From a virus, in the IMG/VR virus record IMGVR_UViG_3300025000_000236, positions 1 to 38,718 of that record: a stretch of 38,718 bases of DNA. One strand, written 5' to 3'. The notes beneath the pieces are model-generated. The model had not been told where the DNA came from and did no database searches. It saw only the letters and a list, made by a program, of their open reading frames with translations. Made by a program: the position numbers and the translations under genes. Below are positions 1-38,718 of the stretch, piece by piece; within the stretch, counting starts at the first letter, position 1; each line of letters begins with the position of its first letter.

Positions 1-1
1 C

Positions 2-160
2 TATGACGGAGAGGATATGCTGCCCGATGAATTAATCACACCCGCCTTTTACAGGATTTTGAAAAGTTATGGCCTTCCCACTGCCCGGCGCAGTGATGGC
101 ACGTATTGGGATAGTGAATCTCAGGAAAAGTGGGAGGCTTGGCGGAGTGTTGCATCATAA
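2..160 (+). CDS. C-terminal end of an unidentified phage protein (5' truncated)
   Basis: An open frame enters from the left edge and ends at TAA 158-160, giving about 52 residues that finish in WEAWRSVAS. It is charged and rich in aromatic residues. I do not recognise the family, and the start lies outside the window. The frame is not continuous with the truncated gene at the right edge, so the window does not simply close into a circle through one gene. Confidence 0.6.
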   Translation, partial: YDGEDMLPDELITPAFYRILKSYGLPTARRSDGTYWDSESQEKWEAWRSVAS

Positions 161-218
161 GTCGTACCAACTGGCCGCGTTCAATTTTTCCTGAAAAAGT
201 TTTGGAAGGAGTTTTTGT

Positions 219-455
219 ATGAAGATACTTATTTTTATTGCTGCGGTATTAATTATCACTCTGGCCGCCAACTATTTCCGGTGGGGTTATGACGACACCG
301 ACGACAAACGACCTGGGGAGATGTTTGGTAAACGTTCCGGCTTAACGCTCTACACTGACCATTTAACCGGTGTGCAGTACGTTAAAGCTGGTCTGTTTGG
401 GGTTATTCACCCTCGGTTAGATAAAGATGGTAAGCCAATACTCAAAAAGTTTTAA
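219..455 (+). CDS. Small membrane-anchored protein, DUF6440-like
   Basis: The 78-residue product begins with a hydrophobic segment (residues 2-18, ILIFIAAVLIITLAANY) that should act as a signal anchor. The polar domain that follows contains MFGKRSGLTLYTDHLTGVQY and ends DKDGKPILKKF. The pattern RSGL...TD..TGVQY...G...P.LDKDGKP resembles, from memory, the small DUF6440 family found in phages and bacteria; function unknown. An AAGGAG site lies 8 bases before the ATG. The stop codon touches the tRNA-like gene that follows. Confidence 0.7.
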   Translation: MKILIFIAAVLIITLAANYFRWGYDDTDDKRPGEMFGKRSGLTLYTDHLTGVQYVKAGLFGVIHPRLDKDGKPILKKF

Positions 456-527
456 GGGCTTGTCCGAGTGGTTAGGTTCAGGTCTTTGACACCTGTCACG
501 TTGGTTCGAATCCAACAGCCCCCGCCA
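454..527 (+). tRNA. tRNA-Gln (anticodon TTG), atypical acceptor stem
   Basis: The anticodon arm is a perfect 5-bp stem (479-483 with 491-495) closing the loop CTTTGAC, with anticodon TTG at 486-488, which reads Gln. The T arm is a perfect 5-bp stem (500-504 with 512-516) around TTCGAAT. The 3' end carries an encoded CCA (525-527). The D arm GAGTGGTTAGG is recognisable but its stem is weak. In the acceptor stem, 456-460 pair with 517-521, but the outer two positions (AA 454-455) face CC, so the first two pairs are missing. It may be a functional phage tRNA needing repair or a decaying one. It overlaps the last bases of the upstream gene. Confidence 0.72.
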
Positions 528-544
528 GTTGAAAGGAGTAGCCC

Positions 545-688
545 ATGATAGAAATTGGCATAATTATTAATTTGGTTTGGGCACGGTTGGGAATAAGTTT
601 ACTTAGAAATGAAGACAGAAAGATTAAAGCACTAGGGGTTGTAAGTATCTTTTTTGCTGCAATCAACACAGCGGCGCTTTTTATCTAA
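545..688 (+). CDS. 47-residue hydrophobic membrane protein
   Basis: The frame starts at ATG 545 behind AAAGGAG and ends at TAA 686-688. The product has two hydrophobic stretches: an N-terminal one (IEIGIIINLVWARLGISLL) and a C-terminal one (LGVVSIFFAAINTAALFI), separated by a charged RNEDRKIK loop. This predicts a two-pass inner-membrane miniprotein. No family is recognised. The next gene starts inside its stop codon (TAATG), so the two are probably translationally coupled. Confidence 0.55.
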   Translation: MIEIGIIINLVWARLGISLLRNEDRKIKALGVVSIFFAAINTAALFI

Positions 689-861
689 TGACCACCTGGG
701 CCGCCTACGAACTCCGCGACGAACGCCACAGGCTGCTACAGGTGCACGTAGTCCCTTGTAATGATGACGGGGAAGTGTTGTGCGGTCATGAGGTAACGGA
801 TAGGTGTTTGTGCCGCCCTGTGTTCAATGATGGGGTGTGGGTGCAGAAGGAGGATAGTTAA
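688..861 (+). CDS. 57-residue Cys/His-containing hypothetical protein
   Basis: The ATG at 688 overlaps the previous stop by one base, and the frame ends at TAA 859-861. The sequence contains CGHEVTDRCLC, four Cys/His positions closely spaced that could bind one metal ion, plus an isolated earlier Cys. No family is recognised. Continuity with both neighbours and the coupled start are the main arguments that it is translated. Confidence 0.5.
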   Translation: MTTWAAYELRDERHRLLQVHVVPCNDDGEVLCGHEVTDRCLCRPVFNDGVWVQKEDS

Positions 862-863
862 CA

Positions 864-1046
864 ATGAGAGCGATTGAGGTAGTGGAAATTAGAGTTCGCG
901 CCACGGCTGGAAGCGCGATATGGGATTGCAAGGAAGCAGCGGCCCTTCTCGCCCTGACCGAAAAACGCACTGTGAGGTTAATTCACAATGATGTTGAATA
1001 CGTCGCTGACCCCAACAAATTAGCTGAAACGGTTTGTAATACTTAA
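864..1046 (+). CDS. Small hypothetical phage protein (60 aa)
   Basis: The ATG at 864 follows AAGGAGG (847-853). The product has a pattern seen in small phage proteins of unknown role: a short beta strand (VEIRVRATAG), a helix over a run of alanines and leucines, then a strand pair ending in YVADPNKLAETV. No catalytic or metal-binding motif is visible. It is the last gene before a 173-bp gap that precedes the packaging genes. Confidence 0.6.
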   Translation: MRAIEVVEIRVRATAGSAIWDCKEAAALLALTEKRTVRLIHNDVEYVADPNKLAETVCNT

Positions 1047-1219
1047 CTCCCCGCCCTCGGCGTCTCCTTGGGAAGTGGTTAGAGCCTGAAACATTAGCCT
1101 CGCTGAACGGCGGGCCTCTGCAAGGGGGGTACATCATAAGGGGCGGTGTATTTGGGTTGAACGCCTGGGGGCTGTAGCTTTGGCTATTGAAGCCCCTGAT
1201 TAACTTAAAAGGTGGATTT
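1047..1219 (+). other. 173-bp intergenic stretch with inverted repeats
   Basis: I find no convincing gene here. The arms CCCGCC (near 1049) and GGCGGG (near 1110) could pair over a long distance. A second pair, GGGGCT and AGCCCC, spans roughly 1168-1196. Neither is followed by a T-run. The segment may be a 5' leader for the packaging genes. No strong promoter is apparent. Confidence 0.3.
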
Positions 1220-1552
1220 ATGATGCGGATACCCAAGAGATTCAAGCTGCTGGGATTCACGATTGAGGTCACAAAAGACCCCACATTGATGCAAGACCGT
1301 AATTGGCGTGGCGCTGCCGACTATGAAGAAATGTCTATCCGCCTTCAACCAATAAGCGAGGCGTTCAAGTCATCGACAGAAAGAGTTGAGCAGACCTTTT
1401 GCCATGAGTTGATGCACCATCTTGCCTATCATGCCGGGGACACCATCAATCATATGCTCCCAGACGATAAATACCTGCACCAGCAAGAGGCGTTTATTGA
1501 CCTAATGGGTAGCTTGTTGCACCAAGCCCTAACCACTATGGAATACGATTAA
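1220..1552 (+). CDS. HExxH putative zinc metallopeptidase-like protein
   Basis: The 110-residue product carries HELMH within TFCHELMHHLAYHAGD, the HExxH zinc-binding motif of zincin metallopeptidases. A downstream Glu in QQEAFIDLMG could be the third ligand, as in gluzincin-type proteins such as ImmA/IrrE. I chose ATG 1220 rather than the upstream ATG at 1187 because AAGGTGGA lies just before it. Its stop overlaps the terminase start (TAATG). Small HExxH proteins occur near phage packaging genes, but their substrate is unknown; an inactive structural role is also possible. Confidence 0.7.
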   Translation: MMRIPKRFKLLGFTIEVTKDPTLMQDRNWRGAADYEEMSIRLQPISEAFKSSTERVEQTFCHELMHHLAYHAGDTINHMLPDDKYLHQQEAFIDLMGSLLHQALTTMEYD

Positions 1553-3219
1553 TGGCTGACATTTTCGCAGACTTCACCCCCCACCCCGAAGTCGCCTGTA
1601 CTCAGGCAGAGTTTGACCCCGCTATCCACAAGGCGGTGTACAAGCACAACTATCCGCAGATATTTGAAGAGATTGCGGCGGGGCGGTTGGATCAGCGGGA
1701 AGCGTTTCACACCCTTATCAAAACCGACTTGTTTTTTATTGCCTACTTCATAGCTGGCTGGGAAGACAAAAGCATGAGTGGCAACAAGCCTTTTATTGTC
1801 AAGCAGTGTCAATTGATTGAGGACGGGCCGCAGACAGGCACTGTGGATGTATGGGCGCGAGAGCACGGAAAATCCGCCTGCATTACGATTGCCGGAACTG
1901 TTCAGCGTGTTGTAAATGACCCTGAGTGTACCACTGCTATCTTTTCCTTCAAAAAACCTGCCGCAGAAAAGTTCCTTGATTCAATCCGCAAAATCTTTGA
2001 ATTGCCGATAATGATTTGGTGCTTTCCTGACGTTTTGTATGAAAAGCCGGAATCACAAGCTCCATCCTGGTCTTTGCAAAACGGGATACGTGTTAAGCGT
2101 AAAAATACCACCCGCCGCGAACACACGGTCGAGGCGTTCGGATTGGTAGAGGGTATGCCTATTGGTGGACACTTCGACCACCGGATTTATGACGATATTG
2201 AAACCGATGACATAGCGAAGAACCCCGAACAGATGCAATTGTGCTTCGATAAACTTATGATCTCACGCGCTATTGGCAGGGAGGGCGGTACAGAGCGGGT
2301 TATAGGAACGTATTATTCCCATTGCGGAGTTTTAGTAAAACTGGAAAACCTGAAAGACATTTATGGCAACAAGATGTATCAGCTCCGGGTATACCCAGCC
2401 AGTTATGATGGCACCGAAAACGGCAAGCCGGTTTTCTTTTCTCAGCAATATTGGGACAGTAAAAAGATTGACCGTCGCACACTTAACACCCAGTTTCTTT
2501 GCAATCCTACCCCTGTAGCCGATGTTAAGCTACATTTCAACCGTTTCAAACCCATTGAACGCCGCAAACTCCCTAAGGACCGCCTCAAGTTCATGATTGT
2601 TGACCCTGCCGGGGATAAGGACGTACAGGCGGGGATAGGTAACGATAAGTGGGCAATGGGTGTGCTGTCGGTTGACTTGATACACGACGAACTAGGCTTG
2701 TGCAATGTCTACGTAGAAGACCTTATCTGCCGGGAATTATCCACCTCTGGCGCTCAAGATGCCGCTTGCTCGATGTACATGCGGAACGGGCGGATTGTCA
2801 TGCTGGGGGTGGAGCGGGTAGCCACTGATTCAGCGTGGAAGCACATTCAGAACGCCTTGGAAGCGCGGGGCAGATACCTTGAATTACACAAAAAGGGTAA
2901 ATTTGGCGGCAATTTGACGCTACTTTCCCCTGCTGGCCGCTCCAAGAACCTTAAAATTGAAAATAACCTTGCTTGGCCGCTCAACAATGCCAAATTGCAC
3001 CTTGTAGACGATTTACCCGACGAGTATGTGGAGGAATTGCAGAACGAGTGCGATAAATTCCCCTTCTTCCACGTCGATATTCTGGACATGATGAGTTACC
3101 TGTATGACATTTTGGCCGATCCCGCGTTACCGCTGTACTTTGCCACTGAGGAAGAGGACGAAGAGGATGAAGGAGGGGAGGAGGAGAGGACCGGCAGGAG
3201 TGCTGTGGGTGGGTATTAG
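1552..3219 (+). CDS. terL: Terminase large subunit (DNA packaging ATPase/nuclease)
   Basis: This is the motor that cuts concatemeric DNA and pumps it into the prohead through the portal. The 555-residue length is typical. An ATPase P-loop variant WAREHGKS is at residues 101-108 and a Walker B-like IYDDIE at about 212-217, followed by a GTYYSH coupling segment near 252. The RNase H-like nuclease domain begins with FMIVDPAGDKD (first catalytic Asp near 351). The C-terminus is a long acidic tail (EEEDEEDEGGEEE). It starts in the stop of the metallopeptidase-like gene. No small terminase gene is recognisable next to it, which is unusual. Confidence 0.93.
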   Translation: MADIFADFTPHPEVACTQAEFDPAIHKAVYKHNYPQIFEEIAAGRLDQREAFHTLIKTDLFFIAYFIAGWEDKSMSGNKPFIVKQCQLIEDGPQTGTVDVWAREHGKSACITIAGTVQRVVNDPECTTAIFSFKKPAAEKFLDSIRKIFELPIMIWCFPDVLYEKPESQAPSWSLQNGIRVKRKNTTRREHTVEAFGLVEGMPIGGHFDHRIYDDIETDDIAKNPEQMQLCFDKLMISRAIGREGGTERVIGTYYSHCGVLVKLENLKDIYGNKMYQLRVYPASYDGTENGKPVFFSQQYWDSKKIDRRTLNTQFLCNPTPVADVKLHFNRFKPIERRKLPKDRLKFMIVDPAGDKDVQAGIGNDKWAMGVLSVDLIHDELGLCNVYVEDLICRELSTSGAQDAACSMYMRNGRIVMLGVERVATDSAWKHIQNALEARGRYLELHKKGKFGGNLTLLSPAGRSKNLKIENNLAWPLNNAKLHLVDDLPDEYVEELQNECDKFPFFHVDILDMMSYLYDILADPALPLYFATEEEDEEDEGGEEERTGRSAVGGY

Positions 3220-3224
3220 ATAAC

Positions 3225-3240
3225 GGCTGACAGATCAGCC
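3225..3240 (+). terminator. Hairpin after the terminase gene
   Basis: GGCTGA and TCAGCC form a perfect 6-bp stem with a CAGA loop just after the terminase stop. A short CCTTTG follows instead of a real T-run, so it may be only a weak terminator or an mRNA stability element. Confidence 0.4.
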
Positions 3241-3281
3241 CCTTTGCTTCGGTGGAGAAAACAACAAAAAGGGGGAACACA

Positions 3282-3539
3282 GTGAAAAAATTGATTATGA
3301 GAATAATGTTAGTGGGCTGTATCTGCTGGTTATCTGGCTGTATTTCTACTCCACCTGTCAAGCCCACCCGTATAGATTTGTTACAAAAACAAGCCGCCAT
3401 TCTAGAGTGCTCTGATTCGTATCTCAATTGCCTAGAAGACACCAAATCAATCAATGACTTCTTACTTTTGGACGCGGCAATTGATGATTGCATTGAGTCG
3501 GCAACTACATGCGGGAGGGAAAATGGGAAGAAGTATTAG
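3282..3539 (+). CDS. Small phage lipoprotein
   Basis: I chose the GTG at 3282, behind GGGGGAAC, over the GTG at 3252. The 85-residue product then starts with a classic lipoprotein signal: VKKLIMRIM, a hydrophobic core, and the lipobox LSGC, whose Cys would be lipidated. The mature part is helical and has several further Cys residues (ECSDSYLNCLED, IDDCIES, TTCG). Outer-membrane anchoring in a Gram-negative host is inferred. Its end overlaps the next gene by 17 bases. The function is unknown; it could take part in exclusion or lysis. Confidence 0.7.
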   Translation: MKKLIMRIMLVGCICWLSGCISTPPVKPTRIDLLQKQAAILECSDSYLNCLEDTKSINDFLLLDAAIDDCIESATTCGRENGKKY

Positions 3540-3957
3540 ACAAGAGGCAGAGCGCAGCTACTTGCTCCATTGTGGCGATGTATTCCGGGACATATTCCGG
3601 GTGGATAAATGGCCTTGGGGGCACTGGCTAGATGGCGTGTGCACGTCAATTAACTTCATGTCAGCGGTGCTTTGCCTCATTGCCTTCCCGATAATGGTTC
3701 CCGTCGCCGCATTCTACCGCAAAAAAGAGGCGATAGAACTGCTTGACAGGTTGGAGCGGGGATCGGAAATAAGAAAGAAACGACTATTTAGCAGGGTGCA
3801 GAAGTTGAAACAACCCGCTGCATCGGCTGGCTCACTCCCAGCAGAATTTGAGCGCGAGTTAGGAAAACTGGTAGACACGTATGTTAGGAGGGGGCTGCCC
3901 AAGCCGGACCTGGTAGCAAAAATGCGGTGGATGACTGGTAATTGTGAGATGTCTTGA
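3523..3957 (+). CDS. Membrane protein with cytoplasmic helical domain
   Basis: The ATG at 3523 lies behind GGGAGGG, so the in-frame upstream ATG at 3454 is not needed. The 144-residue product has a charged N-terminus, a hydrophobic span at about 45-65 (FMSAVLCLIAFPIMVPVAAF) and a basic helical region (RKKEAIELLDRLERGSE). The C-terminus ends in a VRRGLPKPDLVAKMRWM segment. No family is recognised. It closes the terminase transcription unit before the promoter region at 4019-4090. Confidence 0.62.
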   Translation: MGRSIRQEAERSYLLHCGDVFRDIFRVDKWPWGHWLDGVCTSINFMSAVLCLIAFPIMVPVAAFYRKKEAIELLDRLERGSEIRKKRLFSRVQKLKQPAASAGSLPAEFERELGKLVDTYVRRGLPKPDLVAKMRWMTGNCEMS

Positions 3958-4018
3958 GGGATAACATCGAGGCTGAACCGCTTGCCGGTTTGTGCCGCTA
4001 GTTATCACAACCATTAAC

Positions 4019-4057
4019 TGAGTAGTATATTACACAATTGAGTTGACAAACTACTCA
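4019..4057. repeat. 8-bp perfect inverted repeat flanking the portal promoter -35
   Basis: TGAGTAGT (4019-4026) and ACTACTCA (4050-4057) are exact reverse complements separated by 23 bp. The TTGACA box lies at 4043-4048, immediately before the right arm. Such a dyad around a -35 box is a plausible binding site for a dimeric regulator, distinct from the CAAC/GTTG sites. Confidence 0.5.
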
Positions 4058-4071
4058 AAATGTGCTCTAGC
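4043..4071 (+). promoter_or_regulatory. Candidate late promoter upstream of portal
   Basis: A perfect -35 box TTGACA (4043-4048) is followed after 17 bases by TCTAGC, a poor -10 match. The weak -10 suggests dependence on an activator, or an imprecise assignment. The CAAC/GTTG site at 4076-4090 falls where transcription should start. Confidence 0.5.
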
Positions 4072-4075
4072 TACA

Positions 4076-4090
4076 CAACAAAATACGTTG
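4076..4090. promoter_or_regulatory. CAAC-N7-GTTG operator-like site a (portal)
   Basis: CAACAAAATACGTTG is one member of a dispersed 15-bp palindromic family. It ends 19 bases before the portal ATG and begins 27 bases after the TTGACA box. Confidence 0.6.
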
Positions 4091-4109
4091 TCTGACCAAC
4101 GGGGCAAAC

Positions 4110-6533
4110 ATGGCAAAGAAAATAGCTGATTTTCTGGACGAGCAGGGCAACCCCAAGAAAAACATTACCGACCTCATCGACAAAGAAGAGTTGAAGAAAC
4201 TTGGCCTCGATGTTGTTTCCACTACCGAGCGCGACCTGAACACTATGGATGAATGGCTGGAAAAAGCCAACAAAGCCATGGATATTGCGAAACAGGTGAT
4301 GGAGGCCAAAACTTGGCCGTGGGATGGTGCCGCAAACGTCAAGTATCCGCTGATTACCGGGGCATCCATCCAGTTTGCCGCCCGTGCCTATGCCGAAATA
4401 ATCAAAGGGCATGAGGTTGTCAAGGGTCAGGTAATGGGGAAGGACGAGGACGGTTCCAAGTCCCTCCGCGCTAAACGTATCAGCCGTCATATGTCCTACC
4501 AACTCCTTGACCAGATGACCGAATGGGAGCCGCAGACCGACCAGATGCTGCACATGCTGCCGGTGCTGGGGACGTGCTTCAAGAAGTCCTATTACTGCCC
4601 CCTCAAGGAGCGCAACGTTTCCGAACTGGTCAAGGCTGGTCCCGGTGGGCTGATTCTCAACAACAAGACCACCAAAGACCTTGAAACTGCCCGTCGGCTT
4701 ACCCATGAATTCCCCCTGTACGCCAACGACATTAAAGAGCGCATCTCCGGTGGGGTGTACGATCAAGATATTGAGATTGATAAACTGATACCCGCCGACG
4801 CCGATGGAGACGACCAGCCGCCGCACGATATGCTTGAACAGCACCGCTGGATTGACCTCGATAAAGACGGCTACCAAGAACCGTACATCGTCACTGTCCA
4901 CAAGAACACCGCCACCGTTGTTCGCGTTGTGCCGAGCTATGACGCCGATACGGTCATGATGAATGAGCAGGGGGGGGTTGTACGGATTATCCCGCTTTCC
5001 TTCTTCACCAAAGTTGGCTTCTTCCCCGACCCTGACGGCGGCTTCCTTGACCTTGGCTTTGGGCATATCCTCTACCCTATCAACGAAGCCATCAACACCA
5101 CCCTCAACCAATTGCTTGACGCTGGCACCCTTGCCAACACTCAGGGGGGTTTTGTGTCGCGTGGCTTCCGGCTGAAAGCAACCACCTTTTCGATTAAGCC
5201 TGGGGAGTGGAAACAGATAGACGTAGGGCAAAACGACCTCAAGAACAGCTTGCTGCCCCTGCCGACCAAAGAACCGTCAAACGTCCTTTTCATGCTGCTG
5301 GGCTTCCTTGTCGAAGCTGGCAAAGGGCTTGCCAACCAGACCGAAGTGCTACAGGGAGAGACTACCCCCAACACTACCGCTACAACTACCCTTGCCCTCA
5401 TTGAGCAGGGCTTAAAGGTTTACAACTCCATCTACAAGCGCGTGTACCGGGCCATGAAAGAAGAGTTCCGCAAGCTGGCGCGGCTCAACAGGATTTACCT
5501 GAATCCCGAAGAATATTTCAACGTGCTGGACGATACCCTTGCTATTGCTCAACTTGATTATGAAGATAAGGATATTGCCGTTCTCCCCGTTGCCGACCCC
5601 GCCGCTTCCACCGAAGTGCAGCGTATGGCGAGGGCGCAGGCGTTGATGCAGATACGCCAAGACCCCCTTGCAAACGGCAAATATATTCTTGATAGGTATG
5701 TTGACGCTATTGGGGAAGATCCGGCTAAGGCACTGTTGCAAGAGCAGCCACAACAGCCGCCTGACCCGAAGGTGTTGGAACTGGAACTCAAGAAGGTTAT
5801 CGAAACCAGCAAGATAGAAATTGAGGCAATGCTGGCTCAGTCGCAGATAGAGCTTAACAACACCATTGGCATCAAGAACATTGCTGACGCCGAGGCGAAG
5901 GAAATAGGGCAGCAGTTTGACCAATACATGCAACAGGTGCAGCACATTCACCAAGTGGTGATGGACATGCAGACCTTGATGCAACAGCGAACAGAGAAGG
6001 GAGAAGGCGGATTACCTTCCCCGCCGGAACCCCTGGAACCTGCTGGTCCTAAAAGCGGTAGTTCTATGCCGGAAGTTACTGACCCCTTGGCTGGCATCAC
6101 AGGCCGGGTGTTTGACCCCGAGTCAGACGGACGGCTCAATGCGGGCAAGATAGAGGCCAGAGCTGCCGGTGGCCCAGTTGAGGCAGGACAGCCTTATCTT
6201 GTTGGAGAGGAGGGGCCGGAAATCATAGTCCCAGACAACAGCGGCACGGTGGTCCCAAATTACGGATTGCGGCCTAACGGTACACGGAAGGGCAACGGCT
6301 ACTTTGGACCTCTCCCTATGACAGACGGCAGCGGCCGAGTCGCTACAGAACTTACCACTCACGTTGAATTTGATGGGCGCGATATGGATTTGCCAGTAAT
6401 AGTGCCAACGCTGAATGATGACGAAAAGGCGCATCTTCTATCGGGCAAAAAACCTACCCGGCAGATTATTGATAAAGCAATTCGCCATGCTATAGAGCGG
6501 GAAAATCAGGGGTTAAACCCCTATTTTGATTAA
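4110..6533 (+). CDS. Portal protein with a C-terminal extension
   Basis: The portal forms the dodecameric ring at the capsid vertex through which DNA passes and on which the tail is built. The 807 residues include a long N-terminal core like podovirus/P22-type portals and a glutamine-rich helical region (QQPQQPPDPKVLELELKK). A predicted coiled coil of about 60 residues follows. After residue 684 the protein changes character. Residues 685-717 read AAGGPVEAGQPYLVGEEGPE and onward to VVPN, a motif typical of tape-measure C-termini. The last 90 residues (VATELTTHV...IVPTLNDDE...AIRHAIERENQGLNPYF) resemble a small domain I recall from ejection and tail proteins. This extension is not part of a standard portal. 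Confidence 0.85.
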   Translation: MAKKIADFLDEQGNPKKNITDLIDKEELKKLGLDVVSTTERDLNTMDEWLEKANKAMDIAKQVMEAKTWPWDGAANVKYPLITGASIQFAARAYAEIIKGHEVVKGQVMGKDEDGSKSLRAKRISRHMSYQLLDQMTEWEPQTDQMLHMLPVLGTCFKKSYYCPLKERNVSELVKAGPGGLILNNKTTKDLETARRLTHEFPLYANDIKERISGGVYDQDIEIDKLIPADADGDDQPPHDMLEQHRWIDLDKDGYQEPYIVTVHKNTATVVRVVPSYDADTVMMNEQGGVVRIIPLSFFTKVGFFPDPDGGFLDLGFGHILYPINEAINTTLNQLLDAGTLANTQGGFVSRGFRLKATTFSIKPGEWKQIDVGQNDLKNSLLPLPTKEPSNVLFMLLGFLVEAGKGLANQTEVLQGETTPNTTATTTLALIEQGLKVYNSIYKRVYRAMKEEFRKLARLNRIYLNPEEYFNVLDDTLAIAQLDYEDKDIAVLPVADPAASTEVQRMARAQALMQIRQDPLANGKYILDRYVDAIGEDPAKALLQEQPQQPPDPKVLELELKKVIETSKIEIEAMLAQSQIELNNTIGIKNIADAEAKEIGQQFDQYMQQVQHIHQVVMDMQTLMQQRTEKGEGGLPSPPEPLEPAGPKSGSSMPEVTDPLAGITGRVFDPESDGRLNAGKIEARAAGGPVEAGQPYLVGEEGPEIIVPDNSGTVVPNYGLRPNGTRKGNGYFGPLPMTDGSGRVATELTTHVEFDGRDMDLPVIVPTLNDDEKAHLLSGKKPTRQIIDKAIRHAIERENQGLNPYFD

Positions 6534-6551
6534 GAAAGGAGAAGTAGGAGA

Positions 6552-6758
6552 ATGGCGATAACTCAGGAGGATTTCAAGGAGTGGAAGCAGCACCCGATGA
6601 CACAGGAGTTCTTCAATTGCCTGAAGGATTATCAGGCATCACTGGCGCGGTCCTCGACCCTGAAAGCGACGGCAGACTTGACGTTGATGGCGACGGCGGA
6701 GAAGGAGGGGCAGGTTAACCTGATAAACTCTATAGTGGAAGTAGACTTTATTTCTTGA
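6552..6758 (+). CDS. Small head-region protein (68 aa)
   Basis: The frame is preceded by two purine-rich ribosome sites (AAAGGAG, TAGGAG). The product is one amphipathic helical protein beginning MAITQEDFKEWKQHPMTQEF, a pattern I recall in short proteins encoded beside podovirus portals; role unknown. Its stop codon lies inside the -35 box of the promoter that drives the co-chaperonin gene, so a new transcription unit begins exactly here. Confidence 0.65.
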   Translation: MAITQEDFKEWKQHPMTQEFFNCLKDYQASLARSSTLKATADLTLMATAEKEGQVNLINSIVEVDFIS

Positions 6759-6783
6759 CAAATGTTAAAAAACGTGTTATGCC
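6755..6783 (+). promoter_or_regulatory. Promoter of the co-chaperonin / capsid unit
   Basis: A perfect TTGACA (6755-6760) overlaps the stop of the upstream gene. The -10 is TATGCC (6778-6783, 17-bp spacer) or TTATGC with 16 bp. The geometry to the downstream palindrome is nearly the same as at the portal promoter (26 versus 27 bases). Confidence 0.6.
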
Positions 6784-6786
6784 AAC

Positions 6787-6801
6787 CAACGTAATATGTT
6801 G
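6787..6801. promoter_or_regulatory. CAAC-N7-GTTG operator-like site b (co-chaperonin)
   Basis: CAACGTAATATGTTG covers the predicted transcription start and ends 22 bases before the ATG of the GroES-like gene. Relative to site a the asymmetric core is inverted, which favours a DNA-level dyad over an RNA hairpin with a conserved loop. Confidence 0.6.
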
Positions 6802-6823
6802 TTTACTACACAGGAGAGTGTAA

Positions 6824-7114
6824 ATGAACTACACACCAGTTGTGTATCGCATCAAAGTAAAGCCGGATTCGGTAGAAGAAATCACAGCAGGGGGCATCAT
6901 CATCCCCACACAGGTAAAAGACCAGGAGCAGCTTGCCACCACCACCGGCACTGTCGTTTCCGTGGGACCGGGCGCGTTTGAAGGTTCGCCGGTACTGAAG
7001 CCGGGGGACAAGATCCTGTACGCCAAATATGGCGGCTGCGTATTCCGCGAGAACGGGCAGGAATACCGATTCATCAACGACGAAGATGTTATTGCGAAAG
7101 GCGAAGGTGACTAA
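6824..7114 (+). CDS. GroES-like co-chaperonin (Cpn10)
   Basis: The 96 residues match GroES in length and order: an N-terminal strand MNYTPVVYRIKVKPD, then GGIIIPTQVKDQEQLATTTG as the mobile-loop region. After it come GTVVSVGPG, the core GroES signature, and KPGDKILYAKYGG. GroES caps GroEL during folding. Phage versions such as T4 gp31 replace or modify host GroES so that the large capsid protein can fold. Its position just before scaffold and capsid genes, with its own promoter, supports a capsid-folding role. AGGAGAG precedes the ATG. Confidence 0.88.
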   Translation: MNYTPVVYRIKVKPDSVEEITAGGIIIPTQVKDQEQLATTTGTVVSVGPGAFEGSPVLKPGDKILYAKYGGCVFRENGQEYRFINDEDVIAKGEGD

Positions 7115-7909
7115 ATGACCGTCGAAGCGACAGTTGAGGCCGCAGAGGTTACGCAGGACACAGGGCAGAAGACAGAACAACAGCAACCGGAAGTTGACAC
7201 ATACGAAGAACAGGCAACAGCGTTAGGGTGGAACAAGAATTACGAAGGACCGGGCAAGGTGGATGCAAAGGAATTTGTACTCCGCGCCCCGCTCTTTGAA
7301 AAGATTAAGCATCAAAGCAAGAAACTGAAAGACCAGGAAAAGGCGCTTCATGACCTTTCCGCTCATGTCCAGAAGGTTGGCGATATTGCGTACAAAAAAG
7401 CCATTGCTGACTTGAAGAAAGAGCGTAGAGAGGCAATAGAAGAGGCCGACCCGGTACGTGTGGAGGCGCTTGACGAGCAGATACGGGAAGTGGAAAAAGC
7501 TGCACCCGTTGCCGACGCACAGCCGCAAGTTGACCCGGCTATTGAGGCTTGGGTAGGCAAGGACGAAAACAAGTGGTTCCACTCCGACAAGACCATGAAA
7601 GTTTTTGCAATCGCCACCCATGACCAGTTATTGCGCGAAAACCCTACCATGGATATGGAAGACTCGCTCAAGGAAGTTACCAAACTGGTCAAAAAGGCGT
7701 TTCCTGATAAGTTTGAAAACCCGGCACGCAAAGCCGCCCCTGTTGTTGAGTCAGGCAGCACCGACTCCGGTGGGGGCAAAAAGGTATTCACTTTCCGCGA
7801 CTTGAGCGACGAACAAAAGGAGATTGCCAAACGGTTTGAGCGGCAGAAAATCATGACCAAAGACGCATACGTTAAGCAACTGGCCGATAGTGGCCTGATT
7901 GGAGGATAA
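7115..7909 (+). CDS. Putative scaffolding protein
   Basis: The 264-residue protein is highly charged and glutamine- and glutamate-rich. A long helical stretch (about 65-130, KIKHQSKKLKDQEKALHDL onward) looks like a coiled coil. The C-terminus has basic and acidic helices with FTFRDLSDEQKEIAKRFERQ. Composition and position between portal/chaperonin and capsid genes are those of a scaffold that directs procapsid assembly and is later lost. The assignment rests on context, not on a sequence signature. The start codon directly abuts the co-chaperonin stop. Confidence 0.65.
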   Translation: MTVEATVEAAEVTQDTGQKTEQQQPEVDTYEEQATALGWNKNYEGPGKVDAKEFVLRAPLFEKIKHQSKKLKDQEKALHDLSAHVQKVGDIAYKKAIADLKKERREAIEEADPVRVEALDEQIREVEKAAPVADAQPQVDPAIEAWVGKDENKWFHSDKTMKVFAIATHDQLLRENPTMDMEDSLKEVTKLVKKAFPDKFENPARKAAPVVESGSTDSGGGKKVFTFRDLSDEQKEIAKRFERQKIMTKDAYVKQLADSGLIGG

Positions 7910-7913
7910 AGTA

Positions 7914-8408
7914 ATGGCCTTTCAGAAAGGACAGAAACGCGCACCACGTAAGGCAGCAACAGCAAAGGTGGCTGAAGTTGTAGCCGAACAACCAACGGAT
8001 TCCGTTGACCAAACAACGGCCCCGGTAAAACTGGCCGAGAAGAAAAAGCGTGTACCTGTCGGGCTACGTTCCCCGATGGCGGTACATGAGAACCTTGACC
8101 CCAGTTACAAGTACCGTTTTGTGCGGGACAAGGGCAGCAGAATCGAACAGTTCCTTGAGGGGGGCTATGAAATGGTAACGGGCGACCCGCGTATTGGCGA
8201 CCCCAATATCAACAAGGCATCCAGCATGGGCGCGGCGTTTTCCGTACCTGCTGGCGACAATGAGGACCGGGTATTTCTGATGCGGATACCCAAGGAATTT
8301 TACGAAGAAGACCAGGCCGCAAAGCAGGCCAAAGTTGACGAAATCGAAGGACAACTCAAACGACGTCCAAGGGATGCAGGTCTTGAGGGCGAAATAAAAG
8401 GCATCTAA
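7914..8408 (+). CDS. Head-region protein, basic N-terminus (164 aa)
   Basis: I chose ATG 7914 behind GGAGG; the in-frame ATG at 7899 lies inside the scaffold gene and lacks a good site. The N-terminus is Lys/Arg/Ala-rich and disordered (QKGQKRAPRKAATAK), which may contact DNA. A folded part with YKYRFVRDKGSRIEQFLEGGYE follows, then a helical C-terminus. I do not recognise a named family, although similar proteins sit before capsid genes of other podoviruses. A minor capsid or assembly role is inferred from position. Confidence 0.6.
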   Translation: MAFQKGQKRAPRKAATAKVAEVVAEQPTDSVDQTTAPVKLAEKKKRVPVGLRSPMAVHENLDPSYKYRFVRDKGSRIEQFLEGGYEMVTGDPRIGDPNINKASSMGAAFSVPAGDNEDRVFLMRIPKEFYEEDQAAKQAKVDEIEGQLKRRPRDAGLEGEIKGI

Positions 8409-8413
8409 CACAT

Positions 8414-8434
8414 GGCACGGTCAAACTCCGTGCC
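8414..8434 (+). terminator. Hairpin between head genes
   Basis: GGCACGG and CCGTGCC form a perfect 7-bp stem with a 7-base loop. The next bases TGTCACGGAGGAA hold the ribosome site of the following gene, so it is more likely an mRNA processing or stability hairpin than a terminator. Confidence 0.45.
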
Positions 8435-8453
8435 TGTCACGGAGGAATAACAA

Positions 8454-9017
8454 ATGGCGAATACTGACCGCCCGAACGGGCTTCGACCCGTTAAAACCCT
8501 CAGCGGAGCACCGTGGACTAGCACTATCCGCGCTCTTGGCGTTGCTGATGGTGCTGACATCTTTGTTGGCGATCCAATCAACCTGGAATCCGGCTTGGCC
8601 GCTCCTGGCGCTACCAACGACACCGGGTTTCTTGGCGTAGCTGTTGGCTTTGGCAAATTTGATGCCGGGGGGCGCATCCCTACCGGGCCGTACAACCCCG
8701 ACAACCTCGGCAAGCGTTTTTATGACGACAGCGAATCCACGCATACTGAGTGGTGCTGTTTTTACGTTCCCGCCGATGATGTTGTATTCGAAGCTCAAAC
8801 CGCAACCGCTTTGACGCTGGTTGTCGGTGATACCTGTGACCTGTCGTATGTTGCAGGCAGCGCCGTTACCGGGACTTCTGCATGTGAACTTACTACCAAC
8901 AACAATGCAGATTTCACCGTTATCGAGGTTCCTAACCTCGTTGACAATGACCCGACTCTGGTATGGGGACGTTACCATGTAATGTTCACTCGCGCAGAGC
9001 AAGCGTTCCACGGTTAA
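8454..9017 (+). CDS. Capsid decoration/cement-like protein
   Basis: The 187-residue product starts MANTDRPNGLRPVKTLSG, a beginning I recall from head-stabilising proteins encoded immediately before capsid genes. It is beta-rich, with segments such as DIFVGDPINLESG, TGFLGVAVGFGKFDAGG and WCCFYVPADDVVFEAQ. Such proteins trimerise on the outside of HK97-fold capsids. The AGGAGGATATGACATG spacing to the next gene places both in one unit. The name is inferred from position and N-terminal similarity. Confidence 0.7.
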   Translation: MANTDRPNGLRPVKTLSGAPWTSTIRALGVADGADIFVGDPINLESGLAAPGATNDTGFLGVAVGFGKFDAGGRIPTGPYNPDNLGKRFYDDSESTHTEWCCFYVPADDVVFEAQTATALTLVVGDTCDLSYVAGSAVTGTSACELTTNNNADFTVIEVPNLVDNDPTLVWGRYHVMFTRAEQAFHG

Positions 9018-9029
9018 GGAGGATATGAC

Positions 9030-9947
9030 ATGGGAACTGTAACTACAAGTGGTTTTTCAAAACTTCTTTGGCCTGGAATCAAAGCGATTTACGGGCAAAA
9101 ATATGACGAGTATCCGCAGGAGTTCTCGCAGATATTTGAGAAGATGACCTCCGACAAGGCGTACGAAGAGTATCAGGGCACTTCGATGTTCGGCCTTGCG
9201 CCCATCAAGACGCAGGGTAACGCTCTGTACTTTGACGAAGCCAAGCAGGGGTTCACTACCCGGCTGACCAACATCGTCTATGCCATGGGCTTCATCATCA
9301 CCCGCGAAGCATACGATGACAACCAGTACGGCGACCTCATCAAGATGCTGACTCCGGCGCTTGCCTTCTCCATGCGGCAGACGAAAGAAACCGTGTGCGC
9401 CAACGTCCTGAACCGCGCTTTCAACTCGTCCTACACTGGTGGCGACGGCAAAGAAATGATTGCCAGCGACCATCCCCACATGGCAGGCGGGACATGGAGC
9501 AACGAGTTGACTGTTGCTTCCGACCTCACCCAAGCCGCTCTTGAAACCGCGTGCATCGACATTATGGCATTCGTCAATGACCGTGGGCTTAAAATAGCCG
9601 CCATGCCGCGCAGCCTCATCATCGCCCCGCAGAATACGTTTGAAGCAGAGCGTATCCTGAAATCTTCCCTTGAGTACGATACCGCCAACAACGCTATCAA
9701 CGCGCTCAAGTCGAAAGGCGTCTTCCCTGACGGTATCTCCGTTTACCACTACCTGCAAGACGCCGACGCGTGGTTCATCAAAACCAACGTACCCAACGGG
9801 CTTATCTATCAGGAGCGGGATGCGGACGACTTCAACCCGGCACCTGAAAACGACTTCGATACGGAAAATGCCAAGTACAAGGCGCGTATGAGGTTTTCTG
9901 TCGGCTGGGTTGACCCTCGCGGCATCTATGGTTCGGAAGGGGCCTAA
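9030..9947 (+). CDS. Major capsid protein
   Basis: The 305-residue protein has the features of the HK97-fold, Mu gpT-related capsid group. There is an N-terminal helical arm (FSKLLWPGIKAIYGQKYDEY) and a central region with AMGFIITREAYDDNQYGD. A long helix LTQAALETACIDIMAFVNDRG and the strand pair SLIIAPQNTFEAERIL follow. Near the C-terminus comes ADAWFIKTNVPNGL, common in these capsids, ending with VGWVDPRGIYGSEG. No N-terminal protease domain is present. A hairpin after the gene fits with very high expression. Confidence 0.88.
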   Translation: MGTVTTSGFSKLLWPGIKAIYGQKYDEYPQEFSQIFEKMTSDKAYEEYQGTSMFGLAPIKTQGNALYFDEAKQGFTTRLTNIVYAMGFIITREAYDDNQYGDLIKMLTPALAFSMRQTKETVCANVLNRAFNSSYTGGDGKEMIASDHPHMAGGTWSNELTVASDLTQAALETACIDIMAFVNDRGLKIAAMPRSLIIAPQNTFEAERILKSSLEYDTANNAINALKSKGVFPDGISVYHYLQDADAWFIKTNVPNGLIYQERDADDFNPAPENDFDTENAKYKARMRFSVGWVDPRGIYGSEGA

Positions 9948-9968
9948 CTATTAACCTTTAACCCTTTG

Positions 9969-9990
9969 GGGAGGGTGTAACAACCCTCCC
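9969..9990 (+). terminator. Hairpin after the capsid gene
   Basis: GGGAGGGT and ACCCTCCC form a perfect 8-bp GC-rich stem around a 6-base loop, 22 bases after the capsid stop. No T-run follows, so it may partly terminate or protect the capsid mRNA 3' end. Confidence 0.6.
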
Positions 9991-10021
9991 TGCAAGGCAA
10001 CTTGTGAAGGAGTAAATCACA

Positions 10022-10996
10022 ATGGGTCTTACAAACTTTCCCAACGGCATCTCTTCTTTCGGTATCCCGGTTATGGGTAGCGGCGGCATTCCCGCAACCC
10101 CCGGCACCATCTATTTTGTCGATTACGGCAATGGTAGCGACGGTAACAGCGGCAAAAGCCCATCCAAGGCGTTCAAAACCATCGCCAAAGCCTACAGCAT
10201 GGTTACGACCAACAAAGACGACGTAATCGCCCTTATAGGCAGCGCCTCACACGTCCTTACCGAGATGTTAACCGTTTCCAAAAGCCGAGTTCATTTCGTT
10301 GGCGTCGATGGATTAGGTGGCAGGTTTTACGGGCAGAATGCAAAGGTTAGCCTTGGAGTGACCACCGCCGCAACCGATATTGGCACTATCCTGAATACCG
10401 GTATTCGCAACAGCTTCACCAACATCAAGTTTACCAATGCTAACACCGTGGCACAGGGAATTTACTGCTTTGTTGAAGGCGGGGAATATACCGTCTTGAA
10501 TAGCTGCGAAATTTACAAAGAAACCGATCTCGACCAAACCGGCGCGGCTGAACTGGTAATGAACGGAGATTCAGCTCAAGTCATCAACTGCACTATTGGA
10601 AGTCTTGCAAACGCCATAGCCGGGGCAATAGTTCGCGCAAACGTGCTGGTAACAAAAGGTGTTGCCGGGGCCGGAAAGGTAGCCCGAGACGTGCTGTTTG
10701 AAAACTGCCACTTCTGGAAAAAAGCAGGGCATGTCAACAACCGCTTTGTTTACGGAGCCAACGCCGACGACGTTGAAAGAATGCTGCTTATCCGTAACTG
10801 TGTCTTTTTCTCGCAGAAACTTTCCACCGCTGTTCCTGCTCAATGCGTGGCTTTCGGTGCGGAACAGAGCGCCGGATATGTCCTGATAGACAATTGCTCG
10901 TCCATCGGGAACACCAAACTTTCGACTACCACAGGAATACACATTACCGGCGCGGTGCCGACCTACGCCACATCAGGGATTGCGGTAGCGTCTTAA
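10022..10996 (+). CDS. Beta-helix virion protein
   Basis: The 324-residue protein opens with a short glycine-rich region, then IYFVDYGNGSDGNSGKSPSK, the usual opening of right-handed parallel beta-helix repeats in phage proteins. Repeated turns follow with N/D-G-N-x-C ladders (VLNSCEIY, VINCTIG, LFENCHFW, IRNCVFF, IDNCSS). No catalytic pectinase motif is evident. Its place immediately after the capsid gene suggests a capsid-surface fibre or decoration rather than a tail enzyme. Confidence 0.68.
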   Translation: MGLTNFPNGISSFGIPVMGSGGIPATPGTIYFVDYGNGSDGNSGKSPSKAFKTIAKAYSMVTTNKDDVIALIGSASHVLTEMLTVSKSRVHFVGVDGLGGRFYGQNAKVSLGVTTAATDIGTILNTGIRNSFTNIKFTNANTVAQGIYCFVEGGEYTVLNSCEIYKETDLDQTGAAELVMNGDSAQVINCTIGSLANAIAGAIVRANVLVTKGVAGAGKVARDVLFENCHFWKKAGHVNNRFVYGANADDVERMLLIRNCVFFSQKLSTAVPAQCVAFGAEQSAGYVLIDNCSSIGNTKLSTTTGIHITGAVPTYATSGIAVAS

Positions 10997-11241
10997 TGAC
11001 CAACTGGCCCTATAAACCGGGCGATTCACTTTGCATCTGTGACATTTGCGGCTTGCGGGGGTATCGCAGCAAGATGAAAAAGACATGGGATAACCTGTTG
11101 ACTCATCCTGAATGCTGGGACCCCCGCCACCCGCAGGAAACGATTAAAGCCAAAAAAGAGCGCATAGGCGTTTCCGACGCACGACCCGAAGGAACAGATA
11201 GATTCCTGTCGCCGGGAGACGTAACCCCCGACGATTTATAA
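10996..11241 (+). CDS. Small zinc-binding phage protein
   Basis: The ATG at 10996 overlaps the previous stop (TAATG). The 81-residue product contains CDICGLRGYRSKMKKTWDNL, then HPECWDPRHPQE. The CxxC knuckle followed by PECWDPRHPQ is a conserved pattern in short proteins found between head and tail genes of many phages; a Zn ion probably joins the two halves. It may help join head and tail, but no function is established to my knowledge. The C-terminal tail is charged and probably disordered. Confidence 0.75.
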   Translation: MTNWPYKPGDSLCICDICGLRGYRSKMKKTWDNLLTHPECWDPRHPQETIKAKKERIGVSDARPEGTDRFLSPGDVTPDDL

Positions 11242-11250
11242 GGTGGGAAC

Positions 11251-12171
11251 ATGGCTTTTTCAGGCTCGACCGATTTTGCTCTTAACCGCGACCAGTTGAT
11301 ACAGGAAGCGGCAGAACTGACCGGCGCAGTAGATATAGCGGAAGGTTTAGAACCACACCTCATCAACTCCTTTTCCCGCAGCCTCAACCTGATGCTGAAG
11401 TCATGGCAGGCGAGAGGGCTGTTTCTACACGCCTACAAGAGCGCCACGCTGTTCCTTACTAAAAATGCTCAATCATACCTGTTGGGACCGACCGGGGCGC
11501 ACTGTGCCGAGTCTACTGTCTCCACCACCCTATCCGCTGACGCTGCATTAGGCGCTGGTACCCTGACCCTTTACAGCACTGCCGGTATTACCAACGGCGA
11601 CTATATCGGCATTGAGTTGGATGACGGCACACTGCAATGGACTACTGTAACCGACGCAGCCGCGACCACTATCACGTCGGTACTTACCGGGGCGGCATCT
11701 AGCGGCAACGCAGTTTACACCTACACCACAAAAATACTTCGCCCTTTGGCGATTACCGATATTCGGCTGAAAGACTCAAGCGGCAACGAAATACCCGTTA
11801 CCCATCTTTCTCAGGAAGATTACTTTCGACTCCCCAATAAAACCAGTGCGGGTAAGTGTGTTCAGGTAGCTTTTGACCCGCAACTGACCAACGCTGTTCT
11901 CTACACTTGGCCGGTATGCGCTGACGTTACCACACAACTTTTGTTCCGGTACAAGCGCCCAATTGACGACCTGGACGCACAGACTGATAACGCCATGGTT
12001 GCGGCGGATTGGTACATGGCTCTGGTATCAGGGCTTGCTTACCACATTGCACCAAAACTCAATATCCCCATTGATAAGCAGGTTGCGTTGAAAGCCCGGT
12101 ACGATGAAGCACTGGCAGGGCTGGATGATTTCGAGGAAGCATCCTTTTTCTTACAGCCTGCACGGAGATAA
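11251..12171 (+). CDS. Head-tail adaptor, P22 gp4-like
   Basis: The 306-residue product begins with helices typical of the tail adaptor that docks under the portal: DFALNRDQLIQEAAELTGA, then LNLMLKSWQARGLFLHAYKS, and LFLTKNAQSYLLGP. The C-terminal part (DWYMALVSGLAYHIAPKLN) is again helical. Between about residues 90 and 160 there is a beta-rich module (AGTLTLYSTAGITNGDYIGI) that interrupts the core and recurs in other virion proteins of this window. The gene lies in the right order for a P22-like connector. Confidence 0.72.
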   Translation: MAFSGSTDFALNRDQLIQEAAELTGAVDIAEGLEPHLINSFSRSLNLMLKSWQARGLFLHAYKSATLFLTKNAQSYLLGPTGAHCAESTVSTTLSADAALGAGTLTLYSTAGITNGDYIGIELDDGTLQWTTVTDAAATTITSVLTGAASSGNAVYTYTTKILRPLAITDIRLKDSSGNEIPVTHLSQEDYFRLPNKTSAGKCVQVAFDPQLTNAVLYTWPVCADVTTQLLFRYKRPIDDLDAQTDNAMVAADWYMALVSGLAYHIAPKLNIPIDKQVALKARYDEALAGLDDFEEASFFLQPARR

Positions 12172-12174
12172 CAA

Positions 12175-14121
12175 ATGAGCGCAAAAGCAACACAAATTGA
12201 TTTCCTGCTTTCCGGTTTTGACAACGCCAAGGGCGGCACGGTGACCGCCTACGCTGCCGGGACTACTGACCTCAAAACAGTTTGGCTTGACCGTGAAAAA
12301 CAGACCGCCGCCGATAATCCTTATACATTGAACGCCAGCCGGGGAGCCGCGCAACTGTACGGCGACGGTATATATAAGTTTGTCATCAAAGACAGCACCG
12401 GGCAAATCATAACGGGCGGCACGCTGGATAATATCGCTATCGGGCTATCAGATGGCCCTTGGGTGGACGTGGCGGAATATGCCAGCCTGACCGCAGCCGT
12501 AACCGCCATTGGTGCCACCGAGACAACGCTGTTGGTCAACTCCGCAACCACCTTGACCGCCAGCACCGCCATTCCTGCCACCCTCGTCATTAAGCCTACC
12601 AGCTTGGGGATGATAACCATACCCAGCGGAATGACGTTGACAATCAACAGCGCCTTTGATGCGCCCTTGTATCAGTTCTTTGACGGTACGGGGACGCTTA
12701 CCATTAACGGCAAACTGAGCGCAGCACCGACACTGATACATGCCAACCTTACCCTTGGCGCGGGTGCTACCAGCTTTGTATACCCTGAGTGGTACGGAAT
12801 AGACGGCACGGCTGATGATGTAGAAATACAGAAAGCTGCAAACACCCTTGCCACTACTCGCAAGTTGGTTTTGTCCCAATCGTACAACACCACCGCAGCA
12901 ATCACGTTTACCAGTTTGACCGGTCCAGAAGTAGAGTTTGTCGGCAACGCTAGGATAGTGACCGCCGAAAACAGCGGCATGACCTTTACCGACTGCATTA
13001 ACCCGGTAGTGCGAAACATCACCATATTAAACGGGACTGTCAATTGGGACGATGCAATCCACGGCCTATCGGTCAACGGTACAAGTCACGGTCAATTTGA
13101 AATCACCAAGATCGGCGGGTATACCAAGGGATTGACGCTTGAAGTATCGGCGGCTGGTTCGTCGCTTTACAACCGATTTGATGTTGGGCTGATGGTTGAC
13201 AACAAATACGACACCTATTTCAAGTTTGACGACACATATGCGGTAAACGAAAACACCTTCAATCAGGGTGCGTACATGCTTACATCGGCTACCAAAGCTG
13301 GCAAAACCGGCAGCTATGTAGCATACGCCGAACGCACAGCGGGATCTCAAAGCCTTGACAATATCCGCTTTATCTCCCCGGCGTTTGAGAGTAAGCACAA
13401 CGGGATTTATTTCGGCAATACCGGCTGTGTAGGCTGGCTGTTGCTGCATCCCCGTATCGAGTCGGTAGATGCTAACTGGTTGCAAGGCATAGTCAGTAGA
13501 AGCGTGTTCTTGTTTGCCAACCAGGAAATTGACCGCAGCAAGATAAACCTTGATGTCAGCAATTCCCGCAATAACACCTTTATCGGTAAAGATTCGGGGC
13601 AGGAATCAACCCTCAATATCGAATCGACTTATGGGGGGCTTGGTTTCTACAACTATTACGACCATACGCAATTCCTGGGGCGGCTGTGGTTTCAAGAAAC
13701 AACCAACCGGATGCTTCACACCGATGCAGCCGCGCAAACACAAGCTATTAACAAACAATACGAAGGGACCGCCGCACCGACAGCCGGAACATACCGGGTG
13801 GGCGCTCAGTCATGGAATACCAACGCGACGGCGGGACAGCCTATCGGGTGGACGTGTTCAGCATCCGGCACCATGGGGACGCTTAATAGCGGGTCCACCA
13901 CTGCCAGTGGAACCAGCGGCGATGCTTTTGTAACGGTAAACGCCACCACCGGGTTACACATTGGGGCCAACATCTCCATTGCTGGTGTTACAGGGACCAA
14001 AGTCGTGACCGGCATAGTGGGAACAACGGTCTATCTCGACAGTACCATAGACGCCACCGTATCAGGCGCTGCGGTTGCTTTCGTCGCCGCAACATGGAAA
14101 GCAATGCCTAACTACTCGTAA
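12175..14121 (+). CDS. Tail spike with head-binding domain and beta-helix
   Basis: The 648-residue protein has a compact N-terminal attachment domain (about 1-90: FLLSGFDNAKGGTVTAYAAG, TDLKTVWLDREKQTAAD, GDGIYKFVIKDSTG), a widespread podovirus spike anchor. A right-handed beta-helix follows (about 95-500: VRNITILNGTVNW, DNIRFISPAFES and similar coils). The C-terminus (about 530-648) carries small beta modules, one of which repeats the fold seen in the adaptor and fibre proteins. Spikes bind and often cleave surface polysaccharide; no catalytic residues can be assigned by eye. Confidence 0.72.
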   Translation: MSAKATQIDFLLSGFDNAKGGTVTAYAAGTTDLKTVWLDREKQTAADNPYTLNASRGAAQLYGDGIYKFVIKDSTGQIITGGTLDNIAIGLSDGPWVDVAEYASLTAAVTAIGATETTLLVNSATTLTASTAIPATLVIKPTSLGMITIPSGMTLTINSAFDAPLYQFFDGTGTLTINGKLSAAPTLIHANLTLGAGATSFVYPEWYGIDGTADDVEIQKAANTLATTRKLVLSQSYNTTAAITFTSLTGPEVEFVGNARIVTAENSGMTFTDCINPVVRNITILNGTVNWDDAIHGLSVNGTSHGQFEITKIGGYTKGLTLEVSAAGSSLYNRFDVGLMVDNKYDTYFKFDDTYAVNENTFNQGAYMLTSATKAGKTGSYVAYAERTAGSQSLDNIRFISPAFESKHNGIYFGNTGCVGWLLLHPRIESVDANWLQGIVSRSVFLFANQEIDRSKINLDVSNSRNNTFIGKDSGQESTLNIESTYGGLGFYNYYDHTQFLGRLWFQETTNRMLHTDAAAQTQAINKQYEGTAAPTAGTYRVGAQSWNTNATAGQPIGWTCSASGTMGTLNSGSTTASGTSGDAFVTVNATTGLHIGANISIAGVTGTKVVTGIVGTTVYLDSTIDATVSGAAVAFVAATWKAMPNYS

Positions 14122-14130
14122 GGGGCTGTG

Positions 14131-15555
14131 ATGGTAATCAAGCCACAAAAGCCATATTACAACATCGACCCGGTGTCTAAGCAGATAGTTTCAGATGCTA
14201 TCTACGACGGATACCGGGACGAAACAGACAGCTTGTGCAGCCGCTTTGGTTTGCGTGAGTTTACCGACCTTGCAACTGGTTTGCCGGGTGATGGGCTGTT
14301 CTGGTGGGACAAGCTAAATAAGCCTGTTGCCGTGTCGGGCGGTAAGGCATTCACCTTTGACAAATACGGCGTGGTGTCTGAACTGACGGGACCGGCGCTT
14401 AACCAGGGAACGCCAACGGTATTCGCAGCGGGGCAGAAGATAGATAATTCAGCGATTCTCTTTTGCTGCAACGGTAAGAATCTTAACTACAGCACCGGGC
14501 ATGAGTTCACACAGGTGGGCAGCCCCGCCCCGCAGAATAGCACGCACGTAATTTATCAGGGCTTGCGCTTTTTGGGCAACGAGAAGGACACCGCCCGTTT
14601 TTACTTTTCAGATATTGACCCCGAAACCGGCGAGTTTGACCCAACCTATTGGGCGGCTACTGAGAACCCGCTGACAGGCGACACGCGGGGCGACAATATT
14701 CTTGGCTTGTACCAGGCGTGGGAAGATGCGGCGGTATGGGGCAGCGATGGCCGGGAGTTGTGGCAGGAAACGGGCGGGGAACCTCCTATCGAGATGCGCC
14801 GTGGTTCTTTCTGTGACGCCGGTCTTATCGCCCCGTACAGCGTCAAGCGTGCCGATAACACCTTCTTTGCGCTATGCACGGTGGACGAAAAACCGGCGGT
14901 AGTGCGGCTGGTGGGTAACGACCCGCAGGTGATTAGCCTTGATATAGAAAGAGTGCTTGATAATTTCTCTACACTGGCAAACGCCATAGGCGACGTTATC
15001 AGTATCGGTGGGCAGTCTTTCTACATCCTTACCAACGAGGGGCAAACGTGGGCGTATAACATCAAGAAACAAGAGTGGTATCGGTGGAGCTGGTGGAATA
15101 AACACTATGCCGAACGTGAGGCGTTTCTTGGGCGTCACTTTATCTTTGCAAAGGCATGGGGTAAGCACCTGTGTCAAAGCCGCGTTGACGGCAAGATTTA
15201 TGAGGTTGTATCAGACGCAACCAGCGATAACGGTAACTTGATTGCAACCGAATGGGTGACAGGGTGGGCAGACGGTGGGACTACTGAGGAAAAAGTGTTG
15301 GCATGGCTCCGTATCCACCTGAAACGGGCGCAGGGTAACACCGCCGGCAGCGAACCGGTCATGGTGTTCAAATACCGCAACAACGGAAAGCAGGAATGGA
15401 GCAACGAAAGACAAATCTCGTTGGGCAAACAAGGGCAGTATGAGTTTTACAAAACGCTGCACTCCTTGGGACAATTCCGCAGCCGTCAGTTTTCGTTACG
15501 CATGACCGACGCGGCAAACTTGGTTTTTGCTGGCATTGAGATGGAGTTTTCGTAA
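14131..15555 (+). CDS. Tail hub, P22 gp10-like DNA stabilisation protein
   Basis: At about 474 residues it is nearly the size of P22 gp10, the tail hub that plugs the portal channel. The sequence is built of beta-propeller-like blades with repeated aromatic strands (GDGLFWWDKLNKPVAVSG, GQSFYILTNEGQTWAYNIKK, EWYRWSWWNKHYAERE). ATG 14131 is preferred to the adjacent GTG 14128 because of the spacing from AAGGGG. Gene order (adaptor, spike, hub, tail protein, ejection proteins) supports the assignment. Confidence 0.7.
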   Translation: MVIKPQKPYYNIDPVSKQIVSDAIYDGYRDETDSLCSRFGLREFTDLATGLPGDGLFWWDKLNKPVAVSGGKAFTFDKYGVVSELTGPALNQGTPTVFAAGQKIDNSAILFCCNGKNLNYSTGHEFTQVGSPAPQNSTHVIYQGLRFLGNEKDTARFYFSDIDPETGEFDPTYWAATENPLTGDTRGDNILGLYQAWEDAAVWGSDGRELWQETGGEPPIEMRRGSFCDAGLIAPYSVKRADNTFFALCTVDEKPAVVRLVGNDPQVISLDIERVLDNFSTLANAIGDVISIGGQSFYILTNEGQTWAYNIKKQEWYRWSWWNKHYAEREAFLGRHFIFAKAWGKHLCQSRVDGKIYEVVSDATSDNGNLIATEWVTGWADGGTTEEKVLAWLRIHLKRAQGNTAGSEPVMVFKYRNNGKQEWSNERQISLGKQGQYEFYKTLHSLGQFRSRQFSLRMTDAANLVFAGIEMEFS

Positions 15556-16524
15556 ATGGCGCAAGGTCCGTTTACTAAATTACCTAAACCTCCCCGCCCT
15601 TCGGTAATCATTGAGGAAATGAAACGGGGCGACTTGCGGGAAACCTCGGCATGGTTTGACAGGATATTTATGATTCTGTCGGGACTACCCGGTATTGCGT
15701 GGAGCGTGGTAAGCAAGGCGGGTTCCAACCTTACCGATATTGAAACCCGCAACCATAACAACCTGCAAACCATCGGCGAAGCGGATTTAACGAGCACAGA
15801 CGGCACCAAGAGGCAGCACATCAGTAACGCGCAGGGCAAAGCGTGGGAGGATCACCGCAACGCCTCACAGGACGTTCACGGCATTGGTGTTGATAATTCC
15901 GTTGTAGGCACCGGGACAGAACAGACTATCAGCAATAAGAAGTACGGTGGGGATACCGATTACAGTGAGTTTGAAGACGATGGAACACTGAAATTCAACG
16001 GGGATGCAACAGTATGGAACGACATAAATAAATCCCTTCTTCCCCTTACCACAGGAGTTAGCACACCAGACATAATTGCCGTCAACAGCGATGCAATGCT
16101 GAAAGTGCGGTCATTTGACGGCAACGTGACTACAGAGGAATTGGGGGAGTCGTTTGAAATAGTCCACGATTACAAGGAAGGGACTAACATTGTCCCTCAT
16201 ATTCATTGGTGTCCAACTACTGCCGATGCTGGCAATGTTAAATGGCAACTGCGCTATATGTGGGTAGACCGGAACGGCGTGTTTGAAAATGCTGTGACCA
16301 TCTTTGTAACCGCCGCAGCGGGGGGAGTTGCTTGGAAAGAACACCGCACCAGCTTCCCCGAAATATCCGGCACTGGTAAGCATATTGGGAGCCGGTTCAC
16401 GTTTGTCTTGTTTCGAGATCCAACAGACGCAGCCGACACCTACGCCGCAGACGCAGCCGCCTTTGATTTCGGCGTACATTACGAGATAGACACCATTGGT
16501 AGCCGGGGAGTTACGGCGAAATGA
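15556..16524 (+). CDS. Tail protein with C-terminal beta-sandwich
   Basis: The 322-residue product has a helical N-terminus (SVIIEEMKRGDLRETSAWFD), a middle motif SNAQGKAWEDHRNASQDVHG common in podovirus tail proteins, and a C-terminal beta domain. The C-terminal domain (VPHIHWCPTTADAGNVKWQL, KHIGSRFTFVLFRDP) resembles receptor- or sugar-binding sandwiches. It is probably a tail tip or fibre component. Its stop codon overlaps the start of the first radical SAM gene (ATGA), so the enzymes are co-translated with it. Confidence 0.62.
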   Translation: MAQGPFTKLPKPPRPSVIIEEMKRGDLRETSAWFDRIFMILSGLPGIAWSVVSKAGSNLTDIETRNHNNLQTIGEADLTSTDGTKRQHISNAQGKAWEDHRNASQDVHGIGVDNSVVGTGTEQTISNKKYGGDTDYSEFEDDGTLKFNGDATVWNDINKSLLPLTTGVSTPDIIAVNSDAMLKVRSFDGNVTTEELGESFEIVHDYKEGTNIVPHIHWCPTTADAGNVKWQLRYMWVDRNGVFENAVTIFVTAAAGGVAWKEHRTSFPEISGTGKHIGSRFTFVLFRDPTDAADTYAADAAAFDFGVHYEIDTIGSRGVTAK

Positions 16525-17591
16525 AAATAGCCCTTGTACTTCATAAATACGGCGTACCACTTGATGACCCTTGCTCCTTCCCGCTGGGTTTCATGTACGT
16601 CAGTGCCGTATTGAAGGAGCAGGGGCATACCGTCAAGGTGTTGAATTACAACCTATGGGAATACGATTTTGTAAACGAAGTGGCCGGGTGTGATGTGGTC
16701 ATGTTCACCGGTTTTGAAGAGTTCAAACCGTACATTATCAGGGATGCGGAAGTCTGTGACGACCTGGGAATCAAAACCGTACTAGGTGGCGCACTGGCTA
16801 CCTTTAAGCCACAGGAGATGCTGCAACATGTGGATACGGTCGTTGTTGGCGAAGGGGAAGAAGTATTGACCCGAGCACTCAATGCACCGGGCGTTATATA
16901 TGGGGGGAGGCCAGACCTTGACCGCCTGCCCCTGCCCGATTACGAAGGATTTGGCATAGAGGAATACCACCGCCGCAACGGGTTCAAACACATTGGGGTG
17001 CTAACCTCTAGGGGATGCCCTCATAGTTGCACATTTTGTGCTCACACCTGCCATTACCAGTGCCGCAAACTGAGTGCCGTGATGGATGAAATAGCAGCCT
17101 ATAGGCAGCAGTACGGCATAGAACATGTGGTTATCAACGATAACACGCTCAATGGTTCCAAGGGCAGATTTAGGGCTTTCTGTAACGAAATGGGCAAGAG
17201 TGGTCTTTCGTGGACTGCGGCTCTGCGGCTGGATAATCTGGATGAATCGCTGGTTGAACTGGCTAAGTCGGCGGGGCTTGTCTATACGGTGGTGGGCGTC
17301 GAATCCATGCGGCAGTCAGACCTTGACCGGTACAACAAGGGCATCAGTGTTGAACAGGTAGAAAGAGGATTGGCGTTGTTGGAAAAACATCATATCGGGT
17401 ACATGGGCAACCTTCTGGTGGAAACCATAAACGACTTGGAGCGCAACCGACCATTTCTAGAACGGTACAACCTGTTCCCAGCTCCGGTTATGAGGTTTGT
17501 CGGAACGGCTGTCGATTCTGCGGTTGATGGCGGTCTGGTGGAAATCTGCCGCCAGTACATACAATCAAGGGGGTTGGCGTTCAATGCGTAG
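16521..17591 (+). CDS. B12-binding-type radical SAM enzyme
   Basis: The 356-residue protein has the two-part layout of the B12-binding radical SAM group. Residues 1-115 form a Rossmann-like domain (GFMYVSAVLKEQGHTVKV, VVMFTGFEEF, DTVVVGEGEE) but lack DxHxxG, as is common in this group. From about 155 comes a radical SAM barrel with C166, C170 and C173 in RGCPHSCTFC, binding the 4Fe-4S cluster that cleaves SAM. INDNTLNG and VVGVESM follow at usual positions. Substrate unknown. A second Cys cluster follows (CAHTCHYQC). It is coupled to the tail gene by ATGA and overlaps the second radical SAM by 8 bases. Such enzymes are rare among phage late genes. Confidence 0.85.
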   Translation: MKIALVLHKYGVPLDDPCSFPLGFMYVSAVLKEQGHTVKVLNYNLWEYDFVNEVAGCDVVMFTGFEEFKPYIIRDAEVCDDLGIKTVLGGALATFKPQEMLQHVDTVVVGEGEEVLTRALNAPGVIYGGRPDLDRLPLPDYEGFGIEEYHRRNGFKHIGVLTSRGCPHSCTFCAHTCHYQCRKLSAVMDEIAAYRQQYGIEHVVINDNTLNGSKGRFRAFCNEMGKSGLSWTAALRLDNLDESLVELAKSAGLVYTVVGVESMRQSDLDRYNKGISVEQVERGLALLEKHHIGYMGNLLVETINDLERNRPFLERYNLFPAPVMRFVGTAVDSAVDGGLVEICRQYIQSRGLAFNA

Positions 17592-18522
17592 AACTATAAC
17601 CATCTGTCCATCATGCCATTCCATCATCCCGGCGACTACCGAAGGCTTATATATGCGGTACAACTGCTGTGGCGCGGAACAAAACAGGCAGATAGAAGTT
17701 GATCCCGATTTTGTTGCAACAATAGGGTATGGGCGGGTGGAGGATGTGTACCGTTCGTTTATCCTCAACATTACCGGTGCCTGCAACGATACCTGCCGTC
17801 TGTGTTACTACCCGTTAACCGGAGAACATCAGCCGTTCGAGTGGTGCATTGAGCAGGCGGCGAGGTTTCCTGATTTTGGGGTGTGGTTGTCTGGCGGTGA
17901 ACCAACCTGTCACCCGCGCTTGTTCGAGATTATCGCGGCAATGCCAAACTTCCACTGCGTCTTGACCAACGGCAAACGTTTTGCCGACCCAATGTACCTG
18001 AACGAGTTCATTGGCAAAGTAGGGTTTGACCGGAACGGGTATCTTCCCGCCGTCGTTAGTATTCACGCCGACCCTCCCGACTATAAACATGCGGCACTCG
18101 ACAACATCCGGCTGCTGGGAGTGAAGCTAAACTGCATCATGTTCAGTATCCAGCGTGTAGGAGAACTGCCCGAAATACTGGAACTGTGGGGGAGATACCA
18201 GGATGTTGCCGACCATGCGCGTATCCGCACCCCTTTCAATTCCTGGAACCAGAAATCACACAAGACGCTGTATCTGTCGAAGGTGTTCAAAGAAATAAAG
18301 CGGCTGTTCCCCCACTTCACTATAACCGAGAGACTAGGCGGCAACAGCATTTATAACGTGAATCTTGAGCATGAAGGCCGGCTGCTTTCCCTCTGCTCTG
18401 CTCCAGACCCAGCGGCTTTTGATGTTGATGCCTGTTCCTGTTCCCCGAAAATGATGGCCAACGACGGCAATTTGTACCCGACCCCGATGGCTTTGGTGAT
18501 GAATGAACATACGACGTGCTGA
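17584..18522 (+). CDS. Radical SAM enzyme with N-terminal zinc ribbon
   Basis: I chose ATG 17584 behind AAGGGGG, giving 312 residues. An N-terminal metal knuckle (C8, C11, C28, C29: ICPSCHSIIP...NCCG) recalls the ribbon ahead of the barrel in the MJ0619/Tes-type radical SAM group. The radical SAM motif is C67-x3-C71-x2-C74 in GACNDTCRLCYY, and SGGEPTCH at about 103-110 contacts SAM. The C-terminus holds further cysteines (SLCSAP, DACSCSP, final Cys) that could bind an auxiliary cluster. It overlaps both neighbours. Two different radical SAM enzymes in a row suggest successive steps on one substrate. Confidence 0.85.
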   Translation: MRRTITICPSCHSIIPATTEGLYMRYNCCGAEQNRQIEVDPDFVATIGYGRVEDVYRSFILNITGACNDTCRLCYYPLTGEHQPFEWCIEQAARFPDFGVWLSGGEPTCHPRLFEIIAAMPNFHCVLTNGKRFADPMYLNEFIGKVGFDRNGYLPAVVSIHADPPDYKHAALDNIRLLGVKLNCIMFSIQRVGELPEILELWGRYQDVADHARIRTPFNSWNQKSHKTLYLSKVFKEIKRLFPHFTITERLGGNSIYNVNLEHEGRLLSLCSAPDPAAFDVDACSCSPKMMANDGNLYPTPMALVMNEHTTC

Positions 18523-18949
18523 GACACCGGAAGATTTGGATGTAATGGGTAAGATGGCGGCACGGTTCGCTACTGAATCCCAGTTTGTAAAGGTGAATCC
18601 TGCCCTGCCTAGACACTCCTATTGGCCGATGGTCGAAAGCGGCATTGCAGCGGTCTTCATGCTGGAACACGAAGGGATAGCGGTAGGGGGGCTGGGGTGT
18701 ATCAAGTTTCCCGACCTGCATTCTGGCACACTTACCGCCGTTGAAACTTTTTGGTATGTAGACCCCGACCACCGGGGGCATGGTCTTGCATTATTTGAAG
18801 CCTATGAACACTGGGCAATAGAGAACGGTTGCCAGATGATAGCAATGATTCACATGGTTGACAGTATGCCCGACGTACTTGAACGGTTTTATAAACGACG
18901 CGGTTATCAACTGGTTGAAAAGCATTACATGAAGGAGATCAAACCATGA
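18503..18949 (+). CDS. GNAT-family N-acetyltransferase
   Basis: The 148-residue product has the GNAT fold signals. AVGGLGCIKFPD and TFWYVDPDHRGHGLALFEAY form the acetyl-CoA-binding motif A with RGHGLA, followed by the helix YEHWAIENGC. FYKRRGYQLVEKHY is the usual C-terminal motif. GNAT proteins with this RRGY ending are known beside internal virion protein genes of several phages. The start lies 20 bases inside the second radical SAM gene and its stop overlaps the next gene (ATGA). It may acetylate an amine created by, or shared with, the two upstream enzymes; substrate unknown. Confidence 0.83.
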   Translation: MNIRRAETPEDLDVMGKMAARFATESQFVKVNPALPRHSYWPMVESGIAAVFMLEHEGIAVGGLGCIKFPDLHSGTLTAVETFWYVDPDHRGHGLALFEAYEHWAIENGCQMIAMIHMVDSMPDVLERFYKRRGYQLVEKHYMKEIKP

Positions 18950-19848
18950 GTATCGTATCCGGTTCACTCGGCGCGGTAATGGGTTCCAAAGCTACTCGGC
19001 AGGCAGCTAATACATCAGCGCAGGCTCAACGTGATGCCGCAAATACTGCCGCCGCCACCATCGAAGAACAATCGGCAAGGGCCGAATCACTTAACCAACC
19101 GTTTTATGAGGCGGGTATCCCCGCCTTGGCGCAACTGCAATCTGGCATCATGGGCGGTCCTATTTCGTACCGTGACCCACAGTACCGTATGCTGACCTCG
19201 GACGACATCACGGCATTCAACGATAATGTGGCGGGTGGATTTGGTAGCAATATGCGGCTGTCAGGGTTACTGAGTACATCACAGAAAGACGGTATGCTCG
19301 ACAAGACCGGGCGCTATTATGTCGGTCCCAATGGCGAGATAGTCACCACCCCACCCGAACGGTCAACGACCTTTGAATATAAGCAATCACCACTAGCCAA
19401 ATTTCAGGGGGTATCTTTGATGCGGGGGCTTGGGGCAAGGGGTCTTGCTGGTGGCGGCATAGCTCCTTACGCACAGGCTAAACTTGCCGCAGAGGATTAC
19501 GACAAGCAACTTGGGCGATTGGCTGGGTTGGTCGATGTGGGTAGGGGTGCAGGAACATCGCTGACCAACCTTGCAACCAACTCCGGCAATCAGGTATCAG
19601 GTATCCAAAATCAATTAGGGCTAGGTCTGGCTAATTCGGCGCTCCTGTCGGGACAGGCAAGGGCTAGCCTCTACTCCGGTCTTGGCGCACAATCCGGTAA
19701 CGCCATTTCCAACGCATACAACGGGTATAAACTGGGGCAAAACGCCGGTTGGTGGGGCAACTCTGGCACCAGTATGGGAGGAGGTGGGGGTTCTGCCGCC
19801 GCAGCAGCCGACGCTTACCAACCCGCCGCATCATATTACGGAGAATAA
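18946..19848 (+). CDS. Ejection (DNA transfer) protein 1, P22 gp7-like
   Basis: The 300-residue protein is rich in Ala, Gly, Ser and Gln. It has an N-terminal helical region (AQAQRDAANTAAATIEEQSA) and a glycine-rich C-terminus (TSMGGGGGSAAAAADAY). Composition, lack of Cys and position after tail genes are typical of internal proteins that leave the virion first and help DNA cross the envelope. The assignment is by composition and context. The start overlaps the GNAT stop. Confidence 0.6.
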   Translation: MSIVSGSLGAVMGSKATRQAANTSAQAQRDAANTAAATIEEQSARAESLNQPFYEAGIPALAQLQSGIMGGPISYRDPQYRMLTSDDITAFNDNVAGGFGSNMRLSGLLSTSQKDGMLDKTGRYYVGPNGEIVTTPPERSTTFEYKQSPLAKFQGVSLMRGLGARGLAGGGIAPYAQAKLAAEDYDKQLGRLAGLVDVGRGAGTSLTNLATNSGNQVSGIQNQLGLGLANSALLSGQARASLYSGLGAQSGNAISNAYNGYKLGQNAGWWGNSGTSMGGGGGSAAAAADAYQPAASYYGE

Positions 19849-19851
19849 GCC

Positions 19852-21183
19852 ATGACCGGATTCGTAGACCCATGGGCAGGGGCAAATCAGACAACGCAAA
19901 CTTTAGCCAACCTTGGCAAGCAGATTGACGAGGAAAAGCGTAGTGCGCTGGCCGAACAACTGACCCGGCAACAAATATCACAAAACAGGATGACTCTTGC
20001 CGACCTGGACCGAAAGCGCAAGGTTGAGAAGGGCGCACTTGATGCCGTAGCCAACGCGCAGCCGACTACCGCAACCACTTTTGCCCCCGCTGAACAGCCA
20101 ACCGAAATAGCTGGACGGTTTGCACCAAATCCCGAATTTACCGAAGTAACTGGAAGAGTGACAAAACCGCCCAACCATGACCGGGTGCTGTTAGATTATT
20201 ACAAGGCACACGACCCTGAAAAGGCGCTGGGGATGGAAAAGCTGTTAATGGACAAGTTTAAATCGCTGTCCGAGATAGCGCCAGAATCCGCTATTGAGTG
20301 GTACAACGACTTTGCTGGAACCGACTTTAAGTTTACTGGCAAGAAGGGTGATTATTCTTACCTGCAAGACGGCAAAACCGGCAGCATCGTTGCTGTAAAT
20401 TCCCGCGATCCAAAAGATATAAGGGTAGTGCGGGAAGGAGAAAGAGCTCTACTTGTAGTCGCCCCCGGAAGTACAGTCCTAGGCCCCGACAATCAGCCGG
20501 TGTTTACAGCCGACCCCAAGGCCGAATACAAATCCCGCACGCGCAACATAGGGGACAAGGAACTATTTGAAGAGTCACAGGACGGCGGGAAGACATGGAA
20601 ACAGGTAGGGGAACCAGCGCCAAGGTATAAACCATCTGGCGGCGGCACTACTATTATGCAGAGCACATTTGTGGACCCTGCTACCGGCAACCCCCTTATT
20701 TTTGACAAGGCCACAGGAACATACAAGGTTGCTACTATTTCGGGCTGGGGCGGGGTAGCGCCAAAACCTTCTGCAATGACTCCCGAAACTGCGGGTAAAG
20801 CGCAAATGGTTGAACAAGCCATAGGCTATATTCCGACCTTGAGGCAGGAGTTGTTTGATGCGGATGGTAGTGTCAACCGCACCAATGTTGCCAACTTGGT
20901 GGCGCGTACTTGGGGGACTCGCGGCAGGGAACTTTCAACCCTTATTTTGGATGCAGTGGAGGCAAAATTAAGAGTTGAATCGGGGGCGGCGGTTCCAGAC
21001 TCAGAGGTGAAGCGTGCTGCTAAAAGATTTGTTCCAGAAATAGGTGATTCTGCTAATAATTTAAAAATAAAGCTAGATAATCTTGAAACGTTTTTAAAGA
21101 AAACCACTGAAAAAATCAACCGTGGACGGCAACCAGACAAGAAGCCGGGCGGCAAGAAAGCTGACCCGTTGGGGATACTGTAA
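19852..21183 (+). CDS. Ejection protein 2
   Basis: The 443-residue product begins with MTGFVDPWAGANQTTQTLAN and a long polar helix (KQIDEEKRSALAEQLTRQQI). A middle part with short beta segments (YSYLQDGKTGSIVAVN, VVAPGSTVLGPDNQPVF) and a helical C-terminus ending GGKKADPLGIL follow. This Gln/Lys-rich, low-Cys architecture fits an internal virion protein. No lysozyme or transglycosylase motif is visible. It overlaps the next start by one base (TAATG). Confidence 0.55.
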   Translation: MTGFVDPWAGANQTTQTLANLGKQIDEEKRSALAEQLTRQQISQNRMTLADLDRKRKVEKGALDAVANAQPTTATTFAPAEQPTEIAGRFAPNPEFTEVTGRVTKPPNHDRVLLDYYKAHDPEKALGMEKLLMDKFKSLSEIAPESAIEWYNDFAGTDFKFTGKKGDYSYLQDGKTGSIVAVNSRDPKDIRVVREGERALLVVAPGSTVLGPDNQPVFTADPKAEYKSRTRNIGDKELFEESQDGGKTWKQVGEPAPRYKPSGGGTTIMQSTFVDPATGNPLIFDKATGTYKVATISGWGGVAPKPSAMTPETAGKAQMVEQAIGYIPTLRQELFDADGSVNRTNVANLVARTWGTRGRELSTLILDAVEAKLRVESGAAVPDSEVKRAAKRFVPEIGDSANNLKIKLDNLETFLKKTTEKINRGRQPDKKPGGKKADPLGIL

Positions 21184-22763
21184 TGGGCGAACTTGCATCC
21201 AGAATAAGGGCGAAGTATCCCGGCGCGTATGACTCCTTACCTGACTCCGACTTGGAATCAAAGGTAATTGTCAAGTACCCCGGCGTGTATGACCATTTGG
21301 CGGGGGGTAATGCTGCCCCTATGCCGCAGAATGACGCGACGTGGGCGAAGAACCGCGACAACTTTATTAACGATACCGGTACACTCAAGACCAAAGTTAA
21401 AGAAAAGGCATTGAATGTGGTGCGGAATGTTGTTCCTACTCGTCAAACCCTTGCCGCAGTAGCAAGACCGGTATTGCAAGCGGGAGGGGCTGTTGGGGGC
21501 GGGTTACTTGGCAGCGCAGCGGGTCCGGTTGGAACAGTGGGCGGTGCAGGGTTAGGCTATGCCATAGGAGACAACCTTGCCGACTTTGTAGAAGGTGATT
21601 ACTACTCATCTCCAAAAGAAGCTGCAACGCGCACATTGTCTAATGTCGGCACCGGGGCAATGTTGGAAATGGGGGGGCAATCCGTAGTGCCTGCACTTAA
21701 AATGGCTGCAAAAGGTGTCGGCGCTGTTGTTAAGCCGACGCTTGGCAGATTGTCGGGTGTCGGTCCAGGTGCTATAGATGAGGCGATTAAAAGCGGTAAA
21801 GACGCCGCACCATCTCTCAATCCTTTCAAAAGCAAAACTGCCTATGACCAAGCATTACGGGGCAAGGTGTCGGGAGAAGAAATTGTCAACACTGCAAGGG
21901 ATGCGCTGAATACGTTGAAAACCAACAGGGCGACAGCATATCAAGCCAAGATGACACAGATCGAACAGAACCAGACGCCGCTCGACCTTGCTTCTGTGAG
22001 GTCTGATTTGATGAACCTTATGGGTAAATACAAGGTGACGGTTGACCCCGCAACCGGAGCAATTGATACCTCCCGCGTTCCAATGGGAGCCAAGGGGCGC
22101 AACGACATAAAACAGATCATTGAGGATGTGACCGGATGGGGCAGTAAACAAGGTGACGATACCGCTGTTGGTCTGGACACACTTAAACGCCAACTTGACG
22201 ATTTCTATTCCGACTCTTCACAGGCGCGTCAGTTTGTAACGGAAATTCGCAACAAAGTGAAGGGCGCTATAACCTCCCGCGTTCCTGAGTACGACGAAAT
22301 GACTAAGGGATACGCCGAAGCAACCAAGCTTATAAAAGACGTTGAAACTGACCTTATGTTACGCAAAAACGGCATGAGTGGAAGAGTGACGGCAGATAAG
22401 ACATTACGCCGTCTAACATCAGCAATGCGTGACAATTTTGAGATGCGCCGGGAGTTGGTTGAAATACTTGGGGCAAAAACAGGTGATGACTTGGCGGGGC
22501 AGGTAGCCGGATACACAATGAACACTGCCTTGCCAAGAGGTCTTGCCGGAACGGGTCCACTGTTGGCAGGTCAAGCCGCGTATGCCCAATTTGTTAATCC
22601 CAAATTCTGGCCGGTACTTGCCGCAAGTTCTCCGCGTGTCCAAGGGGAATTCTTGCGAATGTTTGGCAAGGCAATGGGTACGGCGCAAAAAATAGGACCG
22701 CAGGGAGCAAGGGCGGCAACCATTGGCGCAGTGGTAGCAGGACAAAATACGACAGAGAGGTGA
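21183..22763 (+). CDS. Ejection protein 3 with KYPGxYD repeats
   Basis: The 526-residue protein starts with a two-fold repeat: RIRAKYPGAYDSLPDSDL, then KVIVKYPGVYDHLAGG. This short motif occurs near the ends of many phage internal proteins. A strongly hydrophobic Gly/Ala region at about 90-160 (AGGAVGGGLLGSAAGPVG, VGGAGLGYAIGDNLADF) could insert in membrane. The rest is helical, with RLVSAM-like amphipathic segments and a second hydrophobic patch near the C-terminus. It fits the large pore-forming ejection protein of P22-like phages. Confidence 0.62.
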   Translation: MGELASRIRAKYPGAYDSLPDSDLESKVIVKYPGVYDHLAGGNAAPMPQNDATWAKNRDNFINDTGTLKTKVKEKALNVVRNVVPTRQTLAAVARPVLQAGGAVGGGLLGSAAGPVGTVGGAGLGYAIGDNLADFVEGDYYSSPKEAATRTLSNVGTGAMLEMGGQSVVPALKMAAKGVGAVVKPTLGRLSGVGPGAIDEAIKSGKDAAPSLNPFKSKTAYDQALRGKVSGEEIVNTARDALNTLKTNRATAYQAKMTQIEQNQTPLDLASVRSDLMNLMGKYKVTVDPATGAIDTSRVPMGAKGRNDIKQIIEDVTGWGSKQGDDTAVGLDTLKRQLDDFYSDSSQARQFVTEIRNKVKGAITSRVPEYDEMTKGYAEATKLIKDVETDLMLRKNGMSGRVTADKTLRRLTSAMRDNFEMRRELVEILGAKTGDDLAGQVAGYTMNTALPRGLAGTGPLLAGQAAYAQFVNPKFWPVLAASSPRVQGEFLRMFGKAMGTAQKIGPQGARAATIGAVVAGQNTTER

Positions 22764-22766
22764 AAC

Positions 22767-22805
22767 ATGAAGGGTGGAAAGAAAAAAGGCGGCCGGAAAG
22801 TGTAA
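22767..22805 (+). CDS. 12-residue basic glycine/lysine peptide
   Basis: The frame ATG 22767 to TAA 22803 encodes MKGGKKKGGRKV. GAGAGG lies at proper spacing, partly over the stop of the ejection gene, and a hairpin follows at 22816-22838. Half of the residues are Lys or Arg. It could be a nucleic-acid- or membrane-binding peptide, a leader, or a chance frame. The good ribosome site and snug fit between gene and hairpin are the only evidence. Confidence 0.4.
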   Translation: MKGGKKKGGRKV

Positions 22806-22815
22806 GTAACTAAAC

Positions 22816-22838
22816 GAAGGGGGTATACCTACCCCTTC
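22816..22838 (+). terminator. Hairpin after the ejection genes
   Basis: GAAGGGG and CCCCTTC form a 7-bp stem with a 9-base loop. No T-run follows. A second weaker pair, CGGCTT and AAGCCG, lies at about 22854-22880 in the same 120-bp gap. Together they probably separate the ejection genes from the secreted-protein and fibre genes. Confidence 0.5.
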
Positions 22839-22928
22839 ACACACTCAACAAAACGGCTTACAGGGCAGATTTGAAAGCCGCGACCATAAACGCGCTACTA
22901 CAGCCGGTTTACAGGAGGTAACACAACA

Positions 22929-23303
22929 ATGAAACGAATTTTGATCGCAATAGCGTTGCTGGCCGTGAGCGCCACACAGGTTTTTGCTGTAACTACTACA
23001 AAACTTGGATTCGGGGCGTATTCGACACAGACACCGGTAACGTGTACCGTTTTCGGCACTGACAAACTTGCAAATGTGTCGGGAACACAAGTACCAATCT
23101 TTGCGCCCAAAAGTGATTTTTCCCGTACCTACTCCCTCGGCACTAAGGGGATGGCTAATTACTCCACGCTGGCAGTGAAGGTTGCTAAATTCGTTTGCGT
23201 AAACACCGGAACGAGTACGCCGGTCAACGTAAAAGTTTTTTTAAACGGAATTGAGACTTACTTCCTGACCACCAGCAGCGACACTTTTGGAATTGCACCG
23301 TAG
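22929..23303 (+). CDS. Secreted protein with Sec signal peptide
   Basis: The 124-residue product has a textbook signal peptide: MKR, hydrophobic core ILIAIALLAVSA, and a likely cleavage after VFA near residue 20. The mature part is beta-rich and Ser/Thr-rich (TKLGFGAYSTQTPVTCTVFG), with two Cys that could form a disulfide. AGGAGG precedes the start. No family is recognised. It lies between ejection and fibre genes, so it may be a periplasmic factor, an adhesion or superinfection factor, or a virion-associated subunit. Confidence 0.7.
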   Translation: MKRILIAIALLAVSATQVFAVTTTKLGFGAYSTQTPVTCTVFGTDKLANVSGTQVPIFAPKSDFSRTYSLGTKGMANYSTLAVKVAKFVCVNTGTSTPVNVKVFLNGIETYFLTTSSDTFGIAP

Positions 23304-23313
23304 GGGGGATGAC

Positions 23314-23589
23314 ATGAGCCGCGTACCTTTCAAATTACCTGATGACCTTAACGGGCGGGTGGTTGCCAAATTTCTTGATGCGTTCGAAACCGTCCGGTTC
23401 GACATGGGCGGGGAACCAAAGTATTACGGCGACCTGCATCCCGATAGTCACTTTATTATTCGTAAGCATGTGAACGATGCCGGAGACGAGCACATTACTT
23501 TTTACAATGGCGCTGCCGGGGAAACGTTAACCGATAAGTGGGCAGACCGGGCGGCACTCACCTATGTTGAATATGACGCGGTGTACTAA
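23314..23589 (+). CDS. Hypothetical protein (91 aa) of the fibre region
   Basis: ATG 23314 follows GGGGGGA; the upstream in-frame start at 23287 would overlap the secreted-protein gene and is not needed. The product is a small alpha/beta protein: FKLPDDLNGRVVAKFLDAFE, then DLHPDSHFIIRKHVNDAGD and ITFYNGAAGETL. I do not recognise it. Its stop overlaps the following membrane protein (TAATG), suggesting paired production. Confidence 0.6.
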   Translation: MSRVPFKLPDDLNGRVVAKFLDAFETVRFDMGGEPKYYGDLHPDSHFIIRKHVNDAGDEHITFYNGAAGETLTDKWADRAALTYVEYDAVY

Positions 23590-23774
23590 TGGAAACTTTA
23601 CTATTTGAACTAGGGCTGATTATCGGGGTAGTGGTTGCGCTGGTCATGCGACCCACCAAGATAGTCACACAAGAGAAGATAGTTGAAGTGCCGGTTGAGC
23701 GACCACCAGAAACACCACTCCCAGCGGGGAGTATGGTATATGACCCGATTTTAAGGAAACCTGTTCGGAAGTAA
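23589..23774 (+). CDS. Single-pass membrane protein with proline-rich tail
   Basis: The 61-residue product has a hydrophobic span at about 4-20 (LLFELGLIIGVVVALVM), then VTQEKIVEVPVERPPETPLP. One transmembrane helix followed by a charged, proline-rich tail is a layout seen in small phage envelope proteins, including some spanin or holin accessory proteins. No clear lysis motif exists. It is coupled to the preceding gene. Confidence 0.58.
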   Translation: METLLFELGLIIGVVVALVMRPTKIVTQEKIVEVPVERPPETPLPAGSMVYDPILRKPVRK

Positions 23775-23785
23775 CCAAATCCTTT

Positions 23786-23801
23786 GCGGGAGAACACCCG
23801 C
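23786..23801 (+). terminator. Short hairpin before the fibre gene
   Basis: GCGGG and CCCGC form a 5-bp stem with a 6-base loop directly before the AGGAG ribosome site of the fibre gene. It may tune fibre translation rather than stop transcription. Confidence 0.35.
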
Positions 23802-23814
23802 CAGGAGCTAAAAC

Positions 23815-26800
23815 ATGCGAAACAAAATCAACCCGCTGGGGTGGTGTTTAATTGTGCTTGCTACGGTTGTAGCCTCTTGGGGCGGCACCATCACCAAGTT
23901 TAACCCGTTCACCGGCAAGCCGGACATTGTGGCTACGTTCTCCAATAACTCAACAAGCTATTGGGGGACGATAGCCGGGACGATTACCGAGCAATCGGAC
24001 TTGCAGGGAGCGTTAGGACAGAAATTGCCAGCAGCAACTTTCAACTCTTATACCAGCATTGACCGCGTAACTAACGAGCAGTTTTCGGCCTACACTTCCA
24101 TTGACCGGGCGGGGGGCGGTGGCGATATTACGACAGCGCAGTTCAATACGTTTTCCACTGCGACACAGAATAAACTGAACTTAAAGCTAAGCGCATCAGT
24201 CTTCACTTCCTACACCTCCGCAGGCGGGGGCAGGGCTACGAACGATGAGGTGTCGGGAACGTACCAAAAGAAAACTAGCAACGCCAATTACACCTACAGC
24301 ACCAACAAAGTCGGCTTATTTGGCATGACCAACGCCGGGTATGCGTGGGCCAACTATTCCAGTTACACAAAACACGCATGGAGCAATTACAGCACCAATA
24401 ACGCTTCTGTACCGGCAGCAACGAAAGCCGTTGTCAAGAAATCCATAGCCAGTGAAATTAGCTGGGCGCAGAGCCTTGACCGAATAGAAGAAGCATTCAA
24501 GCAAATGGCAGCAATGGGTGTGCGGTACGTCTCTGAAAAGATCATGCCGGATAACTTTTACAGCAAGTGGACCAGGGCAGGGAGTCCTTACTTTGCCTCT
24601 TGTGGCCCCTTTAATTATTCGGCTGCCGACGGATGGGCCGCTACTGATCTTGTTGTGGAGCTTGCCAGAAAATACGGGATGAAAATCCACTTTCAGAATC
24701 TTCTTGGGGAGGGTTCTTCCTGGTCTGGCTGCACAAAACAACAGATGCTTGACAATGTATATCTCCCCTCACTTACTTATTTTGCACAGAGGTACGCTGA
24801 TTATTCTGATGTGATAGCCGGGATTGAGTGGGCGGCAGAAATATATTACGTCTACGGCGCGGGGGCGACTTCTGGCTACAGTGACCTGAACACGTCAAAC
24901 CCCTACAACATGGACCCCTCATGGATAGACCATCACATTGCGGTTTACGATGCAATTAAAGCGGTCGCTCCGAATATCGAAGTCACCCTTCCCTCATCTG
25001 TCACTTTTGAACAAGATTCAGTAGGTTCCTCAACCTCATGGCTGACGCAGATAGAAAACTACGACAGGGGGTTTGGCGCTGGATATGCCGCTGATGGTGT
25101 GCTGACGGTCGATAAGATTGATGCCATTGCTTTGGATTGGTATTGGTCATACGCGGCGAATCGACAGAATTTCCAGATGGCTAACGATGACCCCTTAGAC
25201 CTTTCAGGGTATTGGGGCGCTGATATTTTTGGCAACGGGCTAAACCTTCAGCAAAATATTGAAACGCTGCTTACCAAACTGGACTCAGTGGGCAGACCGG
25301 ACCTAAACCTTGTATGTGGGCAGTGTGGTGGCTATGCCGTCTCAAAAGGCACCGTCAACATGGCGGCAGGTAGTGGGGTGGTTACATACAATTCTGCTGC
25401 TACTGTCATCTCTGCTGAACCGTTGCTTATTCTTGGCTCGCAGTTGACCATCGGTGATGACACCACGATTTACACTGTTACCTCTGTAACCAACAAGGCA
25501 TCTGGAGAGATAACCGTTTCTCCTGTTAATTCCGGCGCTGCCAAGGTTGCAGATCGGTTTATCCTTGTTGATTGGCTGGACGAAGATGCAGACGGCATCA
25601 AATGGATGGCGAACTACTTGAAGGACGAGCCGCGAGTTGACTACTGGAACTGGTGGCAGTTGTGGGGGCATTCTTCACAGCACCCGATGCAGTGGAATCA
25701 CTATGGCTATCCCTATGTTTCTAACTACGCGCAGAACGGCACCGGCTTTGTAGAAACTAACACGCTAAAAAAGAATTACCGTGCCAATGCCCTTATTGAT
25801 ACCAAGCAGAAAGAGGTTGTAAACGCTGCGGCTATTCAGGGTAGGCCGGTTATTTTTACCAATTACACCACCGGGCAAGTGCTTAAGTTTGATGCCAGCG
25901 GCAACATAGTAAACGGGGAAGATACAGGCGGTACGGGTTCTCTCCCTGCCAGTTTAACCGCTGATGAAACCAATGAGACGTTGACGCAGGCCAGTACCGT
26001 AGAAAGCAATACAGGCAATCCGATAGCCTCATTCAACGTAACCGGAGTGTTTAACGGCGGGACTGGTGCTATAGCTACCTTTGAAAATACCTTTACCGGC
26101 ACACCGGGCACACCCCTATTGTTGCGGAGATCACGCAGCGGTGGAACTTCGGTAAATGGTGATTCTGGTGGGACGGTGCGGTATCAATTCCATAACGGTT
26201 CAGCTTATTTTACAGCAGCAGAACTATCCGCCCGGTTACTCGATGTAACTACTGGTGCCACTGCGCTATCACTCAGTACACAGAATCTTGGGCTAGGTAT
26301 CGGAAACGTAATTAATTTTGCCATAGGAGATGAAAAACAGAATTTGCATGTTGGGCGTAACTCTGCAATTTCCAGCGTTGATACCGGGGGCGGCGCGGCA
26401 AGTAACCTGATTCTGAACAACACCCACGTAACCGCTCCCACCGCTGGCGTTTCCGATGCTGTCGCCCTTTATGCCTCCGACCTGAATGGAGCAGGGACAA
26501 CCGGCCTCAATATCCGCACAGAGGACGATAAAACAATAAGCGTTGGCACTACCGCTGCCGGTACTGGCTTGCATCTGCCTAGTGGTGCGAGTGTGTATGT
26601 GGACGGTGTGCAATTAAGCACCGGCTCACCAGTGGTCAAAGTGATTTCTCCTGCTGGCACTATTGCAGCCGGAGATACCTCAGTCCTGCTCACCGGCACC
26701 GACGCTACAACGATAACCCGCTTAACAGATTATCCGGCTACCAACGGATTTGCTATTTCCATTTTTAACGGAAACAGCAATGCACAGACCATTGCCCCGC

Positions 26801-27447
26801 TCTATGCAGGGCAAAAAATGAATTATGTAGCAGACGCAAGTTACTCTATCCCAGCAGGTAAAGGCGCTACTTTTGTATATATGACCGGCGCTGCTGATGC
26901 TTACGAAAGCTGGTATGTAGTAGAAGACGGGAACGACGGTAGTAGCCAATGGACAACTGCAACAAATGACATTTATTACACTACCGGCAAAGTGCTGGTG
27001 GGCACCACTACCGCAGATAAAACGCTAACCGTCTCCGAGGCGGCTGGTATCGCTGCTTCGCTTGAAAGGCGTTCGACCGCAAACGCTACCTCTCCCGCTG
27101 CTTCTCTTGTGCTTCGCAACAATGCCAATGTTGACGTTGGCGATGGCTTTGGTACGGCAATCAACGGTGTAATTCGTGACGATACCGCCACTACTGATCA
27201 AAATATAGGTCAAATAGGCTTCGCTAGGGCGGGGGCAGATAATACCGGGGCAATATGGTTTAGACCGGCAGTGGCAGGCACATTTACAACGAGCGTTGTA
27301 ATGAAACCGGGGGGAGTTGTCCGTTTTGTTCCGATAGCCACCCCCGCAAGCTGCGAACTTGGTGACACCTACGTAAATAGCAGCGACAACAAAATGTACA
27401 GCTGCACCACTGCCGGGACGCCGGGCACATGGACGGCGCACTGGTAA
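23815..27447 (+). CDS. 1210-residue fibre with TIM-barrel-like glycosidase insert
   Basis: The N-terminus has a signal-like segment (PLGWCLIVLATVVASWGG) followed by ITKFNPFTGKPDIV, an opening seen in phage fibres. Short repeats (FNSYTSIDR, FSAYTSIDR, FTSYTSAGG) follow to about 140. Residues about 205-640 look like a TIM-barrel glycoside hydrolase: LDRIEEAFKQMAAMGVRYVS, KYGMKIHFQNLLGE, VIAGIEWAAEIYY with E338 and E342 where the acid/base of clan GH-A would lie, IDAIALDWYW and DYWNWWQLWG. A beta module (about 511-585) is inserted in the barrel. No clear second catalytic Glu is seen. The C-terminal third is Gly/Thr/Ala-rich fibre. Probably it binds and perhaps degrades a surface glycan. Confidence 0.72.
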   Translation: MRNKINPLGWCLIVLATVVASWGGTITKFNPFTGKPDIVATFSNNSTSYWGTIAGTITEQSDLQGALGQKLPAATFNSYTSIDRVTNEQFSAYTSIDRAGGGGDITTAQFNTFSTATQNKLNLKLSASVFTSYTSAGGGRATNDEVSGTYQKKTSNANYTYSTNKVGLFGMTNAGYAWANYSSYTKHAWSNYSTNNASVPAATKAVVKKSIASEISWAQSLDRIEEAFKQMAAMGVRYVSEKIMPDNFYSKWTRAGSPYFASCGPFNYSAADGWAATDLVVELARKYGMKIHFQNLLGEGSSWSGCTKQQMLDNVYLPSLTYFAQRYADYSDVIAGIEWAAEIYYVYGAGATSGYSDLNTSNPYNMDPSWIDHHIAVYDAIKAVAPNIEVTLPSSVTFEQDSVGSSTSWLTQIENYDRGFGAGYAADGVLTVDKIDAIALDWYWSYAANRQNFQMANDDPLDLSGYWGADIFGNGLNLQQNIETLLTKLDSVGRPDLNLVCGQCGGYAVSKGTVNMAAGSGVVTYNSAATVISAEPLLILGSQLTIGDDTTIYTVTSVTNKASGEITVSPVNSGAAKVADRFILVDWLDEDADGIKWMANYLKDEPRVDYWNWWQLWGHSSQHPMQWNHYGYPYVSNYAQNGTGFVETNTLKKNYRANALIDTKQKEVVNAAAIQGRPVIFTNYTTGQVLKFDASGNIVNGEDTGGTGSLPASLTADETNETLTQASTVESNTGNPIASFNVTGVFNGGTGAIATFENTFTGTPGTPLLLRRSRSGGTSVNGDSGGTVRYQFHNGSAYFTAAELSARLLDVTTGATALSLSTQNLGLGIGNVINFAIGDEKQNLHVGRNSAISSVDTGGGAASNLILNNTHVTAPTAGVSDAVALYASDLNGAGTTGLNIRTEDDKTISVGTTAAGTGLHLPSGASVYVDGVQLSTGSPVVKVISPAGTIAAGDTSVLLTGTDATTITRLTDYPATNGFAISIFNGNSNAQTIAPLYAGQKMNYVADASYSIPAGKGATFVYMTGAADAYESWYVVEDGNDGSSQWTTATNDIYYTTGKVLVGTTTADKTLTVSEAAGIAASLERRSTANATSPAASLVLRNNANVDVGDGFGTAINGVIRDDTATTDQNIGQIGFARAGADNTGAIWFRPAVAGTFTTSVVMKPGGVVRFVPIATPASCELGDTYVNSSDNKMYSCTTAGTPGTWTAHW

Positions 27448-27500
27448 ACGTACCAATATCCTGGCAAACGAACTTCAAACACTGTGAGGAGGTGGAGAGA

Positions 27501-27725
27501 GTGGAACATGACGACAACCTTATTATAGGCCATGAGCAACGATTGACCAGAGCGGAGGGGAAGATTACGGGCCACGACGCAATATTGACCACGCTTAATA
27601 GTAGCCTTACCACCCTCTCATCCGACTTTGCCAAGGTCAAGAATTGGATTATTGGCGGGTTGTCGTTTTGGGTAATCAACGAAGTGGGGATTACTGAGCT
27701 GGTGAAGGGCTTTTTCCTCAAATGA
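27501..27725 (+). CDS. XhlA-like coiled-coil membrane protein (lysis-associated)
   Basis: I prefer GTG 27501, 8 bases after GAGGAGG, to the ATG at 27429 inside the fibre gene. The 74-residue product has a coiled-coil N-terminus (IIGHEQRLTRAEGKITGHD, LTTLNSSLTTLSSDFAKV) and one C-terminal transmembrane helix (WIIGGLSFWVINEVGITELV). This order is that of XhlA/holin-partner proteins. The lysozyme gene follows, so a role in lysis is likely. Confidence 0.65.
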   Translation: MEHDDNLIIGHEQRLTRAEGKITGHDAILTTLNSSLTTLSSDFAKVKNWIIGGLSFWVINEVGITELVKGFFLK

Positions 27726-27794
27726 AAATGTTTCATTGCCAGCACCACAATTACGATAGGTGGACGCATTGTAAATGGAAGGAGTGTGAACAAT

Positions 27795-28265
27795 ATGCAA
27801 ATGAGCGACAACGGGCTGCAACTGTTGAAAGAGTGGGAGGGGTGCATACTGAACCCCTACCGGGATCAAGCGGGGCTGCTGACCATCGGCGTGGGGCACC
27901 TCCTCACCAGAAGTGAGCTGACCTCCGGCAAGATAATTATCAAGGGCGTGCCGGTCAAATATGGCGGGGGAATCAGCAACGAGCAGGCAATGGACCTGTT
28001 AGCGCAGGACGTGCTACCGGCTGAACGGGCGGTGATGGATGGCGTTATCGTGCCGTTGACACAGAACCAATTCGACGCGCTGGTTTCCTTTGTTTTCAAC
28101 TGTGGCGTGGGCGCGTTCCATGGTTCTACCCTCCGCAAAGAGTTGAACCAAGGGCTATATGCAAACGTACCCTTTCAGCTTCGCCGCTGGAATCGTGCCG
28201 GGGGGGAGATATGCGATGGGCTGATAGTGAGGCGGCGGCAGGAAATCAAGCTGTGGAACGCCTAA
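27795..28265 (+). CDS. Endolysin, T4-type lysozyme (GH24)
   Basis: This muramidase cuts the N-acetylmuramic-GlcNAc bond of peptidoglycan at lysis. With ATG 27795 (behind AAGGAG) it has 156 residues. The triad E15, D24, T30 in LKEWEG...YRDQAGLLTIGVGH has exactly the E-x8-D-x5-T spacing of T4 lysozyme (E11, D20, T26). NQFDALVSFVFNCGVGAF and the C-terminal RRRQEIKLW are further family motifs. There is no signal peptide, so it needs a holin; the small membrane proteins upstream are candidates. Confidence 0.93.
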   Translation: MQMSDNGLQLLKEWEGCILNPYRDQAGLLTIGVGHLLTRSELTSGKIIIKGVPVKYGGGISNEQAMDLLAQDVLPAERAVMDGVIVPLTQNQFDALVSFVFNCGVGAFHGSTLRKELNQGLYANVPFQLRRWNRAGGEICDGLIVRRRQEIKLWNA

Positions 28266-28272
28266 CCTACCC

Positions 28273-28377
28273 ATGGCGCAAGGAACCGGAGGCGCTGTTC
28301 TTCGGGGGGAGCCGCGTATCGCCACCTGTGGCAAGTGTGACCATTGCCCCGACTGCTGCGAAGTAGCCGGGATATAG
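28273..28377 (+). CDS. 34-residue cysteine-cluster miniprotein
   Basis: The frame ATG 28273 to TAG 28375 encodes a peptide containing CGKCDHCPDCC, a dense metal-binding-like knuckle. No ribosome site is visible before the ATG; translation could be coupled to the lysozyme stop 8 bases upstream. It ends just before the AGGAGG of the phosphoesterase gene. It may be real or chance; the Cys spacing is the only argument. Confidence 0.35.
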   Translation: MAQGTGGAVLRGEPRIATCGKCDHCPDCCEVAGI

Positions 28378-28386
28378 GAGGACATT

Positions 28387-29298
28387 TTGACCGATTTGGA
28401 AACGGTCTTTCAATCCCACCCCCGCGCCTCACAAGACGAACTAGCGCGAATGGCAGGGGTAACGAGGTGGCAGGTTAGGAAGTTCTTTGCAGAGAAGGAG
28501 AAGGTGGTTTATGCCTCCCCCTTCCCCGACATATCCCCTGAAGAGTTGGCACTGATACGCCGGGGGCTAAACGGTCCCGCCCCTTCCGCGCCGACTAAAT
28601 ACCAATGGGGCAGCGATAGTTTTAAGTTTGCCTTTCTCACTGATACCCATATCGGCCACCAACTCAGCCACCAGGCATGGTGGGATAAGGCGTGCAGCCT
28701 GATAGCGCGGGAGAAAGTGGAAGTGTGCTTTCACGCCGGGGATATTACGGAGGGGATGAGCGGCAGACCGGGGCATGTGTACGAGTTGGAAGCGATTGGT
28801 GCTACCTCACAATGCAAACTGTCTGAGCGACGATTCAAGCAATTGGATTGCCCCGTACAGGCGATAACCGGCAATCATGACCTATGGGGCTATAAATCCA
28901 TCGGCTTTGATCCTGGCGAAGACTTGGCCGCCTGTCTGCCTAATTTTGAATACCTTGGGCAGAACGAGGCAACGGTTGAAGTGGGAAACATAAAAATCAT
29001 GCTGTGGCATGGCGGGGATGGTTCCAGTTACGCCACCTCCTACCGCACACAGAAGTTTGTCGAAGGGCTGACCGGGGGAGAGAAACCCCACATCCTCCTA
29101 TCTGGTCACGCGCACAAGTCAATCTATCACCAGTGCCGCAACGTTGCCGTGTTTGAAGGTGGGACGCTGTGCGGTCAAACTGGATGGATGCGGGGGAAGA
29201 AGCTGGCGGCACACTGCGGCTTTTGGATTATCGAGGTATGGCCGAACGAATCAGGGATAGAGCGCATCCGTAGCGAATGGATACCGTTCTATCAGTAA
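28387..29298 (+). CDS. Calcineurin-like metallophosphoesterase with N-terminal HTH
   Basis: The 303-residue protein starts at TTG, 5 bases after AGGAGG. Residues 1-40 resemble a helix-turn-helix (ASQDELARMAGVTRWQVRKF). The catalytic domain has the full set of metal ligands: DTH (86-88), GD (118-119), GNHD (162-165), WHGG (near 208) and GHAH (240-243). Such enzymes hydrolyse phosphodiesters with two metal ions; phage members include nucleases and 2',3'-cyclic phosphodiesterases. The HTH suggests DNA targeting. Substrate unknown. Confidence 0.85.
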   Translation: MTDLETVFQSHPRASQDELARMAGVTRWQVRKFFAEKEKVVYASPFPDISPEELALIRRGLNGPAPSAPTKYQWGSDSFKFAFLTDTHIGHQLSHQAWWDKACSLIAREKVEVCFHAGDITEGMSGRPGHVYELEAIGATSQCKLSERRFKQLDCPVQAITGNHDLWGYKSIGFDPGEDLAACLPNFEYLGQNEATVEVGNIKIMLWHGGDGSSYATSYRTQKFVEGLTGGEKPHILLSGHAHKSIYHQCRNVAVFEGGTLCGQTGWMRGKKLAAHCGFWIIEVWPNESGIERIRSEWIPFYQ

Positions 29299-29308
29299 GG
29301 GGGGATGA

Positions 29309-29728
29309 ATGACAGCGCACGCCCTTAAATGTCTCATGGCTAAAGGGGGATATATCCTTGCGGAACCGATTATATACGATTCCGGCCGCTACGGTAAAAG
29401 GCTCACTGTTCCGGCCGGAGAATTCTCCGACGGTTCAACGGGTGGATTTGACACGGTAAGCTGGTATTGGCCGGTGCATGACCGTATCTGCAAAATGGGT
29501 AAATGGGATGACGGCACCCCAATTAACAATTGGCAAGCGTCACAGGTCTTACAGGACATATTGAACGAGGAAAGGGCTATTCAGCGGAACCCACCGACAG
29601 ACGGGAAAATAAAATCAAAGTTATCATTCTGGCGTGCTGAATTTGCCGGGTGGTGTACGAGCAAGTATCGTTTCTGGGCAACTTGGCTATTCGGGGGAGG
29701 GAAAGCGCGTGAAAATGGTATGTGGTGA
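29309..29728 (+). CDS. DUF1353-like protein
   Basis: The 139-residue product has the pattern of DUF1353: YGKRLTVPAGEFSDGSTGG, then a conserved His-Asp (PVHDRICKMG) and a helical segment NNWQASQVLQDILNEE. Family members occur among phage lysis and tail genes, with unknown function. The C-terminal 45 residues (from NPPTDGK) lie over DNA that looks like part of a conserved non-coding segment continuing past the stop, so this tail may be acquired. GGGGGGA precedes the ATG. Confidence 0.6.
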   Translation: MTAHALKCLMAKGGYILAEPIIYDSGRYGKRLTVPAGEFSDGSTGGFDTVSWYWPVHDRICKMGKWDDGTPINNWQASQVLQDILNEERAIQRNPPTDGKIKSKLSFWRAEFAGWCTSKYRFWATWLFGGGKARENGMW

Positions 29729-29731
29729 AAA

Positions 29732-29760
29732 CGCCCCCAAACGGATAACCGCAGGGGGCG
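29732..29760. terminator. Strong hairpin, probably bidirectional
   Basis: CGCCCCC (29732-29738) pairs with GGGGGCG (29754-29760), and an inner stem CGG-ATAA-CCG sits within. Read leftward, the stem is followed by TTTTC, a usable intrinsic terminator for the leftward genes; read rightward it follows the DUF1353-like gene. Confidence 0.65.
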
Positions 29761-29900
29761 CTTGATAGGTCGTAGCACCTATCCCCTTCGTGCAATGTGT
29801 GCCGGGTTTGATACCGACTGCAATTCAGCCTGCAATTGTTGTGACTAGGCTTCTCGGCTTTGCGCCGAACCAGGTGGCCAATCCCGGCTCATACACCTAA
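29732..29900. ncRNA. Highly structured non-coding segment, possible regulatory RNA
   Basis: This is the most structured gap in the window. It contains the GC hairpin 29732-29760, then a perfect 7-bp hairpin GATAGGT/ACCTATC (29764-29783). A direct repeat CTGCAATT at 29818 and 29830 follows, and then a hairpin TCGGC/GCCGA (29854-29868). No coding frame is convincing. From memory, the DNA resembles a segment recurrent in enterobacterial P4-type elements near their immunity RNA, but I cannot verify that. The transcribed strand is uncertain. Confidence 0.35.
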
Positions 29901-29953
29901 TCAAGACTCCTATTACTAGGCACCCTCATGCGTGTCCTTCCACGCCGCCACAC

Positions 29954-29968
29954 TCACGAATTACGTTG
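29954..29968. promoter_or_regulatory. CAAC-N7-GTTG operator-like site e (lipoprotein)
   Basis: TCACGAATTACGTTG keeps the right half (AATTACGTTG) exactly, but the left half is degenerate. It ends 29 bases before the lipoprotein ATG. Confidence 0.45.
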
Positions 29969-29997
29969 ATTATACAACAAACAAACAGGGTGTTTCA

Positions 29998-30276
29998 ATG
30001 AAGATTTTGCTACTATTTTTTACGTTATTACTCACTTCTTGCTCCACCTGGGGAAACAGGGAGTCCCGCGTCATCCTCCCCAACGGCGACACGTACCGCA
30101 TATTCGCCCAATATGACGGCGCTATCACCTACCAGCAGGGGGAGGTGAAGATAGCTATCGACAACCGGGGGAGGCCGACGATGATTGAACAGGCGATTAG
30201 CGCCCCCCTTATTGGCCTTACCGGCATTGCTCAGGGATTGCTCACGAACGCGGCGAGGGATGCGACGGTGAGGTGA
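29998..30276 (+). CDS. Small lipoprotein
   Basis: I chose ATG 29998, just after an operator-like site, over the ATG at 29932. The 92-residue product has a lipoprotein signal MKILLLFFTLLLTSC with lipobox LTSC. The mature part has short strands (SRVILPNGDTYRIFAQYDG) and a helical C-terminus. Outer-membrane location in a Gram-negative host is inferred. It is the last rightward gene before the convergent leftward block. It might be a spanin-type o-component, but no inner-membrane partner is evident. Confidence 0.65.
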   Translation: MKILLLFFTLLLTSCSTWGNRESRVILPNGDTYRIFAQYDGAITYQQGEVKIAIDNRGRPTMIEQAISAPLIGLTGIAQGLLTNAARDATVR

Positions 30277-30300
30277 TTTTGGCCGATGTTTTGGCCGATG
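30277..30300. repeat. Tandem 12-bp direct repeat at the convergent junction
   Basis: TTTTGGCCGATG occurs twice in a row directly after the lipoprotein stop and 8 bases before the stop of the leftward YopX gene. A recent slippage duplication or a binding site is possible. Confidence 0.6.
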
Positions 30301-30307
30301 TTGCGGG

Positions 30308-30748
30308 TCATTGGGTAGCCTTTTCAGCCAGCAGTTCAGGGTTTTCGTAGATGTTGCCGATGATTTCGCACCTATCCCGATATTGGATCGTATGCCCCCC
30401 GTTGTCATAGTACATTGTGTTATTGAATTGAAAGCAGAACTGCGCGTTGTGCTGGTAAAAAACGACTTTTGCTAGTTTCCCATTCATTTCGGTATCCACT
30501 AAAAGACCCGAATCTTTTTGTGCCACCCACCTAACCACATCCCCTTCGTAAATCTCCCTACCGTTCCTGTCTTGTATACCAGTGAACTGCATCGGCAAGC
30601 ACTGCTGGAAATCCCCGTTAGCGTCCGTATACGCCACAACTAGATTCCCATACGATAGACGTGTGTCAAACTCGCACTCCTCTAAATCTGCCCCACTCAT
30701 CATGAGTCCGTTTATCTCGTCCCACGCACGAAACTTTATCTCCCTCAT
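30308..30748 (-). CDS. YopX family protein 1
   Basis: The 146-residue product begins MREIKFRAWD and ends with CEIIGNIYENPELL, the hallmark ends of the YopX family, with MQFTGIQDRNGREIYEGDVV in the middle. YopX proteins are common in temperate phages and some plasmids; the function is unknown. It reads leftward. An operator-like site lies 107 bp upstream. A paralogue is at 31384-31731 on the same strand. Confidence 0.88.
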   Translation of the reverse strand: MREIKFRAWDEINGLMMSGADLEECEFDTRLSYGNLVVAYTDANGDFQQCLPMQFTGIQDRNGREIYEGDVVRWVAQKDSGLLVDTEMNGKLAKVVFYQHNAQFCFQFNNTMYYDNGGHTIQYRDRCEIIGNIYENPELLAEKATQ

Positions 30749-30854
30749 ATCCCCTCCAAGTGACAGTTAAGTGACAAATGCATCCTACAACAACACAACA
30801 CAACTTGCAACAAGTATCTAGTATTACAAAACACTTCTTTTGCGGTACTCCACC

Positions 30855-30869
30855 CAACGTATTATTTTG
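30855..30869. promoter_or_regulatory. CAAC-N7-GTTG operator-like site f (YopX 1)
   Basis: Read leftward this is CAAAATAATACGTTG, with the same polarity as site a. It is preceded in that direction by TTTACA, which at 16-bp spacing would place TAATAC as the -10 inside the site. It lies in the 188-bp gap between YopX 1 and the HNH gene. Confidence 0.5.
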
Positions 30870-30936
30870 ATTACCTTTTTTGTAAATAATGCCCAATACT
30901 TGCGGCACTTTTCGGCAGTAAACTGTTGAATGGCAT

Positions 30937-31287
30937 TCAAGAGGTCGTGCAATATGTAACTCCACTCCTAATCCTTGCCACAGCTGTATGGCTGACCCCG
31001 TACCGTCGCGCCAACTCTCGGCTGGACTCGTCGCACGTTCTGATTTCCCTCAGTTGTTCTTCATTGAAAATGCGTTTTGGTTTAGCTCTACCTACGCAAC
31101 CATGAAAAATGTTGTGTTCACGACAAGTCATTAACTGCAAATTTTCTATACGATTATCGAGAGGATCACCATTGATATGATGTACTACTTCACCACGAGT
31201 CAACTTGCGGCCTAGTTTGACTTCCATTAGGTGTCTATGCAAATCCATTTTTTTACCGTCCACTTTCAATGCTTTGTATTTTGGCAT
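30937..31287 (-). CDS. HNH endonuclease with C-terminal HTH
   Basis: The 116-residue protein contains VVHHINGDPLDNRIENLQLM followed by REHNIFH, an HNH nuclease motif (H36/H37, N49, H58). The C-terminus EEQLREIRTCDESSRELARR-YGVSH resembles a helix-turn-helix for DNA recognition. This is the form of free-standing phage homing endonucleases. It lies between the two YopX paralogues. AAAGGAG precedes the ATG in the leftward direction. Confidence 0.85.
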   Translation of the reverse strand: MPKYKALKVDGKKMDLHRHLMEVKLGRKLTRGEVVHHINGDPLDNRIENLQLMTCREHNIFHGCVGRAKPKRIFNEEQLREIRTCDESSRELARRYGVSHTAVARIRSGVTYCTTS

Positions 31288-31319
31288 AAATGCTCCTTTG
31301 TCAGCTCCACCATAAAATC

Positions 31320-31353
31320 AAGGGGTTAGCCAATTCCGGTTAGCCCCTTTTTT
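31320..31353. terminator. Intrinsic terminator between HNH and YopX 2
   Basis: A 12-bp stem with three G-T pairs (31320-31331 with 31338-31349) and loop AATTCC is followed on the plus strand by T-run 31348-31353. In the leftward direction it lies just after YopX 2 and is followed by TTGATTTT, so it probably works both ways. Confidence 0.75.
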
Positions 31354-31383
31354 CTCAAATGACAGTTCTGTGTGCAAAACGAT

Positions 31384-31731
31384 TTAGGTTATCAGTTCCG
31401 GGTTTTCGTAGATGTTGCCTATGACTTGGTAGTGGCAAGGGTTTGTTGTTTGGTCTCCGTCTTCGTCGGTGTGAATGAATGGAGAAAACCCAGCCAATTT
31501 TTTATCCCATTTAACTATATGGAAGGCGTTTTTGTAGCAGCCTAACCCTTCAATAATGTCCCCTTCGCAAATCTCTTTTCCGTTATTGTCACGAAGACCA
31601 GTGAACCGCAATATTTCAATAGGCTGCCTTTCGGCCAACCATTTAAATACTTCGCCCTGATAGCCCTGATCGCGGCTTTCTAGCATCTTATTTACTTCTC
31701 TGTGCCATGCCCTAAACTTGATCTCTCTCAT
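31384..31731 (-). CDS. YopX family protein 2
   Basis: The 115-residue protein begins MREIKFRAWH and ends YQVIGNIYENPELIT, nearly the same termini as YopX 1, with RFTGLRDNNGKEICEGDII in the middle. The central part (about 20-40 and 70-95) differs from YopX 1 and is shorter, so the copies are old or came separately. AAGGGGGG precedes the ATG. Function unknown. Confidence 0.87.
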   Translation of the reverse strand: MREIKFRAWHREVNKMLESRDQGYQGEVFKWLAERQPIEILRFTGLRDNNGKEICEGDIIEGLGCYKNAFHIVKWDKKLAGFSPFIHTDEDGDQTTNPCHYQVIGNIYENPELIT

Positions 31732-31752
31732 ACCCCCCCCTTATCCCTCCCG

Positions 31753-31768
31753 CTAGCCCGGCGGCTAG
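31753..31768. terminator. Small hairpin upstream of YopX 2
   Basis: CTAGCC and GGCTAG form a 6-bp stem with loop CGGC in the 51-bp gap between the leftward 102-residue gene and YopX 2. No T-run follows, so an mRNA processing role is more likely than termination. Confidence 0.35.
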
Positions 31769-31782
31769 GGGTGGTGTGTGTT

Positions 31783-32091
31783 TTACTCTGCAACTGCCTT
31801 TGATATTGCACAGCGAGCGGATTCCATGGCCGCGACAACGTCAGAAGTCCACGGTAAATCCCCTTCAACAGTAGACCTAGCAACCATGCAGTTTTGCAAA
31901 GATTCCAAAGCAGCCAATAACTCAGGTGCAGCGGCGATAAGGGTGGCGTTGGCAATATTTTCTTGAATATGTTCCCCGTTATCAGTGTTAGTTGTGTATC
32001 CCATGCAGGTAGCTACAACCCTGCCCGACTCATTAGCCACTGTTCCAATAGCCCGCGTTAATATTCTCCATGGTCCCGGTGTATGTTTCAT
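31783..32091 (-). CDS. Small phage protein (HTPGPW...AAAPELL type)
   Basis: I chose the ATG at 32091, behind AAAGGAG, rather than the longer frame to 32133, which would run over the operator-like site. The 102-residue product begins MKHTPGPWRILTRAIG and contains NATLIAAAPELLAALESLQN, a pattern frequent in small accessory phage proteins of unknown function. It may bind a small ligand or be a regulator; nothing in the sequence decides. Confidence 0.72.
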   Translation of the reverse strand: MKHTPGPWRILTRAIGTVANESGRVVATCMGYTTNTDNGEHIQENIANATLIAAAPELLAALESLQNCMVARSTVEGDLPWTSDVVAAMESARCAISKAVAE

Positions 32092-32113
32092 GCTATTCTC
32101 CTTTCCCCCTGCC

Positions 32114-32128
32114 CAACATAATACGTTG
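32114..32128. promoter_or_regulatory. CAAC-N7-GTTG operator-like site g
   Basis: CAACATAATACGTTG on the plus strand, or CAACGTATTATGTTG read with the leftward gene. It ends 22 bases before the start codon at 32091, with the ribosome site in between. Confidence 0.6.
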
Positions 32129-32147
32129 CCCACCCGCGCATGGCAAG

Positions 32148-32444
32148 TTATGCCAATAGACCAAACTTCTCCGCTATCAGTTGACTAATCTGCATCTTTA
32201 CTTGTGTCGCCGTGATAGCCTCTTTGACGGTTGCATAAACCGAAACCGTTGTTGGTATGCTCTCGGCAATCTCAAGGCACTCCCTAGCAACCTGCATCCT
32301 CGTATCTATGTCGCCTGACGATTCAAGTGTTGTCCATACTTCGGAACACTCGACGCAACGCCTACGCCGCCATACGCTCCCATTTTTTCGTTTACGGGAA
32401 TCAAACGTTCGTGTGTTGCTACTTTTGCAGTTTGGACAAACCAT
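32148..32444 (-). CDS. NrdR-like zinc-ribbon protein lacking the ATP-cone
   Basis: I chose ATG 32444 behind AAAGGAGG. The 98-residue product starts MVCPNCKSSNTRTFDSRKRK and continues to RRRRCVECSEVWTTLE. This copies the N-terminal DNA-binding zinc ribbon of the NrdR repressor (CPxC, DSR, RRRRC, CxxC, TT-E). NrdR then has an ATP-cone; here it is replaced by about 55 residues of helix (ECLEIAESIPTTVSVYATVK). It may be a phage transcription factor derived from NrdR. A CAAC/GTTG-type site precedes its own start, consistent with autoregulation. Confidence 0.78.
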   Translation of the reverse strand: MVCPNCKSSNTRTFDSRKRKNGSVWRRRRCVECSEVWTTLESSGDIDTRMQVARECLEIAESIPTTVSVYATVKEAITATQVKMQISQLIAEKFGLLA

Positions 32445-32468
32445 AGTGTGCACCTCCTTTACCTTGCA

Positions 32469-32483
32469 CAACATAATACTTTG
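32469..32483. promoter_or_regulatory. CAAC-N7-GTTG operator-like site h (zinc ribbon gene)
   Basis: Read leftward this is CAAAGTATTATGTTG; one half-site has a C-to-A change. It ends 24 bases before the ATG of the NrdR-like gene. Confidence 0.55.
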
Positions 32484-32514
32484 GATAACAATACAAAGCA
32501 AGGGCAATTTACCC

Positions 32515-32862
32515 TTACCTTCCCAATTGATCTAGTATCTCCATTGCCAGTTTTCGCTTATCCCCTTTGAGCGCCCGAAAATGCCCTAGGACTTGACTTT
32601 CCTCGTCGGTCAGGGAAACGGGCGTGATTAGCCGGTGGAACACGGTATCGCCATGCTTGCGGCAAATGTCGGCTATTTCCTCGGCTGGTACTTGCAGGCA
32701 ATACAGCATTTTGATGGCGGTAGGAAGCGCAGGTTCTCTGCCGCCCAAAATAACCTGAGCGCACATTGCCTCGCTAAGTGGGCACCTACTTTCCACTACC
32801 CAATCTTTTACATAGATGTATCGCGTCATATTGAATTTCTTGGCTATGATCTTATGTAACAT
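32515..32862 (-). CDS. Putative HTH regulator, leftward gene of the divergent switch
   Basis: The 115-residue protein has LGGREPALPTAIKMLYCLQVPAEEIADIC, split in my reading as GGREPALPTAIKML plus CLQVPAEEIAD. This is like the second half of XRE/Cro-type DNA-binding domains (G+xxPxLPTxxKL..aL.VpxEEL). The first helices (YVKDWVVESRCPLSEAM) are divergent. The C-terminus is charged and helical. It is first in the leftward block and is read from a near-consensus promoter. By position it is the best candidate for a repressor or Cro, but the HTH is not certain. GAGGAGG precedes the ATG. Confidence 0.6.
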   Translation of the reverse strand: MLHKIIAKKFNMTRYIYVKDWVVESRCPLSEAMCAQVILGGREPALPTAIKMLYCLQVPAEEIADICRKHGDTVFHRLITPVSLTDEESQVLGHFRALKGDKRKLAMEILDQLGR

Positions 32863-32881
32863 GATAATTCCTCCTCAAAAT

Positions 32882-32896
32882 CAAAGTATGTTGTTC
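32882..32896. promoter_or_regulatory. Degenerate operator-like site i (HTH gene)
   Basis: Read leftward, GAACAACATACTTTG matches the plus-strand form of site h at 12 of 15 positions and ends 19 bases before the start at 32862. It lies at the predicted transcription start of the leftward promoter. Confidence 0.4.
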
Positions 32897-32906
32897 GTTG
32901 CATCAA

Positions 32907-32935
32907 GTTATATCTAGTCGCACCGATTATGTCAA
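32907..32935 (-). promoter_or_regulatory. Near-consensus leftward promoter
   Basis: Read leftward: TTGACA (32935-32930), a 17-bp spacer, then TATAAC (32912-32907). This is the best sigma-70-type promoter in the window and should drive the HTH gene and perhaps the leftward block. Confidence 0.85.
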
Positions 32936-32940
32936 GTAAC

Positions 32941-32970
32941 TTGTTTGTGGTATGGTTAAGTTTTTATAAT
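32941..32970 (+). promoter_or_regulatory. Rightward early promoter
   Basis: TTGTTT (32941-32946), an 18-bp spacer and a perfect TATAAT (32965-32970). It lies almost back-to-back with the leftward promoter and would drive the early genes from 33073. Confidence 0.65.
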
Positions 32971-32974
32971 TTTA

Positions 32975-32990
32975 AAAATGTGTACATTTT
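32975..32990. promoter_or_regulatory. Palindromic operator at the early promoter
   Basis: AAAATGT-GT-ACATTTT is a perfect 7-bp inverted repeat with a 2-bp centre, 4 bases after the TATAAT box, so a bound protein would cover the transcription start. It is different from the CAAC/GTTG family. Confidence 0.6.
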
Positions 32991-33072
32991 ATTATTTATT
33001 GCGTATAACAAAAACCAACGAAACACAACGGGCCACAAGATGCTTTAACTGACGTAGCACAAGGAGGAAAGT

Positions 33073-33231
33073 ATGACGCAACAAATTGCATTGCTGGAAA
33101 TGATCGACTTGCAAGTAATGGAGGTGATGGCGCAGGTAAGGGAGCAGGGATTCGAGGGACGGGAAACGAAGGACGCAATACGGCAACTGGCCGAGCAGGT
33201 ACAACAATTGGAGGAGGTAATCAATGGCTGA
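33073..33231 (+). CDS. 52-residue coiled-coil early protein
   Basis: The ATG at 33073 lies behind AAGGAGG. The product is one amphipathic helix pair with heptad-like spacing (MIDLQVMEVMAQVREQGF, then AIRQLAEQVQQLEEVI). No family is recognised. It is the first rightward gene of the switch region and overlaps the next gene by 8 bases, so it may act with that HTH protein, for instance as a dimerising partner. Confidence 0.6.
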   Translation: MTQQIALLEMIDLQVMEVMAQVREQGFEGRETKDAIRQLAEQVQQLEEVING

Positions 33232-33397
33232 CGTAGTAACGATGACGCTGAAAACAGCGGCGGAAATGTACGGGGTAAAACTCTCCACCCTGCGCCTTAT
33301 GTGCGTAAAGGGAACGGTGGCCAGTACTAAGCCGGGTAAGCGGCGGTATGTGACCCGTGAGGCAATGGATGCGGTGTTTGTAGCCGCGTCCAAGTAA
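33224..33397 (+). CDS. Excisionase/MerR-type HTH protein
   Basis: The 57-residue product contains TLKTAAEMYGVKLSTLRLMC, a MerR/excisionase-type helix-turn-helix, followed by the wing region GKRRYVTREAMDAVF. Small proteins of this kind bind DNA as Cro-like regulators or excisionases. No integrase is in the window, so a regulatory role is more likely here. GAGGAGG gives a strong ribosome site. It is a candidate to bind one of the palindromes nearby. Confidence 0.72.
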   Translation: MADVVTMTLKTAAEMYGVKLSTLRLMCVKGTVASTKPGKRRYVTREAMDAVFVAASK

Positions 33398-33398
33398 C

Positions 33399-33413
33399 CA
33401 ACAAATTACGTTG
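33399..33413. promoter_or_regulatory. CAAC-N7-GTTG operator-like site c (ParB-like 1)
   Basis: CAACAAATTACGTTG begins 2 bases after the HTH gene stop and ends 19 bases before the ATG of the first ParB-like gene. No clear -35 box is seen, so promoter strength here is uncertain. Confidence 0.6.
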
Positions 33414-33432
33414 AACAGGTAAGGGGTTTGTA

Positions 33433-34149
33433 ATGGAATTTCACGAAGCAGCGGGGCTTTTTCCAATGATGGATGATGCAGCATTTTCCGAGTTGTGCCG
33501 GGATATAGGTAAGCAGGGGTTGATTGAACCTATCTGGACATACGAGGGTAAAATCATCGACGGGCGCAACCGTTACCGGGCTTGTGAACGGTTGCAGATA
33601 GAACCATCGTTCAGGGAGTGGAGCGGCAGCGGTAGCCTGACACAGTTCGTCGTGTCGCTGAACCTCAACAGGCGGCACCTGACCACAGGGCAAAAGGCGG
33701 CGATTGCAGTTGCGATTATTCCCATGTTAGCGGCGGAGGCCAAGGAAAGGCAAAGAGAACATGGAGGGACGGCTCCCGGCAAAAAATCACTTGATCAGAA
33801 TTCTGTACAAGTGTTCCCCCGTGCCAATGTTCAAGCTGCAGATGTGGTTGGCATCAGTCACGACACAGTAGCCAAAATGAAGAAGCTCACCGAGGAAGCA
33901 CCAGAACTTGCCAAGCAAGTTAAGCAGGGAAAGAAGACAGTCAATCAGGCATATCAGGAAATCAAACCAATTCCATATGGCAAAGAAGTCACCATACCAA
34001 GGCCAAAAGGAGAGCAGGCTACACAAGCAATGCAGTTTGCGGTTATGGCTATTAGCCAATTGGAAAGGATTAAAAACGAAGACCCTCAAAGCGTAGCCGC
34101 GCTTACGAGGGTCCAAAACTGGATAACAAACAGACTGAAAGGAGAATAA
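33433..34149 (+). CDS. ParB-like protein 1
   Basis: The 238-residue protein has a ParB/Srx N-terminal domain: LCRDIGKQGLIEPIWTYEGK and KIIDGRNRYRACERLQI, the DGxxRYRA box that binds CTP in true ParB proteins. A helix-turn-helix follows (NVQAADVVGISHDTVAKMKK) with a helical C-terminus. No ParA gene is near. Phage ParB-domain proteins are often early regulators or DNA-modification-associated proteins rather than segregation factors. It could bind the dispersed palindromes. Confidence 0.8.
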   Translation: MEFHEAAGLFPMMDDAAFSELCRDIGKQGLIEPIWTYEGKIIDGRNRYRACERLQIEPSFREWSGSGSLTQFVVSLNLNRRHLTTGQKAAIAVAIIPMLAAEAKERQREHGGTAPGKKSLDQNSVQVFPRANVQAADVVGISHDTVAKMKKLTEEAPELAKQVKQGKKTVNQAYQEIKPIPYGKEVTIPRPKGEQATQAMQFAVMAISQLERIKNEDPQSVAALTRVQNWITNRLKGE

Positions 34150-34152
34150 CAC

Positions 34153-34929
34153 ATGAAGATTAAGGAATCAAAAAATTATGAACAATTTGGATTGTTGGAT
34201 TTCAACCGGGATGTTGACCACACCAACGCACTTGAACGCAGCATGAAAACACACGGATGGATCGACGCATACCCCGCTCACGTTGTTAAGGAAGACGGCA
34301 AACTAAAAATAAAGGACGGCCATCACCGCTTTACGGTAGCCCAAAAGCTAGGGATACCTGTCAAATACGTAGTTTGCTCTGACGACATTACCATACAGGA
34401 AATCGAGTCTAGCCACAACAAATGGAACATGGACGACTATCTTACATCCTATGTACGAGCAGGGCTTACCCCATATATAGCAATCAAGGAACTCCAAATG
34501 AAAACCGGGATAAGTTTGGCGGCAATAGTTTCAATGTGTGCGGGCGAAAGCGCCGGGTCCAAGAACAAGAACAAACAATTCAAGACCGGCACTTTTAGAA
34601 TTAAGGACACAAAGCACATCGAGGATGTTTACGGGCTTATCTGTGTAATCGCTATCACTGGAGCCAGTTGGGCCAATACGACGTTGGTAACGCAATCTCT
34701 TTCCAAGATAGCTTTATGTAGCAAGGTTAATACCCGGCGTCTAAAAGACAACATAAAAAAATATCCATTTCTCATCAAAAAGCAGCCCAACCTTCAGTCT
34801 TACCTGGAAATGTTTGAAAAAATCTACAACCACAACAGTAAAGACAAAATACCCTTAGCTTTCATTGTTAAGGAGTCTGCACACAACCGCCAACCAGCCG
34901 CCATAGGCAGAGCAAAACAAGCCGCATAG
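34153..34929 (+). CDS. ParB/Srx-like protein 2
   Basis: The 258-residue product begins with a ParB-like fold: LERSMKTHGWIDAYPAHVVK and LKIKDGHHRFTVAQKLGIPV, where DGHHR replaces the DGRNR of ParB-like 1. The rest is helical and Lys-rich (SKNKNKQFKTGTFRIKDTKH), with no obvious HTH. It starts 3 bases after the first ParB-like stop, so both are made together. Members with DGHHR are often called ParB-like nucleases, but activity is unproven. Confidence 0.75.
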   Translation: MKIKESKNYEQFGLLDFNRDVDHTNALERSMKTHGWIDAYPAHVVKEDGKLKIKDGHHRFTVAQKLGIPVKYVVCSDDITIQEIESSHNKWNMDDYLTSYVRAGLTPYIAIKELQMKTGISLAAIVSMCAGESAGSKNKNKQFKTGTFRIKDTKHIEDVYGLICVIAITGASWANTTLVTQSLSKIALCSKVNTRRLKDNIKKYPFLIKKQPNLQSYLEMFEKIYNHNSKDKIPLAFIVKESAHNRQPAAIGRAKQAA

Positions 34930-34940
34930 AACTGCCAAGC

Positions 34941-34955
34941 CAACAAATTACGTTA
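34941..34955. promoter_or_regulatory. CAAC-N7-GTTG operator-like site d
   Basis: CAACAAATTACGTTA differs from site c only in the last base and ends 18 bases before the ATG at 34974. CCAAC flanks it on the right, as at site a. Confidence 0.58.
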
Positions 34956-34973
34956 ACCAACGGAGGAATTACC

Positions 34974-35153
34974 ATGACCCGCAAGACCGCCCGACTTTTA
35001 CAGCAAGCCCTAGTGTGCATTGCACTCCTTGCTTCCGGCATCGTCCTGATGGACAGCGGGGCAGAGGTAACGCCAAAGGGGGAACAGGAGCAAAAGTACA
35101 ACCGTTCTGTGGAGTGCAACGCTTATCAGTGCGTTGTGTGCCACTTACAGTAA
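34974..35153 (+). CDS. Small secreted or membrane protein (59 aa)
   Basis: The ATG at 34974 follows GGAGG. The product has a basic start (MTRKTARLLQQ), a hydrophobic segment ALVCIALLASGIVLM, and a polar tail ending CNAYQCVVCHLQ. The tail has a three-Cys pattern that could bind metal or form disulfides outside the membrane. No family is recognised. Confidence 0.58.
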   Translation: MTRKTARLLQQALVCIALLASGIVLMDSGAEVTPKGEQEQKYNRSVECNAYQCVVCHLQ

Positions 35154-35166
35154 GGAGGGATTTAAT

Positions 35167-35322
35167 ATGACATGGCTATACGTGGCGGCAATTATGGGCG
35201 CGCCTGTCGGCTTCATTCTGGGCTTTCTGTTCTGCGCGGCACTCGGGGTGGATACCGAGAAGGATGAAAAGATAGCGGCATTGCAGAAGATCATTCGTGA
35301 CCGGCAGTGCATACCGGAATAG
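35167..35322 (+). CDS. Single-pass membrane protein (51 aa)
   Basis: ATG 35167 lies behind AAGGAGGG. The N-terminal part is one hydrophobic span (WLYVAAIMGAPVGFILGFLF), followed by an acidic-basic helix (DTEKDEKIAALQKIIRDRQ). It is a typical phage early membrane miniprotein. No family is recognised. Confidence 0.6.
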   Translation: MTWLYVAAIMGAPVGFILGFLFCAALGVDTEKDEKIAALQKIIRDRQCIPE

Positions 35323-35338
35323 GAAAGGAGAACTAATT

Positions 35339-35584
35339 ATGAAAAAGATAATACTAGCCGCAATGTTTTTGCTGGTAGCAGGTTGCACAAACGAAGACCA
35401 AGCAAAAAACATCCTTTCAGCACAAGGATACAATGACATTACTTTTACTGGATACAATTTTTTTGCTTGCTCAGAGGATGATTTTTATCACACCGGTTTT
35501 GTGGCTACCTCCCCCGCTGGTGTTTCAGTAAGTGGAACCGTGTGCTCTGGCCTTTTTTTCAAAGGTGCAACCATCAGATATTAA
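35339..35584 (+). CDS. Phage lipoprotein of the TGYxFFxCSEDD type
   Basis: The 81-residue product has a lipoprotein signal MKKIILAAMFLLVAGC (lipobox VAGC), then a small beta domain. The domain has AQGYNDITFTGYNFFACSED, FVATSPAGVSVSGTVCSG and a final GATIRY. I recall this pattern as a recurring small phage lipoprotein; function unknown, possibly in superinfection exclusion. AAAGGAG precedes the ATG. Confidence 0.75.
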   Translation: MKKIILAAMFLLVAGCTNEDQAKNILSAQGYNDITFTGYNFFACSEDDFYHTGFVATSPAGVSVSGTVCSGLFFKGATIRY

Positions 35585-35593
35585 GGGGGAAAC

Positions 35594-35839
35594 GTGACAC
35601 TCACAGAGGTTATCAACAACAGCGATATCAAAGAAGCGCCGGGGGAATACTTCGCTATCCGCGAAATTTACCTCCCCAATATCAAGGGTCCGACCTTCCG
35701 CCTCCGCTGCATCCCGCTCACGTTCGATGTGTCGCTGGAAAGTGACGATGGGGACGGCTTCCGCTTTAGCGTAAGCGATTTGGAGGCGGAGGATTGGCTG
35801 GTGTTGCCCAATGAGGAGATAGGGGGGAGGGCGGCATGA
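35594..35839 (+). CDS. Hypothetical early protein (81 aa)
   Basis: The frame starts with GTG at 35594 after AAGGGGGAA. It is an acidic beta-rich protein (GEYFAIREIYLPNIKGPTF, LTFDVSLESDDGDGFRFSV) ending in EEIGGRAA. I do not recognise it. Its stop overlaps the following start (ATGA), so the next membrane protein is co-translated. Confidence 0.6.
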   Translation: MTLTEVINNSDIKEAPGEYFAIREIYLPNIKGPTFRLRCIPLTFDVSLESDDGDGFRFSVSDLEAEDWLVLPNEEIGGRAA

Positions 35840-36018
35840 AATTCAAAATAATGGCTGTGGCTAATGTTGCAGCATGGGTAGGTATGGCAATAGGTGTTGT
35901 AGGACAGCACCCTAGTACTGATGGCAACCCGTACACCTATTCAATAGTAGCCGCAGTTTTTACCACTGTTGGTGGAGCTACCTTGTTGGGCTATTGGGCT
36001 GGAAGGGAAGACCGATGA
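35836..36018 (+). CDS. Two-span membrane protein (60 aa)
   Basis: The product has two hydrophobic spans: IMAVANVAAWVGMAIGVVG and SIVAAVFTTVGGATLLGYW, joined by a short polar loop with STDGNPYTY. It ends with GREDR, probably cytoplasmic. It overlaps both neighbours by ATGA. Size and topology would fit a holin-like or envelope-modifying early protein; nothing decides. Confidence 0.6.
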   Translation: MKFKIMAVANVAAWVGMAIGVVGQHPSTDGNPYTYSIVAAVFTTVGGATLLGYWAGREDR

Positions 36019-36161
36019 ACCTCCACCCCCCGCACGTATTTGTTTGCGACGTACACGACTGCATCCACAACAACGGCGACGGTGATTGCCAGCGTACCTC
36101 ATTGACCATTGGTGACGATGGGAAGTGTTTTTATCTGAAGGAAGGGGAGGGAAAGAAATGA
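36015..36161 (+). CDS. Cysteine-rich small protein, DUF1540-like
   Basis: The 48-residue product reads VFVCDVHDCIHNNGDGDCQR, then LTIGDDGKCF. The spacing C-x4-C and the later C-x-x-x-I/L-x-I resemble the DUF1540 metal-binding pattern (V.C.v..C.yN...C....I.i). It starts and stops by ATGA overlaps with its neighbours. Function unknown. Confidence 0.58.
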   Translation: MNLHPPHVFVCDVHDCIHNNGDGDCQRTSLTIGDDGKCFYLKEGEGKK

Positions 36162-36688
36162 GCAGGCTTTATGAGCTGACACAAGAGATGGAAGACTTGA
36201 TGGATGCCGAGGTGTGCGACGAAACGGCACTTGAAAGGGTATTTGGCAACATTCAGATGAAGGCCCAAAACATCTGTCAATTTGTCCGTGTACTGGAATC
36301 TGAAGCAGCCATGTATCAGGCCGAAGTTGACAGACTAGCTGCACACGCTAAGGCGAGAGAGACCCGAGTAAAGCAGATAAAGGAATACTTGAAGCTGAAC
36401 ATGGAACGGCTAGCAGTTGAGAAGATCCCCGCTGGCACGTTCAATATTTCTCTGCAAAACAATTCACAACCGGCGCTGGAAGCTGACAACGAGAACGAGG
36501 CACCCAATGAATACATTGACATTATCCCCTGGACTGAAGTTTCAAAAGTTGATCATGATAAACTCACCGAAAAAGCTGAAAAAAGTGAAAGCATCCCCGC
36601 AAGAGACAGAATCAAAGCCGCCTTGCTTGCCGGGAAAGAGGTCAAGGGGTGGACAATCAAGCGCGGCAAGCATGTACGCATCCGGTGA
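36158..36688 (+). CDS. Gp157-like protein
   Basis: The 176-residue protein starts at ATG 36158, overlapping the previous stop. It is mostly coiled coil, beginning MSRLYELTQEMEDLMD, then NICQFVRVLESEAAMYQAEV and KARETRVKQIKEYLKLNMER. A beta tail follows (FNISLQNNSQPALEA, VKGWTIKRGKHVRIR). This matches the Siphovirus Gp157 family, which is encoded beside recombination genes; it has been linked to phage resistance in streptococci. The ERF gene follows. Confidence 0.82.
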   Translation: MSRLYELTQEMEDLMDAEVCDETALERVFGNIQMKAQNICQFVRVLESEAAMYQAEVDRLAAHAKARETRVKQIKEYLKLNMERLAVEKIPAGTFNISLQNNSQPALEADNENEAPNEYIDIIPWTEVSKVDHDKLTEKAEKSESIPARDRIKAALLAGKEVKGWTIKRGKHVRIR

Positions 36689-36745
36689 ATATGACCCGTT
36701 TGAGTGCTTCGATCACAAGAAACGACCAGTAGGGGAGGTTTGGAA

Positions 36746-37396
36746 ATGACGAAATCTGACAGCATCAAAGAACTGGCGGCAGCACTAGCTAAGGCGTTTC
36801 CCGAAATCGACAAGGCCGACAAGGAACGCACTAATCCCCACTTCCGTTCCAAGTATGCCGACTTGGGGAATGTGGTGGACGCTATTAAACCGGCACTGTG
36901 TAATCACGGACTGTCGTTTGTGCAGCACTGCCACCAAGGGGAGAACGCGGCGATAGTGGAGACGGTAATTATCCATTCCTCCGGCGAGTGGATGTCCTGC
37001 GGCTGTATCTCCGTTCCCACTATCAAGGCCGATCCGCAAGCATACGGCTCTGCCCTTACCTATGCTCGTCGCTATTCCTTGTCTGCCGCGTTCGGAGTGG
37101 CACCGGAGGATGATGACGGTAATGCCGCGGTTAAGGCACCGGAGGCAAAGAAGCGCCAACCCTCCGGCTTGTCTCCCCTTGACGCACTTAGAAAGGAGTT
37201 GGCCGACTTCTCCCCCGAACTCAACGAGCGGAAGACGTTGCTTGCACAAGCCACCAAAAGCAAGGGGGAGGACGGAAAAGATAAGTGGATGGAACTGGAG
37301 AAGCTGGACACATACACAGAGAAGGCGTGCGGGTTTGCACTTGGCAAAGTACGCGCCTACATCGACAACATGAAGAAGGAGAAAGCAAGTGCCTAA
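36746..37396 (+). CDS. ERF-family single-strand annealing protein
   Basis: The 216-residue product has the ERF signature: NPHFRSKYADLGNVVDAIKP, then LCNHGLSFVQHC and YGSALTYARRYSLSAAFGVA followed by PEDDDGN. ERF proteins anneal complementary single strands in phage recombination and concatemer formation. The C-terminus is variable and helical. ATG 36746 is preferred over the upstream start at 36704 (AGGGGAGG precedes it). It sits with SSB and a nuclease in one operon. Confidence 0.9.
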   Translation: MTKSDSIKELAAALAKAFPEIDKADKERTNPHFRSKYADLGNVVDAIKPALCNHGLSFVQHCHQGENAAIVETVIIHSSGEWMSCGCISVPTIKADPQAYGSALTYARRYSLSAAFGVAPEDDDGNAAVKAPEAKKRQPSGLSPLDALRKELADFSPELNERKTLLAQATKSKGEDGKDKWMELEKLDTYTEKACGFALGKVRAYIDNMKKEKASA

Positions 37397-37781
37397 TTAT
37401 TTCAAGATTGAGAAGCTGGAAGGTCACATTGGCCGCATCGAAGCCAAGGAACGGTACACGGATTTCTCTGTTGTGTTTAACCAGAAGCCGAAGGAAGGGC
37501 AGCCCGAAAAAGCAACGGTATGGTTCTCCTGTCGCGCAGTCGGCAAAGCACATGACGCTGTACGTCATCTGTCCAAAGGGGCGGCGGTATCCATCACCAA
37601 CATGATTCCGGAAGCGTGGAAAGACAAACAAGGCGCGGAACGTTGGTCGTGGGTAGTGTTTGCGGCGGAACCGTGGCAGAGGCAGGAAGATGGTGGCGGA
37701 GGCGGAGGTGGATACCATGAACCGACATTCAATCCAGACGATGACATTCCGTTTAATTTGCCCCCTCACTTGATGGCGTAG
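37389..37781 (+). CDS. ssb: Single-stranded DNA-binding protein
   Basis: The GTG start at 37389 lies behind AAGGAG and overlaps the ERF gene by 8 bases. The 130-residue protein has an OB-fold (YTDFSVVFNQKPKEG, ATVWFSCRAVGKAHDAV, AAVSITNMIPEAWK, WSWVVFAAEPW), a glycine-rich linker and an acidic tip DDDIPF. In most SSBs that tip is the very C-terminus and recruits partners; here NLPPHLMA follows it. It coats ssDNA during replication and recombination. Confidence 0.85.
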   Translation: MPNYFKIEKLEGHIGRIEAKERYTDFSVVFNQKPKEGQPEKATVWFSCRAVGKAHDAVRHLSKGAAVSITNMIPEAWKDKQGAERWSWVVFAAEPWQRQEDGGGGGGGYHEPTFNPDDDIPFNLPPHLMA

Positions 37782-37797
37782 AGTTGTGATGGCCGGG

Positions 37798-37816
37798 GCG
37801 GGGCACCTCCCCCCGC
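37798..37816 (+). terminator. Hairpin after SSB
   Basis: GCGGGG and CCCCGC form a 6-bp stem with a 7-base loop, then CTCTGGCTCCTTTTG. The short T-run 14 bases later makes it a weak terminator or attenuator before the next operon. Confidence 0.5.
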
Positions 37817-37852
37817 TCTGGCTCCTTTTGAGGAGGGATGAAAGGGTAAGTT

Positions 37853-38236
37853 ATGAACATCATGCAAAACATAGTGGATGGCATGAATTTAAGAATGCAA
37901 AGGGAGCGCGCTGAACAACAAATGACGCTGGGCAAAATGATTGCCACTCTTGAAAAGATGCCGCAGGACACCCTGATTGACGGCATTAGCAACCCGCACA
38001 GCTACAGGGGGTATTATTGCGACCTTGCATTTTCGCGCACAGATAAAAAGACAAGTGTAGCAGATGCCCTTGCAATGTGTCGCGGAGCAATGGGGCAGTT
38101 CTTTGTGGGATATAAGGGCGGAGATTTTGCCATGGGCGCACTTACTCCGCTTTGGATAGCCCATTATGGCAGTTGCGGCGATAAGATTGTGGACATTTTA
38201 CCAGACGGCACCATTGAAACAGCGGAGGAGGATTAA
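37853..38236 (+). CDS. Hypothetical phage protein (127 aa)
   Basis: The product has a helical start (MNIMQNIVDGMNLRMQRERA) and then MTLGKMIATLEKMPQDTLID, leading to GISNPHSYRGYYCDLAF. This TLG..I..L...P and NPHSYRG pattern recurs in phage proteins without known function. A beta-rich end follows (GDKIVDILPDGTIETAEED). The next gene overlaps its stop (TAATG). Confidence 0.72.
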   Translation: MNIMQNIVDGMNLRMQRERAEQQMTLGKMIATLEKMPQDTLIDGISNPHSYRGYYCDLAFSRTDKKTSVADALAMCRGAMGQFFVGYKGGDFAMGALTPLWIAHYGSCGDKIVDILPDGTIETAEED

Positions 38237-38574
38237 TGGGACTCATGCAACGCCGCAAGGGTCGTTTGGCTGAAACCATGTTCAAACTTGAACTCGAAAG
38301 CCGCGACTGGTCAGTAATCGACATCTCCGCCGGGGTTAACGATGCCGACCTAGTAGCCACCGACCCCGCCGGCAAGACGCACCTTGTGGAAGTTAAAAAT
38401 CACAAGCTCCTCAACCCCACCAAATGGCGGCAGCAAGCGCGGGAGCAGGCCAAGAAAAGGCGGATGGGGTGGATGCTGGCTTACCGGATACCGGGATACG
38501 CGGGGCTGTGGGTGGTGGAAAGGATGCACTCTAAGCCGGTGGTGTGGGGAATATTCCAAGGGGGTGAGGAATGA
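38236..38574 (+). CDS. PD-(D/E)XK nuclease, Holliday-junction-resolvase-like
   Basis: The 112-residue protein has the compact fold of archaeal Hjc/VRR-type nucleases. KGRLAETMFKLELESRDWSV is the N-terminal helix with a catalytic Glu. AGVNDADLVATDPAGKTHLV and EVKNHKLL hold the D...ExK metal site, and WMLAYRIPGYAGLWVVER is the last strand pair. With ERF and SSB it fits recombination-dependent replication and branch resolution before packaging. ATGA overlap with the next gene. Confidence 0.78.
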   Translation: MGLMQRRKGRLAETMFKLELESRDWSVIDISAGVNDADLVATDPAGKTHLVEVKNHKLLNPTKWRQQAREQAKKRRMGWMLAYRIPGYAGLWVVERMHSKPVVWGIFQGGEE

Positions 38575-38718
38575 TGGACGAGTTAGAACGAATCAGGCGC
38601 TTTTATTCCGGCGCAACAAGGGACACTGCCGATGACAAGCTGGACTATGCCCGCTTCCTCTCCCCTTGGGTGATCCGGCGCTACTGTGAATACCTGCAAA
38701 AGCACCGGGTGCAGAGTG
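38571..38718 (+). CDS. DUF5664-like protein, C-terminally truncated by the window
   Basis: The frame starts at ATG 38571 and runs off the right edge after 49 codons. GATRDTADDKLDYARFLSPW and CEYLQKHRVQS match, from memory, the start of phage proteins with a DUF5664/dATP-dGTP pyrophosphohydrolase-type domain (GATRDT..GKLDYE.FLSP). The rest of the protein is not in the window, so activity cannot be judged. Confidence 0.65.
   Translation, partial: MMDELERIRRFYSGATRDTADDKLDYARFLSPWVIRRYCEYLQKHRVQS

Follow-up and report, generated by a model that had tools for sequence, protein, structure and literature searches.

An uncultured phage carries, immediately ahead of the gene for its P22-gp7-like DNA-ejection protein, overlapping genes for two different radical SAM enzymes (rSAM1 and rSAM2) and a GNAT acetyltransferase, and across loci the first residues of the ejection protein co-vary with the presence of rSAM1. 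From these sequence patterns we tentatively propose, with confidence a little short of even, that the cassette modifies the ejection protein post-translationally, probably near its N-terminus, through the predicted enzymatic steps set out below. We are somewhat more guarded about the wider possibility that this is a virus-encoded radical SAM modification system, in which a B12 radical SAM enzyme and a GNAT, sometimes joined by a second radical SAM enzyme, would install a non-canonical residue or an N-terminal group at the start of the injected DNA-conduit protein.

The window, the whole stretch of DNA that was analysed, corresponds to a 38,718-base virus record in IMG/VR (Table 1). Pfam searches, motifs and fold matches confirmed that two different radical SAM enzymes and an acetyltransferase are encoded at 16521-18949, as the first-pass annotation had reported. 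The overlaps that it had seen between the cassette genes, and with the genes on both sides, are also present and measure 4, 8, 20 and 4 nt in the order tail-region gene/rSAM1/rSAM2/GNAT/ejection gene, the first of them being that of the 322-aa tail-region protein with rSAM1. The base composition of the cassette (GC3 0.51-0.62) is the same as that of the neighbouring genes. At most rSAM1 loci the last GNAT codons (HYxKEI) contain the likely Shine-Dalgarno sequence of the ejection gene, and these two genes are thus tied together at the DNA level. The cassette contains no separate short precursor-peptide gene of the RiPP type and, because the cassette genes of the window overlap (by 8-20 nt), there is no room for one. 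Companion DNA base-modification genes of a hypermodification pathway were absent among the window ORFs scanned, in a record that may be a fragment.

Table 1. Features of the cassette and its surroundings, in window coordinates.
Feature	Position	Strand	Basis
Head closure protein Hc3 (P22 gp10-like), context	14128..15555	+	phrog_578, 2.3e-40
322-aa tail-region protein upstream of rSAM1, outside the conserved unit	15556..16524	+	without family match
rSAM1, compact (356 aa) B12-binding radical SAM protein	16521..17591	+	Pfam B12-binding + Radical_SAM
CX3CX2C of rSAM1 (CPHSCTFC)	17016-17039	+	motif
rSAM2, HMPTM/Tes/TrsS-type radical SAM protein	17584..18522	+	10-homologue alignment, profile and Foldseek matches
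Reduced Cys ribbon of rSAM2	17605-17670	+	alignment
CNDTCRLC of rSAM2	17782-17805	+	motif
GNAT acetyltransferase, phrog_1249, acetyl-CoA motif RGHGLA	18503..18949	+	Acetyltransf_1, 6.6e-10
AAGGAG, likely Shine-Dalgarno of the ejection gene, within the last GNAT codons (HYMKEI)	18932..18937	+	alignment of the DNA preceding 14 ejection genes
P22-gp7-like DNA-ejection protein, proposed substrate	18946..19848	+	phrog_598, 3.5e-12
Codons for the N-terminal motif M-S-I-V-S-G of the ejection protein	18946..18963	+	motif comparison across loci
Protein following in the ejection block (P22 gp20 position); context, and a negative control for the N-terminal motif	19852..21183	+	position

rSAM1 matched the Pfam B12-binding (PF02310, 2.7e-13) and Radical_SAM (5.3e-8) models, both above cut-off, and its CX3CX2C motif is kept in 13/13 homologues. 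Structure prediction, a check proposed in the first-pass annotation, gave an AF2 model (pLDDT 87) whose fold most resembles, though narrowly, that of MgmA: in Foldseek the best PDB match was MgmA (1.3e-14), with E-values for TsrM, OxsB and AprD4 only some five- to twentyfold weaker. Scores this close mean that the fold of rSAM1 does not fix its substrate class, and the presence of AprD4 among the matches means that not every such fold is a methylase. MgmA, the methyl-coenzyme M reductase glutamine C-methylase (PDB 9ccb), resembles rSAM1 in combining a B12 domain with a radical SAM barrel; it is a B12 radical SAM enzyme whose target for methylation is a glutamine within a protein, and its cleft accommodates an extended peptide (PMC11796369). 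The two proteins are nevertheless only 19% identical, rSAM1 is shorter (356 versus a 450-aa chain), and MgmA is a cellular, archaeal protein. rSAM1 also scores far below the NCBIfam TIGR04014 equivalog cut-off (41.6 versus 360 bits), which limits the comparison to how the enzyme might work. Methyl transfer from cobalamin is best described as a predicted activity of rSAM1, for which the likeness to MgmA makes a protein substrate plausible.

In a phylogenetic tree rSAM1 forms a single phage clade (100/100), separate from the cellular proteins sampled, nearly all of which are longer; rSAM1 matches from outside the slot between tail and ejection genes fall in other clades. Within the block it is conserved best, with a mean identity of 55% versus 33% for the ejection protein and 32% for Hc3. 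Distances between rSAM1 proteins track those of the ejection protein (rho 0.68) and Hc3 (0.61), not those of the GNAT (0.29), and gene-distance congruence thus does not support rSAM1 and the GNAT as one inseparably evolving unit.

The mechanical ORF of rSAM2 starts at a TTG at 17497, but its homologues begin at the position of the ATG at 17584, which a ten-member alignment identifies as the best start. The window protein matches Radical_SAM below cut-off (E 0.0015), with CX3CX2C and GGEPT intact. The zinc ribbon ascribed to it in the first-pass annotation holds for the homologue in L022, which passes both Radical_SAM and Zn_ribbon_HMPTM (PF23545; 35.5 versus 27 bits), but PF23545 is undetected in the window protein, where the ribbon is reduced (CPSC...CC) and the usual C-x-x-H-G, with its His, is lost. 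The nearest solved relative by sequence and by fold is Tes (7tol), with a profile match of 4e-28 and a Foldseek match of the model to GDGT-MAS/Tes at 3.5e-12. Like HMPTM, Tes and TrsS, the rSAM2 group has an N-terminal CPxC...CxxH ribbon and a MoaA-like radical SAM core; unlike them, it is about 312 aa long (family models, 441-486) and has only one nearly invariant C-terminal Cys. The Tes and TrsS cut-offs are not reached (at most 81 versus 450-490 bits). rSAM2 thus belongs with the HMPTM/Tes/TrsS-like radical SAM proteins while passing the cut-off of no named family, and its substrate is not readable from the likeness. HxsC, the first NCBIfam match, was dropped because homologues with a full ribbon score best to TrsS and Tes. 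Searching viral contigs with rSAM2 as a single sequence gave no match, and an alignment was needed to find its homologues. Neither rSAM1 nor rSAM2 had a tblastn match among INPHARED phages.

The GNAT family was too diverse for its alignment to serve as a scan query, and direct profile tests of the window GNAT against P22 gp14 and T7 gp13 did not reveal homology. Slot proteins at two other loci (L192 and L207) match GNAT models above cut-off and DUF2824, the P22 gp14 family, below cut-off, a dual similarity that hints that P22 gp14 may be a diverged GNAT. Elp3 also pairs a radical SAM domain with a GNAT, but in one protein, whereas the cassette encodes them separately; Elp3 lacks a B12 domain, and the window GNAT matches the Elp3 model only marginally (E 0.033).

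Homologues of rSAM1 were found in 12 further distinct contigs, 11 of them viral and one (L022) from a Desulfobacterales MAG. A recent host origin for rSAM1 was rejected, as its matches in 389 genomes of the class to which this MAG belongs are distant (best 3.5e-51, versus 4.5e-188 for the phage copy). A GNAT follows rSAM1, directly or after rSAM2, in 13/13 distinct loci, rSAM1 never being seen without it, and the ejection gene comes next in 12/12 rSAM1 loci where the contig continues. The full order rSAM1-rSAM2-GNAT occurs in six contigs (the window, L003, L010, L022, L023 and L026) and rSAM1-GNAT without rSAM2 in seven. Without rSAM1, rSAM2 is present in L025, L027/L140, L028-L030, L036/L037 and L168; a GNAT adjoins it in the groups examined except L168, which gives four more groups with rSAM2-GNAT. 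These pairs, too, belong to the ejection block, on one side or the other of the gp7-like gene; in L027-L030 they come after it, still inside the block. Wherever the contig is readable, cassette genes lie within the ejection-gene block. Their upstream neighbours vary by locus (tail protein, fibre, lysis genes), which ties the cassette to the ejection gene rather than to a fibre or tail gene.

The relatives closest to the window by capsid (78-82% identity) differ at this position, with a cupin in L034, rSAM2-GNAT in L036/L037 and no enzyme in L035. Conservation of the trio, which the first-pass annotation had made the test of its proposal, is therefore partial: the three genes occur together in six contigs but are missing, with gene order otherwise the same, from the closest relatives. 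Across 84 ejection loci the slot contains a cupin in 30, rSAM1 in 12, a GNAT without a radical SAM gene in 11, rSAM2 in three and other or unassigned content in 28. The cassette is thus an accessory module with a fixed address, not chance cargo, and the three enzymes together are one variant of a modular set.

The presence of rSAM1 is matched by the start of the ejection protein. The sequence M-S-x-[VMI]-S-G opens this protein at 12/12 rSAM1 loci versus 1/72 others (Fisher 1.2e-13, a value that ignores relatedness and is therefore too strong), the control proteins coming mostly from one similarity search and including some uncertain starts. Because relatedness inflates this P value, we compared pairs at matched similarity of the ejection-protein body. 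Pairs of rSAM1 loci had an N-terminal similarity of 0.46 even where their bodies were least alike (<0.08), whereas pairs of an rSAM1 locus with another locus reached only 0.10 where the bodies were most alike (>0.3). Individual pairs show the same pattern: L164 and L166, the latter with a GNAT only, have a body score of 0.50 and an N-terminal score of 0.17, and for the window and L018 the values are 0.13 and 0.82. Over the first ten columns the rSAM1 group shows 69% identity, against 12-45% in other blocks; in cupin-slot phages the N-terminus does not stand out in this way (43%, body blocks reaching 66%). The codons of the shared N-termini differ, and these are therefore not recent copies. In the same phages mean N-terminal similarity is 0.62 for the gp7-like protein versus -0.07 for the protein in the gp20 position and 0.27 for Hc3, two controls that have no shared start. 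The motif is absent where the slot has a GNAT alone (L166) or a GNAT with rSAM2 (L025, L037). The exception is L027, which has a GNAT, rSAM2 and another B12 radical SAM gene near the capsid gene, with no member of the rSAM1 clade in the contig. Searches of INPHARED for ejection N-termini that could serve as independent controls returned nothing usable. The sequence comparison fits a role for the motif as the substrate or recognition site of rSAM1. Hitch-hiking could also link the N-terminus to the cassette, through a recombination block with its end inside the ejection gene, but this would not alone hold the first ten residues constant amid diverging surroundings.

We favour the ejection protein as the substrate because the cassette is conserved in the ejection block and because rSAM1 matches the N-terminus of the product of the next gene. 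The MgmA fold match, the status of rSAM1 as a single phage clade and the best conserved gene, and the N-terminal processing of P22 gp7, from which the host protease OpdA cuts 20 residues, were counted as further support. Counting against it, the same 20 residues of P22 gp7 are nearly dispensable, with a 60% burst in their absence (PMC8402733). The cassette would on this basis act as a virion-maturation module, its enzymes being made from late mRNA just ahead of the gp7-like ejection protein and modifying that protein before or during packaging, most likely at its first residues. rSAM1, using SAM and methylcobalamin, might add a methyl group to an unactivated carbon within or close to M-S-x-[VMI]-S-G. 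The GNAT might transfer an acetyl group to the N-terminus or to a side chain, or have an assembly role of the kind proposed for T7 gp13-type proteins, and rSAM2, where present, may add a further radical-made change. The modification could tune folding of the N-terminus, protease resistance or entry into the host envelope.

The first-pass annotation had offered three targets: a virion component, a host glycan or lipid, and a peptide made in the same unit. The peptide finds no space among the overlapping genes, and an ejected virion protein is favoured by address and N-terminus match, which leaves the glycan or lipid as the main rival, in our judgement an unlikely one. The cassette would then act on a host-envelope glycan or lipid, or on a virion glycan, for example in blocking superinfection or masking the particle; rSAM1 would methylate a sugar or lipid, the GNAT would acetylate an amino sugar and a family-2 glycosyltransferase would build the chain. 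GT2-like genes related to each other do occur, in L022 between rSAM1 and rSAM2 and in L003 upstream, and these glycosyltransferases were counted against the ejection protein as substrate. The structural operon of L020 holds several GT2s, a methyltransferase-like ORF and other B12 radical SAM genes, Tes is a lipid enzyme, and the stronger conservation of rSAM1 than of the virion proteins would be expected with a conserved non-virion substrate. However, a glycosyltransferase lies in or near the cassette at only 2/13 rSAM1 loci, with none seen near the window cassette, and such a substrate leaves unexplained both the ejection N-terminus that tracks rSAM1 and the constant address beside the ejection gene.

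We give slightly less credence to the idea that the slot between tail and ejection genes is merely permissive and holds accessory cargo whose enzymes act on a small molecule or on host defence. The varied slot contents at the 84 loci, and the differences there among the closest capsid relatives, agree with this, but the same order recurs across phages whose Hc3 proteins are mostly only 17-37% identical, with overlaps at many junctions. Moreover, rSAM1 does not occur without the GNAT, slot type and ejection N-terminus are linked, and the rSAM1 matches outside the slot are of other clades. It seems more doubtful still that only the GNAT has a virion role, as a morphogenesis factor like T7 gp13 or P22 gp14, with the adjoining radical SAM genes inserted by chance and acting elsewhere. 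GNAT or GNAT-like genes do immediately precede the first ejection or internal-virion gene in Pam1, SIO1 and ICBM2, and without radical SAM genes at L166, L192 and L207; T7 gp13 and P22 gp14 occupy the same position, directly before the first ejection gene as in the window, and the Cobavirus authors proposed that their own GNAT corresponds to T7 gp13 (PMC6775973). No radical SAM partner of the slot GNAT was found in Cobavirus/SIO1, Pam1, T7 or P22. The failure of rSAM1 distances to track GNAT distances is also in line with separate roles. Against this, the motif goes with rSAM1, and not with a GNAT alone or a GNAT plus rSAM2.

The first-pass annotation had regarded the trio as an undescribed system. 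This stands for the radical SAM pair, which was not found in the literature searched, but not for the GNAT, which alone is already known as a neighbour of internal-virion-protein genes. We know of no report of virion proteins modified by radical chemistry, and none was found in the literature searched; radical modification of an ejection protein, if proven, would be categorically new. The proposal is directly testable on a 300-aa protein. For this uncultured phage family, the co-variation suggests chemical modification by the virus of the machinery that delivers its DNA. Should the substrate prove to be the ejection protein, the finding would add a chemical layer to the way in which phages with P22-like ejection proteins breach the cell envelope, and would provide a testable role for the orphan GNAT genes that lie beside internal virion proteins in many phages.

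The position just upstream of the P22-gp7-like ejection gene is taken by a small cupin-like protein in 30 of 84 ejection loci. In many of these the cupin-like gene and the ejection gene overlap by 4 nt, and their ejection proteins are of a different type, with longer, hydrophobic N-termini. The cupin-like protein of L034, a capsid relative of the window, is phrog_12032-like.

Enzyme-like genes also lie among or close to virion genes in other contigs. The structural operon of L020 and L248 carries several GT2 genes and a methyltransferase-like ORF, together with three B12 radical SAM matches, one of which, at a contig end, is a truncated close relative of the window's own B12-binding enzyme, rSAM1. 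Two further contigs have a second B12 radical SAM gene close to the major capsid gene, adjoined in L246 by a glycosyltransferase-like ORF. The GT2-like genes of two rSAM1 loci, L022 and L003, are related to each other, and L044, which has enzyme-like genes in its tail region, is a capsid relative at 58%.

Features of the window and compared loci
Feature	Locus	Coordinates	Position or resemblance
GT2-like gene	L022	11010-11690	between rSAM1 and rSAM2
GT2-like gene	L003	3-491	5' of head-tail genes
Structural operon with enzyme genes	L020; also L248	3851-9373 (L020)	
Second B12 radical SAM gene	L246 (contig of L027)	3092-5262	other clade than rSAM1
Second B12 radical SAM gene	L247 (contig of L026)	2982-4739	other clade than rSAM1
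Tail-region genes	L044	15207-18150	sulfotransferase, methyltransferase, glycosyltransferase
Cupin-like gene	L178, L180, L190, L194, L198, L205, L226, L231, further loci		immediately 5' of ejection gene
Recombination genes	window	36125-37396	Gam-like/Gp157 and Erf-like
Protein in P22 gene-14 position	L192	3815-4297	GNAT domains and DUF2824
Protein in P22 gene-14 position	L207	5476-5934	GNAT domains and DUF2824

The recombination genes, which lie at the window's right end, suggest recombination functions like those of P22/lambda. The double matches of the L192 and L207 proteins hint that P22 gp14 may itself be a diverged GNAT.
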